DNA from: an uncultured Coriobacteriaceae bacterium
GTDB lineage: Bacteria; Actinomycetota; Coriobacteriia; Coriobacteriales; Atopobiaceae
Length of the DNA: 64,000 bases
Assembly: GCA_902777325.1 (NCBI GenBank)
Contig: CACYTH010000022.1
Location: 1-64,000 of the forward strand
Direction: 5' to 3'
Of this stretch, positions 1 through 64,000 are shown piece by piece. A program made the position numbers and the translations under genes. Position 1 is the stretch's first letter; each line of letters starts with the position of its first letter. The notes under the pieces were generated by a model. That model had not been told where the DNA came from, did no database searches, and saw nothing but the letters and a program-made list of their open reading frames with translations.

Positions 1-56
1 AAAAGGGGGATGCTCTGGGCAACCGCCCTGGGGATGAACGAGACGAGGCTAAACAT
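1..56 (-). CDS. ABC transporter permease, second subunit (5' fragment, cut by window edge)
   Basis: A minus-strand ATG at 56-54 opens a frame that runs off the window; the visible start reads MFSLVSFIPRAVAQSIPL. It overlaps the last codons of the preceding permease by 8 bases, the tight coupling expected for the two permeases of a BMP-type nucleoside ABC transporter (YufP/YufQ or NupP/NupQ arrangement). Only 18 residues are visible, so identity rests on operon position and the hydrophobic start. Confidence 0.6.
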   Translation of the reverse strand, partial: MFSLVSFIPRAVAQSIPL

Positions 57-1128
57 CGCTCTTGCCCCCCTTCTTCTGGAAGTTGACCTTGTAGGTGATA
101 AAGAACTCGCTGCCGATGATGAAGAACAGGATGATGCCGGTCAGGATGTCGCCAAAGCTGTGGTTGAGGCCGAAGGCCGTGGTGATCTCGCCGGCGCCGC
201 GTCCCATGAACTCGAGCAGGAAGCTGCTTGCCACCATGACGGCCGGGTTGAACTTGGCGAGCCATGCCACCATGACCGCGGTGAAGCCGCGTCCGCCTGC
301 GATGGTGGTGGTGATGGTGTGGTCGGTGCCGGCCACCAGGAGCAGGCCCGCCAGGCCGCAGATGGCGCCCGACAGCAGCAGGGTGCGGATAATGACACGC
401 TCGACCTTGATGCCCACGTAGCGGGCGGTGTTGGTGCTCTCGCCCACGACGCTGATCTCATAGCCATGCTTGCTGTAGTTGAGGTAGGCATGCATGGCAA
501 TGGTCACGAGGGCCACCACGATGATGTTGAGCAGGTACTTGTAGCTGCCGATCTGCGGGAGCCAGCCGATCTCCGTGCTCTGGTTGATGATGCCGATCTT
601 GCCCGAGCCCTTGGGAACCTCCCAGACTATGACGTAGTAGGCAATCAGCTGGGTGGCCACGTAGTTCATCATGAGGGTGAAGAGGGTCTCGTTGGTGTTC
701 CACTTGGCCTTGAAGATTGCCGGTACCAGTGCCCAGACGGCGCCAGCTGCAATGGCCGCCACAATCTCGAGCAGGATGACCAGCGCGTTGGGCAGGCGGC
801 TGCCAAACACCAGCATGACCGCCGCCGCGGCAAGGCCGCCGACGAGCACCTGGCCCTCACCGCCCAGGTTCCAGAACTTCATGCGGAACGCGGGCGTGAG
901 CGCGAGCGAGACGCAGAGCAGGATGGCCGTCTCCTGCAGCAGGATCCAGATCTTGCGCTGCGACCCGAAGGCGCCGTTGAGCATGGCGCCATAGACGCTG
1001 ATGGGGTTGAGGCCCGTCAGCATGGCCGTGATGATGCCGCACACGACCAGTGCCAGGGCAATGGCGCCCAGGCGAATGGCGAGCACCTGCTGCGGCAGGA
1101 GCTCCTTGCGCTTGGTGATGTGGATCAC
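49..1128 (-). CDS. ABC transporter permease, nucleoside/BMP type
   Basis: A 359-residue, strongly hydrophobic protein with about eight to ten membrane segments of the BPD_transp_2 family, which form the inner-membrane channel of purine-nucleoside importers. Typical segments are the NLGGEGQ motif near residue 90 and the GRGFTAVMVAWLAK stretch near 280. The start is GTG, overlapping the TGA of the upstream ATPase by four bases (GTGA), so translation is coupled. It lies in xpt-BMP-ATPase-permease-permease order, which supports guanosine/inosine-type import feeding purine salvage. Substrate is inferred from family and context. Confidence 0.9.
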   Translation of the reverse strand: MIHITKRKELLPQQVLAIRLGAIALALVVCGIITAMLTGLNPISVYGAMLNGAFGSQRKIWILLQETAILLCVSLALTPAFRMKFWNLGGEGQVLVGGLAAAAVMLVFGSRLPNALVILLEIVAAIAAGAVWALVPAIFKAKWNTNETLFTLMMNYVATQLIAYYVIVWEVPKGSGKIGIINQSTEIGWLPQIGSYKYLLNIIVVALVTIAMHAYLNYSKHGYEISVVGESTNTARYVGIKVERVIIRTLLLSGAICGLAGLLLVAGTDHTITTTIAGGRGFTAVMVAWLAKFNPAVMVASSFLLEFMGRGAGEITTAFGLNHSFGDILTGIILFFIIGSEFFITYKVNFQKKGGKSDV

Positions 1129-2660
1129 CGGGTCTCACCTCCTAGCTTGGTCATGAGCATGCCCACCTCGTTCTTGGAGGTGTAGCGTCCGTCGACGATG
1201 CCACTCACCTTGCCGCCGCAGAGCACCAGGATGCGGTCGCAGAGCTCAAGCAGGACGTCGAGGTCCTCGCCCACAAAGAGCACGGCGGTGCCGTTGGCCT
1301 TCTGCTTGTTGATGAGGTCGTAGATCATGTACGACGAGTTGACGTCGAGGCCACGCACGGCGTAGGCGGTGAGAAGCACGGTGGGGGAGGAGGAGATCTC
1401 GCGTCCCACCAGCACCTTCTGCACGTTGCCGCCGGACAGGCGACGGACGGGCGTCTCGATGCTGTTGGTGTTGACCTCGAGCTCCTCGACGACCTTCTCG
1501 GCAAGCTCCTTGGGTGCCTTGCGGTCGGTGAAGGGCGACGATCCGCTGCGGAACGAGCGCAGCATCATGTTGTCGGTGAGGTCCATGCTGGCCACGAGGC
1601 CCATGCCCAGACGGTCCTCGGGCACGAAGGAGAGGGCCACGCCCAGCTCGGCGATCTCGAGCGGGTCCTTGCCGATGAGCTGGTCGATGCTGCCGTCGTC
1701 CTTGACGTACTCGATACTGCCGATCTCGACGGGCTGCAGGCCGGCGATGGCCTCGAGCAGCTCCTTCTGGCCCGAGCCAGAGATGCCGGCAACGCCCAGG
1801 ATCTCGCCCGAGTACATGGAGAACGACACGTTGTCGAGCTTGAGGATGCCCTCGGCGTTGCGCACGGTGAGGCCGTGCACGCGCACGCGGCGCTTGGGGT
1901 TGACGGGCCGCGGGCGGTCGATGTTGAGCTCCACCTGATGGCCGACCATCATGGTGGTCATCTCCTCGGTGGTGCTCTCGGAGGTCTTCATCTCGCCCAC
2001 GTACTCGCCCTTGCGCAGGACCACCACGCGGTCGGAGATGTCCTTAACCTCGTTGAGCTTGTGGGTGATGATGATAATGGCCTTGCCGTCGTCGCGCATG
2101 TTGCGCAGCACCGCAAAGAGCTTGTCGGTCTCCTGCGGGGTGAGCACGGCGGTGGGCTCGTCGAGGATCAGGATCTCGGCGCCACGATAGAGCAGCTTGA
2201 CGATCTCGACGGTCTGCTTCTGCGAGACGGACATGTCGTAGACCTTCTGGTTGGGGTCGACGTCGAAGCCGTAGGCGTCGCAGATCTGGCGGATCCTCTC
2301 GGAGGCGGCCTGGAGGTCGAGGGGGCCCTTCTCCTTGAGGCCCAGCACGATGTTCTCGGCGGCGGTGAACACGTTGACCAGCTTGAAGTGCTGGTGGATC
2401 ATGCCGATGCCGTGGTCGAACGCCACCTTGGGCGAGCTGATGACCACGGGCTTGCCGTCGATCTCGATGCTGCCGCTGTCGGGGAAGTAGATGCCTGACA
2501 GCATGTTCATGAGCGTGGTCTTGCCGCTGCCGTTCTCGCCGAGCAGGGCGAGAATCTCTCCACGGTAGATGTCGAGGTTGACGTGGCTGTTTGCCACGAC
2601 CTTGCCGGCAAAGGCCTTGGTGATGTCGCGCATGCGCACGACGGGCTGCTTGTCTGCCAT
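1125..2660 (-). CDS. ABC transporter ATP-binding protein, nucleoside/BMP type (two ATPase domains)
   Basis: A 511-residue tandem ATPase. The first domain has a complete Walker A (GENGSGKTT, near residue 41) and Walker B (LILDEPTAVLT), but a divergent signature (VSQKQ in place of LSGGQ-type). The second domain has a degenerate Walker A (GISGSGQKE) and a Walker B region reading LLTAYAVRGLDV, while its signature RLSGGNVQKV is good. Such asymmetry between halves is normal for sugar/nucleoside importers of this class. The start ATG has an AAAGGGGA ribosome site. A terminator-like hairpin lies between it and the lipoprotein gene, so ATPase and permeases may be transcribed at lower level than the binding protein. 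Confidence 0.92.
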   Translation of the reverse strand: MADKQPVVRMRDITKAFAGKVVANSHVNLDIYRGEILALLGENGSGKTTLMNMLSGIYFPDSGSIEIDGKPVVISSPKVAFDHGIGMIHQHFKLVNVFTAAENIVLGLKEKGPLDLQAASERIRQICDAYGFDVDPNQKVYDMSVSQKQTVEIVKLLYRGAEILILDEPTAVLTPQETDKLFAVLRNMRDDGKAIIIITHKLNEVKDISDRVVVLRKGEYVGEMKTSESTTEEMTTMMVGHQVELNIDRPRPVNPKRRVRVHGLTVRNAEGILKLDNVSFSMYSGEILGVAGISGSGQKELLEAIAGLQPVEIGSIEYVKDDGSIDQLIGKDPLEIAELGVALSFVPEDRLGMGLVASMDLTDNMMLRSFRSGSSPFTDRKAPKELAEKVVEELEVNTNSIETPVRRLSGGNVQKVLVGREISSSPTVLLTAYAVRGLDVNSSYMIYDLINKQKANGTAVLFVGEDLDVLLELCDRILVLCGGKVSGIVDGRYTSKNEVGMLMTKLGGETR

Positions 2661-2760
2661 GGTCCCCTTTCCTGTGAAGTCGAATCCGATTGGGGCAACG
2701 AAAGGGATGCTCTTTTAGCGTTGTCGCGAGCGTGCCTTCCGGTGCCTCGACCGGGGCTGA

Positions 2761-2799
2761 AGAAAAAGAGGACGGTCCCCGTTGCCGGGAACCGTCCTC
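2761..2799 (-). terminator. Intra-operon rho-independent terminator/attenuator
   Basis: On the minus strand a hairpin with arms GAGGACGGT/ACCGTCCTC extended by C-G pairs is followed by TTTTTCTTC. It lies just after the BMP lipoprotein stop and before the ATPase gene. This is a common way to make the binding protein in excess over the membrane complex. Confidence 0.75.
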
Positions 2800-2815
2800 G
2801 TGCTGCCAGAACGGC

Positions 2816-4054
2816 TTAGAACTTGGTGTCGAGCAGGTTGATGCCGTCGATCTGCAGGTCGAAGTACGGAGCGGAGCGGAACTTGGACTCCTGGAAGGCG
2901 CCGTCCTCGATGACCTCGGTGTCGGGGGTGTAGTCGGGGTCGGTGTCAACGTCGGCCTCGTAGCTGTCGAGGGCCTTGCCGTCAACGGTGAAGGTGGCGG
3001 TGTCGAAGACCTTGATGGAACCGTCCTCGAGGCCAGCCATGACCTCGTCGATCTTCTCCTGGGTGCCAGCGGCGGCAGCGGCCTCGTTGACCTCGGTCAG
3101 CTGTACGGATCCGGTGGCCAGGGTGCCGGTCCAGTCGGCGTCGATGGCCTCGCCAGCGGCGACGGCGTTGACGGCGTACTCATAGTACGGAGCCCAGTTG
3201 ATGCGGCTGGAGACGATGAAGGTGTTGGGGCATGCGTCGACGGTGGAGCCGTTGTAGGAGACGTCGGGGATGCCGGCGGTCTCGCAGGCGGTGGGGGCGC
3301 CCATGGAGTCGGCGTGCTGGGAGATGAGGTCAGCGCCGCCCTCGATGAGCTTGTTGGCGCCCTCCTTCTCGGCGGTCTCGTCGTACCAGGAGCCGGTGAA
3401 GGTGACGTCCATGGTCACGTCAGGCACGATGGACTTGGCGCCCAGGAAGAACGAGGTGTAGCCGGAGACGACCTCGGCGTAGGTGTAGGCGCCGACGTAG
3501 CCCATCTTGGGGGCGTCGCCCTTGAGCTTGCCGGCGTCCTTGAGCTCCTGCAGCTTGAGGCCGGCGGCGACACCGGCGAGGAAGCGGCCCTCGTAGATGG
3601 AGGCGAAGGCGTTGTGATAGTTGTCGAGACCCTCGGTGTGGGCCTTGGTGCCGGTGGCATGGCAGAACTGGACCTCGGGGAACTCCTTGGCGGCCTGGAT
3701 CATGTAGTCCTCGTGACCGAAGGAGTCGGCGAAGATGACGGCGCAGCCGGCGTCGGCGAGCTCGGCGGCGGCGTCATAGCACTCCTGGCCCTCGGGGATG
3801 TTGGTCTTGATCATGTAGCTGTCCTCGGCGATGCCAAGGTTGCCCATGGCCTCCTTGAAGCCATTGATGAAGTTGAGGTCGTAGGTGGAGTTCTCGTCGT
3901 GCAGGCAGATCAGGCCGACCTTCATGGCAGCTGCGTCGCCGCCGGCAGCAGCGCCGTCGCTGCCTCCACCGCATGCGGCGAGTGCCATGGTGGCTGCTCC
4001 GCCAAGGCCCATGGCCATAAACTGACGACGATTGACGTTCATGTGCTTGATCAT
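2816..4054 (-). CDS. BMP family substrate-binding lipoprotein (purine nucleoside)
   Basis: About 412 residues from the ATG at 4054, chosen because AAAGGGAG sits five bases upstream; an earlier in-frame start would add 13 residues with no ribosome site. The N-terminus has a twin-arginine-like NRRQFMA followed by a hydrophobic stretch and the lipobox LAACGGG, so the protein is a lipid-anchored surface receptor, possibly Tat-exported. The mature part is of the Bmp/PnrA family, with the typical GFKEAMG and FPEVQFCHATG segments, which binds purine nucleosides. It sits 48 bases downstream of xpt and feeds the ATPase and permeases encoded next. Exact ligand is inferred. Confidence 0.92.
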   Translation of the reverse strand: MIKHMNVNRRQFMAMGLGGAATMALAACGGGSDGAAAGGDAAAMKVGLICLHDENSTYDLNFINGFKEAMGNLGIAEDSYMIKTNIPEGQECYDAAAELADAGCAVIFADSFGHEDYMIQAAKEFPEVQFCHATGTKAHTEGLDNYHNAFASIYEGRFLAGVAAGLKLQELKDAGKLKGDAPKMGYVGAYTYAEVVSGYTSFFLGAKSIVPDVTMDVTFTGSWYDETAEKEGANKLIEGGADLISQHADSMGAPTACETAGIPDVSYNGSTVDACPNTFIVSSRINWAPYYEYAVNAVAAGEAIDADWTGTLATGSVQLTEVNEAAAAAGTQEKIDEVMAGLEDGSIKVFDTATFTVDGKALDSYEADVDTDPDYTPDTEVIEDGAFQESKFRSAPYFDLQIDGINLLDTKF

Positions 4055-4102
4055 GTTCTCCCTTTCGTTTGGAACAATTGCAAACTTAAGCACTTGTATG
4101 CA

Positions 4103-4675
4103 CTACGAACGGAAGACGATGCCGTCCTCCGACATAGACTCGATTGCGGCGAGCGACTCGAGTCGCACGCCCTGGGCGCGCAGCGCGTCACCGGCGCCTG
4201 TGAAGCACTTCTCGATGGCGATGGCAACGCCAGCCACCGTGGAACCAGCCTGATCGCACAGGTCGATGAGCCCGCGCAGGGCCGCACCGTTTGCCAGGAA
4301 GTCGTCGATGATGAGAACGACGTCGTCTGCGACGAGGTAGTCGGTGCTCACGACCACGTTGTAGTCCTCGTTGTGGGTGAAGGAGTGCACGACGGTGGAG
4401 TAGGTGCCGCCGTCGACGTTGCTGGTCTTGTGCTTTTTGGCAAAGAGAACGGGCACGCCCATGGCCATGCCCGCTGCAGCCGCTATTGCGATTCCACTTG
4501 CCTCGATAGTCAGAATCTTGGTGATGCCCTGGCCCTCAAAGAGGCGGACGATCTCGTCGCCCATCTGCGTGAGCAGCCGTGAGTCTATGTTCTGGTTGAG
4601 AAAGCTGCCGACCTTGAGAATGTCGCCAGGAAGGACCGTACCCTCGTTGAGAATCTTCTCTTCCAGCTGTTTCAT
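4103..4675 (-). CDS. xpt: Xanthine phosphoribosyltransferase
   Basis: A 190-residue type I phosphoribosyltransferase that converts xanthine (and weakly guanine) with PRPP to XMP in the cytoplasm. The N-terminal MKQLEEKILNEG and the PRPP-binding loop LIIDDFLANGAAL near residue 128 are diagnostic of Xpt, and length equals the family norm. It is the first gene of a purine operon that continues into a BMP-type nucleoside importer, so uptake and base salvage are expressed together. In many Gram-positives xpt is controlled by a purine riboswitch; I do not see the conserved riboswitch core in the 255 bases upstream. Confidence 0.95.
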   Translation of the reverse strand: MKQLEEKILNEGTVLPGDILKVGSFLNQNIDSRLLTQMGDEIVRLFEGQGITKILTIEASGIAIAAAAGMAMGVPVLFAKKHKTSNVDGGTYSTVVHSFTHNEDYNVVVSTDYLVADDVVLIIDDFLANGAALRGLIDLCDQAGSTVAGVAIAIEKCFTGAGDALRAQGVRLESLAAIESMSEDGIVFRS

Positions 4676-4777
4676 AGACCGCTCTCCCCAGATAGCCTAG
4701 TCACCTACAGAGGCTGGATGTGCGCAACGACAGGATATATGTTACGTCAGACTGATGAACACGTTGTAGACGATTTC

Positions 4778-4795
4778 TATCTATTTACCTAGATA
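4778..4795. promoter_or_regulatory. Palindromic candidate operator upstream of xpt
   Basis: TATCTA-TTTACC-TAGATA is a perfect 6-6-6 inverted repeat in an AT-rich patch about 100 bases upstream of xpt and 135 upstream of the MIF-like gene. It could bind a dimeric repressor for either divergent gene. No regulator is assigned. The rest of the 4676-4930 interval shows no other gene or RNA. Confidence 0.35.
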
Positions 4796-4930
4796 ATCTG
4801 GAACTACATCCGATTTCCTCTTGATTTTTGCCAGAAATAGGGGATGCACTCGCCAAAATGTGACACTCCGTTACGTTCGTGCGAGGACTTACAATGGTGT
4901 CGAAGCTGACCCTCGTTGATAGGAGCCATC

Positions 4931-5278
4931 ATGCCCTTTGTTGACGCACGCATTGCCCCAACGCTCACCGACGCCCAGAAGGAGGCCATCAAGGCCGAGC
5001 TCGGCCAGGCCGTCTCGGTCTTTGGCAAGGGCGAGAGCTTTCTGATGGTGGGCATCCTTGACGGCTACGACCTGTGGCTGGGTGGCCGCAAGCTCGACGA
5101 GGGCGCCTACGTCTCCTTCTCCATGATCGGCGACACGCCTGACGGGGCATGCGGCGACTTTACTGCCAAGGTCTGTGACATCCTCGAGCGCAATGCCGGT
5201 GTGCCGGGAGACAGCGTGTACGTGACCTTCCATCCGATGGCGCGCACCCGCTGGGGCTGGAACGGCTCGACCTTCTAG
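4931..5278 (+). CDS. MIF-like tautomerase
   Basis: A 115-residue member of the macrophage migration inhibitory factor/tautomerase superfamily. The ATG at 4931 was chosen because AGGAG precedes it and it places proline directly after methionine; Pro-1 is the catalytic base once Met is removed. A TTG five codons earlier would hide this proline. The C-terminal WGWNGSTF closely matches the GWNNSTF end of animal MIF, and length equals MIF. The CxxC redox motif of vertebrate MIF is absent. Likely activity is keto-enol tautomerisation of phenylpyruvate-like compounds; physiological substrate is unknown. It is a monocistronic gene convergent with udk. Confidence 0.88.
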   Translation: MPFVDARIAPTLTDAQKEAIKAELGQAVSVFGKGESFLMVGILDGYDLWLGGRKLDEGAYVSFSMIGDTPDGACGDFTAKVCDILERNAGVPGDSVYVTFHPMARTRWGWNGSTF

Positions 5279-5304
5279 GAGGCCGTGCGCCATCTCGTGC
5301 GCGT

Positions 5305-5928
5305 CTACGCCTTTGACCTCGCATGGATGAGCCCGACGAGCATGTCGAGCGCCATGTCGGGGTTGCCGGCGCCACCCGAGGGCACGATGATGTCCGCGTA
5401 GCGCTTGGAGGGCTCGACAAAGGCCTCGTGCATGGGCTTGACGGTGGCCAGGTACTGGCTGGCTACGCTCTCCAGGCTACGGCCGCGCTCGCGCCCGTCG
5501 CGCAGGGCGCGCCTGAGGATGCGCACGTCGGCCTCCGCGTCGACAAAGATCTTGATATCCATCTGCTCGCGCAGGGCGGCATCGGCCAGGATGAGGATGC
5601 CCTCCACCACCACGACGGGAGCCGGATCGACCGTGACGGTCTTGTCCGAGCGGTCGTAGCTGGGGTAGTCGTACACCGGGACCTCGACGCTCTCGCCGCG
5701 CCTGAGCGCCGCGAGATGCTTGACCAGCAGCTCCGTCTCGTAGATGTCAGGGTGGTCGTAGTTGAGCTTGGTGCGCTCCTCGAAGGACAGCTCGTGGTAG
5801 GCGCGATAGTAGCTGTCGTGCTCGATGACGGTGACGACATCCCCGAGGCGGCTTGCCAGCTGCCGCGTGAGGGTGGTCTTGCCGCTTGCCGTGCCGCCTG
5901 CGATGCCTACGACCAAGATGTCAGCCAT
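5305..5928 (-). CDS. udk: Uridine kinase
   Basis: A 207-residue P-loop kinase phosphorylating uridine and cytidine to the monophosphates. The Walker A GIAGGTASGKTT lies at residues 8-19, followed by the EHDSYYR substrate segment and the typical NYDHPDIYET. Length equals bacterial Udk. Start ATG has an AGGAGACGAGC ribosome site. Together with xpt and the nucleoside importer just upstream it supports a salvage-oriented nucleotide metabolism. It follows pfkA on the same strand but is separated by a strong terminator. Confidence 0.95.
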   Translation of the reverse strand: MADILVVGIAGGTASGKTTLTRQLASRLGDVVTVIEHDSYYRAYHELSFEERTKLNYDHPDIYETELLVKHLAALRRGESVEVPVYDYPSYDRSDKTVTVDPAPVVVVEGILILADAALREQMDIKIFVDAEADVRILRRALRDGRERGRSLESVASQYLATVKPMHEAFVEPSKRYADIIVPSGGAGNPDMALDMLVGLIHARSKA

Positions 5929-5962
5929 GCTCGTCTCCTGCTGTTATTGACGTCCGCGCCAG

Positions 5963-5992
5963 AAAAGGGGCACACCCAAAAGGATGTGCCCC
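5963..5992 (-). terminator. Rho-independent terminator of pfkA
   Basis: On the minus strand GGGGCACATCC - TTTT - GGGTGTGCCCC is followed by TTTTC. The 11-bp stem with one mismatch lies 35 bases past the pfkA stop. Confidence 0.88.
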
Positions 5993-6027
5993 CATTGTCG
6001 CACGTGTCACGCCTTTGATGCGTGGGG

Positions 6028-7164
6028 TTACTTCTTGGACTTCTCCTTCTTGGGCACGAGAATCGGGTTGACGGCGCCCTCGACGCCCTCGTCGCCAAAG
6101 GAGATGCCCATGAGCTTGGCCTGCTGGACCAGCTGGTGGTCGGGGGAGACGGTCTTCAGGCGGCCGGCGACGATGTCGAGCGGCACGCGCACGATCTGGC
6201 GGTCCTTGTCGGCAACCATGAAGCCGTACTCGCCGGCGAGGATGCCGCGAGCGGCCTCGACGCCCACCTGAGTGGCGAAGACGCGGTCGTAGGCGCAGGG
6301 AGCGCCACCGCGCTGGGTGTGGCCGGGCACGGCTACGCGCACCTCGTAGTCGGTGCGGTTGATGATATCGGCGGCGATGTCGTAGGCCACGGAGGGGGAG
6401 GTGCGCTCGGCGATGCGCTGCTTGTAGTGCTTCTTCTTGAGGCTGGCCTCCTCGACGGAGATGGCGCCCTCGGCCGCGGCGATGATGGTGAAGCGGCTGC
6501 CGCGCTTGTTGCGCTCGTCGATGACCTTGATCACATTGTTGATGTCATAGGGGATCTCGGGGAGCAGGATGACGTCGGCACCACCGGCGACACCGGCGTA
6601 CAGGGGGATCCAGCCCACCTTGTGGCCCATGATCTCGATGACAAAGACGCGCCCGTGTGAGCTGGCGGTGGTGTGGATATCGTCGATGCACTTGGTGGCA
6701 ATCTCGATGGCGCTGTGGAAGCCGAAGGTCATGTCGGTGCCCCAGGTGTCGTTGTCGATGGTCTTGGGCAGGGCGATGACGTTCAGGCCCTCCTCGTGCA
6801 GGCGGTTGGCCGTCTTGGTCGAGCCGTTGCCGCCGCCCATGACCAGGCAGTCGAGCTTGAGCTTGCGGTAGTTCTTCTTCATGGCCTCGACCTTGTTGAT
6901 GCCCTCGGGGGTGGGCTCGTCGAGCAGCTTGAAGGGGGTGCGGCTGGTGCCGAGTATGGTTCCGCCACGGGTCAGAATGCCAGAGAAGTCCTTCTCGGTG
7001 AGCTGGCGGTAGTTGCCATAGATCATGCCCTGGTAGCCGTTCTCGAAGCCGTAGAACTCCACGGGCTCCTTGCTGCTGTTGACAAGGGCCTTGACGACGC
7101 CGCGCATGGCCGCATTGAGTGCCTGGCAGTCGCCGCCGCTGGTGAGCATTCCGATTCTGAGCAT
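6028..7164 (-). CDS. pfkA: 6-phosphofructokinase, mixed ATP/PPi-clade type
   Basis: A 378-residue phosphofructokinase converting fructose 6-phosphate to the 1,6-bisphosphate. The ATG at 7164 follows GAGAGGGGATCTC and gives the canonical start MLRIGMLTSGGDCQALN; a longer upstream frame is non-coding. Nucleotide-site motifs are GGGNGS and PKTIDND. In E. coli numbering that is Gly-104 (as in ATP enzymes) with Lys-124 (as in PPi enzymes) and Asn at 103. This combination marks the group that includes ATP-using actinobacterial enzymes and many clostridial ones. The protein is about 60 residues longer than E. coli PfkA. The phosphoryl donor cannot be decided from sequence alone, though Gly-104 favours ATP. 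Confidence 0.93.
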   Translation of the reverse strand: MLRIGMLTSGGDCQALNAAMRGVVKALVNSSKEPVEFYGFENGYQGMIYGNYRQLTEKDFSGILTRGGTILGTSRTPFKLLDEPTPEGINKVEAMKKNYRKLKLDCLVMGGGNGSTKTANRLHEEGLNVIALPKTIDNDTWGTDMTFGFHSAIEIATKCIDDIHTTASSHGRVFVIEIMGHKVGWIPLYAGVAGGADVILLPEIPYDINNVIKVIDERNKRGSRFTIIAAAEGAISVEEASLKKKHYKQRIAERTSPSVAYDIAADIINRTDYEVRVAVPGHTQRGGAPCAYDRVFATQVGVEAARGILAGEYGFMVADKDRQIVRVPLDIVAGRLKTVSPDHQLVQQAKLMGISFGDEGVEGAVNPILVPKKEKSKK

Positions 7165-7191
7165 GAGATCCCCTCTCGTGTCGGGCGCATA

Positions 7192-7220
7192 GTGATACTT
7201 CAGTTTGCCACACCTTGCAA
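7192..7220 (-). promoter_or_regulatory. Candidate sigma-70 promoter of pfkA
   Basis: On the minus strand TTGCAA and TATCAC are separated by 17 bases, each matching consensus at four of six positions, about 28 bases upstream of the pfkA start codon. Identified by eye only. Confidence 0.4.
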
Positions 7221-7366
7221 GTAGATGATTGTTACCATCCGCATACGGTTTCGAGCGGCAGTGCAGCCGCCGAGCCGTCCGGCGTTTGGTATGGTTGCCA
7301 CAGGGTGCTGGCGGCATGTGGGCCTGTGGCCGGCTGTGTGGGATGCCGATTGCGGGGGGCGAGCGT

Positions 7367-7801
7367 ATGGCAAGTGATCTGGTGAGGTTCTCGGTTGCGA
7401 TCCCCGAGGGGCTTCTCGAGGCCTTTGACGAGCGCGCCGCGCGACGGGGGACCCACGTCAACCGGTCGGAGGCCATTCGCGACCTCATTCGCGAGCAGCT
7501 CGTGGAGGAGGACTTCGACGATCCCGAGACCGAGGTCGTGGGGTCGATTACGATGGTCTTCGACCATCACGCGACCGGGCTCTCCGGCGCGCTCGACGAG
7601 ATTCAGCACGACCACATGGATGTGATCGTCTCCACGATGCACGTGCACCTCGACCACTTCAACTGCCTTGAGGTCCTTGCCGTGCGTGGTACGAGCGCGC
7701 GCATCGGCGCGCTGGCCGACCAGCTGCTGGGAACCAAGGGCGTGAGCTACGGGCGCCTTGCGGCGGTGGCGTCGAAGACGGCGATCGAGGCAAGCCACTA
7801 G
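7367..7801 (+). CDS. nikR: Nickel-responsive regulator NikR
   Basis: A 144-residue ribbon-helix-helix/ACT repressor. The N-terminal strand LVRFSVAIPEGLLEAFD and the RSEAIRDLI helix form the DNA-binding dimer. The C-terminal domain carries His81, His92, His94 and Cys100, an exact +5 offset from the E. coli high-affinity nickel ligands H76/H87/H89/C95. The ATG at 7367 follows a GGGGGGCGAG ribosome site. With nickel bound it should repress nickel uptake; the likely target in this window is the cbiMQO operon 9 kb away, and possibly the hypB-hypA operon. Divergent from pfkA. Confidence 0.95.
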   Translation: MASDLVRFSVAIPEGLLEAFDERAARRGTHVNRSEAIRDLIREQLVEEDFDDPETEVVGSITMVFDHHATGLSGALDEIQHDHMDVIVSTMHVHLDHFNCLEVLAVRGTSARIGALADQLLGTKGVSYGRLAAVASKTAIEASH

Positions 7802-7924
7802 CGCGTCGCCTGCTTCGCGCTCGCGCACTGTCAGCTGAGACATGCTGCGTACGTATCGTGAGCCGTGTGCCGGGCTGGTATCATAGAGGCGTGACACAAG
7901 CCCCTCTTGCCTAAGGAGCCACCC

Positions 7925-9376
7925 ATGAGCAACCCCCTCGCAAGCGACCTCAACAACATGCGTCAGGCGGTGGAGCGCACTGCCAACCCCGGGCGGTTTG
8001 CTCAGGCGTTCCACCTCGTCCCGCCCGTCGGCTGGCTCAACGACCCCAACGGCCTCTGCCAGCTTGGTGACACCTACCACGCCTTCTTCCAGTACTCGCC
8101 CTTCTCCGCCGAGGGCGGCGTCAAGATGTGGGGGCACTGCACCAGCCACGACATGGTGCGCTGGACCTACGAGGGCACGGCGCTCTATCCCGACCAGCCC
8201 GTCGACGTGGGCGGCGTGTACAGCGGCTCCGCCTATGTTGAGGACGGCGTGATGCACGTCTTCTACACGGGCAACGTCAAGCGCGAGGACGCCTACGGAT
8301 ACGACTACGTCAACGCCGGCCGCGAGGCCAACACCGTGCACGTGACCTCCACCGACGGCAACACCTTTGGGCCCAAGAAGCTCGTCATGGCAAACGCCGA
8401 CTATCCTGGCGATGACACCGAGCACGTGCGCGACCCCAAGGTCTGGCGCGACGGCGACACCTACTACATGGTGCAGGGTGCCCGCAAGAAGGATGACACC
8501 GGCGAGGTGCTGGTGTTCTCCTCGCCCGACCTCGAGCGTTGGGAGCTGTGCAACCGCATCACCTCCAACACGCGCTTTGGCTACATGTGGGAGTGCCCCG
8601 ACTACTTCGAGCTCGCTGACACGGGCGAGTTTGCCAACGGTGCCATCGTCAAGGTCCTCTCCGTCTCGCCGCAGGGCCTCCACGGCGGCGACTGGGACCG
8701 CCGCAACGTCTACCAGAGCGGCTACTTCGTGCTGCTTGGCGACGTCACGCAGACCTGCACGCTTCTGCCCTTTGCCTTGTGGGACGCGGGCTTCGACTTC
8801 TATGCGCCGCAGACCTTCCAGGCAGACGACGGACGACGCATCCTCATCGGCTGGATGGGCATGCCCGACGAGAAGACCTACACCAACCTCACCGTGCGCG
8901 ATGGCTGGCAGCACTGCTTCACCATCCCGCGCGAGGTCACGGCCAGGTACGGCCGCGTGCTGCAGTGGCCGGTCCGCGAGCTCGAGGATTTCCGCACCAA
9001 CCTGCGCGAGCAGGAGGGCGCCATCGACGCCGAGGACACCAAGACCTTTGACCTGCTGATAGACGACATCGACTTCGACCAGCCGCTCACCGTCACGCTT
9101 GCCGGGCAGATGCAGCTCACCTGGCGTGAGCGCCGCTTCGAGATGCGCTTTCTGGACGAGGACATGGAGTCGACCGGCGCCGGCCGCAAGTCGCGCTTCG
9201 AGTACCTCGACGAGCTGCGCAACGTGCGCGTGGTTGGCGACATGTCGAGCATCGAGGTCTTCGTCAACGACGGCGAGCTCACCTTCTCGTCGCGCTACTA
9301 TCCCGAGCGCTACAGCCTGAGCGTCGAGGCGCCCACGGCACAGGTGCACCTGTGGGACCTCGAGGTCAAGGCGTAA
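7925..9376 (+). CDS. GH32 sucrose-6-phosphate hydrolase / fructosidase
   Basis: A 483-residue cytoplasmic family-32 glycoside hydrolase (no signal peptide) splitting sucrose, sucrose 6-phosphate or fructo-oligosaccharides. The nucleophile motif is GWLNDPNG (Asp40), the transition-state stabiliser lies in VRDPKVW, and the acid/base Glu in MWECPD. A C-terminal beta-sandwich follows. The ATG at 7925 is preceded by TAAGGAG; an earlier TTG start is unlikely. It is followed after six bases by a tyrosine-phosphatase-type gene, so the two are probably cotranscribed. No PTS sucrose subunit is adjacent, so the exact substrate is open. Confidence 0.92.
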   Translation: MSNPLASDLNNMRQAVERTANPGRFAQAFHLVPPVGWLNDPNGLCQLGDTYHAFFQYSPFSAEGGVKMWGHCTSHDMVRWTYEGTALYPDQPVDVGGVYSGSAYVEDGVMHVFYTGNVKREDAYGYDYVNAGREANTVHVTSTDGNTFGPKKLVMANADYPGDDTEHVRDPKVWRDGDTYYMVQGARKKDDTGEVLVFSSPDLERWELCNRITSNTRFGYMWECPDYFELADTGEFANGAIVKVLSVSPQGLHGGDWDRRNVYQSGYFVLLGDVTQTCTLLPFALWDAGFDFYAPQTFQADDGRRILIGWMGMPDEKTYTNLTVRDGWQHCFTIPREVTARYGRVLQWPVRELEDFRTNLREQEGAIDAEDTKTFDLLIDDIDFDQPLTVTLAGQMQLTWRERRFEMRFLDEDMESTGAGRKSRFEYLDELRNVRVVGDMSSIEVFVNDGELTFSSRYYPERYSLSVEAPTAQVHLWDLEVKA

Positions 9377-9382
9377 GGTCTG

Positions 9383-10186
9383 GTGGGCTTCTTCGATGCC
9401 ATGAGGAAGGCGCTCTTCCCGCTCGCGGGGGACGACCCAAACCGTCCCCTCGAGCCCGAGCGCTTTCTTGACATTCCGTCGGGCGAGAACTTTCGCGACC
9501 TGGGTGGCTACGACACGCCGGATGGGCCGACGTCGTACCAGCGCTTCGTGCGCGCCGGCACGACGGCCTACCTCACGAATGCCGACCTCACGCGCCTTGA
9601 GACCTACGGGGTGCGGCGTGTCATCGACCTGCGCAGCCACTTCGAGGACCCGCGCACGAGCGACCGCTTCTCTCGGCGTCCGGGCGTCGAGTGGCTCAAC
9701 GTCCCGCTCTTTGACTACGACCTTTCCGATCCCAAGCTCACTGGCGTCAAGATACCCGACGGCAACTACCTCATCGACGGCTACCTCACCATGATCTCCA
9801 ACCGTCCTGCCATCCGCCAGATCTTCGAGTTCATCGCCGGTACGCCCGAGGGCGCGGCGGTGCTCTTCCACTGCGCGGCGGGCATGGACCGCACGGGCAT
9901 GACTGCCTTTCTGCTCTTGGGCCTGGCGGGCGTCCCGCGCGAGCAGATCGTGGCAGACTACCTCTACTCGTTTGCCCCGCAGGCAGAGGTGGACGCCGTG
10001 GTGTTCGAGGGGGCGCCCATCAGGGTGCGGGAGGGCTCGTGGAGCCCGATGCCCTCACGCAAGGAGGCGATCGAGTTCATGGTCGACCGCGTGGAGGAGG
10101 GCTACGGAACGGTGGGCGCCTATCTCTCGTCCTGTGGAATCTCGGATGACTGCCTCGCCTGTGTAAGGGGTATGCTGTTAGGGTAG
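9383..10186 (+). CDS. Tyrosine-protein phosphatase family protein
   Basis: A 267-residue protein of the Y_phosphatase3 family, opening with the ENFRDLGGY motif near residue 35 and carrying the P-loop HCAAGMDRTG with catalytic Cys164 and Arg170. Members dephosphorylate phosphotyrosine or act on phosphoinositides; the natural substrate here is unknown. It starts with GTG six bases after the GH32 stop, with AAGG overlapping the end of that gene, so it is translationally linked to sugar hydrolysis. An alternative ATG five codons later is possible. No secretion signal is visible. Confidence 0.88.
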   Translation: MGFFDAMRKALFPLAGDDPNRPLEPERFLDIPSGENFRDLGGYDTPDGPTSYQRFVRAGTTAYLTNADLTRLETYGVRRVIDLRSHFEDPRTSDRFSRRPGVEWLNVPLFDYDLSDPKLTGVKIPDGNYLIDGYLTMISNRPAIRQIFEFIAGTPEGAAVLFHCAAGMDRTGMTAFLLLGLAGVPREQIVADYLYSFAPQAEVDAVVFEGAPIRVREGSWSPMPSRKEAIEFMVDRVEEGYGTVGAYLSSCGISDDCLACVRGMLLG

Positions 10187-10307
10187 ACCGACCGTGAGCG
10201 GTACATAAATATCGGCAAACGGTATACTGTGACCGTATTTGAAGGTTCTATTTGATGCTTTTGACCGAATGGGGCAGATCTGCCTCGACGAGGGGAGGGA
10301 CAGGAGA

Positions 10308-11864
10308 ATGACTGCAGAGCAGCTTAACGGAACCATGTTGCAGGGGTTCTCGTGGAACCTGCCCGCAGACGGCCAGCACTGGCGCCGCCTGGGACAGATG
10401 TCTGGCCGCTTTGTCTCCGAGGGAATCACCTCGGTGTGGATGCCACCGGCCTACAAGGGCCAGGCGGGCATTGACGACGTCGGCTACGGCGTCTATGACC
10501 TGTGGGATCTGGGGGAGTTTGACCAGAAGGGGACCGTGCCCACCAAGTACGGCACCCGTCGCGAGTACACGTCTGCCGTCGTCGCCTTGCAGCAGGCGGG
10601 TATCGACGTGCTCGGAGACATCGTGCTCAATCATCACATGGGGGCTGATGCCTCCGAGGAGCTGATGGCACGTCCCGTTGCCCAGGACAACCGGCTTGCG
10701 GATCTGGGCGACCTCGAGCCCATCGAGGCCTGGACGCGCTTTGACTTCCCGGGCCGCGCCGGCGAGCTGGATGACTTCACCTGGAACTGGCACCACTTCA
10801 AGGGCGTGGATTACGACGCTGCCACGCAGCGCAACGGCATCTGGCTCTTTGAGGGCAAGGGCTGGGATGAGGACGTCAGCCACGAGAACGGCAACTTCGA
10901 CTACCTGATGGGTGTGGACGTCGATCTTCATGACCCAGAGGTCTATGAGCAGCTCGTGCGCTGGGGCGTCTGGTACGTGGACGCCACGGGTGTGGACGGC
11001 TTCAGGCTCGACGCCATCAAGCACATGAGCCGCTCGTTCTACCTGCGCTGGCTCGCTGACGTGCGCGCCGCGGTAGGGCGCGAGCTGTTCTGCGTCGGCG
11101 AGTACTGGTCGTGGTCGGCCTCCGACCTGTCTGCCTATCTTGGCTCTGAGCAGGCCATGAGCCTGTTTGACGTGCCGCTGCACTTTGCCTTCTATCGCGC
11201 CTCCGTCGACCGCGAGCACATCGACTTCGCACACATGCTCGATGGTGCCTTCGTGACGGCCGACCCGGTGCATACGGTGACCTTCGTGGACAACCACGAC
11301 ACCCAGCCCGACCAGTCCCTCGAGTCGACGGTGCAGCCTTGGTTCAAGCCGGTTGCCTACGCGATCGTCCTTCTACGCGAGGCCGGCTACCCGTGCGTAT
11401 TCTTCGCAGACCTCTTCGGCCTGCCCAATGATGCGATTCCTGTGGTGGCGGAGCTTCCGTTGCTCATGGAGATACGTCGCCGCTTTGCCTACGGCTACCA
11501 GCACGACTATCTCGACGAGCCGAGCTTGGCGGGCTGGACACGCGAGGGCGACGAGGCGCGCGAGGGCAGCGGTGTCGCCGTCGTCCTCTGCAGCCAGGAC
11601 TTGACCCAAGAGCAGACAGACCCCGAGGCGCAGGAGGACGAGGCCCCGGAGCCCATCGAGGTGCCAGAAAAGGTCATGTACGTGGGCAAAGGCCATGCGG
11701 GCGAGGTCTGGCGCAGCGTCCTGGGCGACGTGGCGGAGGTCACCATCGATGACGAGGGCATGGGAAGCTTCCCCGCGAGCGTCTCGAGCATGGTGTCGGT
11801 GTATCTGCCCGAGGACGCAGCGGCGCGCATAGACCACATCCCCATCGTGAGAGTACGCAAATAA
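10308..11864 (+). CDS. GH13 cytoplasmic alpha-amylase
   Basis: A 518-residue alpha-amylase without signal peptide, acting on intracellular alpha-glucans or imported maltodextrins. The conserved regions are in order: DIVLNHH (region I), GFRLDAIKHM with the nucleophile Asp (region II), VGEYW with the acid/base Glu (region III) and FVDNHDTQ (region IV). The ATG at 10308 follows AGGAGA. A short acidic, proline-rich insertion (QEDEAPEPIE) interrupts the C-terminal beta domain. It is most like the AmyS/liquefying group. A single gene, with TATACT about 85 bases upstream as a possible -10 element. Confidence 0.92.
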   Translation: MTAEQLNGTMLQGFSWNLPADGQHWRRLGQMSGRFVSEGITSVWMPPAYKGQAGIDDVGYGVYDLWDLGEFDQKGTVPTKYGTRREYTSAVVALQQAGIDVLGDIVLNHHMGADASEELMARPVAQDNRLADLGDLEPIEAWTRFDFPGRAGELDDFTWNWHHFKGVDYDAATQRNGIWLFEGKGWDEDVSHENGNFDYLMGVDVDLHDPEVYEQLVRWGVWYVDATGVDGFRLDAIKHMSRSFYLRWLADVRAAVGRELFCVGEYWSWSASDLSAYLGSEQAMSLFDVPLHFAFYRASVDREHIDFAHMLDGAFVTADPVHTVTFVDNHDTQPDQSLESTVQPWFKPVAYAIVLLREAGYPCVFFADLFGLPNDAIPVVAELPLLMEIRRRFAYGYQHDYLDEPSLAGWTREGDEAREGSGVAVVLCSQDLTQEQTDPEAQEDEAPEPIEVPEKVMYVGKGHAGEVWRSVLGDVAEVTIDDEGMGSFPASVSSMVSVYLPEDAAARIDHIPIVRVRK

Positions 11865-12009
11865 GGGGTGTACGTGCGCCTTTGTGCCGCCTGAAGATTG
11901 TAGGGATACGTTCTTTACGGTTGGGGTAGAATACCCCTCGTGGCAAAACGCCGCATGTATCGCGCAGAAGCGCAGCACTATGCCTTAGGGCAAGAAAGAA
12001 AGGCACGTC

Positions 12010-12213
12010 ATGGCACAGGGTACTGTTAAGTGGTTCAACCCCGACAAGGGCTACGGCTTCATCTCTCGCGAGGATGGCGACGATCTGTTCGTTCACTACA
12101 GCGAGATCCAGATGGATGGCTTCAAGACCCTCGACGAGGGCCAGGCCGTCGAGTTCGAGATCACCACGGGCCAGAACGGCAAGCTCCAGGCTTCCGCCGT
12201 CCGCAAGATCTAA
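12010..12213 (+). CDS. Cold shock protein (CspA family)
   Basis: A 67-residue OB-fold RNA chaperone that binds single-stranded nucleic acid. Both RNA-binding motifs are intact: RNP1 as KGYGFIS and RNP2 as DLFVHYS. It starts at ATG after AAGAAAGAAAGG. About 140 bases of untranslated DNA separate it from the amylase gene and probably include a long 5' leader, as is usual for csp genes. It ends in its own terminator, so it is monocistronic. Confidence 0.97.
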
Positions 12214-12237
12214 ATAGCCTATCGCATGATTGTGAGG

Positions 12238-12265
12238 GGAGGGTCGCTTCGGCGGCCCTCCTTTT
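12238..12265 (+). terminator. Rho-independent terminator of the cold shock gene
   Basis: GGAGGGTCGC - TTCG - GCGGCCCTCC followed by TTTTCT, with a stable TTCG tetraloop, 24 bases after the csp stop codon. Confidence 0.9.
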
Positions 12266-12366
12266 CTATGCGTCTCGGACAAGGAGGCGCCTGACAGGGG
12301 AGCGGCGCAACGGATAGAATGGGTGCGTTTGCAAACGAGGCGCCGTGCGGCGCAGGGAGGTCTGCC

Positions 12367-13797
12367 ATGACGGACGAGCAGCGGAGAGAGCAAGTCGACG
12401 CGTATGTGGACGAGGTCTGGGAGGACGTCGTCGAGGATATCAGGGCCCTGGTGCAGATCGACTCGGTGGAGGACCTCGCTGCCGCCGAGCCGGGCAAGCC
12501 GTGGGGTCCCAAGTCCTACGAGGCGCTCGCCAAGGGCCTCGAGATAGCGAGTCGCCTGGGGCTCGACGCCCACGACTGCGAGGGCTACATCGGCTATGCC
12601 GACCTGCAGGGCGAGAGCGACACGCAGGTCGCAACCATCGCCCACACCGACATCGTTCCCACGGGCATCGGCTGGACGGTGCCGGCACTCGACGTCACGC
12701 GTCGCGACGGCTACCTGCTGGGCCGTGGCGTGCTCGACGACAAGGGCCCCTTCGTCCTCTCGCTCTACGCGGCGCACTACTTTGCGCGCGAGGTCGAGCG
12801 CACTGGCAAGAGACTTCCCTACACGCTCCGCTGCATCGTGGGTAACGCGGAGGAGACCACGATGGCCGATGTGGAGTGGTACCTCGAGCACTACGAGGCC
12901 CCCGCCTTCCTCTTCACGCCCGATGCGGACTTCCCGCTGATCTGCGGCGAGAAGGGCATCTTCCATGGCCTGTATCGCACGTCTTCTCCGGTGACTGATC
13001 CCTCGTCTCCGCTGGCGGAGCTTGACGGCGGCACGGTGCCCAACGCGATCCCCGGCCTTGCGGGGGCGGTTGTGAGCGCAGCCGCGCTGCCCGAGGAGCT
13101 GCCCTCAGGCCTCGAGGCGGAGCCTGCCGCTGACGGCAAGGCGCGCCTCACCTCCCACGGCATCGGCGGGCACGCGGCCTTCCCCGAGGGCACCGACAAC
13201 GCCATCGGAAAGCTCGTGCGCTTCCTGCTGGAGCGCGGCGTCTGTGGCGCCGCCCAACACGACTTCCTCGAGCTTGTTGAGACGCTCACGCGCACGAGCG
13301 ACGGCAGCGCCTTGGGCATCGACTGCTCTGACGAGGTCTTTGGTGCGCTTACCCTCAATGCCGGCGTGGTGCGCACGCTCGAGGACGGCTCGATGAGCAT
13401 CACGGTCGACGTACGCTACCCCCGCTCGACCGACGCCGAGCGCCTCGTTGCCGCCTTCCAGGCGCTGGCGGAGAGCCACGGCTGCGTCTTCGAGGCGGGC
13501 ATGGCCCAGGAGCCCTTCTACATGGATCCCTCGCTGCCGGCGATCCAGACGCTGCTCTCCACCTACAACGAGTACATGGGCACCGACAAGGAGGCCTACG
13601 TCATCGGCGGCGGCACCTATGCCCGCCACTTCCCGCGTGCCTGCGCCTTCGGCCCGCATGACCCGAGCGTGGTCGACCCGGAGTGGGTGGGCATCGAGCA
13701 CGGTCCCGACGAGGGCGTCTCCGAGGAGGTGCTGCGCCGGGCACTCAAGATCTACATCGTGTCCATCGAGCGCCTGATGGAGCTCGACCTCGCGTAA
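12367..13797 (+). CDS. M20 family metallopeptidase (PepV/ArgE-like dipeptidase), copy 1
   Basis: A 476-residue zinc peptidase of the M20 family. Metal and catalytic residues are present in order: AHTDIVP (first metal His and catalytic Asp), GRGVLDDKGPF (bridging Asp), NAEETT (general base Glu pair), TPDADFPL, and GHAAFPEG in the dimer/lid domain. The C-terminal GGTYARHF segment is typical of PepV-type dipeptidases. The ATG at 12367 follows GGGAGG. A close paralogue lies at 14704. The likely role is hydrolysis of imported dipeptides in the cytoplasm; substrate range is unknown. Confidence 0.9.
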   Translation: MTDEQRREQVDAYVDEVWEDVVEDIRALVQIDSVEDLAAAEPGKPWGPKSYEALAKGLEIASRLGLDAHDCEGYIGYADLQGESDTQVATIAHTDIVPTGIGWTVPALDVTRRDGYLLGRGVLDDKGPFVLSLYAAHYFAREVERTGKRLPYTLRCIVGNAEETTMADVEWYLEHYEAPAFLFTPDADFPLICGEKGIFHGLYRTSSPVTDPSSPLAELDGGTVPNAIPGLAGAVVSAAALPEELPSGLEAEPAADGKARLTSHGIGGHAAFPEGTDNAIGKLVRFLLERGVCGAAQHDFLELVETLTRTSDGSALGIDCSDEVFGALTLNAGVVRTLEDGSMSITVDVRYPRSTDAERLVAAFQALAESHGCVFEAGMAQEPFYMDPSLPAIQTLLSTYNEYMGTDKEAYVIGGGTYARHFPRACAFGPHDPSVVDPEWVGIEHGPDEGVSEEVLRRALKIYIVSIERLMELDLA

Positions 13798-13814
13798 TAG
13801 CCGAACCAATCAAA

Positions 13815-13849
13815 AGGGGAGGGGCCGGATACGTTGTCCGGCCCCTCCC
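13815..13849 (-). terminator. Terminator between convergent M20 and HAD genes
   Basis: A 12-bp perfect stem GGAGGGGCCGGA/TCCGGCCCCTCC with a 7-base loop. On the minus strand it is followed by CCTTTTG, so it terminates the HAD gene; it may also stop plus-strand transcripts. Confidence 0.8.
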
Positions 13850-13856
13850 TGCGTTG

Positions 13857-14534
13857 CTAGTCGAGCGTGATGTTGCGCCAGTGCTCCAGGTAGAGCTCGC
13901 CGGCGTCGCGCACGTCGTCGAGCAGCTGTGCGTGGTCGTAGGACCTGACGGCGCAGGTGATGAAGCCCGCCGCCCTTGCCGCGCGCAGCCCCGGTGCGAT
14001 GTCCTCGAACACGATGCACTCTTGGGGGCTGATCCCCATACGCCGCGCCGCCTCGAGGTAAATGTCGGGCTTGTCCTTGGTGGTGCCCAGCTGTCCCCCG
14101 TAGACGCGCACGTCGAAGAGGCCCGGCACGTCCACCAGCTCCATCTCCTCGAGCACCTCGGGCTCGTTGGTGGTGGCGAGTGCCGTGGGGATGCCCCGTG
14201 CCTTGAGGGCCCTGATGTATGTCTCCGCCCCTGGGCGCAGGTGGATGGTGGTGCGGTAGAGGGCGCGGCTCATGCGCGTCCACTCGTCGCAGACCTCCTC
14301 GACGGTCTCCTTGAGGCCAAAGGTGTCGATGGTGTAGCGTGCCCCCGCCTCGAATCCGAGGATGGTCAGCATGCGGGAGTAGTCATCGGGGACGGGGGAG
14401 ATGCCGCGCACTCCCAGGAAGGTCTCGTCCACGTCATGCCAGAGCGAGCCCGTGTCGGCGATGGTCCCGTCAAAGTCGAAGATGGCGCCCGCAAAGGTCG
14501 GGGGCCAGAGCGCGGGTATTGCATCTGTGGTCAT
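13857..14534 (-). CDS. HAD superfamily hydrolase (beta-phosphoglucomutase/phosphatase-like)
   Basis: A 225-residue HAD phosphohydrolase with a helical cap of the beta-phosphoglucomutase type. Motif I is FDFDGTIADT (nucleophile Asp and general acid Asp), motif II is the LATTNEP serine/threonine, motif III is the lysine in TTKDKPD, and motif IV is FEDIAPG. The start at 14534 gives MTTDAIPAL and follows a CGGGAGACCC ribosome site. Substrate cannot be told from sequence; sugar phosphates are the usual targets. It lies convergently between two M20 peptidase paralogues. Confidence 0.85.
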   Translation of the reverse strand: MTTDAIPALWPPTFAGAIFDFDGTIADTGSLWHDVDETFLGVRGISPVPDDYSRMLTILGFEAGARYTIDTFGLKETVEEVCDEWTRMSRALYRTTIHLRPGAETYIRALKARGIPTALATTNEPEVLEEMELVDVPGLFDVRVYGGQLGTTKDKPDIYLEAARRMGISPQECIVFEDIAPGLRAARAAGFITCAVRSYDHAQLLDDVRDAGELYLEHWRNITLD

Positions 14535-14703
14535 GGGTCTCCCGTTTCGATGGGGCGGATGCGTCAACCTGTCGAGCATAGCACGCTGGGTGTCCCGAAT
14601 ACTACGGTGGCACGAGGACGTCCGCCCTTCGGCGCAGATGGTGCTACCCTATAAGACGTATGCAGGATTGGTTTTGTTTCATTCAGATTGGCAGGTGCAT
14701 AAC

Positions 14704-16116
14704 ATGTCAGACGAGCAGCTCAAGCTTGAGGCTCACGAGTACGTCGAGCGCATATGGGAGGATGCGGTAAAGGATATCGCAAGCCTCGTCGCCATCCGTT
14801 CGGTCGAGGATATGGACCACGCGGAGCCGGGCAAGCCCTATGGTCCCGCACCCTTCGAGGCGCTCCAGACGGCTGTCGACATCGCCGCGCGCATGGGCAT
14901 GGATGCCCACAACTGCGAGGGAAACATCGGATACGCCGACGTCAAGGGCGCCTCGCCCAAGCAGATCGCCATGATCGGCCACACCGACGTCGTGCCCGAG
15001 GGCACGGGCTGGAACTATGACCCCTACAAGCTCACCCGCAAGGATGGCTACCTGATCGGTCGCGGCGTGCTCGACGACAAGGGCCCCACGGTGCTCGCGC
15101 TCTACACGGCAAAGTTCTTTGCCGAGCGTGCCGAGAAGACCGGCGAGCCCAACCCCTACACCATCCGCGTCATCATCGGCAACAACGAGGAGACCGAGAT
15201 GCGCGACGTGGACTGGTACCTTGAGAACTACGAGCAGCCCGAGTTCCTCTTCACGCCCGATGCGGACTTCCCGCTGATCTGCGGCGAGAAGGGCGGCTAC
15301 TCCGCCACCATCCGCTCGGGCAAGATCTCCGACGTCATCGTCGAGTTCGATGGCGGCACGGTGGGCAACGCCGTCGCCGGCGAGGCCACGGCACTCGTGC
15401 GCGCGGACGCCGCTGCGCTGCCCGCACCCGAGCGCATCAGCGTCGAGGCCGCCGCAGACGGCATGGCCAAGATCACTGCCCACGGCATCGCCGCGCACGC
15501 GTCGCTGCCCGAGGGCTCCATCAACGCCATCGGCCTGCTCGTCAACTACCTGCTCGACAACGGCCTCTGCTCCGCCGACGAGAAGCGCTTCCTCGAGTTC
15601 GAGCGCCTGGTGTTTGCCTCCTACGACGGCTCCACGCTCGGCATCAAGAGCGAGGACCAGCGTCTGGGCGCCCTGACCTGCATCGGCGGCACCATGCGCA
15701 CCAAGAACGGCGTCTTCGAGCAGACCATCGACAGCCGCTATCCCGAGTCCATCACCGGCGAGAAGATCACCGAGACCGTCGGTGCCCTGGCGGCCCAGTA
15801 CGGTGCCACGCTCACCTGCGACCTCGACATGGTGCCCTCCTACCAGTCGCCCGACAGCGCGCCCATCCAGACCCTGGTGAACACCTACAACGAGTTCACC
15901 GGCCACAACGAGAAGGCCTACTGCATCGGTGGTGGCACCTACGCGCGTCACTTCAAGTGCTCGGGCGCCTTTGGCCCCAACGACCCGCTCGACCCCATGC
16001 CCGAGTGGATCGGCGCGGAGCACTCCGCCGACGAGGGCTTCTCTGAGGAGCAGCTCAAGCGCGCGCTCGAGATCTACATCGTCTCCACCGCTCGCCTGAT
16101 GCGCCTGGAGTTCTAA
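14704..16116 (+). CDS. M20 family metallopeptidase (PepV/ArgE-like dipeptidase), copy 2
   Basis: A 470-residue paralogue of the gene at 12367 with the same architecture: GHTDVVPEG, GRGVLDDKGPT, NNEETE, TPDADFPL, AHASLPEG and GGTYARHF. All metal and catalytic residues are retained, so both copies should be active. The ATG at 14704 gives MSDEQLKLEAHEYVERIW, which aligns with the start of copy 1; the ribosome site (AGGTG) is weak. It ends before a strong hairpin at 16139. The likely role is cytoplasmic dipeptide or acylated amino-acid hydrolysis. Confidence 0.9.
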   Translation: MSDEQLKLEAHEYVERIWEDAVKDIASLVAIRSVEDMDHAEPGKPYGPAPFEALQTAVDIAARMGMDAHNCEGNIGYADVKGASPKQIAMIGHTDVVPEGTGWNYDPYKLTRKDGYLIGRGVLDDKGPTVLALYTAKFFAERAEKTGEPNPYTIRVIIGNNEETEMRDVDWYLENYEQPEFLFTPDADFPLICGEKGGYSATIRSGKISDVIVEFDGGTVGNAVAGEATALVRADAAALPAPERISVEAAADGMAKITAHGIAAHASLPEGSINAIGLLVNYLLDNGLCSADEKRFLEFERLVFASYDGSTLGIKSEDQRLGALTCIGGTMRTKNGVFEQTIDSRYPESITGEKITETVGALAAQYGATLTCDLDMVPSYQSPDSAPIQTLVNTYNEFTGHNEKAYCIGGGTYARHFKCSGAFGPNDPLDPMPEWIGAEHSADEGFSEEQLKRALEIYIVSTARLMRLEF

Positions 16117-16138
16117 TCCTTCGTGCAACACGAACGAC

Positions 16139-16174
16139 AAAGGGGCTGGTCACCGTGGTGGCCAGCCCCTTGTT
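16139..16174. terminator. Bidirectional terminator between M20 and cbiO
   Basis: AAGGGGCTGG and CCAGCCCCTT form a 10-bp stem extended by a short inner CACC/GGTG pairing, with TTG after it on the plus strand and TTTGTCG on the minus strand. It lies between convergent genes. Confidence 0.7.
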
Positions 16175-16214
16175 GCGTAGCGGGCATGCGTGCGGCTTGC
16201 TCCCTGTGCTCCGA

Positions 16215-16964
16215 TCACTCGTTGATGTGGACGTGAGGCCGGTCCTCGTAGCCGTGGAACTCGCCCATGTAGGCAAAGAAGTCCGCCACCTCGTCGGCAA
16301 GCGACTGGTCGTGCGTGGCGATGACGAGGGTCTTTCCCGCGGCCTTGAGGTCCTTGAGCAGGCCGAGCAGCCAGGCGCGGGACTTCGCGTCCAGGCCGGC
16401 CAGCGGCTCGTCAAAGCAGTAGACGTCGGGGTTCATGGAGAGCACGCAGGCGATGGCGACGCGCTTCTTCTCGCCACCGGAAAGCGTGTAGGGTGCGCGC
16501 GTACGCAGGTGGTCTATCTCGAGGAGCCGGCAGACGTCGCTCACCCTGCGCGCCACCTCCTGCTCGGAGAGGCCCATCTGCTGTGGGCCAAAGGCAATCT
16601 CGTCGGCGACGCTCGCGCAGAAGAGCTGCGAGTCGCTGTCCTGAAAGACGAATCCCACGCGCTGGTGCAAGCCCTTGGAGAAGCGAGTGTCGCGCATGGT
16701 GGCCTCGCTGACCTCCTGGCCACCAAGCCGATAGCTGCCTCGCTGGGCAAAGAGGAGCCCGCAGAGCACCCTGAGCAGGGTAGACTTGCCCGAGCCGTTG
16801 TCGCCCATGAGCACCACGCACTCGCCCGGCGCAACGGACAGGTCGATGTGCCGCAGCACGGGCGTCTGCTCGTAGGCAAAGCAGAGGTCCTCAAGCTCGA
16901 TGATTGCGGGCGCCGGCTCGGCATGCGGCTGGTGCAGGCTTTGCGGGTTGTGTACGTGGGACAC
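16215..16964 (-). CDS. cbiO: ECF nickel/cobalt transporter ATPase
   Basis: A 249-residue ABC ATPase. Walker A is GDNGSGKST, the Q-loop lies in FVFQDSDSQLF (the Q-helix typical of ECF ATPases), the signature is LSGGEKKRVA, Walker B is YCFDEPLAG and the switch His is in ATHDQ. The start is GTG immediately after the TGA of cbiQ. It is a single ATPase gene, as in CbiMNQO/NikMNQO systems where it acts as a homodimer. The His-rich C-terminal end (PHVHINE) and the HVHNPQSLHQPH start may be incidental metal ligands. Confidence 0.9.
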   Translation of the reverse strand: MSHVHNPQSLHQPHAEPAPAIIELEDLCFAYEQTPVLRHIDLSVAPGECVVLMGDNGSGKSTLLRVLCGLLFAQRGSYRLGGQEVSEATMRDTRFSKGLHQRVGFVFQDSDSQLFCASVADEIAFGPQQMGLSEQEVARRVSDVCRLLEIDHLRTRAPYTLSGGEKKRVAIACVLSMNPDVYCFDEPLAGLDAKSRAWLLGLLKDLKAAGKTLVIATHDQSLADEVADFFAYMGEFHGYEDRPHVHINE

Positions 16965-17780
16965 TCAGACCATCCTTTGTGTGAGAACGAACAGGGCGAC
17001 AAGCGCGATGAGCAGGGCAATCCAGAGCGCGTCTGTGGGCTTGAGTCGGAGCTTTGCTCCCTCGGTGCGGTAGGTTCCGTCAAAGCCGCGGCAACGCATG
17101 GCGTCGTAGGTGTCCTGAGAGGCGCGCTCAGCCTTGAGAAGCACCACGCCTCCGATGCCTCCCATGGAGGCCTGCTTGTTGTGGTTGACGCCCACGCTGC
17201 GCATCCTGAGCGCCTGGAGCACCTCCAAGGCCGTCTCGCCCAGGCGGACGATGCCGCTCAGCGCCAGATTGAAGGTAAGTATCACTTGGGCGGGCACTCC
17301 TACGCTGCGCAGGGCGTCCATAAGCTCGTTTGCGGGTGTGACGGAGGTGACAGTGAGCACCAAGCCTACGCTTGCGAGCGACTTGGTGGCGAGGGTGACC
17401 GCAGAGCGTGGCTGACCGATCAGGACAGCCGGGAGCGATACGACAAACGCAAGGCTAGCCGCGGCTAGGGCACCCGTCGCCACACGCACAAGTGCCTTGT
17501 GAGGCAGAAGGCAAACGCGTACCAGCAGACCTGCGAGAACGACCGCGACAAAGAGGTAGTTGCGGGCGAGCGAGACGAGCAGCACGCACGCCAGGCACCA
17601 AAGGAGCCTGACGGCAGGGGTGGGGGAGAGCCTCGTGCGCTGCGCGCTCACGTCACGGAGCTGGGTCAGCACCGAGGTGAGCGAGAGCAGAGAGCGCATG
17701 ACAAAACCGTCCCGGTCAGTGCCGGGACGGTAGTGCTCGGAAGTCTTGAGCCAGTCAGGAATATCGCGAGGTTCTGCCAT
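16965..17780 (-). CDS. cbiQ: ECF transporter T component (CbiQ-like)
   Basis: A 271-residue integral membrane protein of the CbiQ/EcfT family, with about five membrane segments and the coupling motifs ALRMRSVG and AMRCRGFDG (the A-R-G signatures that dock into the ATPase Q-helices). The ATG at 17780 gives MAEPRDIPDW; the longer frame upstream overlaps cbiM and is not coding. It lies 20 bases after cbiM and abuts cbiO, so the three genes form one operon. Confidence 0.88.
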   Translation of the reverse strand: MAEPRDIPDWLKTSEHYRPGTDRDGFVMRSLLSLTSVLTQLRDVSAQRTRLSPTPAVRLLWCLACVLLVSLARNYLFVAVVLAGLLVRVCLLPHKALVRVATGALAAASLAFVVSLPAVLIGQPRSAVTLATKSLASVGLVLTVTSVTPANELMDALRSVGVPAQVILTFNLALSGIVRLGETALEVLQALRMRSVGVNHNKQASMGGIGGVVLLKAERASQDTYDAMRCRGFDGTYRTEGAKLRLKPTDALWIALLIALVALFVLTQRMV

Positions 17781-17800
17781 GAGGCCTAAGTGTAGCTTGG

Positions 17801-18784
17801 CTAGGCGTCGAAGTCGACTGACGGACGCGCCATGCCTGAGACGAGCCTGAAGATGATGACGAGCAGGGCAGCGCCGATAACGGCGGAGAGGATGTAGCCG
17901 ATCCACTCCGGAAGGTTGCCAACCGTATAGTCGGGCATGAGCGAGGTCCACTCCCAGCCTTCTGCAAGGCCGGCGGGCGCATAGCCGACCATCTCGGCAA
18001 GGTCCTCGGTCGCCCACTCGCCCCAGGCGTCACCGGTGGCGAGAAGCCCCAGTGGCGTGGCGGCGATGAGCGCCAGGACCAACCCGAGGACGGGTGTGAT
18101 GTTGGTGGCGTCATGCGACTCGATGCCAAAGCTCGGAGCGGCGCTGTGCAAGAAGGAAAGGATTCCGACGGTGAAGCCAGCCTCGGCGATACCTGCAACG
18201 GTCAGGTGACCCAGCATCATGGCGGGAACGGCCACAGGGATGGGGTAGGGGCAGTAGAGCGCTGTGCCATCGGATGCGGTGAAGAGCAGCGGTTGGATGC
18301 CAAACTCGATGGCCGTGAGCAGGGCGGCCGCATTGAGACCGAGGTACGACCCAACGCCTGCGCCTATAAGCTCGCCGCGCTCCCCGCCGATGCGATCGCG
18401 AATGACCTTATATATTGAGTACCCGACAAAGGGAAGCACAAAGGCCATGTTGAAGCAGTTGGCTCCCAGCGAGAGGATCCCGCCATCGCCAAAGAGAAAT
18501 GCCTGGACGGCAAGCGCGATGCTGATGGCGAGCACGGCTGACCAAGGACCAAAGAGTATCGCGATCAACGTACCGCAGACGGCATGGCCGGTTGTTCCAC
18601 CCGGCAGGGGAATGTTGAACATCATTGAGAGGAAGCTGAAGGCGGCGGCGATGCCAATGAGGGGCATCTTCTCGCGAGGAACCTCCTTGGAAACATGCTT
18701 GACTGCCGCGTGCCAGATTGGAACGATGGCGGCAAATCCCACGGCACAGGTCGAGGGGCTGAGATAGTTTTCAGGTATATGCAC
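17801..18784 (-). CDS. cbiM: ECF nickel/cobalt S component with fused PDGLE domain (CbiMN/NikMN)
   Basis: A 327-residue membrane protein. The GTG start gives MHIPENYLSP; the N-terminal amine and His2 coordinate the metal in this family, which supports this start, and GGGAGGG precedes it. Later family segments include IPLPGGTTGHAVCG and FGDGGILSLGANCFNM. The C-terminal part (WGEWATEDLAEM then a final membrane helix) corresponds to the CbiN/NikN PDGLE domain, so two subunits are fused. Because nikR, hypA and hypB lie in the same window, nickel is the more likely substrate; cobalt cannot be excluded. Confidence 0.9.
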   Translation of the reverse strand: MHIPENYLSPSTCAVGFAAIVPIWHAAVKHVSKEVPREKMPLIGIAAAFSFLSMMFNIPLPGGTTGHAVCGTLIAILFGPWSAVLAISIALAVQAFLFGDGGILSLGANCFNMAFVLPFVGYSIYKVIRDRIGGERGELIGAGVGSYLGLNAAALLTAIEFGIQPLLFTASDGTALYCPYPIPVAVPAMMLGHLTVAGIAEAGFTVGILSFLHSAAPSFGIESHDATNITPVLGLVLALIAATPLGLLATGDAWGEWATEDLAEMVGYAPAGLAEGWEWTSLMPDYTVGNLPEWIGYILSAVIGAALLVIIFRLVSGMARPSVDFDA

Positions 18785-19100
18785 GACGGCCCTCCCTCAA
18801 GAGAATCAAAGAATCGTAAATAATACTAAATGAAAATACGTGTTACAGCTTTAGGCAAAAAAAGAAATCTTGGTACGGATTTGGCTGAGATGTGCCAATA
18901 AATCCGTCCAAGATTAACGAAAAGATATATGAAATCGTTCTCACAAGGCGGGTGTATTATAGTCATCCAATTGTTAAATCACAAGTTAAATTCGGCCAAA
19001 GTTTAGTCTTTGCAAACGTGACAAAAACGTGTAGATTATTTGAACAGCATACGGCGAACGGGGTCTATTTCTGTTTCGTCGGCTCAAGCAAAGGGGAAAT
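18785..19100. other. AT-rich divergent intergenic region, cbiM/PTS locus
   Basis: About 316 bases without a supported gene between divergent cbiM and the first PTS gene. Base composition is far more AT-rich than the flanks. It holds a weak inverted arrangement CGTA...TACG (18816-18841 region) near cbiM that could be a metal-regulator site, a direct repeat GTTAAAT-N5-GTTAAAT around 18973-18991, and a candidate promoter for the PTS genes. One short frame through it is not credible as a protein. Confidence 0.55.
19010..19037 (+). promoter_or_regulatory. Candidate promoter of the PTS locus
   Basis: TTGCAA and TAGATT separated by 16 bases; the spacer carries an ACGTG direct repeat and its start (TTGCAAACG) partly resembles a catabolite-responsive element. 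Judged by eye only. Confidence 0.35.
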
Positions 19101-19304
19101 GAGGGGAAAGGAAGAAGCAAATGCTCACCATCCGTCTGTTCTGCGCCGCTGGCATGTCCACCAGCCTCCTGGTCCGCAAGATGATCGAGGCCGCCGAGGC
19201 AAGGCTAAGGCCGCCGGCGTGCCCTGCGACGTCATCCCCATGGCCGACTACGGCATGGTCAACGGCAAGAACGTCCTGGCCTTCGCCAAGAAGCTCATCG
19301 GCTA
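19101..19304 (+). repeat. Long direct repeat, copy 1 (PTS IIB region)
   Basis: This 204-base segment recurs at 22552-22746. I see identity throughout except for a 9-base length difference at the internal junction (GAGGCAAGGCTAAGGCC here against GAGGGGCC there). The repeat covers the ribosome site and the whole IIB remnant. Sequence either side is unrelated. Confidence 0.9.
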
Positions 19305-19305
19305 A
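19121..19305 (+). pseudogene. PTS lactose/cellobiose IIB, internally deleted and frameshifted, copy 1
   Basis: The first 26 codons encode a perfect IIB N-terminus (MLTIRLFCAAGMSTSLL, phosphorylatable Cys8). The last 27 codons, in a different frame, encode a perfect IIB C-terminus (MADYGMVNGKNVLAFAKKLIG then stop at 19303-19305). Two things are wrong at about 19198. The reading frame shifts by one base. The central 40 or so residues of a normal ~100-residue IIB (the strand-helix region ending in a GPQVR-type motif) are missing. The direct frame runs on into junk through the IIC start. A good ribosome site (GGAAAGGAAG) is retained. Either the gene is broken by a deletion between short GCC-rich repeats, or the assembly is collapsed here. 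Confidence 0.8.
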
Positions 19306-19425
19306 TTTCTCACTTAGGCAAACCGCAGTCGCCATAGATGGTGACGGCTTGCATGGGCGTCAGAAGACGCCACAGGGAAGGGTAAAGGGAAAGTCCAAAT
19401 CCAAAGGAAGGAAGGTGTTACCACA

Positions 19426-20754
19426 ATGGGAGAATGGTTCCAGAATAACGTCCTGCCCAAGGTAATGTGGTTCGTTAACACCAAGGCCATCCGCGCCATC
19501 AAGGACGGTATGGTTTATTCGATGCCGCTGATCATCGTCGGCGCCGTGTTCCTGCTGCTGTTCCAGCTGCCCGTTCAGGCTCTGGCTGACGCAGTCACCG
19601 CTTCTGGTCTCGTGCCGTACCTGGCACATGGCTACACCTCGACGTTCCAGATCACGGCTCTCATCGCCGCTCTGGGCATCGCCTATCAGTGGGCCAAGAA
19701 CGAGGGCCTTGAGCCGATTTCCTCCGGCATCATCGCCATCGCCGTGTTCCTGATTCTCATCCCCGACTACGTTGTCGTTGACGCCGAGGCTGGCACCACC
19801 GTTGCCGGTCTCGACAAGACCTGGCTGGCTGGCCAGGGCATGATCGGCGCCATCATCGCCGGCCTGCTCACCGGTCTCATCTACAGCTGGTTCATCAAGA
19901 AGGACATCCGCATCAAGATGCCGGACGGCGTGCCTGATGGCGTTGCCGCTGCCTTCACCGGCCTCATCCCCGCCGCCTGCATGTTCACCGGCGCTGTCGT
20001 CGTCTACGCCATCTGCGACAAGATCGCTGGCGTGACCCCGATCGAGCTCATCTACAAGTGGCTCCAGACCCCGCTCCAGGGCTTCGGCGACTCCCTCGGC
20101 GGCGTCATCGTCTTCGAGGCCCTGATCCCGATCCTGTGGTGGTTCGGCGTTCACGGCGCCACCGTCGTCGGTTCCGTGTCCTCCACCATCGCCCAGGTTA
20201 ACAACCTCGAGAACGCTGACATCTTCTCCAAGCTGACCGCTCAGGGCATGTCCCGCGCAGAGGCTGTCGCAGCCCTGCCCGCCAACGGCGGCCACATCTT
20301 CACCGACGCGTTCGTCAACTGCTTCCAGGCTATCACCGGCTCCGGCGTCACCATGGGCCTCGTCATCTTCATGGTCTTCTTCGCCAAGTCCGCCCAGATG
20401 AAGCAGGTCGGTAAGCTCGGCCTCGGCTCCGGCATCTTCAACATCAACGAGCCGATCCTCTTCGGCACCCCGATCGTCATGAACCCGGAGCTGTTCATCC
20501 CGTTCGTCCTCGCCCCGGTCATCGGCAACGCCCTTGCCTACATCCTGACCATGATTGGCTTCATCCCCTACACCATGGGTGTCACCGTCCCCTGGACCAC
20601 GCCTCCCATCCTGTCCGGCTTCCTGTGCATCGGCTGGCAGGGCGCCCTCATGCAGCTCATCGAGCTCGTGATTTCGTTCTTCCTGTACTTCCCGTTCGCC
20701 AAGGCCGTTGACAACGAGCTGTACGCCAACGAGCAGGCTGCCGAGCAGGCATAA
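19426..20754 (+). CDS. PTS lactose/cellobiose/chitobiose-family IIC permease
   Basis: A 442-residue membrane protein of the PTS Lac/Cel family that moves and phosphorylates a di- or oligosaccharide. The family signature GSGIFNINEPILFGTPIVMNP lies near residue 335, and the substrate-site His near 243 (FGVHGATVVG). About ten membrane segments, full length. It begins 120 bases after the IIB remnant; the gap holds two small hairpins including GGCGTC-AGAA-GACGCC. GAAGGAAGG precedes the ATG. Codon use is strongly biased to C-ending codons, like a highly expressed gene. Sugar specificity cannot be read; context with MupG suggests an amino-sugar disaccharide or beta-glucoside. Confidence 0.93.
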   Translation: MGEWFQNNVLPKVMWFVNTKAIRAIKDGMVYSMPLIIVGAVFLLLFQLPVQALADAVTASGLVPYLAHGYTSTFQITALIAALGIAYQWAKNEGLEPISSGIIAIAVFLILIPDYVVVDAEAGTTVAGLDKTWLAGQGMIGAIIAGLLTGLIYSWFIKKDIRIKMPDGVPDGVAAAFTGLIPAACMFTGAVVVYAICDKIAGVTPIELIYKWLQTPLQGFGDSLGGVIVFEALIPILWWFGVHGATVVGSVSSTIAQVNNLENADIFSKLTAQGMSRAEAVAALPANGGHIFTDAFVNCFQAITGSGVTMGLVIFMVFFAKSAQMKQVGKLGLGSGIFNINEPILFGTPIVMNPELFIPFVLAPVIGNALAYILTMIGFIPYTMGVTVPWTTPPILSGFLCIGWQGALMQLIELVISFFLYFPFAKAVDNELYANEQAAEQA

Positions 20755-20791
20755 GCTAGATCAACAAATCAATCGCCTTCCCTGATTGAGA

Positions 20792-20823
20792 GGGGCCGAC
20801 GGGAAACCGTTGGCCCCTTCTTT
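20792..20823 (+). terminator. Rho-independent terminator after PTS IIC
   Basis: GGGGCCGACGG - GAAA - CCGTTGGCCCC followed by TTCTTT, about 38 bases after the IIC stop. It isolates IIC from the flavodoxin-like gene. Confidence 0.9.
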
Positions 20824-20938
20824 GTGATGCCAGGAAATGATTCTCGTAATCAAGCCGAGCATGCACTGACTCAGGACAAATGGCACGAGCTATGTCATAC
20901 TAATGAGGTTTGGTCTTAGTCCAATTCGGAGGGTTCAC

Positions 20939-21724
20939 ATGAAGGTTGCAATCAGGTACTACTCTCGAGGTGGCCACGTGGAGGCCATGGCAGAAGCCCT
21001 ATCCCGCGGGACGGGAGTCGAGGCAATCTCCATCGACGAGCCTGGGGCAGAGATTACCGAGCATGTCGACCTGCTGTTCATCGGCGGTGCCCTGTACAAC
21101 TTCCAGCTTGACCCTCTCTTCAAGGAGTACCTGTCCGAGATTCCCGGCGACCTTGTCGACGAGGTCATCTGCTTTGGCTCCTCATGGCTTACGAGGCGTC
21201 CCATCTATCTGATGCAGGACTACTTCAAGGCAAAGGGCATCAAGATCAACAAGCAGGCGATTTACTCGCGCAACCGGCCTAATGACGACCTACTCGGCGT
21301 CATCGAGTACTTTGCGAAGAACGAGATGACACGTGACCGCTCGCTGGACGGCCTGCCCCCGTATATGATCTTCAAGCGTTCTCAGGAGCTCAAGGCAGAG
21401 CGAGAGGCTGCCGAGGCCGAGGGTCGTGAGGTGGCAGAGGACATGGAGCACAAGGCCAAGCTCGCACAGCTTGCCGCCGAGGACGCACAGGCCGAGGCAG
21501 AGGCTGCCCAGGCAGCCGCCCTTGAAGCCCAGGAGGCTGCTCGCATTGCTGCCGAGGAAGCTGCGGCTGCGGCATTGCGTGCCGCGGAGAAGGCGCGCGA
21601 AGCTGCCGCCGAGCTCGCTGCGGCCAAGGCACGCGAAGCCGCTGCTGTAGTTGCCGAGGTCGTGGCGAAAGAGGAGCAGGAGGATGTTGAAGAGGCCGCA
21701 GGGGAGGCCTCGGACGACGAATAA
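20939..21724 (+). CDS. Flavodoxin-like protein with Ala/Glu-rich coiled-coil tail
   Basis: A 261-residue protein. Residues 1 to about 135 have a flavodoxin-like fold pattern: a strand MKVAIRYYS, a phosphate loop SRGGHVEAMAEAL (lacking the usual T-x-T-G-x-T threonines), and the LLFIGGALYNF strand-loop. Residues from about 150 to 250 are a long charged helix of repeated EAQEAARIAAEEA type, predicted coiled coil, ending in an acidic tail. FMN binding is uncertain because of the altered loop. GGAGGG lies upstream of the ATG at 20939. It sits between the PTS IIC and IIB/IIA genes but has its own transcription unit. Function unknown. Confidence 0.75.
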   Translation: MKVAIRYYSRGGHVEAMAEALSRGTGVEAISIDEPGAEITEHVDLLFIGGALYNFQLDPLFKEYLSEIPGDLVDEVICFGSSWLTRRPIYLMQDYFKAKGIKINKQAIYSRNRPNDDLLGVIEYFAKNEMTRDRSLDGLPPYMIFKRSQELKAEREAAEAEGREVAEDMEHKAKLAQLAAEDAQAEAEAAQAAALEAQEAARIAAEEAAAAALRAAEKAREAAAELAAAKAREAAAVVAEVVAKEEQEDVEEAAGEASDDE

Positions 21725-21785
21725 CGCGGTCTTATCGTGCCCGTGCGGCCGGAGCTGCGAGGGTGGGGACAAGGGAAGGTAGACA

Positions 21786-22331
21786 ATGTTTGGTATCGGA
21801 TTGTACAGAACGTATTCCGCTTTTACGTTTGACTTCTTGGGCGGCGTCAATGGCGCCCTGATCACGGCGCTGGCCATTCGCGTCCTGGTTGGCATCGGCT
21901 GGTTCAGCCTCTTCAGGCGCGGCGGAAAGAATCCCTGGCTTGCGTTCGCCCCGCTGGTGGGGCCCTACCAGGCCTTCCGCCTCGTCTGGGACGATTTCTC
22001 AATGGCAGGTATCTTTGCAGCAACCACGCTGGTTGCGTTTACCAATGCGGTCGGTGTCAACCATCCCATCATCAACGCCTGCGCGGTCATCAACTTCGTG
22101 CTCTGGTGGTTCATGTCGCTGCTCACGTCGATGTGCTTCCAGGTCAACATCATCGTCGGCTTCATCTATGCTGGCGTTCCCTGGCTCGGCGCCATTCTGA
22201 TGGGCTTCTGGCCTGCCTGGAACTACAAGGGCCCCTGGTCGAGCGATCCCAATGCCGATCAGAATGTCTCAGCCAAGGAGCGCAAGAAGCGTCGGAAGAA
22301 GGCGGCAAAGGCAGCCAAGAACGCCAAGTAG
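21786..22331 (+). CDS. Small integral membrane protein of unknown function
   Basis: A 181-residue protein with about four membrane segments and a basic, lysine-rich C-terminal tail (KKRRKKAAKAAKNAK). Segments such as LFRRGGKNPWLAFAPLVGPYQAFRLVW resemble the DUF5684/signal-peptidase-neighbour group of membrane proteins that start with a GGKxPWxAxxP motif, but I cannot assign a family with confidence. GGGAAGG precedes the ATG. It lies 61 bases after the flavodoxin-like gene in the same direction and probably shares its transcript. Confidence 0.7.
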   Translation: MFGIGLYRTYSAFTFDFLGGVNGALITALAIRVLVGIGWFSLFRRGGKNPWLAFAPLVGPYQAFRLVWDDFSMAGIFAATTLVAFTNAVGVNHPIINACAVINFVLWWFMSLLTSMCFQVNIIVGFIYAGVPWLGAILMGFWPAWNYKGPWSSDPNADQNVSAKERKKRRKKAAKAAKNAK

Positions 22332-22371
22332 TCCTCTCGCACCCGTAGATTCCTGCGTTAGCACTTATATG

Positions 22372-22385
22372 TGACACATGTGTCA
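22372..22385. promoter_or_regulatory. Perfect 14-base palindrome, candidate operator
   Basis: TGACACATGTGTCA is a perfect inverted repeat about 190 bases upstream of the second IIB copy, in an AT-rich patch preceded by TTATAT. It is a candidate repressor site for the IIB/IIA/MupG transcript. Confidence 0.4.
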
Positions 22386-22450
22386 AACAGCAGGATGTCT
22401 ACACATTCGTTGCCGCTCGTTTGGGTGCATCGTCCATTTATCGAACAGTA

Positions 22451-22482
22451 CGCCCGATGCGCGATTTTGAGCGCATCGGGCG
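22451..22482 (+). other. Strong 12-bp hairpin in leader of second PTS cluster
   Basis: CGCCCGATGCGC - GATTTTGA - GCGCATCGGGCG is a perfect 12-bp stem. It is not followed by a T-run on either strand, so it is not a standard intrinsic terminator. It is either a factor-assisted terminator for the membrane-protein gene or part of a structured leader. Confidence 0.6.
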
Positions 22483-22512
22483 AATTGCATTGTTAAGATA
22501 CATAAGGAATGG

Positions 22513-22546
22513 CTACGTGCAAAGCATACCGCTACACGTAGGTATG
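22513..22546 (+). promoter_or_regulatory. Possible H-type pseudoknot just upstream of IIB copy 2
   Basis: CTACGTG (22513-22519) pairs with CACGTAG (22535-22541). CATAC inside its loop (22525-22529) pairs with GTATG directly after the stem (22542-22546). The order A-B-A'-B' is that of an H-type pseudoknot, ending six bases before the repeat that carries the ribosome site. It may be chance, but it is a candidate translational switch. The remainder of 22332-22571 shows no gene. Confidence 0.35.
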
Positions 22547-22551
22547 GATAC

Positions 22552-22746
22552 GAGGGGAAAGGAAGAAGCAAATGCTCACCATCCGTCTGTTCTGCGCCGC
22601 TGGCATGTCCACCAGCCTCCTGGTCCGCAAGATGATCGAGGCCGCCGAGGGGCCGCCGGCGTGCCCTGCGACGTCATCCCCATGGCCGACTACGGCATGG
22701 TCAACGGCAAGAACGTCCTGGCCTTCGCCAAGAAGCTCATCGGCTA
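22552..22746 (+). repeat. Long direct repeat, copy 2 (PTS IIB region)
   Basis: A 195-base copy of 19101-19304, identical as far as I can read apart from 9 fewer bases at the internal junction. See copy 1. Confidence 0.9.
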
Positions 22747-22747
22747 G
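22572..22747 (+). pseudogene. PTS lactose/cellobiose IIB, internally deleted and frameshifted, copy 2
   Basis: It has the same N-terminal IIB piece (MLTIRLFCAAGMSTSLL) and the same C-terminal piece (MADYGMVNGKNVLAFAKKLIG) as the copy at 19121. They are joined out of frame at about 22649 (GAGGGGCCG), again with the middle of the protein missing. Relative to copy 1, nine more bases are lost. The shift is in the same direction (-1 would restore the frame). It directly precedes an intact IIA gene. As written it cannot give a working IIB. Confidence 0.8.
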
Positions 22748-22767
22748 TACATACCATATACAGGATA

Positions 22768-22789
22768 TACCGCCCCCGAGGGGGCGGTA
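22768..22789 (+). terminator. Hairpin between IIB copy 2 and IIA (weak terminator/attenuator)
   Basis: ACCGCCCC and GGGGCGGT flank a CGAG loop region and are followed by ATTCCTTATG, a poor T-run. It may attenuate or process the transcript ahead of IIA. Confidence 0.5.
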
Positions 22790-22840
22790 TTCCTTATGGA
22801 AGGGCAATGCGAGAGAAGTAGGGAAGAGAAGGAGAGAACC

Positions 22841-23170
22841 ATGACTGAGGAGCTCGAGCTCACACTGTTCCAGATCATCACCGCTGCTGGTGGCTGCAAG
22901 TCCAACTACATTGGCGCCATCCAGGAGGCCAAGGCCGGTAACTTTGACGTGGCCAAGTCCCTCGTCAAGGACGGCGACGGCTACCTGTCCCAGGCCCACG
23001 ATCCTCACGCTGCGCTTCTCGCCCAGGAGGCTCAGCTTGCCATCGAGGGCAAGAACTCCGCCGATCTCGTCTGCCTCCTGCTTATCCACGCAGAGGACCA
23101 GATGATGAGCTGCGAGGTCTTCAAGCAGATGGCCGTCGAGTTCATCGAGCTCTACGAGAAGCTTGGCTAA
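22841..23170 (+). CDS. PTS lactose/cellobiose-family IIA
   Basis: A 109-residue all-helical IIA that accepts phosphate from HPr and passes it to IIB. The active-site histidine is His83 in LLIHAEDQMM, the family motif, and length matches ChbA/LacF-type IIA. The ATG at 22841 follows GAAGGAGAG. It is intact, unlike the two IIB remnants, and is followed by its own terminator. Confidence 0.93.
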   Translation: MTEELELTLFQIITAAGGCKSNYIGAIQEAKAGNFDVAKSLVKDGDGYLSQAHDPHAALLAQEAQLAIEGKNSADLVCLLLIHAEDQMMSCEVFKQMAVEFIELYEKLG

Positions 23171-23199
23171 GACCTACCGACTTTTGTCGATAAATCAGG

Positions 23200-23231
23200 G
23201 CGGGAAGGAAGCGATTCCTTCCCGCTTTTCC
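23200..23231 (+). terminator. Rho-independent terminator after PTS IIA
   Basis: GCGGGAAGGAA - GCGA - TTCCTTCCCGC followed by TTTTCC; a perfect 11-bp stem. Confidence 0.93.
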
Positions 23232-23282
23232 TATGGCTGGCGTATCCTGTTAGCAGTGTCTTCTTTGACAGAGGGGTGTCCC

Positions 23283-24476
23283 ATGATCACGCTTGGTGTT
23301 TCCGTCTACCCAGACATCCGTCCGCTCGACGAGATCGCCTCGTATCTGCGTCTTGCTGCCAAGTATGGGTACAAGCGCATCTTTACCAGCATGTTCTCGG
23401 TAGAGGGCACTCCTGACGAGGTGCTTGCCTACTTCAGGAACCTCGACGGCGTGGCCCACGAGGTTGGCATGGAGGTTGCTCTTGACGTCAATCCGGAGTG
23501 CCTGGCCAGGCTTGGCGCTACGCCGTCGGACCTCTCCGTCTTTGCGGGCATCGAGGCTGACATCCTGCGCATGGACGGCGCCTACGGCCCTGACGAGAAC
23601 TTCGAGATGCTCAACAATCCCCATGGAATCAAGATCGAGTATAACGCCTCGGCGCTCGAGCCGGCTGCCATAGAGGAGCTGGTTGCGCGCGGCGTGGACA
23701 AGAGCCGCATCCTCGCGTGCCACAACTTCTATCCGCAGCGCTACACCGGCTTCAGGTGGGACAAGTTCCAGGCGGTCAACGCACGCCTGGCTCCGCTGGG
23801 CATCCGTGTGGGAGCCTTTGTCGCCTCGCAGGTGCCTGGCACCCATGGCGTGTGGGACGCCACCTGCGGGCTTCCGACCGTGGAGCGCCTGCGCGACTAT
23901 CCTGCCGACCTGCAGGCCCGCATCATGGCCGCCACGGGCAACGTGACGGACATACTCTTTGGCAATGCCTACGCCTCAGAGGCCGAGCTCGCTGCGGTGG
24001 CCGAGGCGCTGGCGCCCGTGGACTCGGCCCCCAAGAGCCCGCGTGCCGCTGCCGCGCTTGAGCAGTTCGCGGACTTCCTCGACCTTGGCGGCCTCGAGGG
24101 GCGCCAGAAGAAGGTGCGCGTCGAGCCCCTCTATGACCTCACCGACGTCGAGCGCGAGATTCTCTTTGACTTCTACCCGCACATCGACATGGGCGACAGC
24201 TCCGAGTTGATCTGGCGCACGCGCATCGAGCGCATCGCGTATGCCGCGGAGACCATCGCCCCGCGCAGGCACGTGGGCAGCCACTTCGAGCGCGGTGACG
24301 TGGTTATCGTCAACGACAACTACAAGCATTACGCGGGCGAGGTGCAGGTGGTGCTGGAGCCGATTGTCGATGACGGCACCCGCAATCTGGTTGCGCGCGT
24401 CGATGCCGAGGAAATGCAGATGTTCGACCTCGTCGCTGATGGAGATGCAGTGGTCTTTCTGCCGATCAGGGGTTAG
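23283..24476 (+). CDS. MupG/DUF871 family protein (TIM-barrel 6-phospho-glycosidase)
   Basis: A 397-residue protein of the DUF871 family, whose S. aureus member MupG hydrolyses 6-phospho-N-acetylmuramyl-GlcNAc inside the cell. The N-terminal barrel begins GVSVYPD and runs through KRIFTSMF, ALDVNPECL, LRMDGAYG and HNFYPQRYTGF, all typical segments. A C-terminal cyclophilin-like beta domain (from about 290) ends with FDLVADGDAVVFLPI. The ATG at 23283 was chosen over a longer frame that overlaps the preceding terminator. Its position behind PTS IIA suggests it cleaves the phosphorylated disaccharide delivered by this PTS. Exact substrate is inference. Confidence 0.85.
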   Translation: MITLGVSVYPDIRPLDEIASYLRLAAKYGYKRIFTSMFSVEGTPDEVLAYFRNLDGVAHEVGMEVALDVNPECLARLGATPSDLSVFAGIEADILRMDGAYGPDENFEMLNNPHGIKIEYNASALEPAAIEELVARGVDKSRILACHNFYPQRYTGFRWDKFQAVNARLAPLGIRVGAFVASQVPGTHGVWDATCGLPTVERLRDYPADLQARIMAATGNVTDILFGNAYASEAELAAVAEALAPVDSAPKSPRAAAALEQFADFLDLGGLEGRQKKVRVEPLYDLTDVEREILFDFYPHIDMGDSSELIWRTRIERIAYAAETIAPRRHVGSHFERGDVVIVNDNYKHYAGEVQVVLEPIVDDGTRNLVARVDAEEMQMFDLVADGDAVVFLPIRG

Positions 24477-24499
24477 CATATCTGCTAGGTGATGCTGAC

Positions 24500-26713
24500 A
24501 TGGCTGTCTTTGTTACGGGCGACATACACGGTTGGATCGACATCGGCAAGCTCACTCCGGAGCGCTGGCCCATGGGCGAGAAGCTGCGCAAGAGCGACTT
24601 TCTCGTCATCTGCGGCGACTTTGGCCTGGTGTGGACGGACCCTCCAACCCTCGAGGAGAAGTTCTTCCTGGACTGGCTCGACTCGAGGCCATGGACCACC
24701 CTGTTCATTGACGGCAATCACGAGAACTACGACCTTCTCGACAGCTATCCCACCTGCGAGTGGCGCGGCGGTCGCGTCTCGCGCATCCCTGGCACCAAGC
24801 ACATCCTTCATCTGCTGCGCGGCCAGGTCTACGAGATGGGCAAGTTCGGCCGCTGGTTCTGCATGGGCGGCGCCCCCTCGCACGACATCAGCGGGCGCGT
24901 GGCAGGCAGGTCGTGGTGGCCGCGCGAGATGCCCAGCAAGAAGGAGTACGAGACGGCGCTCGCCAACCTGGAGCGTGTCAACTGGCAGGTGGACTACGTC
25001 TTCACCCACGAGGTGCCCCGCAAGCTGCGCCGCCATGCGATGGTGCGCCACTACGACCCAAGCCGCGAGCAGGACGACGAGCTCTCCGCCTTCTTGCAGC
25101 AGGTGGACGAGCGCATAGACAAGTGCCGGCTCAAGGTGTGGTACGCCGGCCACTACCATGACGACATGATGCTGCGCGACAAGCAGCATGCGGAGATATA
25201 CAACCAGATCGTGCGCCTGGGCGAGCTGCCCGACGGCAGCGTCCACCGCCATCTGCCGTACTGCAGCGAGTCGTGGATTGGCATCAACGGTGCCGGCCAG
25301 CGTTACCGCGAATGGGTGCTCTCGCGCCAGATCGACGGCTGCACCATCACCTGGGAGGACAACGAGCACATCCGGCTTGCCACCAACACCATGTTCGGCA
25401 AGATCATCTTCCATCCGCGGGGAGACGATCCCGAGATCGTGGAGATGCACATCACGCGCAAGACGGACGGCGCGCCGATGTTCCGCGTGCGGTTCGAGCT
25501 TGACGACGAGCTGCGCGCGCAGGAGCTCTTCCTCGAGATGGCCGAGGTGCTCGACCGCACCGACATGCGTGGCATGACGCGCGTGCTGCTCTGCTGTGCG
25601 GCGGGCATCACGACCACCATCTACGAGAACAAGATGCACGCGCTCGCCGAGAAGCTCTCGCTCAACTACGTCTTCTCGGCCATGCCGCTTGACACTGCCA
25701 TCGAGCGGGGAGACCGCTATGACGTTGTCATGATCGCGCCGCAGATGGGGTATCGCTACCGGGACGCACGCCGCGCCTTCCCCAACTCCACGGTCATCGA
25801 GATCCCCGACCAGATCTTTGCCAGCTTTGACGTCAAGGCCACGATGCGGCTGCTCCTGGACGCGATGTCAGAGGGCATCCAACAGGAGGAAGCCGGCACC
25901 ACGGTGCAGATAGTGCGCCCCATCGACAAGAGCAAGGACGTGATGGTGGTCACGGTCATCCGCCGTGTCCACTCCCAGATCATCGGCTACCGCATCTTTG
26001 CGGACAGGGGTGTCGCTCTCGACGGCACGGTCTACAAACGCCATGTGGACTTCCGCGACATCGAGGACGTGCTTGCCACCGTCAAGCTCGATGGCTGGGA
26101 TGTGAGCACGCTTGATGCCATCGGCATCGCCCTGCCCGGCGTCATCAACCGCAACTCCATCTCCATGCCCTCCGATGACATCCGCGACTACGACATGGGT
26201 CGCAAGCTCGAGGAGCGCTACGGCATCGAGGTCTACATCGACAACAACTCCAACGCCGCCGCCATGGGCTGCTACATGTCCCAGACGGACTACGACACGG
26301 TGGTCTTCCACGCGCAGCGCACGGGCAGTGCGGCTTGCGGCGAGGGCATCGTGGTCGACGGGCACCTCTCCAAGGGGCGCCTCAACTACGCGGGCGAGCT
26401 GACGCCCCTCACCAAGCGGTACAACTACTCGGGCAAGATACACGAGCTGGTATGGACCTACGAGGGCATGCGCGAGATCGTGGCGTCGTACCTCTCCGCG
26501 AGCATCTGCACGATCTCGCCCGACGCGATATACGTGGCCGTCGCCCTGGTGAGCGACATGGACGCCCTGCGCGAGGAGCTGGCAAAGACCGTGCCCGAGC
26601 AGTACATCCCCGAGCTCATCTGGGTGGAGGACCACCGCGAGCTGGTGTTCTTGGGCGAGCTGGCGCTCTGCATCGACAAGCTGAACAACCCGCGCCTGCA
26701 CCGCAAGTGGTAG
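24500..26713 (+). CDS. Metallophosphoesterase - PTS IIB-like - degenerate ROK kinase fusion protein
   Basis: A single 737-residue frame with three recognisable parts. Residues 1-240: calcineurin-like phosphoesterase with a complete metal site (GDIHG, CGDFG, DGNHE, FTHE, AGHYHDD). Residues 359-456: a full-length PTS lactose/cellobiose IIB-like domain starting VLLCCAAGITTT, with Cys365/366 at the phosphorylation position and DVVMIAPQMGYRYRDA matching the family's GPQVR region. Residues 480-737: ROK-like (IGIALPGVI, NAAAMGC, GEGIVVDG, NYAGEL). The ROK part lacks the N-terminal DxGGT ATP motif. The catalytic Asp is Asn (DNNSN, 581-585), and the zinc motif is absent, so it is probably a sugar sensor, not a kinase. 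It lies 23 bases after the mupG-like gene. No such fusion is known to me; function is inferred to be PTS-coupled phosphoester hydrolysis or sensing. Confidence 0.85.
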   Translation: MAVFVTGDIHGWIDIGKLTPERWPMGEKLRKSDFLVICGDFGLVWTDPPTLEEKFFLDWLDSRPWTTLFIDGNHENYDLLDSYPTCEWRGGRVSRIPGTKHILHLLRGQVYEMGKFGRWFCMGGAPSHDISGRVAGRSWWPREMPSKKEYETALANLERVNWQVDYVFTHEVPRKLRRHAMVRHYDPSREQDDELSAFLQQVDERIDKCRLKVWYAGHYHDDMMLRDKQHAEIYNQIVRLGELPDGSVHRHLPYCSESWIGINGAGQRYREWVLSRQIDGCTITWEDNEHIRLATNTMFGKIIFHPRGDDPEIVEMHITRKTDGAPMFRVRFELDDELRAQELFLEMAEVLDRTDMRGMTRVLLCCAAGITTTIYENKMHALAEKLSLNYVFSAMPLDTAIERGDRYDVVMIAPQMGYRYRDARRAFPNSTVIEIPDQIFASFDVKATMRLLLDAMSEGIQQEEAGTTVQIVRPIDKSKDVMVVTVIRRVHSQIIGYRIFADRGVALDGTVYKRHVDFRDIEDVLATVKLDGWDVSTLDAIGIALPGVINRNSISMPSDDIRDYDMGRKLEERYGIEVYIDNNSNAAAMGCYMSQTDYDTVVFHAQRTGSAACGEGIVVDGHLSKGRLNYAGELTPLTKRYNYSGKIHELVWTYEGMREIVASYLSASICTISPDAIYVAVALVSDMDALREELAKTVPEQYIPELIWVEDHRELVFLGELALCIDKLNNPRLHRKW

Positions 26714-26753
26714 GGACGGCCTCTGGACGCATGCCTGAGCGTGAGTCTTCTGG

Positions 26754-27959
26754 CTAGTCCCGGAGCATCTCCGCAACCTCGGGGAAGGGCTCGAGCGTGC
26801 GCGCGAGCATGCCGTTCATGGCGGCAAGGGCCATGCCATAGTTGACGATGGGGATGCCCGCAGCCTGCGCCTGGCTCACGCGATGGGCCACCTCGCGATC
26901 GTTGAGCATACAGGCGCCGCAATGGATCACGAGGTCGATGCCCTCGAGGCTGTCAGGAAAGCCCGCGCCCGAGGTGAACGAGAACTTTGGCTCGGCATTG
27001 GCGTAGCGCCTGAGAAGCCGGGGGATCTTGACCGTGCCGATGTCCTCGCACTGGCGATGGTGGGTGCACCCCTCGCTGATCAGCACGTGGCTCTCGCTCG
27101 TGGTGGACCTGAGCGCCGCCGCACCGCGCACGAAGGGCTCGAGACTGCCCTTGTAGCGTGCCATGAGGATGGAGAACGAGGTCAGCGGGATGTCTCGTGG
27201 CACCACGGGGGCAACCTGGGCAAAGGCCTGGGAGTCGGTCACCACGAGGCGTGGAGGCGCCGCGGGGGCCGCCAGGGAGGAGGCGAGCTCCTGCGGCTGG
27301 CAGACCAGGCAGGTGGCATGGCAGTCAAGGATGTCGCGGATGACCATCTGCTGGGGGAGGATGAGCCGGCCCTTGGGTGCGGAGCTGTCGATGGGGACGA
27401 CGAGGATGACCACGTCCCCCTCGTCGAGAAGGTCCGCGATGAGGCGGCGATGGGGCTCCGTCTGCGCAGCAATGTGCGCGAGGCGCTCCTTGAGCTCGTG
27501 CACGCCGGCGCCCGTGAGCGCGCTGACGGCGAGCGCCCTCTCTGGCAGCTCGTCCTGCCCGTCCACGAGGTCGGCCTTGTTGTAGGCGAGCACGTAGGGC
27601 ACCTTGCGCTCGTCGAAGAGCCCCATGAGGTCGCGGTCGGCCTGCTGGGGCCCACGGGTGGCGTCTATCACGAGCACGGCGATGTCGCATTGGCGCAGGA
27701 CCCTCCTGGTGCGGCGCACGCGCTCCTCGCCGAGCGCACCCTCGTCGTCTATGCCCGGCGTGTCGATGATGACCACAGGCCCCAGCGGTAAGAGCTCCAT
27801 GGCCTTGCGCACCGCATCGGTGGTGGTGCCGGCCACATCCGAGACAACGGCCAGGTCCTGGCCGGTGACGGCATTGACGAGGCTGGACTTGCCGGCGTTG
27901 CGCACGCCAAAGAAGCCTATCTGCGTGCGCTCGCCCGACGGCGTGTCGTTGAGGCTCAT
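26754..27959 (-). CDS. hydF: [FeFe]-hydrogenase H-cluster maturation GTPase HydF
   Basis: A 401-residue scaffold GTPase that assembles the 2Fe subcluster before transfer to apo-hydrogenase. The GTPase domain has GVRNAGKSS (G1), SDVAGTTTD (G2), DTPGIDD (G3) and NKADLVD (G4). The C-terminal cluster ligands are in EGCTHHRQCED and HCGACM, matching the HydF pattern. The ATG at 27959 overlaps the hydE stop by four bases (ATGA) and follows AAGGAG. HydG and the hydrogenase itself are not in this window. Confidence 0.95.
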   Translation of the reverse strand: MSLNDTPSGERTQIGFFGVRNAGKSSLVNAVTGQDLAVVSDVAGTTTDAVRKAMELLPLGPVVIIDTPGIDDEGALGEERVRRTRRVLRQCDIAVLVIDATRGPQQADRDLMGLFDERKVPYVLAYNKADLVDGQDELPERALAVSALTGAGVHELKERLAHIAAQTEPHRRLIADLLDEGDVVILVVPIDSSAPKGRLILPQQMVIRDILDCHATCLVCQPQELASSLAAPAAPPRLVVTDSQAFAQVAPVVPRDIPLTSFSILMARYKGSLEPFVRGAAALRSTTSESHVLISEGCTHHRQCEDIGTVKIPRLLRRYANAEPKFSFTSGAGFPDSLEGIDLVIHCGACMLNDREVAHRVSQAQAAGIPIVNYGMALAAMNGMLARTLEPFPEVAEMLRD

Positions 27960-29038
27960 GGCCGCTCCTTGTGGGTCGTGTCTGACGGGAAGGGACGCCT
28001 GTCGCCACGGTCCACCACCACGCGGTAGCCCACCGAGAGCATGCGCATGGACAGGCAGCCGCGGCATTCGGCCGCCTCCTCGCCCGTACAGATCTTGTTG
28101 TCGTAGAGCTCGTACTTCTTGCGGACGCCGACGGGCGAGAGGTTGGGCATGACCACGTTTGCGCCGGCAAGCATGCCCTTCTCGCGCCCGCGCGGGTCGA
28201 GGGTGCCCAGGGCCGTGGTGGCCGGTATGAGCATGTCGGGGTGCATGAGCCTCAGGATGGAGAGCAGGTAGAGCGTAAGCTCCACCGAGCCTCCCGGCTC
28301 GTGGGCAAACTGGGTCGCGTGATGGGGCACAAAGGGGCCGATGCCGCACATCTCGGGATGGAAGTCCTGGATGAAGGCAAGGTCCGTGGCCAAGTGCCCG
28401 AGCGTCTGGTAGGGCGAGCCCACCATGAATCCGCAGCCGACGGCGTAGCCCACCTCGCGCAGGTCCCGCAGGCAGCGCATGCGGTTGTCAAAGGACATGG
28501 AGGCGGGGTGCAGCAGCGCGTAGTGGTCGCGGTCGGCCGTCTCGTGACGTAGCAGGTAGCGGTCGGCACCGGCGTCAAAGAGCGCCTGGTAGCTCTCGCG
28601 CGAGCGCTCGCCCATGGAGAGCGTGATGGCGCAGTCGGGGTGGGCTCGCTTGATGGAGCTGACGATGTCGCCCAGCCGCTCGTCGTCAAACCACTGGTCC
28701 TCTCCGCCCTGCAGTACGAAGGTTCGGAACCCGAGCTCGTAGCCCTCGTCCGCGCACCGCTCGATGACCTCGGGGTCGAGGCGGTAGCGCTCGCAGCTGG
28801 CATTGCTCGCGCGAAGCCCGCAGTAGTAGCAGTCGTTCTTGCAGATGCTGGAGATCTCGATAAGCCCGCGCACGAACACCTCGTCACCGTAGACGAGCCT
28901 GCGCACCTCGCTTGCGCGCGCCGCAAGAAGCGCGCGGGACTCGTCGTCGCGTCCCTCGAGAAGGCGCAGGTACTGCGATCTGGTAAGCGCATGCGTAGTT
29001 GAGAGCTCGTCTATGAGCTCCTCGGTCATACGGTCCAT
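27956..29038 (-). CDS. hydE: [FeFe]-hydrogenase maturation radical SAM enzyme HydE
   Basis: A 360-residue radical SAM protein with the CKNDCYYCG cluster motif near residue 66 and the family segments QGGEDQWF, LSMGERS and GFMVGSPYQT. HydE acts on the HydG-derived synthon during assembly of the H-cluster. The C-terminal CxxC-type pair (AAECRGCLSM) may hold the auxiliary cluster. The gene follows a small TM1266-like regulator by ten bases and overlaps hydF, forming a three-gene operon. Confidence 0.95.
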   Translation of the reverse strand: MDRMTEELIDELSTTHALTRSQYLRLLEGRDDESRALLAARASEVRRLVYGDEVFVRGLIEISSICKNDCYYCGLRASNASCERYRLDPEVIERCADEGYELGFRTFVLQGGEDQWFDDERLGDIVSSIKRAHPDCAITLSMGERSRESYQALFDAGADRYLLRHETADRDHYALLHPASMSFDNRMRCLRDLREVGYAVGCGFMVGSPYQTLGHLATDLAFIQDFHPEMCGIGPFVPHHATQFAHEPGGSVELTLYLLSILRLMHPDMLIPATTALGTLDPRGREKGMLAGANVVMPNLSPVGVRKKYELYDNKICTGEEAAECRGCLSMRMLSVGYRVVVDRGDRRPFPSDTTHKERP

Positions 29039-29048
29039 GGCGCAGATC

Positions 29049-29306
29049 CTAAGCCTCGGTGAAGAAGTTGGAATAGGCCGTCTTGGCGCTCACGCCCGGC
29101 AGGTTGCCCACCTTGCCGGCAAGTGCGGAGATGACGTCCTGCGGCGCGTCGATGGCGATGCTGATGATGTTGATGCCCTTGGCGCGGTAGGGGATGCCCA
29201 TGCGTCCCACGATGTAGGGACCGTACTCGTGAAGCGTCTCGTTGAGCCTCTCGACCGAGCTTGCGTCCTCCACGATGATGCCGATGACGGCTACGCGCGT
29301 GTCCAT
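29049..29306 (-). CDS. TM1266-type putative iron-only hydrogenase system regulator
   Basis: An 85-residue ferredoxin-fold/ACT-like protein. It starts MDTRVAVIGIIVED and contains GRMGIPYR and INIISIAIDAP, the signature of the TM1266 group that is linked by genome context to [FeFe]-hydrogenase maturation genes and resembles the NikR ligand domain without the DNA-binding part. It is first in the operon with hydE and hydF; AGGAGG precedes the ATG. Its regulatory role is inferred from conserved neighbourhood only. Confidence 0.88.
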   Translation of the reverse strand: MDTRVAVIGIIVEDASSVERLNETLHEYGPYIVGRMGIPYRAKGINIISIAIDAPQDVISALAGKVGNLPGVSAKTAYSNFFTEA

Positions 29307-29447
29307 GTTGTCCTCCTTCTCGTCGGGTGGCAGCTACGCCCTCGTGTCAGGGTTCCTTGTATGGTAGCAGCTCGCGCGTGGTGCCGATGCGCACGTACCG
29401 GCTTGGAAAACGTGCCTTTACAACGCGAGGTTGCCCTCGGGCAGGGC

Positions 29448-32006
29448 CTAGCGGTCCGGCTCGTCCTCGAGCGAGCGGATGACGCCGGCGATGATGTCGT
29501 CTCCCATGAAGGAACCCATCACGCGGGCGAAGTTGCGTGCCACGGGGAAGATCTCCGCATCGAGCGAGGCCCGTGCGCAGTCGTAGAACAGCTCGCAGGT
29601 CTCCTCCGTGGGGGCCACGGGGATGTCGTGCGCGCGCAGGATCTCCTCCACTGCCTCGGGCTCCATGTCGCCTTGGACCATGTCGGGGTTCTGCAGGTAC
29701 AGGACGGACATCTCCATGCTCATCACCGCAAGGATGGTGGGGATGAGGTGCATGGCGCTCTTGTAGCAAGCCTGGGCCGCGTCCACGTGTCCCCGCTTCC
29801 ACTGGAAGAAGGCCATGCGATAGTAGCCGTATCCGGCACCCTGGGGCTCGTAGGCCCTCCTCAGAAGCTCTCTGAGCTGTTCTACGGCCTCGTCGTCGCG
29901 GTCAAGCATCTCCAGGCACTTGACCAGATGCAGACGCGCACGGGCGTCGAGAGGGGCCAGCTCCACCATGCGCTGGGCGTGGGTGAGGGCCTGGTCGCCC
30001 TGCCCCTCCATGAGGTAGGTGACGGAGGCCAGCAGGTGCGCCTCATAGTAGGCGTCGGGCACCAGCATGACGGTTGGCTGCCGCTCCTCGCTGGCGTGCA
30101 GGCGGTTGTAGAGCGCGCGCTCGACATAGGAGTTGAAGAAGCGGTAGACCACGCTCGGCGTGTCCGCGTAGACGCCGGATCCGTCGATGCGCGCGAGCAG
30201 GGGGACGATCTGCGCACGTGCCCTTGCGGGCTCCTGGCGCATGATGAGCTCCTTGGCGGCATCGATGGCGCGCGTGAGCACGTCGCCACGGACGAACTCC
30301 TCGCCGATGGCAAGGGCGTCCCCGCTCAGGGATCCGTCGACGAGGCCGCGCACCACGCGCTCGGCCGCCTCGCGCACGGTTGGGTCGGGGTCGTCGCCGG
30401 CAAGCTCCATCACCGCGCGGACGTTCTTCTGCGTCGACTTCTCGTCGTCCTCGGGGGCAAGGCGCAGCATGATGGCGCTTGCCACCAGCGCACGGCTGTC
30501 GGACTCCTCGATTGCCAGCCCGGAGACATGGCTCGTGCCGAGGTGCTCGGCCGCGTGGGCGTCCAGGCGGCGTGACGAGAGCGACACGGGCATGTAGCGC
30601 CTGCTCGGGCAGAAGCGCTCCTCCTCCAAGTGGAAGCTCTGGCGCACGGGCCTCAGCCACCCGTCCTCGTAGCGCATGAGCGGCGCGAAGGAACGGTAGG
30701 TCTCGGTGAGGTCGCCTAGGTCGGTGAGGTCGATGCGCGAGAACCGCCAGCGGTCGAAGTCGACGCAGAAGTAGCAGTTGCGGCGCGACGGCGTGTCGAG
30801 CACGGCGGCAACCCATACGTGGCGGATGTGCTCGGAGCAGCGGAAGGCGCTCGCGGCAAGCAGCAGTGCCAGCCTGAGGGCGTAGTCCGCCGAGGCGCGC
30901 TGGCGCATGTCGCCGGTGGTGGGGACGATGCCCAGCCCGTCCACGTAGCACGAGGAGGGAAACACCTCGGCGGGGGTGAGCTGGATCTCGATGGCAACGT
31001 TGCCGTCGGCGACGTTGGTGCGGTAACGGGCGGAGAGGCGATAGGGGAGCTGGATCGTCTCGATGGCCTGGGAGATGCCATAGCGCACGCTCCACTCGCC
31101 CTCGGGCCAGTTGTCGTCGTCGGGGGAGGCAAGCGGCTCGTCGATGGGTCGCGCCTGCGCCACGATGGAGCGCGCGAGGCCCTGGTTGAGCTGGTAGGCC
31201 TGCTCCTGCGTGGCGTCCTCGGCAAGTGAGACGGAGGCGAAGCGGATGGCGTTGATGGCGCTCTCGAGCCTGAGCACGCGGAGCTTTGCCAGGTAGGAGA
31301 GGCTCTGGTCGGCATGGCGCAGGTAGATGAGGTGGGAGGACCTCAGCTGCACAGCCGTGAGCGAGGGCAGCTCCGGCTCGGTCTCGAAGAGCCCCGCCTC
31401 ATCGAGCATGCGCGCCGCATAGCGCTCGAGCTCGCAGGGTGCATTCTCGGGGTGCGCCTCGACGTCTGCCTCGCGCGTGCGGATGTCTCCCACAAAGCGC
31501 TTGAGCTCGGACAGCGGGTCCATGGCATTGGTGATGCGCTCCGCGAGCTCGGGGAAGTCGAGGCGCGAGGCCTGCGACGGCTCCACGACCTCGGCCGTGA
31601 GCTCGTCGGCGGCCGTGAGCGTAAGGCTGCTCGCTGCCGGCTCGCCATCGTTGGCCGAGGCATCGTCGGTAACGTTAGCGCCCTGGGCGGTAGGAGAGGT
31701 GGCCGCTTCAGGAGTCTCGCTCTCAGTGGAGTCAACAGCCTCGCTGGCATCTTTGACGGGAGCTTGCTCCTCTGTGGCAGACGCGGGGCCTGGGGCGTCT
31801 GCAACGTGGGGAGCGGGCTCGTCCGCAATGCGCGTGGACTGCCTGCTCAGGACGAGCGTGAGCAGGCTCGTGCTTGCAATGGCGCCCATCAGCGCCGGAA
31901 GGCCCCAACCAAGGGCGACGCCGGCGCAGGAGAGACCGAGCAGCGCCATCAGTGCGATTGACGTTGTCAGCTTGCCCGAGTGGTTGTCACGTTTGTCTGA
32001 TCTCAT
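29448..32006 (-). CDS. Membrane-anchored TPR-containing protein of unknown function
   Basis: About 852 residues from the ATG at 32006 (a TTG six codons earlier is possible; neither has a clear ribosome site). Two adjacent membrane helices lie within the first 50 residues. They are followed by a low-complexity Ala/Glu/Thr/Ser region to about residue 140 and a large cytoplasmic portion. Near residues 660-790 there are tetratricopeptide-like repeats (AHLLASVTYLMEGQGDQALTHAQ; ARLHLVKCLEMLDRDDEAVE; YYRMAFFQWKRGHVDAAQ). No catalytic motif is visible. It resembles lineage-restricted coriobacterial proteins; function unknown. Downstream it is followed by about 140 bases without a gene. Confidence 0.75.
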   Translation of the reverse strand: MRSDKRDNHSGKLTTSIALMALLGLSCAGVALGWGLPALMGAIASTSLLTLVLSRQSTRIADEPAPHVADAPGPASATEEQAPVKDASEAVDSTESETPEAATSPTAQGANVTDDASANDGEPAASSLTLTAADELTAEVVEPSQASRLDFPELAERITNAMDPLSELKRFVGDIRTREADVEAHPENAPCELERYAARMLDEAGLFETEPELPSLTAVQLRSSHLIYLRHADQSLSYLAKLRVLRLESAINAIRFASVSLAEDATQEQAYQLNQGLARSIVAQARPIDEPLASPDDDNWPEGEWSVRYGISQAIETIQLPYRLSARYRTNVADGNVAIEIQLTPAEVFPSSCYVDGLGIVPTTGDMRQRASADYALRLALLLAASAFRCSEHIRHVWVAAVLDTPSRRNCYFCVDFDRWRFSRIDLTDLGDLTETYRSFAPLMRYEDGWLRPVRQSFHLEEERFCPSRRYMPVSLSSRRLDAHAAEHLGTSHVSGLAIEESDSRALVASAIMLRLAPEDDEKSTQKNVRAVMELAGDDPDPTVREAAERVVRGLVDGSLSGDALAIGEEFVRGDVLTRAIDAAKELIMRQEPARARAQIVPLLARIDGSGVYADTPSVVYRFFNSYVERALYNRLHASEERQPTVMLVPDAYYEAHLLASVTYLMEGQGDQALTHAQRMVELAPLDARARLHLVKCLEMLDRDDEAVEQLRELLRRAYEPQGAGYGYYRMAFFQWKRGHVDAAQACYKSAMHLIPTILAVMSMEMSVLYLQNPDMVQGDMEPEAVEEILRAHDIPVAPTEETCELFYDCARASLDAEIFPVARNFARVMGSFMGDDIIAGVIRSLEDEPDR

Positions 32007-32164
32007 ACGTTGGAGTGTACCCAACTTGGGGGCAGGCGATTCCCGAGGTTGTCCGCCTCATCATATTTGGCCCGATGTCCTGTGGCCAGCCCTGCCGTCT
32101 GCCTGTCGTGGGGTGCCGCATGCGGTTCATTTGTGGCAAATGCGGACAATTTTCTCTCTTTAAC

Positions 32165-32193
32165 TTGAATACATGAACAAATGCTCATATATT
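32165..32193 (+). promoter_or_regulatory. arsR-P-type ATPase promoter with overlapping ArsR operator
   Basis: TTGAAT and TATATT are separated by exactly 17 bases. The spacer contains ATGAACA-AA-TGCTCAT (32173-32188), an imperfect inverted repeat of the 12-2-12 type bound by SmtB/CzrA/CadC repressors. An ArsR dimer bound here would cover the promoter, so the operon should be autorepressed and released by metal. Confidence 0.8.
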
Positions 32194-32218
32194 ATTTCGT
32201 GACAAGAAAGGAGAGCCG

Positions 32219-32572
32219 ATGCGCGAAGAGCACACCATAGAGCCCAATGAGCTCATCGAGAGCTATCTGGCCAACGAGGACATCATCTACGAGGCGACGC
32301 AGATCTTTGACGCCTTATCCGACTATACGCGCTTTCAGATTCTGTCGGCGCTTTGCGTGTCAAGCAAGAGCGTCTCGGAGCTCAAGGACCTCTGCCACGT
32401 GACGCAGTCCGCCATCTCGCATCAGCTGCGCCTGCTGCGCGACCGGGGCCTCGTCTTTGCGCGGCGCGAGGGCCAGCACGTCATCTATTCGCTTGCCGAC
32501 GAGCACGTGGCCACGCTGATGCGCGTGGGCCTCGAGCACGCTGCCGAGACCGTGTCGGTGGAAGGGGAGTAG
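32219..32572 (+). CDS. ArsR/SmtB family metal-sensing repressor
   Basis: A 117-residue winged-helix repressor. The recognition helix is in VTQSAISHQLRLLRDRGLV. The last helix carries DEH-x10-HAAE, matching the DxHx10Hx2[E/H] alpha-5 zinc site of SmtB and CzrA. The alpha-3 cysteine motif of CadC/ArsR (ELCVC) is replaced by ELKDLC, so zinc or cobalt sensing is more likely than arsenic or cadmium thiolate sensing. AAAGGAG precedes the ATG. It is two bases from the P-type ATPase gene that it should control. Confidence 0.92.
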   Translation: MREEHTIEPNELIESYLANEDIIYEATQIFDALSDYTRFQILSALCVSSKSVSELKDLCHVTQSAISHQLRLLRDRGLVFARREGQHVIYSLADEHVATLMRVGLEHAAETVSVEGE

Positions 32573-32574
32573 CC

Positions 32575-34908
32575 ATGAGCGAGAAGGACATGCGGGACGT
32601 CGTGGAGCACGACCACTGCGACTGCCACGACCACGACCATCACCACGAGCACCATCACGACCATTGTGACTGTCACGACCACTGCGACTGCCATGAGCAC
32701 GAGCACGTCGAAACGCGCGAGCTCGATGGCGCCCCCAGCTTCAGCTATCACGTGCTGGGCATCGACTGCCCGAGCTGCGCGCAGGACACCCAGAACGCCG
32801 TGCGCGCCCTCCCGTGCGTCGAGGACGCGCGTCTGGTCTACGCCACCGCCACCCTGGAGGTCATCGCAGAGGAGCGCGTGACGCTCGACGAGTGTCGCAG
32901 GCAGGTGCTTGCCTGCGTGCGCTCCTGCGGGCAGGACCTCGAGCTGTCGGACGAGGAGCGTGAGCGCCTCGAGGCGGAGCGCCCGTGGATCGTCGAGCAT
33001 CGCGAGCAGGTGCTCATGGGCATCTCCGGCGCGGCGCTCGCCCTGGGCCTCATCCTCGACCTGCTTGTGAAAAAGGTCGAATGGGCAATTCCGCTGTATG
33101 TGGTCGCCGCGGTGGCAGGTCTCGTCTTTGTCGCCCCGATGGCCGTGTCGGCGCTGCGCAGGCGCACCGCCGACATGAACGTCCTCATGGGCGTGGCGGT
33201 CATCGGTGGCCTCATCATGGGCTTCCTCGGCGACGCGGAGGTCTTCCGCGACGCTGCCATCGTCATCTTCCTCGACCAGGTGGGCGAGTGGCTCGAAGGC
33301 TGGTCCATGCGCAAGACGTCCGGCTCGATCCGCGAGCTCATGGACCTGACCCCCGACATGGCGCACGTGATCGACGAGCACGGCCACACGGCGGACGTGG
33401 ACGTGGAGGAGGTCGAGGAGGGCTGGCTCATCCGCATCCTTCCGGGCGAGCGCGTGCCCCTCGACGGCACTATAGTGCGCGGCAGCTCCTCCTTCAACGA
33501 GGCGCCGGTCACCGGCGAGAGCATCCCTCAGGACAAGGGCGTCGGCGCAAGCGTCTATGCGGGCGCGCTCAACACCATGACCGCCGTCGACATCGAGGTC
33601 ACGGCGGACGAGGGCTGCACCACGCTGGCACGCATCATCTCGATGGTGCAGGGCGCCCAGGCCGAGAAGGCCCCCTACGAGAGCTTTGTCGACCGCTTCG
33701 CATCCGCCTACACGCCCATCGTAATCTGCGGTGCCCTTGTGGTGGGCATCGTCGTGCCTCTGATCGCGAGCCTCATCTGGGGCTTCAGCGGCGCGATCTG
33801 GCATGACTGGGTCTATCGCGCCCTCTCCCTCTTGGTGGTTGCCTGCCCCTGCGCCCTGGTCATCTCCACGCCCGTCACCTTTGTGTCGGCCCTGACGCGT
33901 GCCGCCAAGAACGGCGTGCTCGTCAAGGGCGGGGCCTACTTTGACATAGCCACCAAGGTGACCACCGTCGCCTTCGACAAGACGGGAACGCTCACCACCG
34001 GCACGCCCAAGGTCACGGAAGTAGTCTGCTTCAACGGTGCCGCCGAGCGCGACGTGCTGCAGATTGCCGCGACCCTCGAGCAGGCCTCGACCCATCCCCT
34101 GGGCCGTGCGGTGGTCGACCGCGCCCATGAGCTGCATCTTGGCCTTGGCACGCCGAGCGAGGTGGAGGAGGTTGCCTCAAACGGCATGCGTGCCATGGTC
34201 GGCGGGGTCGAGTACCTCGTGGGCAAGCTGGGCTTCGTGGTGCCCTTCGCGCGTGTCGGCAAGCCCGTGGCAGCCGCGGTCGAGCGCCTGGGTCGCAAGG
34301 GTGCGACCGCGCTCGTGGTCGCGGGTGGCGGCTCCGTCGCCGGCGTGATCGGCGTGGCGGACACCATCCGTCCCGCAACCCACGAGGCGCTGGATGCGCT
34401 CAGGGATGCGGGCGTCGCGTCCACGCTCATGCTCACGGGTGACAACCCGCATGCCGCGGCGCAGATTGCCGAGGAGGCTGGCGTGAGCGAGTATGCCGCC
34501 GAGCTGCTGCCCGACGACAAGGTCGCGCGCGTGCACGTGCTCCAGCAGGGAGGGCACGTGGTGGCTATGGTGGGCGACGGCATCAACGATGCCCCGGCGC
34601 TGGCAGCCTCCAACCTGGGCATCACCATGGGTGCAGCGGCCTCCGACACCGCCCTCGAGGTGGCCGACGTGGCCCTGCTCTCCGATGACCTGCGCCAGCT
34701 GCCCGCCTTCTTCGAGCTCTCCCTCAAGACGATGAACGTGGTGCGCGAGAACATCGGCTTTGCCATTGGCGTGAAGGCGCTCGTTTTCGTGCTGGTGGTG
34801 CTGGGCGTGGCCGGCATGGGTGCCGCGGTGTTCGCCGACACGGGTGTGGCGCTGCTGGTCATCCTCAACGGCATGCGCCTGATGGTCGACATGCCCACGC
34901 GCTGGTAG
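32575..34908 (+). CDS. Heavy-metal translocating P1B-type ATPase (Zn/Cd/Pb exporter) with His/Cys-rich N-terminus
   Basis: A 777-residue exporter in the cytoplasmic membrane. Residues 11-44 are an unusual run of HDHCDCHD-type repeats, a metal-binding sponge. Next is a heavy-metal-associated domain with GIDCPSC (62-68). The core has the transmembrane CPC motif (VVACPCALVIS), phosphorylation site DKTGT, TGES actuator motif, HP dipeptide (STHPLG) and GDGINDAPAL hinge. The CPC plus the upstream zinc-type ArsR favours Zn/Cd/Pb export. The ATG follows GGGGAG two bases after arsR; a bidirectional terminator lies about 50 bases after its stop. Confidence 0.94.
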   Translation: MSEKDMRDVVEHDHCDCHDHDHHHEHHHDHCDCHDHCDCHEHEHVETRELDGAPSFSYHVLGIDCPSCAQDTQNAVRALPCVEDARLVYATATLEVIAEERVTLDECRRQVLACVRSCGQDLELSDEERERLEAERPWIVEHREQVLMGISGAALALGLILDLLVKKVEWAIPLYVVAAVAGLVFVAPMAVSALRRRTADMNVLMGVAVIGGLIMGFLGDAEVFRDAAIVIFLDQVGEWLEGWSMRKTSGSIRELMDLTPDMAHVIDEHGHTADVDVEEVEEGWLIRILPGERVPLDGTIVRGSSSFNEAPVTGESIPQDKGVGASVYAGALNTMTAVDIEVTADEGCTTLARIISMVQGAQAEKAPYESFVDRFASAYTPIVICGALVVGIVVPLIASLIWGFSGAIWHDWVYRALSLLVVACPCALVISTPVTFVSALTRAAKNGVLVKGGAYFDIATKVTTVAFDKTGTLTTGTPKVTEVVCFNGAAERDVLQIAATLEQASTHPLGRAVVDRAHELHLGLGTPSEVEEVASNGMRAMVGGVEYLVGKLGFVVPFARVGKPVAAAVERLGRKGATALVVAGGGSVAGVIGVADTIRPATHEALDALRDAGVASTLMLTGDNPHAAAQIAEEAGVSEYAAELLPDDKVARVHVLQQGGHVVAMVGDGINDAPALAASNLGITMGAAASDTALEVADVALLSDDLRQLPAFFELSLKTMNVVRENIGFAIGVKALVFVLVVLGVAGMGAAVFADTGVALLVILNGMRLMVDMPTRW

Positions 34909-34958
34909 CGTGGATGGCACAAAGCCGCCAGCATAAGATCGCTTACGGCACCAAAGAC

Positions 34959-34997
34959 GACGGGGTTTGGTCCATGTGCGACCAAACCCCGTCTTTT
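34959..34997 (+). terminator. Terminator after the P-type ATPase (probably bidirectional)
   Basis: GACGGGGTTTGGT - 9-base loop - ACCAAACCCCGTC followed by TTTTCTC: a perfect 13-bp stem. On the other strand the stem is followed by GTCTTTGG, so it may also serve the convergent deacetylase gene. Confidence 0.92.
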
Positions 34998-35029
34998 CTC
35001 GTTGCAGTGCGGGAGTCTCTGATGTGCGC

Positions 35030-36583
35030 CTATCCGGCGTCCGTCGTCGCCTCGCCGATCTCGGTGGGCCAGACGGCACTCTCGGGCATGGTCGCGTCTC
35101 CGGCAGCAATCGACTTGGGAATGTCGGGGTCAGACGCCATGAGCTCGCTCACGGTGACGAGCTTATACCCATCGGACTGCAGGCTCTCGATGATCTGGGG
35201 GAGCGCCTCGACGTCCTGGCTGCGGTCGCCGCCGCCGTCATGCATGAGGATGATCGACCCGGGCTGCACGTTGGCCAGGGCGTTGGCAACGATGACGTCA
35301 GATCCCGGCAGCTGCCAGTCGAGCGAGTCCTGGTTCCAGATGACGGTTGCCGAGATCGCGCCTCCGCTCAGAAGCCAGCAGTTGTTGCTGAAGTCGCCGT
35401 AGGGCGGGCGGATGACGGTGGTGTCCACGCCCGAGACCTCACGGATGGTCTCGCGCGCGGTGTTGATCTCGGAGAGCAGCTCGTCCTTGCCGAGCGTGCT
35501 CAGCTGCAGGTGCTGGTTGGTGTGGCTCATGATCTGGTTGCCGGACTCGGCCAGCTTCTGGGCGATCTGGGGGTTCTCGCTCTGATTGGGCGAGAGGTTG
35601 AAGAAGGTCGCCTTGGCGTTGTGCTCGGCAAGGATGTCGAGGTAGGCCTCGGTGTAGGTGGCGGCGGGGCCATCGTCGAAGGTGAGCGCGACGAGCTTCT
35701 CCCCGTTGGCTGGCGAGATGTTCTTTGTCATGACGATGCAGTCCTTGAGCTCCTCGACCCACTTGCCGTCGGCCGTCTCGCCTGACTGCTTGCCATGGCG
35801 AATCTCCTGCTTTCCAACCCTGCCCCACTGCTTGATGAAGCTGACGGAGCCCATGGTGCCCTCGAAGACCAGCTTGGGCTGGGTCTCGCGGTACTCGATG
35901 TCGTAGTCCTCGGTGCGGTCGCCGCCGTCGGTCATCGTGATCTGCTCGCCACCCTTGATGCGGTACTCCCTGATCTGCTTGCGGGAGAGCGCGTCCCCGT
36001 CGACGCTGGCCTCGAAGGCGTAGCCCTTGTCCTGCTCGATGACGTTGCCGCCGACCGAGACGAAGTCGCCCGGGCTGGTCTTGATGCCAAGGTCCTTGTA
36101 GACCTCGAAGAGCGTGGAGCTGACCTGCACCTTCTCAGCCTCGCCGTTGATGGTGATGCCCACGGAGCGGTGGGTCCAAAACAGGAGTCCCCCGCCCACG
36201 AAGGCGGCGATGACGAGGATGCCCACGATGAGCGCCGCGGTGTTGCCCTGCTCGCGCTTGGGGCCACGGTTGCCGTAGACCTTGCGCTGGGCGTCGCGCG
36301 ACAGGCTCTCGTAGCCTCTCGCGGGGCTTGCGGCACGCGGCTCGTCCCTGCGTGCGTCGTCCCTGCGGGCATCGGAGCGCCTCGTGCTGGAGGCTTGGTC
36401 GGCCTCGCGTCGCACGCGACGGGACGCGTCGTGCGACGTGCTCTCCAAGGTGGACCTGCGCGTGAGCTTCGAGTAGTGCGTGTCTGCCCTTGTGGCCCTT
36501 CTCGTCGTCGTCTCGCGCTTGGTCGGCTTGCGACGCGTGGGCCTGCTTGAGCTATCTGAAGCCATGATCGTGTCGTATCCCAT
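35030..36583 (-). CDS. Membrane-anchored polysaccharide deacetylase (NodB domain)
   Basis: About 517 residues. The first ~115 residues are cytoplasmic, Arg/Ser/Thr-rich and highly basic. A single membrane helix (AALIVGILVIAAFVGGGLLF) follows, then a short ubiquitin-like segment resembling DUF348 (ITINGEAEKVQVSSTLFEVY). The C-terminal NodB domain has all motifs: TFDDGP (metal Asp pair), SHTNQH (metal His pair), RPPYGDF, and LMHDGG. It most likely removes acetyl groups from peptidoglycan or another surface glycan outside the membrane, modifying lysozyme resistance. A second in-frame ATG six codons in is possible. Confidence 0.9.
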   Translation of the reverse strand: MGYDTIMASDSSSRPTRRKPTKRETTTRRATRADTHYSKLTRRSTLESTSHDASRRVRREADQASSTRRSDARRDDARRDEPRAASPARGYESLSRDAQRKVYGNRGPKREQGNTAALIVGILVIAAFVGGGLLFWTHRSVGITINGEAEKVQVSSTLFEVYKDLGIKTSPGDFVSVGGNVIEQDKGYAFEASVDGDALSRKQIREYRIKGGEQITMTDGGDRTEDYDIEYRETQPKLVFEGTMGSVSFIKQWGRVGKQEIRHGKQSGETADGKWVEELKDCIVMTKNISPANGEKLVALTFDDGPAATYTEAYLDILAEHNAKATFFNLSPNQSENPQIAQKLAESGNQIMSHTNQHLQLSTLGKDELLSEINTARETIREVSGVDTTVIRPPYGDFSNNCWLLSGGAISATVIWNQDSLDWQLPGSDVIVANALANVQPGSIILMHDGGGDRSQDVEALPQIIESLQSDGYKLVTVSELMASDPDIPKSIAAGDATMPESAVWPTEIGEATTDAG

Positions 36584-36721
36584 CCGGGCGGTGCCCGTGG
36601 TCGTGACGCCCCATGTGTCTGGGAGCTGCGTTTTCAGGTGAAGCTAAACCTTAGCATCGAACGCCGGCGACTTCAATTGAGCGCAGGCGGCAAGACGCAT
36701 GCAGGCAATCTTCCAGCGTCG

Positions 36722-37960
36722 CTACACGCGCCTGACAAAGAGGCCGCTGCGCAGCTTGGGCTCGAACCATGTGGACTTGGGAGGCATGAGCTCGCCCGCG
36801 TCCGAGACGGCCATCAGCTCGTCGACCGACGTGGGGCAGAGCGAGAAGGCGATGCCAGTGGAGCCTGCGCGCCGCTCCAGGCCCTCCGTGCCCTCGATGC
36901 CGCCAACAAACTGGATGCGCTTGCTGGTGCGGGGGTCGTCGATGCCCAGGATGGGGCCGAGCACGCGCTCCTGCAGGATGGAGACGTCAAGGGATGCGGC
37001 GGGACCGGCCTTGGGGTCGGGCGCCTCGCCCACGTGGCGCAGCACGTGCCAGGAGCCGAAGGCGTAGAGGCCAAAGCGGCGAGCCTCGCTCGGCTCGACG
37101 GGCTCCGCCTGCGCGGGGCCCACCTCAAAGCCCGCCTGTTCGATGGCATGAAGCAGCGCGGGCTCGTCCAGGCCTGCCGTGTCGACCACGACGCGGTTGT
37201 AGGGCATCACATAGAGCTGGCTGGCGGGGAAGAGCACGGCCAGGAACAGGTCGGATGCCAGCTCCTCGTCAGGGTTGCCCGCCTCCTCGCGCAGGTCGTG
37301 GGCGACCTGGGCCGCCGCGGAGGCGCGATGGTGGCCGTCGGCGATGTATGCGCACGGCACCAATGAGAAGGCGTCCGCCAGGGCCTCCACGGCCACGGGG
37401 CGAGCGACGCGCCAGATGGTCTGGCGCACGCCCTGCTCGTCGGTGAAGTCGTAGAGGGGGCTGGCCGAGCGGGCCACGTCGACGATGATGTCGATGGCCA
37501 GGTTGTCGCGGTAGGTCAGGAAGACGGGACCGGTCTGGGCACCCGTCGCGCGGATGTGCTTGACGCGGTCGGCGGTCTTTTCGGGCCTGGTCTTCTCGTG
37601 GCGCTTGATGACGGAGGACTCGTACTCGGCCACCGAGCAGGCCGCGACGACGCCAAGCTGGGAGCGGCCGTCCATCTCCAGACGGTAGAGGTAGAAGCAG
37701 GGGGTGGTGTCCTTGAGCAGGGTGCCCTCATAGGCCTTCGCCCTGATGAGCTCGCCGGCCTTGGCGTACACCTCGGGGGCGTACATGTCCTGGTCGGGGC
37801 CGAACGCGGTCTCCGGGCGGTCGATGGCAAGGAAGGAGCCGGGGTGCTCGGCCACGTAGGCCGCCGCCTCGGCGCGATTGAAGACGTCATAGGGAAGCGC
37901 GGCAAAGGTCTCGGCCGCGTGAGGGTTGGGACGATAGCAGGTGATGGGCTGAACGCGCAT
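36722..37960 (-). CDS. DUF1015 family protein
   Basis: A 412-residue cytoplasmic protein of the DUF1015 family, with the usual opening (MRVQPITCYRP, AALPYDVFNR) and the conserved centre YIADGHHRASAA near 210. The DGHHR motif recalls the GxxR-type nucleotide/phosphate loop of ParB/Srx-like enzymes, including free serine kinases, but that comparison is tentative. In other genomes the family often neighbours serine biosynthesis genes; none is adjacent here. Length is normal and no domain is missing. Function is not established. The 138 bases between it and the deacetylase hold nothing evident. Confidence 0.85.
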   Translation of the reverse strand: MRVQPITCYRPNPHAAETFAALPYDVFNRAEAAAYVAEHPGSFLAIDRPETAFGPDQDMYAPEVYAKAGELIRAKAYEGTLLKDTTPCFYLYRLEMDGRSQLGVVAACSVAEYESSVIKRHEKTRPEKTADRVKHIRATGAQTGPVFLTYRDNLAIDIIVDVARSASPLYDFTDEQGVRQTIWRVARPVAVEALADAFSLVPCAYIADGHHRASAAAQVAHDLREEAGNPDEELASDLFLAVLFPASQLYVMPYNRVVVDTAGLDEPALLHAIEQAGFEVGPAQAEPVEPSEARRFGLYAFGSWHVLRHVGEAPDPKAGPAASLDVSILQERVLGPILGIDDPRTSKRIQFVGGIEGTEGLERRAGSTGIAFSLCPTSVDELMAVSDAGELMPPKSTWFEPKLRSGLFVRRV

Positions 37961-38131
37961 GAATCCTCCAGGGCGGGATGTCAGATACCACTAGTAGCTT
38001 ACGCAAAGGGAGTGGGATGGGTGCCACAGGCCCAAGGTTTTCCCCATAGTTCACAGGTGCGTGACGTTTGTACACCATGCCGCGGAGTCGCGCTACCCTA
38101 GAGGAGTGAGACTGCGAGACAAGGAGCTGAC

Positions 38132-38800
38132 ATGTGGGAGACGGGCAATCTGGCAAGCCGCAAGGCCGTCGTCTTCGACTTTGACGGGACGATTGCCGAC
38201 ACCAAGGCCTCCATCATCGCGACGGCGACGAGGGTGCTGACGGAGTGGGGAATGTCCGAGGAGGAGCTAACGCGTGTGGGGGAGATCATCGGGCCACCCT
38301 TCCCCCAGGCCTACGAGTGGGTCTTCGGCTTCAGTCGCGAGGATGCCATCGAGATCACCCGGCGCTACCGGGACATCTACAACTACCTGGGTGTGGATGC
38401 CTGGCCTGCGTTCGAGGGAATGTGCGGGCTCTTGGAGGAGCTTCATGCGGCGGGACGCCTGCTTGCGGTGGCGAGCTCCAAGCGGACCTATCTCGTACGC
38501 AAGGGCCTCGAGGACAACGGAATCGCGGGTATGTTCGACTCGGTGCGCGCCAAGGAGACGGACTTCGAGTCCACCAAGGCCGACGCCATCAGGCTTGCGC
38601 TGGAGGACTTGGGAGTCGGCGCTGACGAGGCCGTGATGGTGGGCGACCGCTTCCACGACGTCGAGGCCGCCAAGGAATGCGGCATGCCCTGCGTGGGCGT
38701 GCTGTACGGGGATACCGCCGAGCGCGAGGAGCTCGAGGCGGCCGGTGCCGTAGCGGTCGTCGAGAGCGTCGCCGAGCTCAGGGACGTGCTGCTGGGATAG
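38132..38800 (+). CDS. HAD family phosphatase (Gph/PpaX-like)
   Basis: A 222-residue HAD hydrolase. Motif I is VFDFDGTIADT, motif II is AVASSKR, motif III lies around TKADAI, and motif IV is VGDRFHDVEAA. The helical cap starts at about residue 30 and includes the GPPFPQAYEW segment seen in phosphoglycolate/pyrophosphate phosphatases of this group. AAGGAGCTGAC precedes the ATG. Likely a housekeeping phosphatase; the substrate is not determined. It is a different subgroup from the HAD protein at 13857. Confidence 0.87.
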   Translation: MWETGNLASRKAVVFDFDGTIADTKASIIATATRVLTEWGMSEEELTRVGEIIGPPFPQAYEWVFGFSREDAIEITRRYRDIYNYLGVDAWPAFEGMCGLLEELHAAGRLLAVASSKRTYLVRKGLEDNGIAGMFDSVRAKETDFESTKADAIRLALEDLGVGADEAVMVGDRFHDVEAAKECGMPCVGVLYGDTAEREELEAAGAVAVVESVAELRDVLLG

Positions 38801-38956
38801 GCGCGGTCTGCCCGACGGCGTAGGGCCAAGCCCATGCGTGGCCTTGGATGCGCGTGCGACCGTCTGCCGTCGCGGCACGTATAGCGAGACCAAGGGTGGG
38901 TACAGTAAGCTCAAGCCCGCACGTTCTGCGGGCAATCCATCCGAAGGGAGTTAGAG

Positions 38957-39424
38957 ATGCCGCTTTTCGATGATCTTTCCGCTGGCATGAGGAAGGCGTT
39001 TCTCGCTGGCGTGGGTGCCGTTGCCGTGGGAGCCGAGAAGTCGCAGGAGCTTGTCGACGACCTCATCAAGAAGGGCGAGCTCACCGTCGAGCAGGGCAAG
39101 GCCCTGAACGAGGAGCTCACGCGCAAGGTGAAGGAGACCACGGCCGAGGCCTCCGAGGAGGTCCTGCGTGCCCGCATGCGCGCGATGACCCCCGAGGAGC
39201 GCGACGAGTGGCTGGCACGCGCCGCCCGCATTGCCGAGGAGATCGCAGCCGAGGAGGCTGCCGCTGCTGCCGAGGCAGAGGCTGCGGCTGAGGAGGAGGC
39301 CGAGGTGGAGACGCCCGACGAGCCCGCAGCAGAGCCTGAGGAGGACGCCGAGGACGTGGAGGACGTGGAGGACGTCTGTCCGCAGGATGCCTCGGACGTC
39401 TCGGAGGCAGCAGACGAGGCGTAG
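38957..39424 (+). CDS. Phasin-like acidic coiled-coil protein
   Basis: A 155-residue protein. Residues 1-65 (GMRKAFLAGVGAVAVGAEKSQELVDDLIKKGELT) match the N-terminal pattern of phasin/PHA-granule-like proteins: a short amphipathic helix and a heptad-rich region. The rest is Ala/Glu-rich helix and a very acidic tail with an EDVEDVEDV repeat and one cysteine. No polyhydroxyalkanoate genes are in the window, so a storage role is not supported here; such proteins in Gram-positives are often of unknown function. AAGGGAG precedes the ATG. Upstream there is a small GCCCGCA/TGCGGGC hairpin. Confidence 0.75.
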   Translation: MPLFDDLSAGMRKAFLAGVGAVAVGAEKSQELVDDLIKKGELTVEQGKALNEELTRKVKETTAEASEEVLRARMRAMTPEERDEWLARAARIAEEIAAEEAAAAAEAEAAAEEEAEVETPDEPAAEPEEDAEDVEDVEDVCPQDASDVSEAADEA

Positions 39425-39485
39425 CCCACCGCAGCGTTGGCAGGCGAGGGAGCCGATAGTCCCTCTCGCCGGCCGCAACCGTATG

Positions 39486-39539
39486 AGCCAAGCAAAGGGG
39501 CCGAGCTGGGATATCCCGGCTCGGCCCCTTTGCTTGGCT
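39486..39539. terminator. 54-base near-perfect palindrome, bidirectional terminator
   Basis: Two 26-base arms, beginning AGCCAAGCAAAGGGGCCGAG and reading the same on the other strand, differ at a single position and meet at a central TA. It lies between the convergent phasin-like and GT-like genes, where it can fold on either transcript. T-runs are short (CCCCTTTGCTT). Confidence 0.75.
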
Positions 39540-39553
39540 ACTGTCTTTGATGC

Positions 39554-41083
39554 CTAGCGGATGCCGTTCACGGCGAGGTCGATGACCTTGTAGGCACCAT
39601 CGTAGATGCCGATCCTGTTGGCCGCCTCGATGTTGTCGCACATGAAGGCCACGAGCTCGCGGTCGAGCTGGAACGAGTCGATCATGGCGAGCACCTCGTC
39701 GGTGTCATCGATCTCGTAGGTGCCGTCGCCCACCTCGGCAGCGCGGATGGCTCCCCAGGCCTCGTGACCGCCCACGCGATGGATCATCAGCTTGGGCACG
39801 GGGTAGAAGCTGAACTCGCTCGGCTTGGTCACCAGCACGTCGCAGCAGCGCATGAGCAGGTTGGAGGAGTAGACCGCGGAGAAGATGTCGCTGTCGCAGA
39901 AGGCGTGCACGCCCGTGAGGTCGCCCTCGAGGGCTCCCTCGGCTAGCTTCGCCACCTCTGCAAAGCTATTGAAGTGGGTCTGAGCCGTGGTGCCCAGGCC
40001 CTCGACGCCCTTGAGCAGACCCTCCCACACGTCGCGGTGGTCGCCCACATTGATGAGCAGCGTGGCCTGGTCGGTGCGGACGTAGGGCAGGAGGCGCTCG
40101 ATGATGGCGGCAAACAGCTCCTGCTGGGCGCCAGCGCCGCCCACGCTGATCAGGTAGCGGATGGGCCCGCCGCCGAGCAGGCGCCTGCGACGCGCCTCGC
40201 AGTCGCGCGCGATGTTGGCGACCAGCTCGTGGTCGATGTAGTGGCCCGTGTAGACGAGGCTGTCCAGGGGCATGGGCTTGAGCTGGCGCTTGGGGTCCAT
40301 GCCGCGCAGCTGGTGATAGCCAAGGTAGGCGCTCGGCGTCTGGACCGTGTGGATGGCGCCCTCGGCGAGGTGCAGGGCCATGGGCCAGTTGTCGGGGATG
40401 GCGTTGACCACGTGCGTGAGGCCGGCGTGGACGGCTGCCTGGGCGGGCCAGACGTGGGTGCCCACGTAGGGGACGTCACGCGGAAGGTCGGCAAAGAGCG
40501 GCACGCAGAGCTCGGCGTTCTTCTGGTCGCCCGCGTTGTAGGAGAGCTTGCGGAAGCCCTCGGAGTTGAGCGGCTCCCAGTACAGGCGGTTGAAGAGGCC
40601 GACCTTCTGGGAGAGGCGCGAGCCAAGGGAGTAGAGGTCGTTCTGGTAGGCGATTACCTTGGAGCCGGTGGTCTCGTCAAAGGATGCGAGGTCGAGCCAG
40701 TAGGGGGTGTAGCCCATGGCATGCGCGGCGCTGGCCATGGCCATGGAGATGCGGTAGTGGCCAAAGCCCATGCGGATGTTGCCCACGATGACCGGTGCGC
40801 CGTCGGCGCCCTCCACCGTGCGCGGGGTGGCGACGGGCCTGGGCGCGCCGGCCGCGTCGGCCGCAAGGTCGAGCGCCTCGGAGTCCGAGCCCATCACCAG
40901 GTTGCGGACGCCCAGCGCGTCGCCGATCACGGGCACGTCCGTGCTGGCAAGGTGGTAGGTTGCCCCGGAGTCGTCGCCAAACTTCTTGAGGAACTTCTCC
41001 TTGCCCTGCACTGCCTTGCGATAGGTGCGCTTGTCCTGCTCGTTGCCAAAGGCGCTCTTTGCGCGGTCATCCGTGACGTTCAT
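39554..41083 (-). CDS. GT-B-like (MGDG synthase/MurG-like) protein of unknown function
   Basis: A 509-residue protein. The ATG at 41083 is preferred because AAGGAG lies eight bases upstream. The N-terminal segment NIRMGFGHYRISMAMASAAHAMGY matches the G-x-GH-x(3)-A pattern of the nucleotide-sugar glycosyltransferase fold (MurG, diglucosyl/galactosyl-diacylglycerol synthases). A second Rossmann-like half follows with LISVGGAGAQQE and VTKPSEFSFYPVPKLMIHRVGGHEA, where the donor would bind. No signal peptide or membrane helix. I cannot name a family securely. It is transcribed divergently from tetR, sharing a 35-base operator, which ties it to galactoside use. Confidence 0.65.
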   Translation of the reverse strand: MNVTDDRAKSAFGNEQDKRTYRKAVQGKEKFLKKFGDDSGATYHLASTDVPVIGDALGVRNLVMGSDSEALDLAADAAGAPRPVATPRTVEGADGAPVIVGNIRMGFGHYRISMAMASAAHAMGYTPYWLDLASFDETTGSKVIAYQNDLYSLGSRLSQKVGLFNRLYWEPLNSEGFRKLSYNAGDQKNAELCVPLFADLPRDVPYVGTHVWPAQAAVHAGLTHVVNAIPDNWPMALHLAEGAIHTVQTPSAYLGYHQLRGMDPKRQLKPMPLDSLVYTGHYIDHELVANIARDCEARRRRLLGGGPIRYLISVGGAGAQQELFAAIIERLLPYVRTDQATLLINVGDHRDVWEGLLKGVEGLGTTAQTHFNSFAEVAKLAEGALEGDLTGVHAFCDSDIFSAVYSSNLLMRCCDVLVTKPSEFSFYPVPKLMIHRVGGHEAWGAIRAAEVGDGTYEIDDTDEVLAMIDSFQLDRELVAFMCDNIEAANRIGIYDGAYKVIDLAVNGIR

Positions 41084-41115
41084 CCCATTTGCTCCTTGAC
41101 TCATGTGCGCTATGT

Positions 41116-41150
41116 GATAGTTTGACTATCAGGTTGATAGCCAAACTATC
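41116..41150. promoter_or_regulatory. TetR-type operator between tetR and the GT-like gene
   Basis: The region reads GATAGTTTG-a-CTATCA-gg-TTGATAG-c-CAAACTATC, an inverted repeat with 16-base arms and one mismatch, containing nested GATAG/CTATC half-sites. It lies 33 bases from the GT-like start and 41 bases from tetR. Its size suits two stacked TetR dimers and control of both directions. Confidence 0.8.
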
Positions 41151-41190
41151 AAAGCGCGTGTATGGAGTCAAGACGAGGGAGGCGGGGCAC

Positions 41191-41877
41191 ATGGCAAGCG
41201 GTAGCCAATCGCATAGCGAGCAGGCCCTGCCCTCCGCCCAGGCAAGCGTGGCGGCCCTCGCGGACGCGCGTGTCGTCGAGTGCGCCGCGGGGCTCTTTTT
41301 GGAGCAGGGGATAGCCTCGGTCAAGATGACCGACATCGCCGACGCGGCAGACGTGGGTGTGGCGACGCTCTACCGCCACTTCTCCACCAAGGCGTCCATC
41401 GCGGCTGCTGTGGCAACCGTCCTCTGGCAGCGGCTGGAGGACTCCTACGAGGAGCTGGTCGCGGGCGAGAGGTACCGCTCGCTCGACGGCGCGGGGCGCC
41501 TCAGGCTGCTGCTCGACCTCTACTGCACCGAGCATCTCTATAGGCCGGGCTTCGCCTCGTTCATCGACGAGCTTGACCGCCTCATCATGGAGGATGCCGT
41601 GAGCGAGGGCGCCATCTCCGCCTACACGCAGACGCTGGCCCGTCCCTACGCGCACTACCAGGCGGCGTACGAGCTTGGACGCTCGGACGGCTCCATCGGC
41701 CGCCAGACCGACTTTGCGCTGTTCTATCGCTCGCTGGCCCATGCCCTGCTCAGCGTGGCCAGCAAGCTCTCGCGTGGTGAGGTGCTTCCGTCGGACGACT
41801 TCTCCGGCGCGGCCACGCACGACGAGCTCGGCTGTCTCATCGACATGGCCATCAGGTCATTGGACGTTAGGGGTTAA
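41191..41877 (+). CDS. TetR family transcriptional regulator
   Basis: A 228-residue repressor. The N-terminal HTH is VVECAAGLFLEQGI-ASVKMTDIADAADV-GVATLYRHF, the classic TetR pattern with the recognition helix ending in TLYRHF. The C-terminal ligand domain is all helical and unassigned. The ATG at 41191 follows GGGAGGCGGGG. It heads an operon with a GPH transporter and an alpha-galactosidase and lies next to a large inverted repeat, so an alpha-galactoside or its product is a plausible inducer (inference). Confidence 0.9.
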   Translation: MASGSQSHSEQALPSAQASVAALADARVVECAAGLFLEQGIASVKMTDIADAADVGVATLYRHFSTKASIAAAVATVLWQRLEDSYEELVAGERYRSLDGAGRLRLLLDLYCTEHLYRPGFASFIDELDRLIMEDAVSEGAISAYTQTLARPYAHYQAAYELGRSDGSIGRQTDFALFYRSLAHALLSVASKLSRGEVLPSDDFSGAATHDELGCLIDMAIRSLDVRG

Positions 41878-41910
41878 CCGCCTCCGCGGGAGGCTGAAAG
41901 GGGAGGACAC

Positions 41911-43296
41911 ATGGAGAAGAAGCTAGCAACGCCCTCGGTACTGCGCAACTTTGCCATCGGCCAGTTGGGCTGGGCGCTTTTGTCGGGCGTGGTCAGCAAC
42001 TGGCTGCTGTACTTTTACATGCCCAGCGAGGAGACCATTGCCGCGGGCATGCCGCTCTTTATCACGCAGGGCATCGTGTTTGCCGGCATGACCATCATCG
42101 GACTGATCACGGCGCTCTGCCGCCTGGTCGACGGCTTCATCGACCCCTTCATCGCGAGCAAGTCCGACTCGCTCAACCACCCCCTCGGCCGCCGCATTCC
42201 CTTCCTGCGCTGGTTTGCCATTCCCTTTGGCATCATGACGGTGGTCGTCTTCACGGTGCCGGGCCTTGGTGGCGAGGTCTTTAACGACGTGGCCCTGCTC
42301 GTGTGCCTGGTGGCCTTCTACGTGACGCTCTCGCTGTACTGCACGCCCTTCAACGCGCTGATCCCCGAGCTCGGCCGCACGCAGGAGCTGCGCGTCAACA
42401 TCTCCACCTACATCTCGGTGACCTACTTCCTCGGCACGGCCTTCGCCTACCTGGTGCCCACCATCGCGGGCGTCTTCGAGGGTGCCTTCGGCATCGCCAA
42501 CTCCTACCGCATCACCGTGGCCATCCTCGCCGCCGTCGCGGTTGCCTGCATGCTCGTGCCCGCCTACACCATCGACGAGAACCTCTACGCCGAGACCGAG
42601 CCCTCCACCACCCCCATGGGCGCCTCGGTCATGAAGACCTTCTCCAACAAGCAGTTCCAGGTCTTCGAGGTCTCCGACATCCTGTACTGGGTGGCCATCA
42701 CCATGTTCCAGACGGGCATGCCCTTCTACGTGACGAGCCTTATGGGCCTCGACGAGTCGATGAACTTCGTCCTGTTTGCCGGCATGACGCTCGTAAGTCT
42801 CCTGTTCTACGCCCCGGTCAACATCATGGCCAAGAAGATCGGCAAGAAGCGCCTCGTGGCCTTCGCGTTCTTCTTCTTCTGCGTCGCGTTTGCCATCACC
42901 AGCGTGTGCGGCAAGTTTGGCATCCCCGCCCTGGTGTGGGGCGGCGCGGTTGCGGTGCTCGCCGCCATCCCCATGGCCGTGCTCGGCATCCTTCCGCAGG
43001 CCGTGCTTGCCGACATCGCCGAGTTCGACGCCGTCAACACCGGCGAGAACCGCGAGGGCATGTTCTACGCCGCCCGCACCTTCTCCATGACGCTGGGCCA
43101 GTCGCTCGCCATGATCCTGTTCTCCTCCATCGCCACGATGGGCGCCGGTGGCATCGGGTATCGCGCCACGGCCCTGGTGGCCACGGCCTTCTGCCTGCTT
43201 GGCGGCCTGGTCTTCCTGCGCTATGACGAGGGCGGCGTGCTCAAGGTGATCACCGCCCACACCGAGGCCCTCACCGGCTTCTCCGAGAAGGAGTAA
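41911..43296 (+). CDS. GPH family (MelB-like) glycoside-cation symporter
   Basis: A 461-residue, 12-helix transporter of the glycoside-pentoside-hexuronide group within MFS. Early markers are LCRLVDGFIDPFIASKSD (cation-site Asp residues in helix 2) and HPLGRRIPFLRW in the loop between helices 2 and 3, as in MelB. A central cytoplasmic loop starts near residue 225. The downstream GH36 alpha-galactosidase supports melibiose/raffinose-type substrates. GGGGAGGA precedes the ATG. Confidence 0.92.
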   Translation: MEKKLATPSVLRNFAIGQLGWALLSGVVSNWLLYFYMPSEETIAAGMPLFITQGIVFAGMTIIGLITALCRLVDGFIDPFIASKSDSLNHPLGRRIPFLRWFAIPFGIMTVVVFTVPGLGGEVFNDVALLVCLVAFYVTLSLYCTPFNALIPELGRTQELRVNISTYISVTYFLGTAFAYLVPTIAGVFEGAFGIANSYRITVAILAAVAVACMLVPAYTIDENLYAETEPSTTPMGASVMKTFSNKQFQVFEVSDILYWVAITMFQTGMPFYVTSLMGLDESMNFVLFAGMTLVSLLFYAPVNIMAKKIGKKRLVAFAFFFFCVAFAITSVCGKFGIPALVWGGAVAVLAAIPMAVLGILPQAVLADIAEFDAVNTGENREGMFYAARTFSMTLGQSLAMILFSSIATMGAGGIGYRATALVATAFCLLGGLVFLRYDEGGVLKVITAHTEALTGFSEKE

Positions 43297-43299
43297 CCC

Positions 43300-44901
43300 A
43301 TGGCAGACGTCGAGGTCAGCTATCGCGTGCGCTACCGCGCGGACGGTGCCGAGCGCGAGGTGCGCGTTGACGGGCGGGGTGTCGCGCGCCCTGCCGACGC
43401 GGCGCGCGAGCTGGGGCTGTCCACCGTCCGTGGCAGCCAGGTGCGGCGCGTCAGGGTCTGCCCTGAGCGCGACCTGACGGTGCTCGGCGTTGAGGCATGC
43501 CTTGTGGTGGACTATGCCGGCGCCGACGCGCTCTTCCTCAACGGCTACAACTCGTGGACGGACAGCTGGGAGCGCACGCCCTCCGCGCGCATGCGCGGCC
43601 TGGCGCGGGTGCCCAGGGCCGTCGTGGACAAGTGGGTGCTTGACGGCTCGGGAGACTACCGCTTTACGCGCGAGGACGAGCGCCTGGGGCACCAACATGG
43701 CTTTGGCTATGGCTACCTGCGCTTTGGCGACGAGGTGCTGCTGGTGGGATCGCTCTCCGAGGACAGCGGCTACACCACCCTGTGGGAGGACTTCCATCAC
43801 TCCACGCTCACGCTGGAGAAGGAGCCTCCTGCCCACGCGCTCGCCGCTGGCGAGAAGGTCGAGCTCATGTCCTTTGCGCTCATCGAGGGTTCGCTTGACG
43901 AGGCGGTGGAACGCTGGCTCGCCCTTGCCGGCGTCACGGCGCGTCCCGCGGCCCCGCTGGTCGGCTTCTCGAGCTGGTACCGCTACTACCAGGACATCTC
44001 GGGCGAGCGCCTGGCCACGGACCTTGCCGCCATGCGCGAGCTGCTTGGCGGGCGCGACCTCGGTGGGTGCACGCCGATCTTCCAGATCGACGACGGGCAC
44101 GCGCTGATTGGTGACTGGCTCGACACCGATGCCGAGCGTTTCCCCGAGGGCCTGGCGCCGTTCGCCCGTCAGATTGGCGACGCGGGCATGCTGGCCGGCC
44201 TCTGGCTGGCCCCCTTCGTGTGCGAGCGGGAGTCCCGCATCTGCGCCGAGCATCCCGACTGGCTCCAGCGTGACGAGACGGGCGAGGCGCCGCTTGCCGG
44301 CAGCAACTGGAGCGGCTACCACGCGCTCGACACCCTCAACCCCGAAGTGCGTGCCTACGTGCGCGAGGTGATGCGCACCGTCACGCAGGAGTGGGGCTTC
44401 AAGTTCCTCAAGCTGGACTTCCTCTTTGCGGCGTGCCTCCTGCCCCGAGGCGGCATGAACCGCGGCCAGCTCATGGCGGACGCGCTCGACCTCCTGCGCG
44501 ACTCCGTTGCCGACGACGTCTCCTTTGACCTGTGCGGTGTGCCCCTGATGTCTGCGTTCGGACGCACCGAGTACTGCCGCATCGGCTGCGACGTGGGTCT
44601 GGACTGGGACGACGTGCCCTACATGCGGCTTTTGCACCGCGAGCGCGTGAGCACCAAGCGCAGCCTCCACAACACGCGTGGCCGCGCGCACCTGGACGGG
44701 CGCGCCTTCCGCAACGACCCCGACGTCTTCTTCCTGCGCCATGACGTGGAGCTCACTGACGTGCAGAGGAGCGACCTCATTGGCGCCGACGCTGCCCTTG
44801 GCGGGATGTTCCTCACCTCCGACGACGTCAGCGCGTGGGACGAGCGCCAGCGCCTCGCCTACGACCGCGCGCTGGCCGTCTTTGTCGGCCGCAGCAAATA
44901 G
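43300..44901 (+). CDS. GH36 alpha-galactosidase
   Basis: A 533-residue cytoplasmic GH36/clan D glycosidase. The nucleophile is the Asp in FKFLKLDFLF, and the acid/base Asp lies in the GCDVGLDWDD region. Other family segments are FLNGYNSWTDSW near residue 80, FQIDDGH and LWLAPFVCE. It is shorter than the ~720-residue bacterial enzymes, lacking much of the N-terminal beta-sandwich. It begins four bases after the GPH transporter, which supplies its substrate, and should release galactose from melibiose-type sugars. The hydrolysis products would enter glycolysis. Confidence 0.88.
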   Translation: MADVEVSYRVRYRADGAEREVRVDGRGVARPADAARELGLSTVRGSQVRRVRVCPERDLTVLGVEACLVVDYAGADALFLNGYNSWTDSWERTPSARMRGLARVPRAVVDKWVLDGSGDYRFTREDERLGHQHGFGYGYLRFGDEVLLVGSLSEDSGYTTLWEDFHHSTLTLEKEPPAHALAAGEKVELMSFALIEGSLDEAVERWLALAGVTARPAAPLVGFSSWYRYYQDISGERLATDLAAMRELLGGRDLGGCTPIFQIDDGHALIGDWLDTDAERFPEGLAPFARQIGDAGMLAGLWLAPFVCERESRICAEHPDWLQRDETGEAPLAGSNWSGYHALDTLNPEVRAYVREVMRTVTQEWGFKFLKLDFLFAACLLPRGGMNRGQLMADALDLLRDSVADDVSFDLCGVPLMSAFGRTEYCRIGCDVGLDWDDVPYMRLLHRERVSTKRSLHNTRGRAHLDGRAFRNDPDVFFLRHDVELTDVQRSDLIGADAALGGMFLTSDDVSAWDERQRLAYDRALAVFVGRSK

Positions 44902-44935
44902 GTGATGCGCCAGCTCTTAGGGAGAAAGCGTGCCA

Positions 44936-44971
44936 AAAGCAACGTGGGGGTGGCTGCTGCCACCCCCACGT
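44936..44971 (-). terminator. Terminator of the hypB-hypA operon
   Basis: ACGTGGGGGTGGC - 4-base loop - GCCACCCCCACGT, a perfect 13-bp stem, followed on the minus strand by TGCTTTTGG. It also lies after the convergent alpha-galactosidase gene and may stop both. Confidence 0.85.
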
Positions 44972-44985
44972 CATTAGAGGCGGTG

Positions 44986-45330
44986 CTACCACCCCTCCAC
45001 CGTGTCGATCTCGGCCTCGTTGCCGCGCAACAGCACGGTGTCCGGGCTGCCGCAGTGCGGGCATATCTTGCCATGCGCCACGGTGGGGTAGGTGCGTCCG
45101 CAGGCATTGCAGACGGTGACGGCGTCCACCTGCACGATGTCGAGCTCGGCGCCGGAGAGCAGCTCGGATCGGTCCGCCGCCCAACGCCAGCAGTCCAGCA
45201 GGTAGTCGGGCAGCACGCCCGAGACCTCGCCCAGATTGAGCGTGACCCGCGAGATGTGGGCCAGCTCGTTGGCATGGCCCACACTCTCGAGGGTCTCTAT
45301 CATGTGAAAGACGATGCCCAGCTCGTGCAC
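44986..45330 (-). CDS. hypA: Nickel metallochaperone HypA
   Basis: A 114-residue HypA/HybF protein that delivers nickel to hydrogenase with HypB. The GTG start at 45330 was chosen because it produces the obligatory M-H-E N-terminus (nickel ligand His2) and follows GGAGG; upstream ORF extension would bury it. The zinc site is CNACG...CPHCG near residues 74-95. It is the last gene of the operon hypB - Fe-S flavoprotein - hypA. No [NiFe] hydrogenase structural gene is in the window; its client lies elsewhere in the genome or is a different nickel enzyme. Confidence 0.93.
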   Translation of the reverse strand: MHELGIVFHMIETLESVGHANELAHISRVTLNLGEVSGVLPDYLLDCWRWAADRSELLSGAELDIVQVDAVTVCNACGRTYPTVAHGKICPHCGSPDTVLLRGNEAEIDTVEGW

Positions 45331-45347
45331 GGACGCCTCCGCCTGAC

Positions 45348-48300
45348 CTAGCGCTCGCTGCGCTTGTTGCGCAGGATCTTGATGCCACGCTTGGCCGCGT
45401 AGGGCAGCACGGCCTTCACCTTGTCCTCGCTCCTCCACATGCGGCTCGCCTCGGGCATGTCGCGCGTGAGGTGGATGGCGTCAAACTCGCAGCGCGTGGT
45501 GCACAGGCCGCAGCCGATGCACTTGTTGGTGTCCACGATGGAGGCTCCGCAGGAGAGGCAGCGCGCGGTCTCGAGCCTGATCTGCTCCTCGGTCAGCTCG
45601 CGGGTGGGGTCGTCCCAGTTGTGGGCGAGCGTCTCCACCTTGGCGCAGGCCGGTATCTGGCGTCCGGCGCGGTCGTACTGGTCGATGGCCAGGCTGATGT
45701 TGGTCTTGTCCAGTTCCACGTAGTGGCGCTGGTTGCGGGAGAGGGTGAGCGAGGAGCCCGTCTGCACGAAGCGGTGCAGGCTGACGGCGGCCTCGTGGCC
45801 CGCGGCCACGGCGTCGATGATGAAGCGCGGGCCGGTGTACGCGTCGCCGCCCACGAAGACGTCGGGCTGCGCCGTCTGGTAGGTCTTGGCGTCTGCGAGG
45901 GCGCGACCACCGCGGTCGAGCTCAACGGACTCGCCGTCCAGCAGGCTGCCCCACTCGATGGCCTGCCCGATGGCAAACACGACGTTGTCGCAGGCCAGGA
46001 CCTTGGTGTCGGCCTCGTCGTAGATGGGGGAGAAGCGTCCCTCCTCGTCGTAAGTTCGCGTGCAGCGCTTGAGGCGCACGCCGCAGACCGCGCCGCTCGC
46101 GTCCAGCTCGACGGCCACGGGACCCCAGCCGTTGTCCACGGCAACGCCGTCCTCCTCGGCCTCCACGACCTCGTGCGGCAGGGCAGGCATCTCGTCGCGC
46201 TGCTCGAGGCAGACCATCGTGACGGCATCGGCGCCGCAGCGCACCGACACGCGTGCCGCGTCGATGGCCACGTTGCCACCACCGATGACCACCGTGCGGC
46301 CGCTCACCTCGTGAGCGGGGTCGGCCAGAGCCGTCCGCAGGAACTCGACCGCCGTGGTGACGCCGTCGGCATCCTCGCCGGGCACGCCCGCAAGGCGGCT
46401 TCCCTGTGCGCCAATGGCGAGGTAGAAGGCCATAAAGCCCTGCTCGCGCAGCTCGGCCAGCGTCACGTCGCGGCCCACCTCCACGCCGCAGCGGATCTCC
46501 ACGCCCATCTCGCGCAGCACGTCGATCTCTGCGGCCACCACGTCCTTGGGCAGCTTGTAGCTGGGGATGCCGTAGGTCATCATGCCGCCGGGCAGCGCGT
46601 CGCGCTCGAAGACGACGGGGTTGTAGCCCATGTTGGCCAGGTAATAGGCACAGCTGAGGCCTGCCGGGCCGGCGCCGATGACGGCGATCTTCTCGGGCAG
46701 GCGGCCGCGCGTCGACGGGATGACCGGCTCGGGCACGTAGCGGTGCTCGGCCTCGAGGTCCTTCTGGGCGATGAAGCGCTTGACGTCGTCGATAGCCACG
46801 GCGTCATCCACCACGCCGCGCGTGCATGCGGCCTCGCAGCGCTTGTTGCACACGCGTCCGCACACGGCGGGGAAGGGGTTCTCCTTCTTGATGAGCGCCA
46901 GCGCGTCACGGTAGCGACCCTGGGCGGCCAGGCGCAGGTAGCCCTGTACCGAGATGTGCGCCGGGCAGGCGACCTTGCAGGGGGCTGTGCCGGTGTCGTG
47001 GGTCTCGATGCGGTTGTTGTCCTTGTAGTCCCAGTCCCAGTCGTCCTCGCCCCAGCTGCGGGCGTCGGGCAGCGGCTGCACGGGGTACTCGACCGTGCTG
47101 CCGTCGGCACGGCGGAGCTTCTGTCCCAGCTGCACGGCGCCCGCCGGGCAGACCTCCACGCAGCCCGCGCAGGCTACGCACTTCTCGGCGTCGACATGGG
47201 CGCGGTAGGCGCTGGCGCTCATGTTGGGCGTGTTGAAGAGCTGGCTCGTGCGCAGCGCGTAGCAGACCGAGACGTCGCAGTTGCAGATGGCGAAGATCTT
47301 CTCCTCGCCGTCGATGTTGGTGATCTGGTGCACGTAGCCGTTCTTCTCGGCCTGCAGCAGGATGTCGATGACCTCGTCGTACGTCACGTAGTGGCCCTTG
47401 CCCGTCTCGACGCAGTAGTCGGCCATGTCGCCCACGCCGATGCACCAGTTCTGCGGGTCGCGGCCGCCGTTGTCGCCACGGGCGCGCTCGGCCACCGCGC
47501 AGCTGCAGGCGCCGGCGGAGTAGTGGTCGTACTTCTTGAGCCAGTGGGAGAGGTGCTCGACCGAGGCGGTCACGTTCTCCTGGCGTATGGCGTGCTCGAC
47601 CGGTATGACGTGCATGCCGATGCCCGCGCCTCCGGGCGGGACCATCTTGGTCGCCACGGTGAGCGGCAGGTAGGTCATGTTGTCAAAGAAGGTACCGATC
47701 TCGGGGTGCTCCTCCATCTGGCGCTGGTTCATGACCGTGAACTCGGCGGAGCCGGGGACGAACATAGGCAGCACGTAGCGCTTGGCGTGCTCGGGGTTCT
47801 TGCCGTCGAGGTTCTCCCAGTTGTACTCGATGATGCCCTTGATGCACATCTGGTCGAGCAGCTCCTGCACGCGCTCGGTGGGCATGCCGCAACCGGCCAC
47901 CACCTGCTCGAAGGTCTCGGGCACGCGCACCTTCATGTGCTTGGTGAGCTCGGCCTCCTCCTCGGTCATCACGCTGGCGATGCCCCAGTAGTCGGGGGAG
48001 TCGGCGGTCATCTTCTCAAGGCCGAGCTTGACGGGGATGCGGTCGGTGATCTTCTTGCCCTCGCGCATGACGCCCGGCTTGACGGGCAGCTTGGAGGCGG
48101 GGCCGCCCTTGCCCATGGCCTCCTTCATGGAGCGACCCGTGTCACCCTCGGGGCGCCAGTGCGTTGCCGTGTCGTTCTCGGAGTAGTACTCCTCGGCGAT
48201 CATGCGCAGCGGCTCGCCGTTGGGCGCGGTGGTGGGGATGACGTTGCGTGCGGCCAGCTCGTCGTCGCTCATGCCGGCGCGCATGGCCTCTGCGCGCTCC

Positions 48301-48371
48301 TCGACGCTTGCGCCGCCATAGGGCTCCTTGGGACGTCCGGTCGCGTTGTCGGGGCGTAGGCTCTTGTCCAT
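45348..48371 (-). CDS. Multidomain Fe-S flavoprotein (ferredoxin - GltD-like FAD oxidoreductase - ferredoxin)
   Basis: A 1007-residue protein from the ATG at 48371 (AGGAGAGGACCC upstream). Residues 120-380: a winged-helix-like region, then cysteines in GACSCAV, NWCIG, ADYC and CNCDVSVC, a pattern seen in a clostridial ferredoxin-like family. Residues 393-415: a 4Fe-4S motif, CVACAGCVEVCP. Residues 465-516: the cysteine-rich GltD/NfnB N-terminal cluster domain (CKVACP, CGRVCNKRCEAAC). From 563: FAD fold (VIGAGPAGLS) and NAD(P)H fold (VIGGGNVAIDAAR). The C-terminus has two cluster motifs (CLSCG; CIGCGLCTTRC). It likely shuttles electrons between NAD(P)H and ferredoxin or an unknown partner. Its position between hypB and hypA suggests a hydrogen- or nickel-enzyme link. 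Confidence 0.8.
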   Translation of the reverse strand: MDKSLRPDNATGRPKEPYGGASVEERAEAMRAGMSDDELAARNVIPTTAPNGEPLRMIAEEYYSENDTATHWRPEGDTGRSMKEAMGKGGPASKLPVKPGVMREGKKITDRIPVKLGLEKMTADSPDYWGIASVMTEEEAELTKHMKVRVPETFEQVVAGCGMPTERVQELLDQMCIKGIIEYNWENLDGKNPEHAKRYVLPMFVPGSAEFTVMNQRQMEEHPEIGTFFDNMTYLPLTVATKMVPPGGAGIGMHVIPVEHAIRQENVTASVEHLSHWLKKYDHYSAGACSCAVAERARGDNGGRDPQNWCIGVGDMADYCVETGKGHYVTYDEVIDILLQAEKNGYVHQITNIDGEEKIFAICNCDVSVCYALRTSQLFNTPNMSASAYRAHVDAEKCVACAGCVEVCPAGAVQLGQKLRRADGSTVEYPVQPLPDARSWGEDDWDWDYKDNNRIETHDTGTAPCKVACPAHISVQGYLRLAAQGRYRDALALIKKENPFPAVCGRVCNKRCEAACTRGVVDDAVAIDDVKRFIAQKDLEAEHRYVPEPVIPSTRGRLPEKIAVIGAGPAGLSCAYYLANMGYNPVVFERDALPGGMMTYGIPSYKLPKDVVAAEIDVLREMGVEIRCGVEVGRDVTLAELREQGFMAFYLAIGAQGSRLAGVPGEDADGVTTAVEFLRTALADPAHEVSGRTVVIGGGNVAIDAARVSVRCGADAVTMVCLEQRDEMPALPHEVVEAEEDGVAVDNGWGPVAVELDASGAVCGVRLKRCTRTYDEEGRFSPIYDEADTKVLACDNVVFAIGQAIEWGSLLDGESVELDRGGRALADAKTYQTAQPDVFVGGDAYTGPRFIIDAVAAGHEAAVSLHRFVQTGSSLTLSRNQRHYVELDKTNISLAIDQYDRAGRQIPACAKVETLAHNWDDPTRELTEEQIRLETARCLSCGASIVDTNKCIGCGLCTTRCEFDAIHLTRDMPEASRMWRSEDKVKAVLPYAAKRGIKILRNKRSER

Positions 48372-48506
48372 GGGTCCTCTCCTTGTGGGCTCGTTGGTGC
48401 TGGTGTGTCGTGTCTGCTGCCGCCCGTGGCTGCGGGCGTGGGTGACGGCTTTGAGGTGCCGTCTGTCGGCGCGTTGCCCCCTGCGCGGTGCCGACCGCAT
48501 GTGGCG

Positions 48507-49175
48507 CTATGCCTGCCAGGCTCGTACGGCCTCGCGCAGCCAGCTCGTCCATGCGTCCATGCCCTCGCCCGTCTTGGCAGAGAGCGGCAGGATCTGTGCG
48601 CGCGGGTTGCGCAGGCGCACGTTCTCCTCGAAGCGTGCGAGGTCGAAGTCGAAGTAGGGGGCCACGTCTATCTTGGAGACGATGACGAGGTCGCTCACCT
48701 CGAACATCAGCGGGTACTTGAGCGGCTTGTCGTGGCCTTCTGGCGTCGAGAGGATCATGACCTTCTTGGCGGCCCCGGTGTCGAACTCCGCCGGGCAGAT
48801 GAGGTTGCCCACGTTCTCGAGAAAGACGAGGTCAAGCCCTTGGGTGCCCAGCTCGCGCAGGCCCTGCTCGCACATGGCGGCGTCCAGGTGGCACATCCCC
48901 CCGGTGTGCAGCTGGACGGCCCTCGCGCCGTGGTCTCGCACGGTGTAGGCATCCACGTCGGAGTCGACGTCGGCCTCCATCACGCCGATGGACAGCTCGT
49001 CTGCCAGCGCGTCGAGGGTGGCGGACAATAGCGTCGTCTTGCCCGACCCGGGCGAGCTCATGAGGTTGATGAGCAGGCACTTCTCGTCGTGAAGGCGCTC
49101 TCGCAGCGCCGCGGCGGCGCGGTCGTTGTTGGCGAGCACGTCCTCCTTGACCTCGATGACCTTGATGCGTTCCAT
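48507..49175 (-). CDS. hypB: Hydrogenase nickel incorporation GTPase HypB
   Basis: A 222-residue G3E GTPase that with HypA loads nickel. The P-loop is SSPGSGKTT near residue 40; the switch/metal region is HTGGMCHLDAAM, where Cys and His bind Ni/Zn at the dimer interface; ENVGNLICPAEFD is highly conserved in HypB. It has no histidine-rich N-terminal nickel store. First gene of the operon, with AGGAGCGCC before the ATG. The 135 bases to the next gene hold no feature beyond the ribosome site. Confidence 0.95.
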   Translation of the reverse strand: MERIKVIEVKEDVLANNDRAAAALRERLHDEKCLLINLMSSPGSGKTTLLSATLDALADELSIGVMEADVDSDVDAYTVRDHGARAVQLHTGGMCHLDAAMCEQGLRELGTQGLDLVFLENVGNLICPAEFDTGAAKKVMILSTPEGHDKPLKYPLMFEVSDLVIVSKIDVAPYFDFDLARFEENVRLRNPRAQILPLSAKTGEGMDAWTSWLREAVRAWQA

Positions 49176-49289
49176 GGCGCTCCTCTCGTGTTGCTTAGCA
49201 CGTCAATATGATAGCGCGCAGGCGGGCCGCTCGCCTTGCGACGAGCGGCCCGTGGTTTGGGACCCTATGTGTCAGCGGGACCTTGAGTG

Positions 49290-49979
49290 TCAGTCATCCA
49301 TCTTTATGGACGTGATCTTGGGCTGGTCGGCAGGGGCGACCGTGCCATTGCCGTCCTGCACGGGCGTCTTCTCGGCGATCGCGTCCACGACCTCCATGCC
49401 CTCGGTGACCTTGCCGAAGGCGGCGTACTCGCCGTCGAGGTGCTCGGCGTCCTGATGCATGATGAAGAACTGCGAGCTGGCGGAGTCGGGGTCTTGGGCA
49501 CGAGCCATGGAGATGACGCCGCGCTTGTGCTGCTGGGCGTTGGTGACGCCGTTGGAGCTGAACTCGCCCTTGATGGTGCGCGAGGAGCCGCCCGTGCCGT
49601 CGCCGTTGGGGTCGCCGCCCTGGATCATGAAGCCCTCGATGACGCGATGGAAGGTGAGCCCGTCATAGAAGCCGTCGTTGGCGAGCTGGGCGAAGTTGCT
49701 CACGGTGATCGGGGCGTTGTCGGCATTGAGCTTGAGCTTGATGGTGCCGAAGCCTTCGACCTCGATGGTGGCGTGGTGGATGCCGCTGTCGTAGCCGTTG
49801 TCCAGCGGGCTGGTGATGGCGCCGGTGTTAAGGTCGGTGGCAGAGGTGTCGGAGGACGCGTCGTCAGACGTGGTCTCAGCGGGAATGGTGTCGGTGCCGC
49901 CACAGCCGATGAGCGTCAGTGACGCGAGGACGCCCATGGAGACGTCTAGGAAGCTGCGGCGCGTAATGGGGGAGGGCAT
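49290..49979 (-). CDS. Cyclophilin-type peptidyl-prolyl isomerase lipoprotein
   Basis: About 229 residues from the ATG at 49979, which has GGAG six bases upstream; a first ATG four codons earlier is also possible. The N-terminus has a twin-arginine-like TRRSFLD, a hydrophobic stretch and the lipobox LIGCGG, so it is a lipid-anchored extracytoplasmic protein. The catalytic domain has FHRVIEGFMIQGGDP and SSQFFIMHQ, which include the active-site Arg, Phe, Met and Gln. The AQDPDSASSQFF and YAAFGKV segments are standard. It assists folding of exported proteins. Single gene. Confidence 0.92.
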   Translation of the reverse strand: MPSPITRRSFLDVSMGVLASLTLIGCGGTDTIPAETTSDDASSDTSATDLNTGAITSPLDNGYDSGIHHATIEVEGFGTIKLKLNADNAPITVSNFAQLANDGFYDGLTFHRVIEGFMIQGGDPNGDGTGGSSRTIKGEFSSNGVTNAQQHKRGVISMARAQDPDSASSQFFIMHQDAEHLDGEYAAFGKVTEGMEVVDAIAEKTPVQDGNGTVAPADQPKITSIKMDD

Positions 49980-50168
49980 GGTGAACTCCATCTGCTGCGA
50001 TTAATGTTCCATGGGAAAGGATACCCACATGACCAGACGGTAATGTCAGGCCACGCTCAGGTTGGGTCAACGGTCGGGATGCCTTCGGCGAGCGACCGAT
50101 AGTGTGGTGAGCCTGTGAGAAGGGCGTGTGCAGTTGATGGACGGCCCATGCGGCCGCGCGAGGATGCG

Positions 50169-51221
50169 TCAGGACAGCAGCTGACGGACGACCTCCCTCG
50201 TGAGGGCGTAGGTGCCGGGCGTCTGGCTCTCGCGCGGACCGGCGACGTTGAGGGTGAGCTCGTCTCCCACCTCGTCAAGCCGGCGGATGACGTCAGGCAA
50301 TTGGGTGAGGTCGCTGAGGACAAGGCAGGGGCGTCCCAACTGCCTGGCGCAGCGGGCCGTGAGCAGGGTGCCGCTGCTGGGCCTGAGGCCTGCGGGCGCG
50401 ACGATGAGGGTGGCGTGGCTGTCGCGTACGTTCCAGGCGGTGCGCTCGGCATAGTCCTCGCTCGTGCCTTCGGTCAGCTCGGGATAGGCGGCAAGCAGCC
50501 CCGGAGGCTGGGGAAAGTCCTCGGCAAGGCCACCCTGAGGACACCAGCCGCAGATGGGAACACCCAGCTCGCGGGCGGCGTCGAGGGCGCCGCGGTCCGC
50601 TCCGGTCTGCCCGCCCGAGCGGATGCGCGCGATGCGCCTTACGGCCTGTGCCGCCGGCTCTTGGAGGGTAAGCCACCTCTCGCGCGTGATCCAGTTGACC
50701 TCCCCGTCCGCGTGGCCGCCAAGGAGTTTGAGAGGGCGGTTGCGAATGGTGCGCTGATGCCTGAGCCCGACCTTCTCCTGCACGCGACGGCTCTGGTCGT
50801 TGGACCGGTAGTGTCCAGCCCAGACTGCGGTGAGCTCGAGGTCGCAGAAGCCATGGCGCATGACCTCTCGGACGGCCTCCGGCATGAGGCCTTGGCCCCA
50901 GAAGGGCTTGGCCAGCCAAAAGCCGAGCTCGGCTTGGTCATCGCCGATGGCGAGGTCGGAGTTCTCGCCGATCTTGAGGCTGAGGCAGCCGATCGGCTCG
51001 TCTGAGGAGGCGCCGTCGCGCAGGGTGAGGGCGTAGGTCTCGGGAACCATGAGGACGTTTTCGAGCACCTCGCGACTCTCGTCGAGGCTCTTGTGGGGAG
51101 GCCAGCCGGCGGCAGGGCCGATGTCGGGGTCGGATGCGTAGGCAAAGAGCGCCTCGGCGTCGTCCATGCGCCAGGGACGAAGGTCGAGCCGTTCGGTATG
51201 GAGGGTGGCGGGCCAGCTCAT
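50169..51221 (-). CDS. GNAT acetyltransferase fused to a MoCo-carrier-like (Rossmann) domain
   Basis: A 350-residue two-domain protein. Residues 1-185: a RimJ/RimL-type acetyltransferase (HTERLDLRPW start, ELGFWLAKPFWGQGLMPEA acetyl-CoA segment, YRSNDQSRRVQEKVG). Residues 196-350: a domain of the putative molybdenum-cofactor carrier/LOG-like Rossmann group, beginning RIRSGGQTGADRGALDAA and continuing with CPQGGLAEDF and SSGTLLTARCA, which form the phosphate-binding loops. Both halves look complete. The reading frame is continuous, so this is a true fusion as written. Function of the combination is unknown. The 111 bases after its start and the region to 51330 contain no other gene. Confidence 0.82.
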   Translation of the reverse strand: MSWPATLHTERLDLRPWRMDDAEALFAYASDPDIGPAAGWPPHKSLDESREVLENVLMVPETYALTLRDGASSDEPIGCLSLKIGENSDLAIGDDQAELGFWLAKPFWGQGLMPEAVREVMRHGFCDLELTAVWAGHYRSNDQSRRVQEKVGLRHQRTIRNRPLKLLGGHADGEVNWITRERWLTLQEPAAQAVRRIARIRSGGQTGADRGALDAARELGVPICGWCPQGGLAEDFPQPPGLLAAYPELTEGTSEDYAERTAWNVRDSHATLIVAPAGLRPSSGTLLTARCARQLGRPCLVLSDLTQLPDVIRRLDEVGDELTLNVAGPRESQTPGTYALTREVVRQLLS

Positions 51222-51329
51222 GAGGCTCCTCTCGAGAAGTCGGGTGGACTCATTCTAGTGCAGGAGCTGGGGTCGGCCGGCGGTGTCCGTGGTTGCGTGC
51301 CCGTGGGGCACGGTGACGCAACGGGAGAC

Positions 51330-51361
51330 AAAACTGCCCCTCCCACGTCAGTGGAAGGGGC
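51330..51361 (-). terminator. Terminator of the ABC exporter operon
   Basis: On the minus strand GCCCCTTCCAC - TGAC - GTGGGAGGGGC is followed by AGTTTTGTC. It lies beyond the duplicated gene end, so the duplicate is transcribed as part of the operon's 3' region. Confidence 0.85.
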
Positions 51362-51380
51362 GGTGGAATGCCATGCGCGT

Positions 51381-51489
51381 GCGCTCGGGTCACACACGAC
51401 GAGCTGTCTCGGTCGCTACTCCAGCTCGAAGGCGCCGGTATACAGCTGATAGTACGTACCCTTCTGTGCGATCAGCTCGTCGTGCGTGC
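51381..51489 (-). pseudogene. Duplicated 3' end of the ABC exporter gene (remnant)
   Basis: A 109-base copy of 51517-51625 differing at four positions. On the minus strand it encodes THDELIAQKG-TYYQLYTGAFELE then stop at 51418-51416, the same C-terminus as the intact ABC gene; the coding differences I see are synonymous. The codons before it (RGSAS) do not continue an ABC protein. It is a leftover of a tandem duplication or of a recombined paralogue. Confidence 0.8.
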
Positions 51490-51516
51490 TGGCCGAACCG
51501 CGCAAAGGGCGCGCGG

Positions 51517-51625
51517 GCGCTCGGGTCACTCACGACGAGCTGTCTCGGTCGCTACTCCAGCTCGAAGGCGCCGGTGTACAGCTGGTAATACGTACCCTTC
51601 TGTGCGATCAGCTCGTCGTGCGTGC
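51517..51625 (-). repeat. Direct repeat partner (3' end of intact ABC gene)
   Basis: The second member of the 109-base direct repeat, lying within and just beyond the end of the intact ABC exporter gene; offset 136 bases from the remnant, with a 27-base unique spacer rich in GCGC. Confidence 0.85.
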
Positions 51626-53525
51626 CCCTTTCGATGATCCGCCCGTGGTCGAGGACGATGATCACGTCGGAGTTGCGGACGGTGGACAGGCGGTGTGCGA
51701 TGACGAAGGTGGTACGACCCTCCATCAGCGCGTCCATGCCCTGGCTGACGATCTGCTCGGTACGGGTGTCGATGGAACTCGTCGCCTCGTCGAGGATCAT
51801 CGCCGGGGGATCGGCGACGGCTGCGCGCGCAATGGAGAGCAGCTGGCGCTGGCCCTGCGAGAGGCTCTCGGCGTTGTCGGTGAGCCAGGTCTGGTAGCCC
51901 TCGGGCAGACGCTCGATGAAGCCGTCGGCGCCGACCAGCTTGGCCGCCTTGATGCACTCCTCGTCGGTGGCCTCCAGGTGACCGTAGCGGATGTTGTCCA
52001 TGACGGTGCCGGTAAAGAGGTTGACGTCCTGGAGCACGATGCCCAGCGACTTGCGCAGGTCGCTCTTCTTGATCTTGTTGATGTTGATGCCGTCGTAGCG
52101 GATCTTGCCGTCGGCGATGTCGTAGAAGCGGTTGATCAGGTTGGTGATGGTCGTCTTGCCCGCGCCCGTCGCGCCGACGAAGGCGACCTTCTGTCCGGGG
52201 AAGGCGTCGAGTGAGATGTTGTGCAGCACGATGTGGTTGGGCACGTAGCCAAAGTCGACGTCGTCCAGGATGATGTCGCCCATGACCGGCATGTAGTCCA
52301 CGGTGCCATCGGACTTGTGCGGGTGCTTCCAGGCCCAGATGCCCGTGCGGTCGTGACGGTCGACCTCGCCGATCACGTTCTCCATGTTGTCGTCGTAGCG
52401 CACGCGCACCAGCTCCACGTAGCCCTCGTCCTCCTCGGGCAGCTCGTCGAGCAGCTGGAAGATGCGCTCGGCGCCGGCAAGGCCCATGACCACGAAGTTG
52501 ATCTGGTGGGAGATCTGGCCGATGGAGCCGGCAAAGCGCTTGGTGAGGTTGAGGAAGGGGATGACGATGTCGATGGAGAGGGCCAGGCCGGAGATGGAGG
52601 GGTTGGCGATGCCCGTGGCAAGGAAGATGCCGCCGGCAAGTGCAACCACCACGTAAGCGAGGTTGCCCAGGTTCATCAGGATGGGGCCAAGGATGTTGGA
52701 GTAGATGTTGGCCTGCTTGGCGGCCTCGAAGAGCTCGTCGTTGACCTCGTCGAACTGCGCCTGCATCTGCTTCTCGTGCGTGAAGACCTTGATGACCTTC
52801 TCGCCGTTCATGGCCTCCTCGGCAAAGCCCTCGGCGCGGCCGATGGCGTGCTGCTGAGCCAGGAAGTACTTGGCGGACTTGCCGCCCATGTAGCGGGTGA
52901 GCCAGCCCATGAAGCCGACCATCACCAGCACGACGCAGGTCATGGGGATGGAGTACCACAGCATGATGCCCACGATGGAGACCATAGCGATGACCATGTT
53001 GAGCAGGTTGGGGAGTGCAATGCCAACGAGCTGGCGCAGGGCGTCGACGTCGTTGGTGTAGTAGCTCATGACGTCGCCGCGCTTGTTCTGGTCGAAGAAG
53101 CGGATGGGCAGCTTCTCCATGTGCTCGAACATCTTGTTGCGGATGTTCATGAGGCCGATGAGGGTGAGGACGATGCGGGCCACCTCGGGCTGTGCGGCAG
53201 ACCAGTCGCCCGACTGCCAGGTGCGCGTGACGACCTCGATAGTGCGCTGCAGGAAGACCGACGGCAGCGTGGAGAGGGCGGCACCGAGCACGATGCACAG
53301 GATGATGGCCGAGAACTGCAGGGGATAGAACGAGAAGACGAGCTTGACGGTGCCCCTGAAGACCTGCATGGGGTTGGAGGCGTGCCTGCCGCGGCTGCCC
53401 TTGCCGGGAACGCCCTTGTTCTCGGCTGAGGCGTCGTCTGCGCCGCCGGGTGCCGGGGCGTCCTTGAGGCGAGCGGGGTCGTCGATGATGCTGCGCTCGG
53501 CAGCGGTGAGCTTCTGCTTAGGCAT
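51552..53525 (-). CDS. ABC exporter, transmembrane + ATPase half (second subunit)
   Basis: A 657-residue half-exporter. An N-terminal extension of about 60 residues precedes six membrane helices (70-350). The ATPase domain has Walker A GATGAGKTT, a good signature LSQGQRQLLS, Walker B MILDEATSS and the H-loop IAHRLST. Together with the gene before it, it forms a heterodimeric exporter of the BmrCD/LmrCD/TM287-288 kind; here the catalytic Glu after Walker B is present, so this is the canonical-site subunit. Its start overlaps the end of the first subunit by eight bases. Regulated by the MarR gene of the same operon. Substrate unknown; drugs or peptides are typical. Confidence 0.92.
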   Translation of the reverse strand: MPKQKLTAAERSIIDDPARLKDAPAPGGADDASAENKGVPGKGSRGRHASNPMQVFRGTVKLVFSFYPLQFSAIILCIVLGAALSTLPSVFLQRTIEVVTRTWQSGDWSAAQPEVARIVLTLIGLMNIRNKMFEHMEKLPIRFFDQNKRGDVMSYYTNDVDALRQLVGIALPNLLNMVIAMVSIVGIMLWYSIPMTCVVLVMVGFMGWLTRYMGGKSAKYFLAQQHAIGRAEGFAEEAMNGEKVIKVFTHEKQMQAQFDEVNDELFEAAKQANIYSNILGPILMNLGNLAYVVVALAGGIFLATGIANPSISGLALSIDIVIPFLNLTKRFAGSIGQISHQINFVVMGLAGAERIFQLLDELPEEDEGYVELVRVRYDDNMENVIGEVDRHDRTGIWAWKHPHKSDGTVDYMPVMGDIILDDVDFGYVPNHIVLHNISLDAFPGQKVAFVGATGAGKTTITNLINRFYDIADGKIRYDGININKIKKSDLRKSLGIVLQDVNLFTGTVMDNIRYGHLEATDEECIKAAKLVGADGFIERLPEGYQTWLTDNAESLSQGQRQLLSIARAAVADPPAMILDEATSSIDTRTEQIVSQGMDALMEGRTTFVIAHRLSTVRNSDVIIVLDHGRIIERGTHDELIAQKGTYYQLYTGAFELE

Positions 53526-55485
53526 TCAGATCGCCTCCTTCCGTGATCTGGCCATCCAAGGCCGTGAGCTCCTGTCCGGCGGCGAGGCCGTCGTGGGCGG
53601 AGGTGCCGCCCTGCGGCGTCTTGCCGCCTGCCGCGGCATGCACGTGGACCTCGTCCTTGCCCAGCACGGTGACCTCTGCCTGCTCGTTTGCGAGGGCGTT
53701 CTCGTCGTGGCTGGCCTTGTTCTGCGTGAGGTAGACCTCGCGGTAGATCTCGGAGGTCTTGAGCAGCTCGTCGTGGGTGCCCACGGCGCTGATGCCGCCC
53801 TCGTCGAGGACCACGATGCGGTCGGCGTCCTCGACCGACCCGGTGCGCTGGGCGATGATGATCTTGGTGGTCTCCGGGATGAAGCTCTTGAACCCGGCGC
53901 GGATGAGCTGGTCGGTCTTGGTGTCGACGGCGGAGGTAGAGTCGTCGAGGATCAGGATCTTGGGCTTCTTGAGCAGGGCGCGCGCGATGCACAGGCGCTG
54001 CTTCTGGCCGCCGGAGACGTTGGTGCCGCCCTGCTCGATGTAGGTGTCGTAGCCATCGGGGAACTGCTGGATGAACTCGTCCGCCTGAGCGAGCTTGCAG
54101 GCCTCGACGAGCTCCTCGTCGGTGGCGTGCTCGTTGCCCCAGCGGAGGTTGTCCTTGATGGTGCCCGAGAACAGCACGTTGCGCTGCAGCACGACGGCCA
54201 CCTCGTTGCGCAGGGTGTCCATGTCGTAGTTGCGCACGTCGATGCCGCCCACGCGGACGGTTCCGCGCGTGGCGTCGTAGAGGCGGCTGATGAGCTGGAT
54301 GAGGGTGGACTTGGACGAGCCCGTACCACCGATGATGCCGATGACCTCGCCGCTCTTGATGTGCAGGTCGATGTCGTGCAGGGCGAAGCGGCCGCTCTCG
54401 GGATGGTAGGCAAAGCTCACGTCGTCGAAGTCGACCGAGCCATCGGGCACGTCGAAGATGGGGTTCTCCGGATTTGCCAGGTCGGGCTGCTCGAGCAGGA
54501 CCTCGCAGATGCGGCGCGAGCTCTCCTCGGCCATGGTAATCATGACGAAGATCATCGAGAGCATGTTGAGGCTCATGAGCATCGAGAAGCCGTAGGTGAT
54601 GAGTGCCGACATCTGGCCGACGTTCATGGCGGCGCCAGCGGTGGAGACGATGGTCTTGCTGCCAAAGTAGACGACGAAGGCGTAGATGGTGTCGACCGCG
54701 AAGGTCATGATGGGTTGGTTCCAAGCCAGGATGCGCTCGGCGCCCCAGAAGTCCTGGAACACCTCGCCGGACGCCTTCTTGAACTTCTGGTTCTCGTAGT
54801 CCTCGCGCACGAAGCTCTTGACCACGCGAATGCCGGTGACGTTCTCCTCGACGCTCTCGTTGAGCGCGTCGTACTTCTTGAAGATGCGCCTGAAGATGGG
54901 CATGACGGTGCGCGCAATGCTGATGAGCGCGAACCCGAGCAGGAATCCCACGATCACGTAGACGATGGCCATCTTGCCGCCGGTGATGAAGGCCATGGTG
55001 GCCGCGAAGACGATCATCATGGGGCTGCGCACCGCGGAGCGGATGATCTGCATGTAGGCCATCTGCACGTTCTGGGTGTCGGTGGTGAGGCGCGTCACCA
55101 GCGAGTTGGTGGAGAAGCGGTCGATGTTGGAGAAGCTGAACCGCTGGATGCTGGCAAACATGTCGTGCCGGAGGTTGCGCGCGAAGCCGGTGGAGGCGAT
55201 CGATGCCGCGATGCCGGCGATGGTGCCGCAGGCCAGGCTGATGAGGGCCATGACGGTGAGCACGATGCCGTAGCGGGCGATGGTGTCGATGCCGCAGCCG
55301 GCGCTCATCTCGTTGATGAGGCGTGCGGTGATGAAGGGAATGGAACACTCGATGATGACCTCGCCCAGCACAAAGACCGGAGCGATGATCGAGTTCTTCT
55401 TGTTATCCCGTATGCTGCCGCCCAGGGTGCGGAAGATCTCACCCAGCGACAGGTGCGCCATGGTCTTGCTTTGCTCTTGACTCAT
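53518..55485 (-). CDS. ABC exporter, transmembrane + ATPase half (first subunit, degenerate site)
   Basis: A 655-residue half-exporter. The ATG at 55485 overlaps the MarR stop (ATGA) and is spaced seven bases from GGGGG, so it was chosen over upstream ATGs. It has six membrane helices to about residue 320. The ATPase has Walker A GGTGSSKST, signature VSGGQKQRL, Walker B LILDDSTSA, and IAQRTGS in place of the H-loop histidine. The Asp replacing the catalytic Glu (LDDS) and the Gln replacing the switch His mark it as the non-catalytic partner of a heterodimeric exporter. The C-terminal ~70 residues are an acidic/His-containing tail (EVHVHAAAGG). Confidence 0.92.
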   Translation of the reverse strand: MSQEQSKTMAHLSLGEIFRTLGGSIRDNKKNSIIAPVFVLGEVIIECSIPFITARLINEMSAGCGIDTIARYGIVLTVMALISLACGTIAGIAASIASTGFARNLRHDMFASIQRFSFSNIDRFSTNSLVTRLTTDTQNVQMAYMQIIRSAVRSPMMIVFAATMAFITGGKMAIVYVIVGFLLGFALISIARTVMPIFRRIFKKYDALNESVEENVTGIRVVKSFVREDYENQKFKKASGEVFQDFWGAERILAWNQPIMTFAVDTIYAFVVYFGSKTIVSTAGAAMNVGQMSALITYGFSMLMSLNMLSMIFVMITMAEESSRRICEVLLEQPDLANPENPIFDVPDGSVDFDDVSFAYHPESGRFALHDIDLHIKSGEVIGIIGGTGSSKSTLIQLISRLYDATRGTVRVGGIDVRNYDMDTLRNEVAVVLQRNVLFSGTIKDNLRWGNEHATDEELVEACKLAQADEFIQQFPDGYDTYIEQGGTNVSGGQKQRLCIARALLKKPKILILDDSTSAVDTKTDQLIRAGFKSFIPETTKIIIAQRTGSVEDADRIVVLDEGGISAVGTHDELLKTSEIYREVYLTQNKASHDENALANEQAEVTVLGKDEVHVHAAAGGKTPQGGTSAHDGLAAGQELTALDGQITEGGDLNA

Positions 55486-55934
55486 GCGCATGCCCCCTCT
55501 CCCCCTAGTGTCTTCCAGTGCTCGGCCACTCGGTCGAGCACCTCGATGAGCTGCCGCAGCTCGTCCTCGGTGAGACAAGCCATGCAGCTGCTCTCAAACT
55601 CCTTGCGTTTCTCGATGAGCTCGTCGGCCTTCGTGCGTCCCTCGTCCGTCAGGGCAATGTCAAGCTGACGGCGGTCCTCGTCGGATCGCGTGCGCTGGAT
55701 GAGCCCCGACGCCTCGAGCTTCGACAGGACCTCGGACATGGATGCGGAGCTGATGCCCGAGAGCTCCTGCAGGTCGCGCTGGGTCATGTGGTCACCGCGC
55801 TTGCGAAGCTTGACGAGAATGTGCTGCTGGCCGCTGCGGCCGCCTGCGTTCATGTGCAGGTAGTGGCCGAAGAAGCCAAAGTCACGGAGTGCCTGGCGGA
55901 CCAACGCCTGATCGAGAGCCAGTGTGTCGGTCAT
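55482..55934 (-). CDS. MarR family transcriptional regulator
   Basis: A 150-residue winged-helix repressor. The DNA-binding part reads MTQRDLQELSGISSASMSEVLSKLEASGLIQR followed by the wing SDEDRRQLDIALTDEGR, a standard MarR pattern. It heads the ABC exporter operon with four-base overlap and lies next to a cluster of GGTACC-containing repeats, so it most likely represses itself and the exporter and is released by an exported compound. Cysteines near residues 117-120 (SSCMAC) could sense oxidation, but this is conjecture. Confidence 0.92.
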   Translation of the reverse strand: MTDTLALDQALVRQALRDFGFFGHYLHMNAGGRSGQQHILVKLRKRGDHMTQRDLQELSGISSASMSEVLSKLEASGLIQRTRSDEDRRQLDIALTDEGRTKADELIEKRKEFESSCMACLTEDELRQLIEVLDRVAEHWKTLGGEGACA

Positions 55935-55985
55935 GCGTCCTCCTCTCAGTCGGCTCTACAATACGCCTCCGAAAGGAGATGTCAA

Positions 55986-56027
55986 GGTACCTAGCAATAA
56001 TTACATGGTACCTAGTGGTTAGGTACC
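55986..56027. promoter_or_regulatory. MarR operator cluster (three GGTACC half-site elements)
   Basis: GGTACCTAG at 55986-55994 and 56007-56015, and TAGGTACC at 56020-56027. The last two form a perfect inverted repeat GGTACCTA-gtggt-TAGGTACC. The cluster lies 52-93 bases upstream of marR and about 106 bases upstream of the response regulator, in an otherwise AT-rich patch. It is the obvious binding site for the adjacent MarR protein. Confidence 0.75.
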
Positions 56028-56132
56028 GAATCTGTTGATCGGGGAGTGCGTCACGCGTCGATGTTAGGGAAGTGTAAGGGGTGCCAAGCACCTTGCTTCG
56101 CGCGGTACAATCAGGTGCGAAAGGGGGTAGGC

Positions 56133-56807
56133 ATGGTCTACTACGTCGAAGACGACACCAACATCCGCGAGCTGACGGTCTACGCACTGACGCAGGCGGG
56201 CATCGAGGCACGAGGCTGCGCCGACGACGCGGAGTTTCGCAAGGCATGCAAGGAGGAGCTGCCCAAGGCGGTGCTGCTCGACATCATGCTGCCCGACACG
56301 GACGGGCTCGCCATTCTCGCGCGCATACGGCACACCGAGGGGCTGCGCGACGTGCCCGTGATGATGCTTACGGCAAAGGACTCCGAGCTCGACACCGTGC
56401 GCGCCCTCGACGGCGGCGCCGACGACTACCTCGCAAAGCCCTTTGGCATGATGGAGATGGTCAGCCGCGTGCGCGCGCTGCTGCGCAGGTCCAACCGCTC
56501 GGCCGTGGACGCCCCGTCCAAGCTGGAGGTCGGGCCGGTGGCGCTGTGGCCCAGCAGGCGCACGGCGACCCTCGACGGCGAGCCGCTCTCGCTCACCATG
56601 CGCGAGTTTGACCTGCTTGCCTTCCTCATGCGCTTCCCGGGCGAGGTCTTCTCGCGCGAGACGCTGCTGAGGCGCGTGTGGGGTTGGGACTTTGACGGCG
56701 GCTCCCGCACGGTGGACGTGCACGTGCAGACGATCCGCTCCAAGCTCGGCGACCACTCGAGGCTCATCCAGACGGTGCGCGGCGTGGGCTACCGCATGCA
56801 GGCATAA
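56133..56807 (+). CDS. OmpR/PhoB family response regulator
   Basis: A 224-residue two-domain regulator. The receiver has the acidic pair in YYVEDD, the phospho-acceptor Asp50 in VLLDIMLPD, and Thr/Lys switch residues in MLTAKD and YLAKPF. The C-terminal winged helix has LTMREFDLLAFLM and TVDVHVQTIRSKL, typical of OmpR/PhoB. The ATG at 56133 follows AAAGGGGG. Four bases separate it from the kinase gene, so the pair forms one two-component system. TACAAT at 56106 may be its -10 element. Signal unknown. Confidence 0.94.
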   Translation: MVYYVEDDTNIRELTVYALTQAGIEARGCADDAEFRKACKEELPKAVLLDIMLPDTDGLAILARIRHTEGLRDVPVMMLTAKDSELDTVRALDGGADDYLAKPFGMMEMVSRVRALLRRSNRSAVDAPSKLEVGPVALWPSRRTATLDGEPLSLTMREFDLLAFLMRFPGEVFSRETLLRRVWGWDFDGGSRTVDVHVQTIRSKLGDHSRLIQTVRGVGYRMQA

Positions 56808-56810
56808 GCC

Positions 56811-58229
56811 GTGTCGCGCAAACGATCTCACAGGGTCCGCACCCTCGCGGACCGGATGTTCGTCACCCTGCTCAGCATCTCCGTCGCGGCCGCCTCGATA
56901 GCGACGGTCGTCTCGGCATACCTGCACCAGTCGACCGTCATGGCCGAGGCGCGCATCGAGCTGGGCAACGAGTGCGACGTCCTGGCATCGACGCTGGACT
57001 CTGCCGACAACGAGGCTGCAGAGCTTGCCATCATCGACCTTGGCGCCATGCGTGCGACGCTGGTCACGCCCACCGGAGAGGTGCTCTACGACACCCTCGT
57101 GTCCTCCGGCGAGCTGGTGGGGCACGAGGACAGGCCGGAGATTATGGCGGCCCTCGCGGAGGGGAGTGGCTCGTCCACGAGGCTGAGCGACACCCTGGGT
57201 AGCGTGAGCCTCTACGAGGCACGGCTGCTCAAGTCGGGCAACGTGATTCGTCTCTCTGTCCAGCGCGACAGCGTGTTTGCCATCCTGGCGGGCGACCTGC
57301 GCATTCTGGCGCTCGTACTGCTCGTGTTGGTGGTGCTGTGCTGGTTTGCGTCGCGCATGATCGCCGCGCGTCTGGTCAAGCCCATCCTCCAGATCGATCC
57401 GGCCCATCTCGACGGGACGGCTCCCTACGAGGAGCTGCAGCCTCTGACGGAGCGCCTTGCCATACAGCAGACCGAGCTTATATCGCAGATGGAGGAGCTC
57501 AAGAGCGCCGACGCGATGCGCCGCGAGTTCACGGCAAACGTGACGCACGAGCTCAAGACCCCCATCGCATCGATCATGGGCGCCTCCGAGCTGATGCGCG
57601 ACGGCTTTGTGCTGGAGGAGGACGTGCCGGACTTCGCCGCACGCATCAACGACGAGTCGCAGCGCCTGTCCGCGCTGGTCAACGACATCCTCATGCTTTC
57701 GAAGCTCGACGAGTCGCATCGCGAGCGCAACCTGGAGAGCTTTGGTGCCATGGAGCCGGTGGACCTGATGGCGGTCGTGCATGACGCGAGCGACCGCATG
57801 GCCGGCCGCGCCGACGCCGCCGAGGTAAGACTGGTGGTGGAGGGGGAGCCCGTGCTGGTCGAGGGCTACCCGCGCATCGTGGACGAGCTGGTGTCAAACC
57901 TCATGAGCAACGCGATTCGCTACAACAAGCCCGGCGGAGAGGTGAGGGTCCACGTCGGCCTGGTGGAGGGGCGGCCGACGCTCGAGGTCGCGGACACCGG
58001 CATCGGCATTCCCGAGGAGGCGCAGGCAAAGGTGTTCGAGCGCTTCTATCGCGTGGAGACCTCGCGCTCGCGCGCGAGCGGCGGAACGGGCCTGGGCCTC
58101 GCCATCGTCAAGCATGCGGCCGCCCTCCACGAGGCGCAGGTCACGCTGCAGAGCGAGCTGGGCACGGGCACCACCATCACGGTGAGCTTCCCGCCCTTTG
58201 CCTATTCGGCCATGGGAGTCGACCGCTAG
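56811..58229 (+). CDS. Sensor histidine kinase (PhoR/VanS-like)
   Basis: A 472-residue membrane kinase starting at GTG. One membrane helix at about 15-38, an extracytoplasmic PAS-like sensor of some 120 residues, a second helix at about 163-182, a short degenerate HAMP-like linker, the HisKA domain with His246 in VTHELKTP, and an ATPase domain with NAIRYNKPGG (N box), DTGIGIP (G1) and GTGLGLAIVK (G2). All catalytic boxes are intact. Its partner regulator is encoded immediately upstream. The end overlaps the convergent GtrA gene by four bases. Confidence 0.94.
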   Translation: MSRKRSHRVRTLADRMFVTLLSISVAAASIATVVSAYLHQSTVMAEARIELGNECDVLASTLDSADNEAAELAIIDLGAMRATLVTPTGEVLYDTLVSSGELVGHEDRPEIMAALAEGSGSSTRLSDTLGSVSLYEARLLKSGNVIRLSVQRDSVFAILAGDLRILALVLLVLVVLCWFASRMIAARLVKPILQIDPAHLDGTAPYEELQPLTERLAIQQTELISQMEELKSADAMRREFTANVTHELKTPIASIMGASELMRDGFVLEEDVPDFAARINDESQRLSALVNDILMLSKLDESHRERNLESFGAMEPVDLMAVVHDASDRMAGRADAAEVRLVVEGEPVLVEGYPRIVDELVSNLMSNAIRYNKPGGEVRVHVGLVEGRPTLEVADTGIGIPEEAQAKVFERFYRVETSRSRASGGTGLGLAIVKHAAALHEAQVTLQSELGTGTTITVSFPPFAYSAMGVDR

Positions 58230-58765
58230 CGCTGCCGCCTGGGCGGCTTGACGCTCACCTCGTGCCTGAAGACCCACTTGCGCTGCACGTTGTAGTTGAT
58301 GAAGAACAGCGCGATGTCCACGACGATCTTGGCGCGCCACTCGGCGATGCCAAAGAAGCGGTGGGCCAGGTAGACGCCCAACGTGGAGAGCGCGAGAATG
58401 ACGGCAGAGAGCGCGACGAAGCGCGGCAGGCTCTCCCTGCGCGCGCTGCGCTGCCAATCGGGGTCGTTGACGTCGAGCGTGAAGACCAGACGATGGTTGA
58501 GCGAGTAGTTGAGCGTGAGCGACACGATGCGCGCCGAGACGTTGGACACGAGGATGCGCAGGAACTCCGAGCCCGCCATGTGGCGCCTGAGCAGCGAGAA
58601 CAGCAGCCAGGCCAGGAGCTGGTCCAAAAGCGAGCAGCTGGCAGAGCTCAGCATGAAGCGCAGGAACCGCGGCCGGGACGACTGCGCCTCCGGTTTGCGC
58701 CTCTGCTTGCGCACGCGCGCCTTGGGCGCGTCTACGACACTGCGATATGGCTTGCGACGGGTCAT
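58226..58765 (-). CDS. GtrA family membrane protein
   Basis: A 179-residue protein with a basic N-terminal tail and four membrane helices of the GtrA fold. The conserved motifs FxxVGxxxxxxDxxxxxLL-like (FMLSSASCSLLDQLLAWLL) and LNYSLNHRLVF and a final INYNVQRKWVF are family hallmarks. GtrA proteins are thought to flip lipid-linked sugars for surface glycan modification. No cognate glycosyltransferase is adjacent. It is convergent with the histidine kinase gene. Confidence 0.88.
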   Translation of the reverse strand: MTRRKPYRSVVDAPKARVRKQRRKPEAQSSRPRFLRFMLSSASCSLLDQLLAWLLFSLLRRHMAGSEFLRILVSNVSARIVSLTLNYSLNHRLVFTLDVNDPDWQRSARRESLPRFVALSAVILALSTLGVYLAHRFFGIAEWRAKIVVDIALFFINYNVQRKWVFRHEVSVKPPRRQR

Positions 58766-58785
58766 GATTCAGCCGCCTTAAGCGA

Positions 58786-59649
58786 CTATCCGGCTAGCAT
58801 GATGTTGGTGAGCACCTGCAGGGCGACGGAGTCGGGCGCCAGGCGGGGGAGGCTGTGGCCGACTCCGGGGACCACGACAAGGCGTGCGCCGGCGATCGCG
58901 TGGGCGATGGCCTCGGTCTCCTCATTGGTGATGCAGTCGTGCTCGCCCACGAGCACGCAGGCAGGGCAGGCAATGGCTGCCAGCGAGGCTGCGTCGATGT
59001 GCGGCTCGTCGAGCATCAGCTGCAGAAGCTCGCCCGAGAGGCGCACGTCCTCGGCCTGGGGGAGCAGCGTGGCATCGATGTCTGCAGGCAGGGAGGCCGT
59101 CTCCATGAAGTCGGCCCATGCGCGGTTTGCGGCTGCGGAGCCGGCGGTGTCCCAGGACGGGTCCTCGATGACGCCCTCCGGCGTGAGGTTTGCGCCTCCG
59201 GCAACGATGGAGGCGACGCGGGTTGGGTGGTCGCGCGCGAGAAGGAGCGCCTCGATGCCACCGTCGGAGTGGCCGACCACGTGGACGCGGCTGACGCCGA
59301 GCGCGTCAAGCACGCAGACGGCGTCCTCGGCGAGCAGCTCGTAGGTAAGGGGCAGGCTACCACGGCTCGACTGGCCCTGCGCGCGGGCGTCAAAGGCCAC
59401 GACGCCCCGTCCCGCAGCGGCAAGACGGTCGGTCACGGCGTTGAAGGTGCCGTGCGTGCCGCCGTTGCCATGGAGGGCAAGCACCGGCTCGCCGGCGAGG
59501 AGCTCCTCAAGCGTCGCGTCCTCGGGGCCATAGACAAAGGTGGCCAGCTGCGCCCCGTCCGCAGTGGGGATGCGCTGCGCATAGTGCAGCGTCGAGTGCG
59601 GACGGTCGTAGGTGGTTCTGCGATACGGCTGGGGAACAGCTGGCCACAT
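58786..59649 (-). CDS. Alpha/beta hydrolase
   Basis: A 287-residue hydrolase. The oxyanion region is LALHGNGGTHG, the nucleophile elbow is GHSDGG (Ser near 133), the acid lies around VGEHD and the catalytic His in VPGVGHSLP. A short cap domain lies between residues 160 and 220. No signal peptide. Substrate cannot be assigned; esters or lactones are typical. The stop of the metRS-like gene is two bases upstream of its start, so the two are cotranscribed. Confidence 0.88.
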   Translation of the reverse strand: MWPAVPQPYRRTTYDRPHSTLHYAQRIPTADGAQLATFVYGPEDATLEELLAGEPVLALHGNGGTHGTFNAVTDRLAAAGRGVVAFDARAQGQSSRGSLPLTYELLAEDAVCVLDALGVSRVHVVGHSDGGIEALLLARDHPTRVASIVAGGANLTPEGVIEDPSWDTAGSAAANRAWADFMETASLPADIDATLLPQAEDVRLSGELLQLMLDEPHIDAASLAAIACPACVLVGEHDCITNEETEAIAHAIAGARLVVVPGVGHSLPRLAPDSVALQVLTNIMLAG

Positions 59650-59651
59650 GG

Positions 59652-61673
59652 TTACCTCCCCTGGCTGGGATGCTTCTCAAAGAAGTCGAAGCGCGGCGGC
59701 AGGGCGACGATCTGATGCTCGGCGCAGGTCTTGCCCTCTGCGGCGGCGAGCTGGGCGGGCGTCTCGAAGGCGTGCTCCCACGAGAAGAAGAGCTCGGGGG
59801 CAAAGGCGAGGTGGCTGGCGATGAGCTCGCAACCTGCGGGAACGGCCGGGTGCATGAGCAGCGTCACGGTGCGCAGCGCGCAGAAGGCGTTGGCCAGCGC
59901 GTGCTCGTAGGCTGCGTCGTCGCCCTTGGCGGCCTTGCTCTCGTCGCCCCAGCGCTTGTTTGCGGCGCGGCAGAACTCCTCGGCGATGGCCAGGGCGCCG
60001 TGCGCGTCAAAGCGATGCGCGGCGCGCTCGTAGGTGAGCGTCGCCTCGGTGCAGGCGGCGATTACGTCCTCGTCCGCCTCCATGGTGGGTAGATGGCCGT
60101 CGCAGACGTTGGCGGCACCATAGAAGCAGCTGCGTGCGAGGCGGTTGAAGATGTTGGTGAGGAAGGCGCTCTCCTTGAGGGCCGGGTCCACGACGCGCGG
60201 ATCGTCCTTGACGAGCACCTCCTCGCCGGTCTTCTTGTTCTTGTGGCTCACGGAGGTGTCAAAGGCCTTGGGGCTGAAGCTCACGGCCTTCTGGTCGAGG
60301 CCGAGCGAGAGCCAGTGGCAGCGCAGCTGCTCGGGGGTGTAGAAGTCGAGCAGCTCCTCGGCCATGGGCGGCTTGATCTTGCCCGAGCTGGAGGCCTTCT
60401 TGTTCATGAAGAGGATGTGGTAGTTGGCGATGGGGGTGTCCTGGAAGAGGTTCCAGCCCAGGGCCTCCCACATGGCCGGCTGGGCCACGCAGTAGAAGTA
60501 GATGTTGTCCTGTCCGATGAACTGGAAGACGCGTGCGTCGTCGGAGCACCACCAGTCGTGCCAGTCGGTGGAGCTGTAGCGGCCCTCCGGTGCGGTGGCA
60601 AGAGCCGTCTGCACGAAGGAGATGGGCGCCCACAGGCTCTCGGGCCAGCACCAGACGGTCAGGCCGCTGACGTCCTCCATGTCGGGGGCGGGCACGCCCC
60701 AGTCGATGTTGCCGGTGATGCGGAAGGGCAGCAGGGTCTTGCCGGTGCGGAAGCGCACGCCGGCCTCCTCGAGCACCTCGCGGGCCTTGTCGCGGTCCTG
60801 CCAGTTGTCAAAGGCCACGGAGAAGGACTGCTGGTTGCCGGTGGCCTCGCGGGTCTCGTGGGCGGGAAGGCGGTCCTCGACGGCGGCGAAGTCGTCGGCA
60901 AACTTGTCCTGGATGTAGATGACCGGCTCGACCAGCGACTCGCGCACCGTCTTGGTCACCACGTCGCGCACCTGCGTGTCGAGGTCCCACTCGTCCATGA
61001 GCTTCTCGAGGGTGTCGCGGAAGGAGGGCAGGTCAAAGTACCAGTTGTCCACCGGACGCAGCTCGGGGGTGGTGCCGGTGAGCTGCGAGACCGGGGCGAT
61101 GAGCTCCTCGGGGTCAAACTGGTGGCCGAGGTCGCACTCGTCGGCGTAGGCCTTCTCGCTCTTGCAGCCGCGCACGGGGCAGCGCCCGATGACCTGGCGG
61201 CCGTTGAGGAACTGCCCGGCCTCCACGTCGTAGAACTGGCGGGTGGAGAGCTTGAGCAGGTGGCCCTGCTCGTGCAGGCGGCGGATCAGCTCGTCGGTGA
61301 GCGCCTCGTGGAAGGCGGCGGCGGGCTCGAGGCCGCTGCCGGCGTAGATGTCCAGCGAGATGCCGTAACGATCGAGTGCGCGCTTCTGGTCCTCGTGGTT
61401 GGCGCGCACGTAGTCGACGATGGTGCCCTCATAGCCCTCCTGCTCGACCTTCTTGCGGAAGCCCTCCATGATGGGGGAGCCGTAGCAGTCGGTGCCGGAG
61501 ACGAAGACGACGTTCTCGGCGCCGATGCGGTCGCGCAGGAAGCGGGCGAAGAAGTCCGCCGGGACAAAGACGCCGCCGATGTGGCCAAAGTGCAGGTTCT
61601 TGTTGCCGTACGGCATGCCACCGGTGATGACGGCGCGCTTGGGGAACGACGGACGGTCGGACATGTTGGGCAT
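59652..61673 (-). CDS. metG: Methionyl-tRNA synthetase-like class I tRNA ligase (atypical KMSKS)
   Basis: A 673-residue class I synthetase. The N-terminal Rossmann start is VITGGMPYGNKNLHFGH, with HFGH (28-31) as the HIGH signature. A zinc-knuckle insertion has CPVRGC near 165-170 and ECDLGH near 179-184. The expected KMSKS loop instead reads KKASSSGK (425-432), so the second lysine is displaced. The central region (residues 245-320) is also unlike common bacterial MetRS before ITGNIDWGVPAP. The C-terminal anticodon-binding helices are present, but the dimerisation (tRNA-binding) domain is absent. GGGAG precedes the ATG. It may be the only MetRS or a divergent second copy. Confidence 0.78.
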   Translation of the reverse strand: MPNMSDRPSFPKRAVITGGMPYGNKNLHFGHIGGVFVPADFFARFLRDRIGAENVVFVSGTDCYGSPIMEGFRKKVEQEGYEGTIVDYVRANHEDQKRALDRYGISLDIYAGSGLEPAAAFHEALTDELIRRLHEQGHLLKLSTRQFYDVEAGQFLNGRQVIGRCPVRGCKSEKAYADECDLGHQFDPEELIAPVSQLTGTTPELRPVDNWYFDLPSFRDTLEKLMDEWDLDTQVRDVVTKTVRESLVEPVIYIQDKFADDFAAVEDRLPAHETREATGNQQSFSVAFDNWQDRDKAREVLEEAGVRFRTGKTLLPFRITGNIDWGVPAPDMEDVSGLTVWCWPESLWAPISFVQTALATAPEGRYSSTDWHDWWCSDDARVFQFIGQDNIYFYCVAQPAMWEALGWNLFQDTPIANYHILFMNKKASSSGKIKPPMAEELLDFYTPEQLRCHWLSLGLDQKAVSFSPKAFDTSVSHKNKKTGEEVLVKDDPRVVDPALKESAFLTNIFNRLARSCFYGAANVCDGHLPTMEADEDVIAACTEATLTYERAAHRFDAHGALAIAEEFCRAANKRWGDESKAAKGDDAAYEHALANAFCALRTVTLLMHPAVPAGCELIASHLAFAPELFFSWEHAFETPAQLAAAEGKTCAEHQIVALPPRFDFFEKHPSQGR

Positions 61674-61775
61674 AAAGGTCTCCCTGATGTGAGCGGTAAT
61701 GTGCAGCTAGACATTATCTCACATCGCATGAGCAGGTGAGGGATGGTCGCGGTGGGGCAAGCATTGTACAGAAAA

Positions 61776-61804
61776 GGTGCGCGACGGCGGGGCCATCGCG
61801 CACC
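61776..61804 (-). terminator. Terminator downstream of argD, upstream of metRS
   Basis: On the minus strand GGTGCGCGA - 11-base loop - TCGCGCACC is followed by TTTTCTG. It separates the arginine genes from the metRS transcript. Confidence 0.85.
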
Positions 61805-61847
61805 TGTGGGTCGTGCCTGTTGGAGGGGTCAGCCGGTGGTGTGGCGC

Positions 61848-62004
61848 CACTGGTCCGCTCCTGTGGACGCAACGAGCCGCCATTCCGTCCGTGGCGACGG
61901 ACCAGTCGCCACTGGTCCGCTCCGAGAGACGCAACGAGCCGCTGTTCCGTCCGTGGTGACGGACCAGTCGCCGACTAGGCCCCACTGGTCCGCTCTTGTG
62001 AACG
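61848..62004. repeat. Tandem imperfect 62-base hairpin repeats (two units plus a partial third)
   Basis: Unit 1 is 61848-61909, unit 2 is 61910-61971 followed by an 11-base insert, and a truncated unit 3 begins at 61983. Units 1 and 2 differ at seven of 62 positions. Each unit begins ACTGGTCCG and ends CGGACCAGT, so each can fold into a stem-loop with a 9-bp base and an inner CCGTCC/GGACGG-type pairing. No gene is present in 61674-62006 apart from these and the terminator. Confidence 0.8.
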
Positions 62005-62006
62005 GT

Positions 62007-63260
62007 CTAGGAGAGCTTGAAGACGAGCTGCTCGAGGCGGTCGGCCATGGTGTCGATCTGCTCCTCGGTAACCACAAGCGGCGGGAGGAAGCGCAGGATA
62101 GAGTCGCCGATGTGGTTGAGCACGAGGCCCGCCTCGAGACCGGCGTCGACCAGCGGCGTGGCGATGGGCAGGTCAAACTGGGCACCGCGCATGAGGCCGC
62201 GCCCTCGCACCTCCACCACGTGGGGGAGCTTGGCAAGACGCTCCGCCAGGTGGTTGCCCGCGGCGATGACGTGCTCGCCCATGTCACGGGCGACGAGCTG
62301 CTCGATGGTCGCGCGACCCGCCGCCGCAGCCAGCGCGTTCCCACCGAAGGTGGAACCATGGTCGCCCGGTACGAGAAGGTCGCCGTAGGCCCCGCGGGCG
62401 GCAACGCCACCGGTGGGGAAGCCACTCGCGATGCCCTTGGCCATGCTCACCACGTCGGCCTCGATGCCGGCGAGCTGGAAGGAGAAGGGCGCGCCAGTCC
62501 TGAAGAAGCCCGTCTGCACCTCGTCGATCACGAGCAGCAGCCCGCGCTCGTCGCAAAGCGCGCGCACGGCACGCAGGTAGTCGAGGTCCGCGGGCCACAC
62601 GCCGCCCTCGCCTTGCACGCACTCCAGCATGATGGCGCAGGCGCCGCCAGCGTCGACCGCGGCCGTGAGGGCGTCGATGTCGTTCAAAGGCACCGAGCTG
62701 AATCCGTCGGGGAAGGGCCCGAAGCTCTTGTGGAAGACGTCCTGGCCGGTGGCGGCCAGCGTCGCCAGCGTGCGGCCATGGAAGCTCTGACGTGCGGAGA
62801 TGATGCCTGCGGCACCGCCAAGCTCGCGCTCGCCCCAGCGGCGGGCCACCTTGAGGGCGCCCTCGTTGGCCTCCGCGCCAGAGTTGGCAAAGAAGGTCTT
62901 CCAGACGGATCCGGTGGAACCGGTGACATGGCCCATCTCGTCGGTGGTGGTGGAGAGCAGATTTGAGATGGCGCGGGCAAGCTCGCCGCGGTTCTCGACG
63001 TAGTAGTAGTTGCCCACCTGCCATACGCGGTCGAGCTGGGCCTTTACGGCCTCGGCCACCACGGGGTCGGCGTGACCGAGGCTCGCGCAGCCGATTCCGG
63101 CGAGAAAGTCGAGGTAGACCTTACCGTCGGAGTCCACGAGCTCGGCTCCGGAGCCCGAGACGAACTCCACCGGGAGGCGTCCGTAGGTGTGCATGACATA
63201 GGCGTCGTCGAGCCGCTTGGCCTCGGCGAAGCCCGAGAGTTCCTTGAGGTGCTTGGCCAT
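62007..63260 (-). CDS. argD: Acetylornithine aminotransferase
   Basis: A 417-residue class III PLP aminotransferase that converts N-acetylglutamate semialdehyde to N-acetylornithine. Segments include GSGAELVDSDGKVYLDF at the substrate pocket, FFANSGAEANEGALK, LLLVIDEVQTGFFRTG with the PLP-nitrogen Asp, and SMAKGIASGFPTGG with the Schiff-base Lys. The start ATG is directly next to the argB stop (TAGATG), so the two are translationally coupled. Part of an arginine operon whose upstream genes lie beyond the window. Confidence 0.95.
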   Translation of the reverse strand: MAKHLKELSGFAEAKRLDDAYVMHTYGRLPVEFVSGSGAELVDSDGKVYLDFLAGIGCASLGHADPVVAEAVKAQLDRVWQVGNYYYVENRGELARAISNLLSTTTDEMGHVTGSTGSVWKTFFANSGAEANEGALKVARRWGERELGGAAGIISARQSFHGRTLATLAATGQDVFHKSFGPFPDGFSSVPLNDIDALTAAVDAGGACAIMLECVQGEGGVWPADLDYLRAVRALCDERGLLLVIDEVQTGFFRTGAPFSFQLAGIEADVVSMAKGIASGFPTGGVAARGAYGDLLVPGDHGSTFGGNALAAAAGRATIEQLVARDMGEHVIAAGNHLAERLAKLPHVVEVRGRGLMRGAQFDLPIATPLVDAGLEAGLVLNHIGDSILRFLPPLVVTEEQIDTMADRLEQLVFKLS

Positions 63261-64000
63261 CTATGACTCATCTCCCTGGTTGAACATGGTGCCGATGCCC
63301 GCATCGGTAAAGATCTCGAGAAGAAGCGAGTGCGGGAAGGTGCCGTTGAGGATGCGGACGTCCTTGACGCCTGCGTCGAGGGCCTCCACGATGGAGCGGA
63401 TCTTGGGGATCATGCCCGTGGCGAGCGTGCCGCTAAAGAGCAGCTCGTGGGCCTCGGCCTTGGTCATGCCGGCGATGAGGCTGTCCTCGTCGTTGACGTC
63501 GCGGTAGAAGCCGTCCACGTCGGTCAGGTAGACGAGCGTGTCGGCTCCGAGGGCCTGGGCCACCTGGCTTGCCGCCACGTCGGCATTGACGTTGTAGAAG
63601 CCGTCGGGGCCAGAGCCCACCGTAGCGATCACGGGCACATAGCCGTCGTCCAGGATGGACTCGATGAGCCCGGTGTTGACTTCGACGATCTTGCCGACAC
63701 GTCCGAGCTCGGGGTCGACGGGCTGGCACTTGAAGGTCTTGCCATCGGCACCGCTGATGCCCACGGCGTTCTTGCCAAACTCGTTGAGCGCCCAGACGAG
63801 CTGCTGGTTGACCTTGCCCACCAGCACCATCTGCACAGCCTCCATGGTGGCGTCGTCGGTCACGCGCAGGCCGCCCTTGAACTTGGTGGGGAGCTGCAGG
63901 GCGTCGAGCAGCTTGTTGATGGCCTTGCCGCCGCCGTGCACGAGCACCACGCGCATGCCCATGAGCTTGAGCAGCTCGAGGTCGCCCACCACCTGGTGCA
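63261..64000 (-). CDS. argB: Acetylglutamate kinase (5' end beyond the window)
   Basis: The C-terminal ~246 residues of ArgB, which phosphorylates N-acetylglutamate with ATP. Visible segments are VVLVHGGGKAINKLL (glycine-rich loop), KFKGGLRVTDDATME (substrate site), YNVNADVAASQVAQALGAD and LVYLTDVDGFYRD. The frame stays open to the window edge, so the first 50 or so residues with the catalytic Lys and any arginine-binding N-terminal helix are not seen; feedback sensitivity therefore cannot be judged. Confidence 0.95.
   Translation of the reverse strand, partial: HQVVGDLELLKLMGMRVVLVHGGGKAINKLLDALQLPTKFKGGLRVTDDATMEAVQMVLVGKVNQQLVWALNEFGKNAVGISGADGKTFKCQPVDPELGRVGKIVEVNTGLIESILDDGYVPVIATVGSGPDGFYNVNADVAASQVAQALGADTLVYLTDVDGFYRDVNDEDSLIAGMTKAEAHELLFSGTLATGMIPKIRSIVEALDAGVKDVRILNGTFPHSLLLEIFTDAGIGTMFNQGDES

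Follow-up and report, generated by a model that had tools for sequence, protein, structure and literature searches.

A fusion protein of Atopobiaceae that joins a metallophosphoesterase to PTS IIB and ROK-like domains

Results and discussion

A single gene of an uncultured Coriobacteriaceae bacterium encodes a 737 amino acid protein in which a metallophosphoesterase (MPE), a domain of about 95 amino acids that we call X, a Lac/Chb-type PTS IIB domain and a ROK-like domain follow one another in that order, and comparison of its sequence suggests that sugar import may switch a phosphate-cutting enzyme on or off in rumen bacteria. The gene lies at positions 24500..26713 (plus strand) of the 64,000-nucleotide stretch of contig CACYTH010000022.1 that was analyzed here ("the window"); it begins with an ATG start codon and has no internal stop over its entire length. 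Its phosphoesterase, IIB and ROK domains had been recognized in an earlier, sequence-only reading of this DNA, and all three are matched by known families (phrog_1649, PF02302 and PF00480, respectively); the domain order given there was incomplete, however, in that domain X, between MPE and IIB, had been missed.

Distribution and evolution of the fusion

Full-length homologues of the fusion protein with 66–93% identity are present in 27 genomes (this one included) that belong to three Atopobiaceae genera. The named database records that carry it are from Atopobiaceae/Coriobacteriaceae (Coriobacteriia), with rumen and gut samples as the main source of their assemblies. When 98 proteins were placed in a tree, those with MPE (the tri-domain proteins) grouped as a single clade, with an SH-aLRT value of 100, which is nested among Atopobiaceae two-domain proteins; the fusion to MPE therefore arose once. 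Purifying selection acts on each of the four domains (dN/dS 0.02–0.58), and MPE is the most constrained of them in most of the pairs compared.

Domains of the fusion protein

The MPE domain (aa 1–248, positions 24500..25243, plus strand) matches phrog_1649, a family of phage metallo-phosphoesterases, over its whole length (E=5.9e-34) and differs from that family in being fused to X-IIB-ROK; Pfam and NCBIfam profile searches gave no match to this segment, and no clear relative was found by sequence among solved structures. The motifs that we took to define a calcineurin-like MPE (GDxHG, GD, GNHE, H and GHxH) are present as GDIHG (7–11), GDFG (39–42), GNHEN (72–76), H170 and GHYH (217–220). The eight candidate metal ligands, D8, H10, D40, N73, H74, H170, H218 and H220, are invariant in all 27 of the fusion homologues, in agreement with the complete metal site originally read from the window protein. 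Gut-phage proteins share 33–42% identity with this domain, and MPE is also found alone, both as a separate gene in relatives and in phages; among phage records, none spans the greater part of the fusion.

The IIB domain (aa 360–455, 25577..25864, plus strand) is matched by PF02302 at aa 361–433 (E=3.6e-7, 31.2 bits vs a curated cut-off of 23.6) and gives a full-length profile match over 103 residues to the chitobiose IIB protein 1h9c (E=6.8e-16), which bears out the assignment of this central segment to PTS_IIB. It resembles the Lac/Chb IIB proteins (PF02302; 1h9c, 2wy2) throughout and keeps their PQ motif, whereas the known members of this group are free-standing or fused to IIC, and here the IIB domain is embedded in a soluble multidomain protein. 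The predicted phospho-acceptor is Cys366 (codon 25595..25597, plus strand), which aligns with Cys10 of 1h9c (IIB-Chb), sits as in IIB at the end of strand 1, and is invariant in 98/98 aligned sequences from two phyla; Thr371 and Pro414-Gln415 are invariant in the same sequences. Cys365 and Cys366 had both been proposed for the phospho-acceptor position, with conservation among homologues expected, and this holds for Cys366 but not for Cys365, which does not align with the acceptor and is mostly Ser in the Bacillota members.

The ROK-like domain (aa 475–737, 25922..26710, plus strand) resembles the ROK kinases and repressors in sequence, with a PF00480 match at aa 538–634 (E=3e-11, 43.8 bits vs a cut-off of 22.9), and in fold, since the top Foldseek hits are all ROK kinases and repressors and include the Mlc chain of the Mlc/EIIB crystal complex 3bp8. 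Unlike the ROK kinases it has neither their ATP motif nor their Cys-rich zinc motif: the N-terminal ATP-binding DxGGT sequence, already reported missing in the sequence-only reading, is absent from aa 481–495, which read VMVVTVIRRVHSQII, the ROK profile match begins only at aa 538, and no CxCGxxGC zinc motif follows AGE (aa 631–633) in the fusion protein or its aligned homologues. The catalytic-Asp position of ROK kinases is occupied by Asn583 (codon 26246..26248, plus strand), as had been noted, but replacement of this Asp is not a feature of the family, as the position is Asp in 17, Asn in 8 and Ser in 2 of the 27 fusion homologues, and Asp in 20/32 Bacillota proteins; over the 98 sequences, more than half have Asn or another non-Asp residue there. 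An N-terminal winged HTH as in the Mlc/NagC repressors was not found: no HTH family matched the protein, and X has no PDB fold match.

Domain X (aa 262–357, 25283..25570, plus strand) is predicted by AlphaFold to consist of a helix, five strands and a helix (pLDDT 92). It gave no significant match in Pfam, in the PDB by sequence or in the PDB by fold, and its matches to viral folds are weak (best E 8e-3). X is an undescribed domain that lies outside known families, and its start coincides, mostly by start codon, with the start of the two-domain paralogues that are described next.

The X-IIB-ROK family

X-IIB-ROK without MPE constitutes a separate family with multiple copies per genome, present in Atopobiaceae and in Erysipelotrichaceae, which belong to another phylum. 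The window's genome has four such copies in addition to the fusion, and in Erysipelotrichaceae and relatives (Bacillota) there are up to at least five copies per genome. Among 296 sampled genomes of the window's phylum, full-length family members were found only in its own genome. Among plasmid records, none spans the greater part of X-IIB-ROK, and the plasmid matches listed are ordinary ROK proteins. These comparisons define a protein family that occurs in several copies in gut bacteria of two phyla and includes a domain (X) for which Pfam and the PDB gave no match.

Gene neighbourhoods

The fusion gene is preceded at a distance of 23 nt by a mupG-like (DUF871) gene (23283..24476; PF19200, E=5.6e-66, and PF05913), and farther upstream there are a Lac-type PTS IIA gene (22841..23170; PF02255, E=2.8e-23), whose product is a candidate phosphate donor, and a Lac/Cel-type PTS IIC gene (19426..20754; TIGR00410, E=2e-107), all on the plus strand. 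The placement of the fusion behind a mupG-like gene in a PTS locus is thus confirmed for the window, but conserved PTS/mupG neighbours proved not to be a defining trait: mupG lies upstream (17–140 nt before the fusion) only in the window's subclade of 8 genomes, and tri-domain genes outside it are mostly without an adjoining mupG and have unrelated neighbours. No murQ scores above the curated cut-off in the window's genome, despite its DUF871/mupG-like gene; MurNAc recycling was rejected as the pathway on these grounds, and the DUF871 protein may act on a substrate other than a MurNAc-6P disaccharide.

In four other Atopobiaceae genomes (L183–L186) the IIA-mupG locus ends in a stand-alone MPE gene 7–29 nt after mupG (55–58% identity in the two that were aligned), so MPE is tied to the IIA-mupG locus independently of the fusion. 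In another locus (L189) an MPE gene comes 10 nt after an IIB-ROK gene, whose 5' end is odd and foreign-looking, perhaps through misassembly. The same region in L133 (741–1976) has an IIB-ROK gene whose first part, FMN-binding-type by eye, is joined inside IIB, and this odd join is either a misassembly or a recombination.

When same-strand genes were counted over 104 distinct loci, tri-domain and two-domain together, the recurrent neighbours were Cof-type HAD phosphatases (11), mupG (8), GH1 glycosidases (5) and STAS-domain genes (4). Of these, the HAD phosphatase, GH1 and STAS genes repeatedly adjoin sensor genes without MPE. Many loci of the family have diverse and often housekeeping neighbours, so that a single pathway is not implied. 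The STAS neighbours (L072:1758–2057, L248, L128 and L198:9300–10026) are two per phylum, with an RsbW-like gene following the STAS gene in Erysipelotrichaceae; their adjacency to X-IIB-ROK genes in two phyla hints that PTS state is linked to partner-switch signalling.

Relationship to known PTS switches

Two known kinds of protein bear on how such a fusion might work. The ROK repressor Mlc is sequestered by EIICB-Glc only when the latter is dephosphorylated (PMC3901232), and the complex of Mlc with EIIB-Glc (3bp8) resembles the fusion in combining a ROK protein with a IIB domain of the PTS; in that switch Mlc is controlled by whether IIB is phosphorylated. The fusion differs in being one chain with a Lac/Chb-type IIB, in having no recognizable HTH and in having MPE as its candidate output. 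By analogy, the Mlc/EIIB-Glc switch is the best precedent for the fusion, with MPE in the place of the DNA-binding domain. EIIB-Glc and Lac/Chb IIB proteins differ in fold, and the precedent is therefore an analogy and not a homology of interfaces. In the second case, IIB-like domains serve as control inputs of regulators of the MtlR type (PMC6148471). Like these PRD-type regulators, where the EIIB-like domain is a phosphorylated control input, the fusion carries a IIB domain within a multidomain protein, but it has ROK and MPE partners in place of PRD, HTH and IIA-like domains; no PRD or DNA-binding domain was matched in it in Pfam or NCBIfam.

We found no description of ROK joined to IIB, or of MPE joined to IIB, in the open-access literature (subscription journals were mostly outside the search), and within that literature the statement that no protein with this domain order had been described is upheld. 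The domain combination and the covalent pairing of ROK with IIB appear to be new, while every part except X belongs to a known fold or family.

Proposed role of the fusion protein

The most likely reading of these findings, and one that we hold tentatively, is that the fusion is a soluble phosphoesterase that responds to the state of the PTS. We infer phosphorylation of Cys366, reading of IIB by ROK and gating of MPE, as follows. X-IIB-ROK would be the sensor part; IIA-Lac~P would phosphorylate Cys366 of the IIB domain in the absence of uptake of the cognate sugar, and the site would be drained during such uptake. The ROK domain may then read the state of IIB in cis, where Mlc reads EIIB-Glc in trans, perhaps along with a sugar or sugar phosphate that it has bound, and the change of state would be relayed via domain X to MPE, leading to phosphoester hydrolysis; from the mupG and IIA neighbours we would guess that the substrate is a sugar phosphate. 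Coupling of Cys366 phosphorylation via ROK to MPE seems the most likely arrangement because of the Mlc/EIIB and MtlR-type precedents. Also in its favour are the single-origin fusion in 27 genomes, the invariance of Cys366, Thr371, Pro414-Gln415 and the MPE ligands, purifying selection on every domain, the MPE genes that lie next to mupG or IIB-ROK in relatives, and the recurrent HAD phosphatase, GH1 and STAS neighbours of the sensor. An HPr gene is present in the window's genome. IIA-Lac is present in 35 of the 40 Atopobiaceae genomes that have the X-IIB-ROK family (the other five are 69–87% complete) and in 11/12 such Bacillota genomes, but it is common anyway (111/140 Atopobiaceae genomes), so its co-occurrence with the sensor is weak evidence. 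The AlphaFold model of the fusion has modest inter-domain confidence (pTM 0.62), and no domain interface can be read from it for that reason.

To our knowledge, the PTS exerts its control by way of transporters, IIA-Glc, HPr and regulators that bind DNA or RNA; if the proposed role is true, a PTS IIB cysteine wired via ROK to an enzyme would be a further kind of PTS output, and the fusion would turn the Mlc/EIIB interaction into one testable protein. In a more general form of the proposal, a ROK pseudokinase together with IIB (and X) would be a new, covalent class of PTS switch with varied outputs, and in the Atopobiaceae sugar import would directly gate hydrolysis by MPE of either a sugar phosphate or a nucleotide signal; we consider this possible but doubtful.

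A different and rather unlikely explanation is that IIB-ROK does sense the PTS but acts on separate partners, such as the HAD phosphatases or STAS/RsbW switches, and that MPE was accreted to it and is constitutive and ungated. The sensor part stands alone in most loci and occurs in two phyla, STAS genes adjoin it in each phylum (with the RsbW-like gene next in Erysipelotrichaceae), and MPE for its part exists alone and in phages, all as this explanation would have it; yet the fusion has been retained since its single origin in 27 genomes, with MPE its most constrained domain in most pairs, which argues against an ungated passenger.

It is also conceivable, although we think it improbable, that IIB-ROK is a PTS-driven sugar kinase in which Cys366~P, in place of ATP, donates to a sugar in the ROK pocket, trapping sugars that are freed in the cell by MupG or GH1 enzymes, with MPE as a companion phosphatase. 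The missing ATP motif next to presumed sugar-side residues (N582 and E633) that are largely retained, the Asp at the base position in 17/27 fusions, and neighbours (MupG, 8; GH1, 5) that liberate free sugars are in its favour. On the other hand, the base position is not Asp (but Asn or a different residue) in the majority of the 98 sequences, there are nine ordinary full-length ROK matches in the window's genome, most neighbours are not sugar-releasing enzymes, and we know of no precedent for a sugar bound by ROK receiving phosphate from IIB.

A further possibility, that the fusion's IIB is the transporter's IIB and replaces broken stand-alone genes for the IIC encoded at 19426, derives from the state of those genes in the window. 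Both stand-alone IIB copies (19121–19302 and 22572–22744) lack about 120 nt internally, at the same place, and IIA and IIC share the locus with the fusion. The broken appearance seen in the sequence-only reading is thus real in the window sequence but is probably an artefact, the assembler having collapsed near-identical duplicate copies, since a relative (L065) has, beside the same IIC, a stand-alone IIB gene that is intact, as well as the fusion, and in several relatives the contigs end or break within the stand-alone IIB gene, as would be expected of a collapsed repeat. The earlier suggestion that the fusion IIB may be the sole complete IIB is not supported either, for the window's genome has six further PTS_IIB matches outside the X-IIB-ROK family. 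The paralogues of the fusion are situated away from IIC genes. With an intact copy in L065 and other IIB genes in the window's genome, a replacement transporter IIB is very improbable. Finally, an error of sequencing or assembly that joined separate domains can be dismissed almost entirely, for although the window is from a draft genome of 48 contigs and another gene of the same locus looks misassembled, a gene of equal length and identical arrangement is found in 27 genomes, across many independent assemblies, and the single protein without a frameshift join, as originally read, stands.

Other observations

In L009 (5316–6899) a gene for a Sodium:dicarboxylate symporter (SDF) precedes an X-IIB-ROK gene; the symporter has an extra N-terminal region of about 125 aa that has no Pfam match and is RsbW-like by eye. 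Downstream of the fusion in the window, on the minus strand (26754–29306), are genes for HydF, a radical SAM protein that is HydE-like by eye, and a TM1266-like regulator, which belong to an iron-only hydrogenase system. At 20939–21724 the window encodes a protein that weakly resembles flavodoxin and has a long, coiled-coil-like tail rich in Ala and Glu; several related genomes encode a relative of this protein between IIC and IIA.
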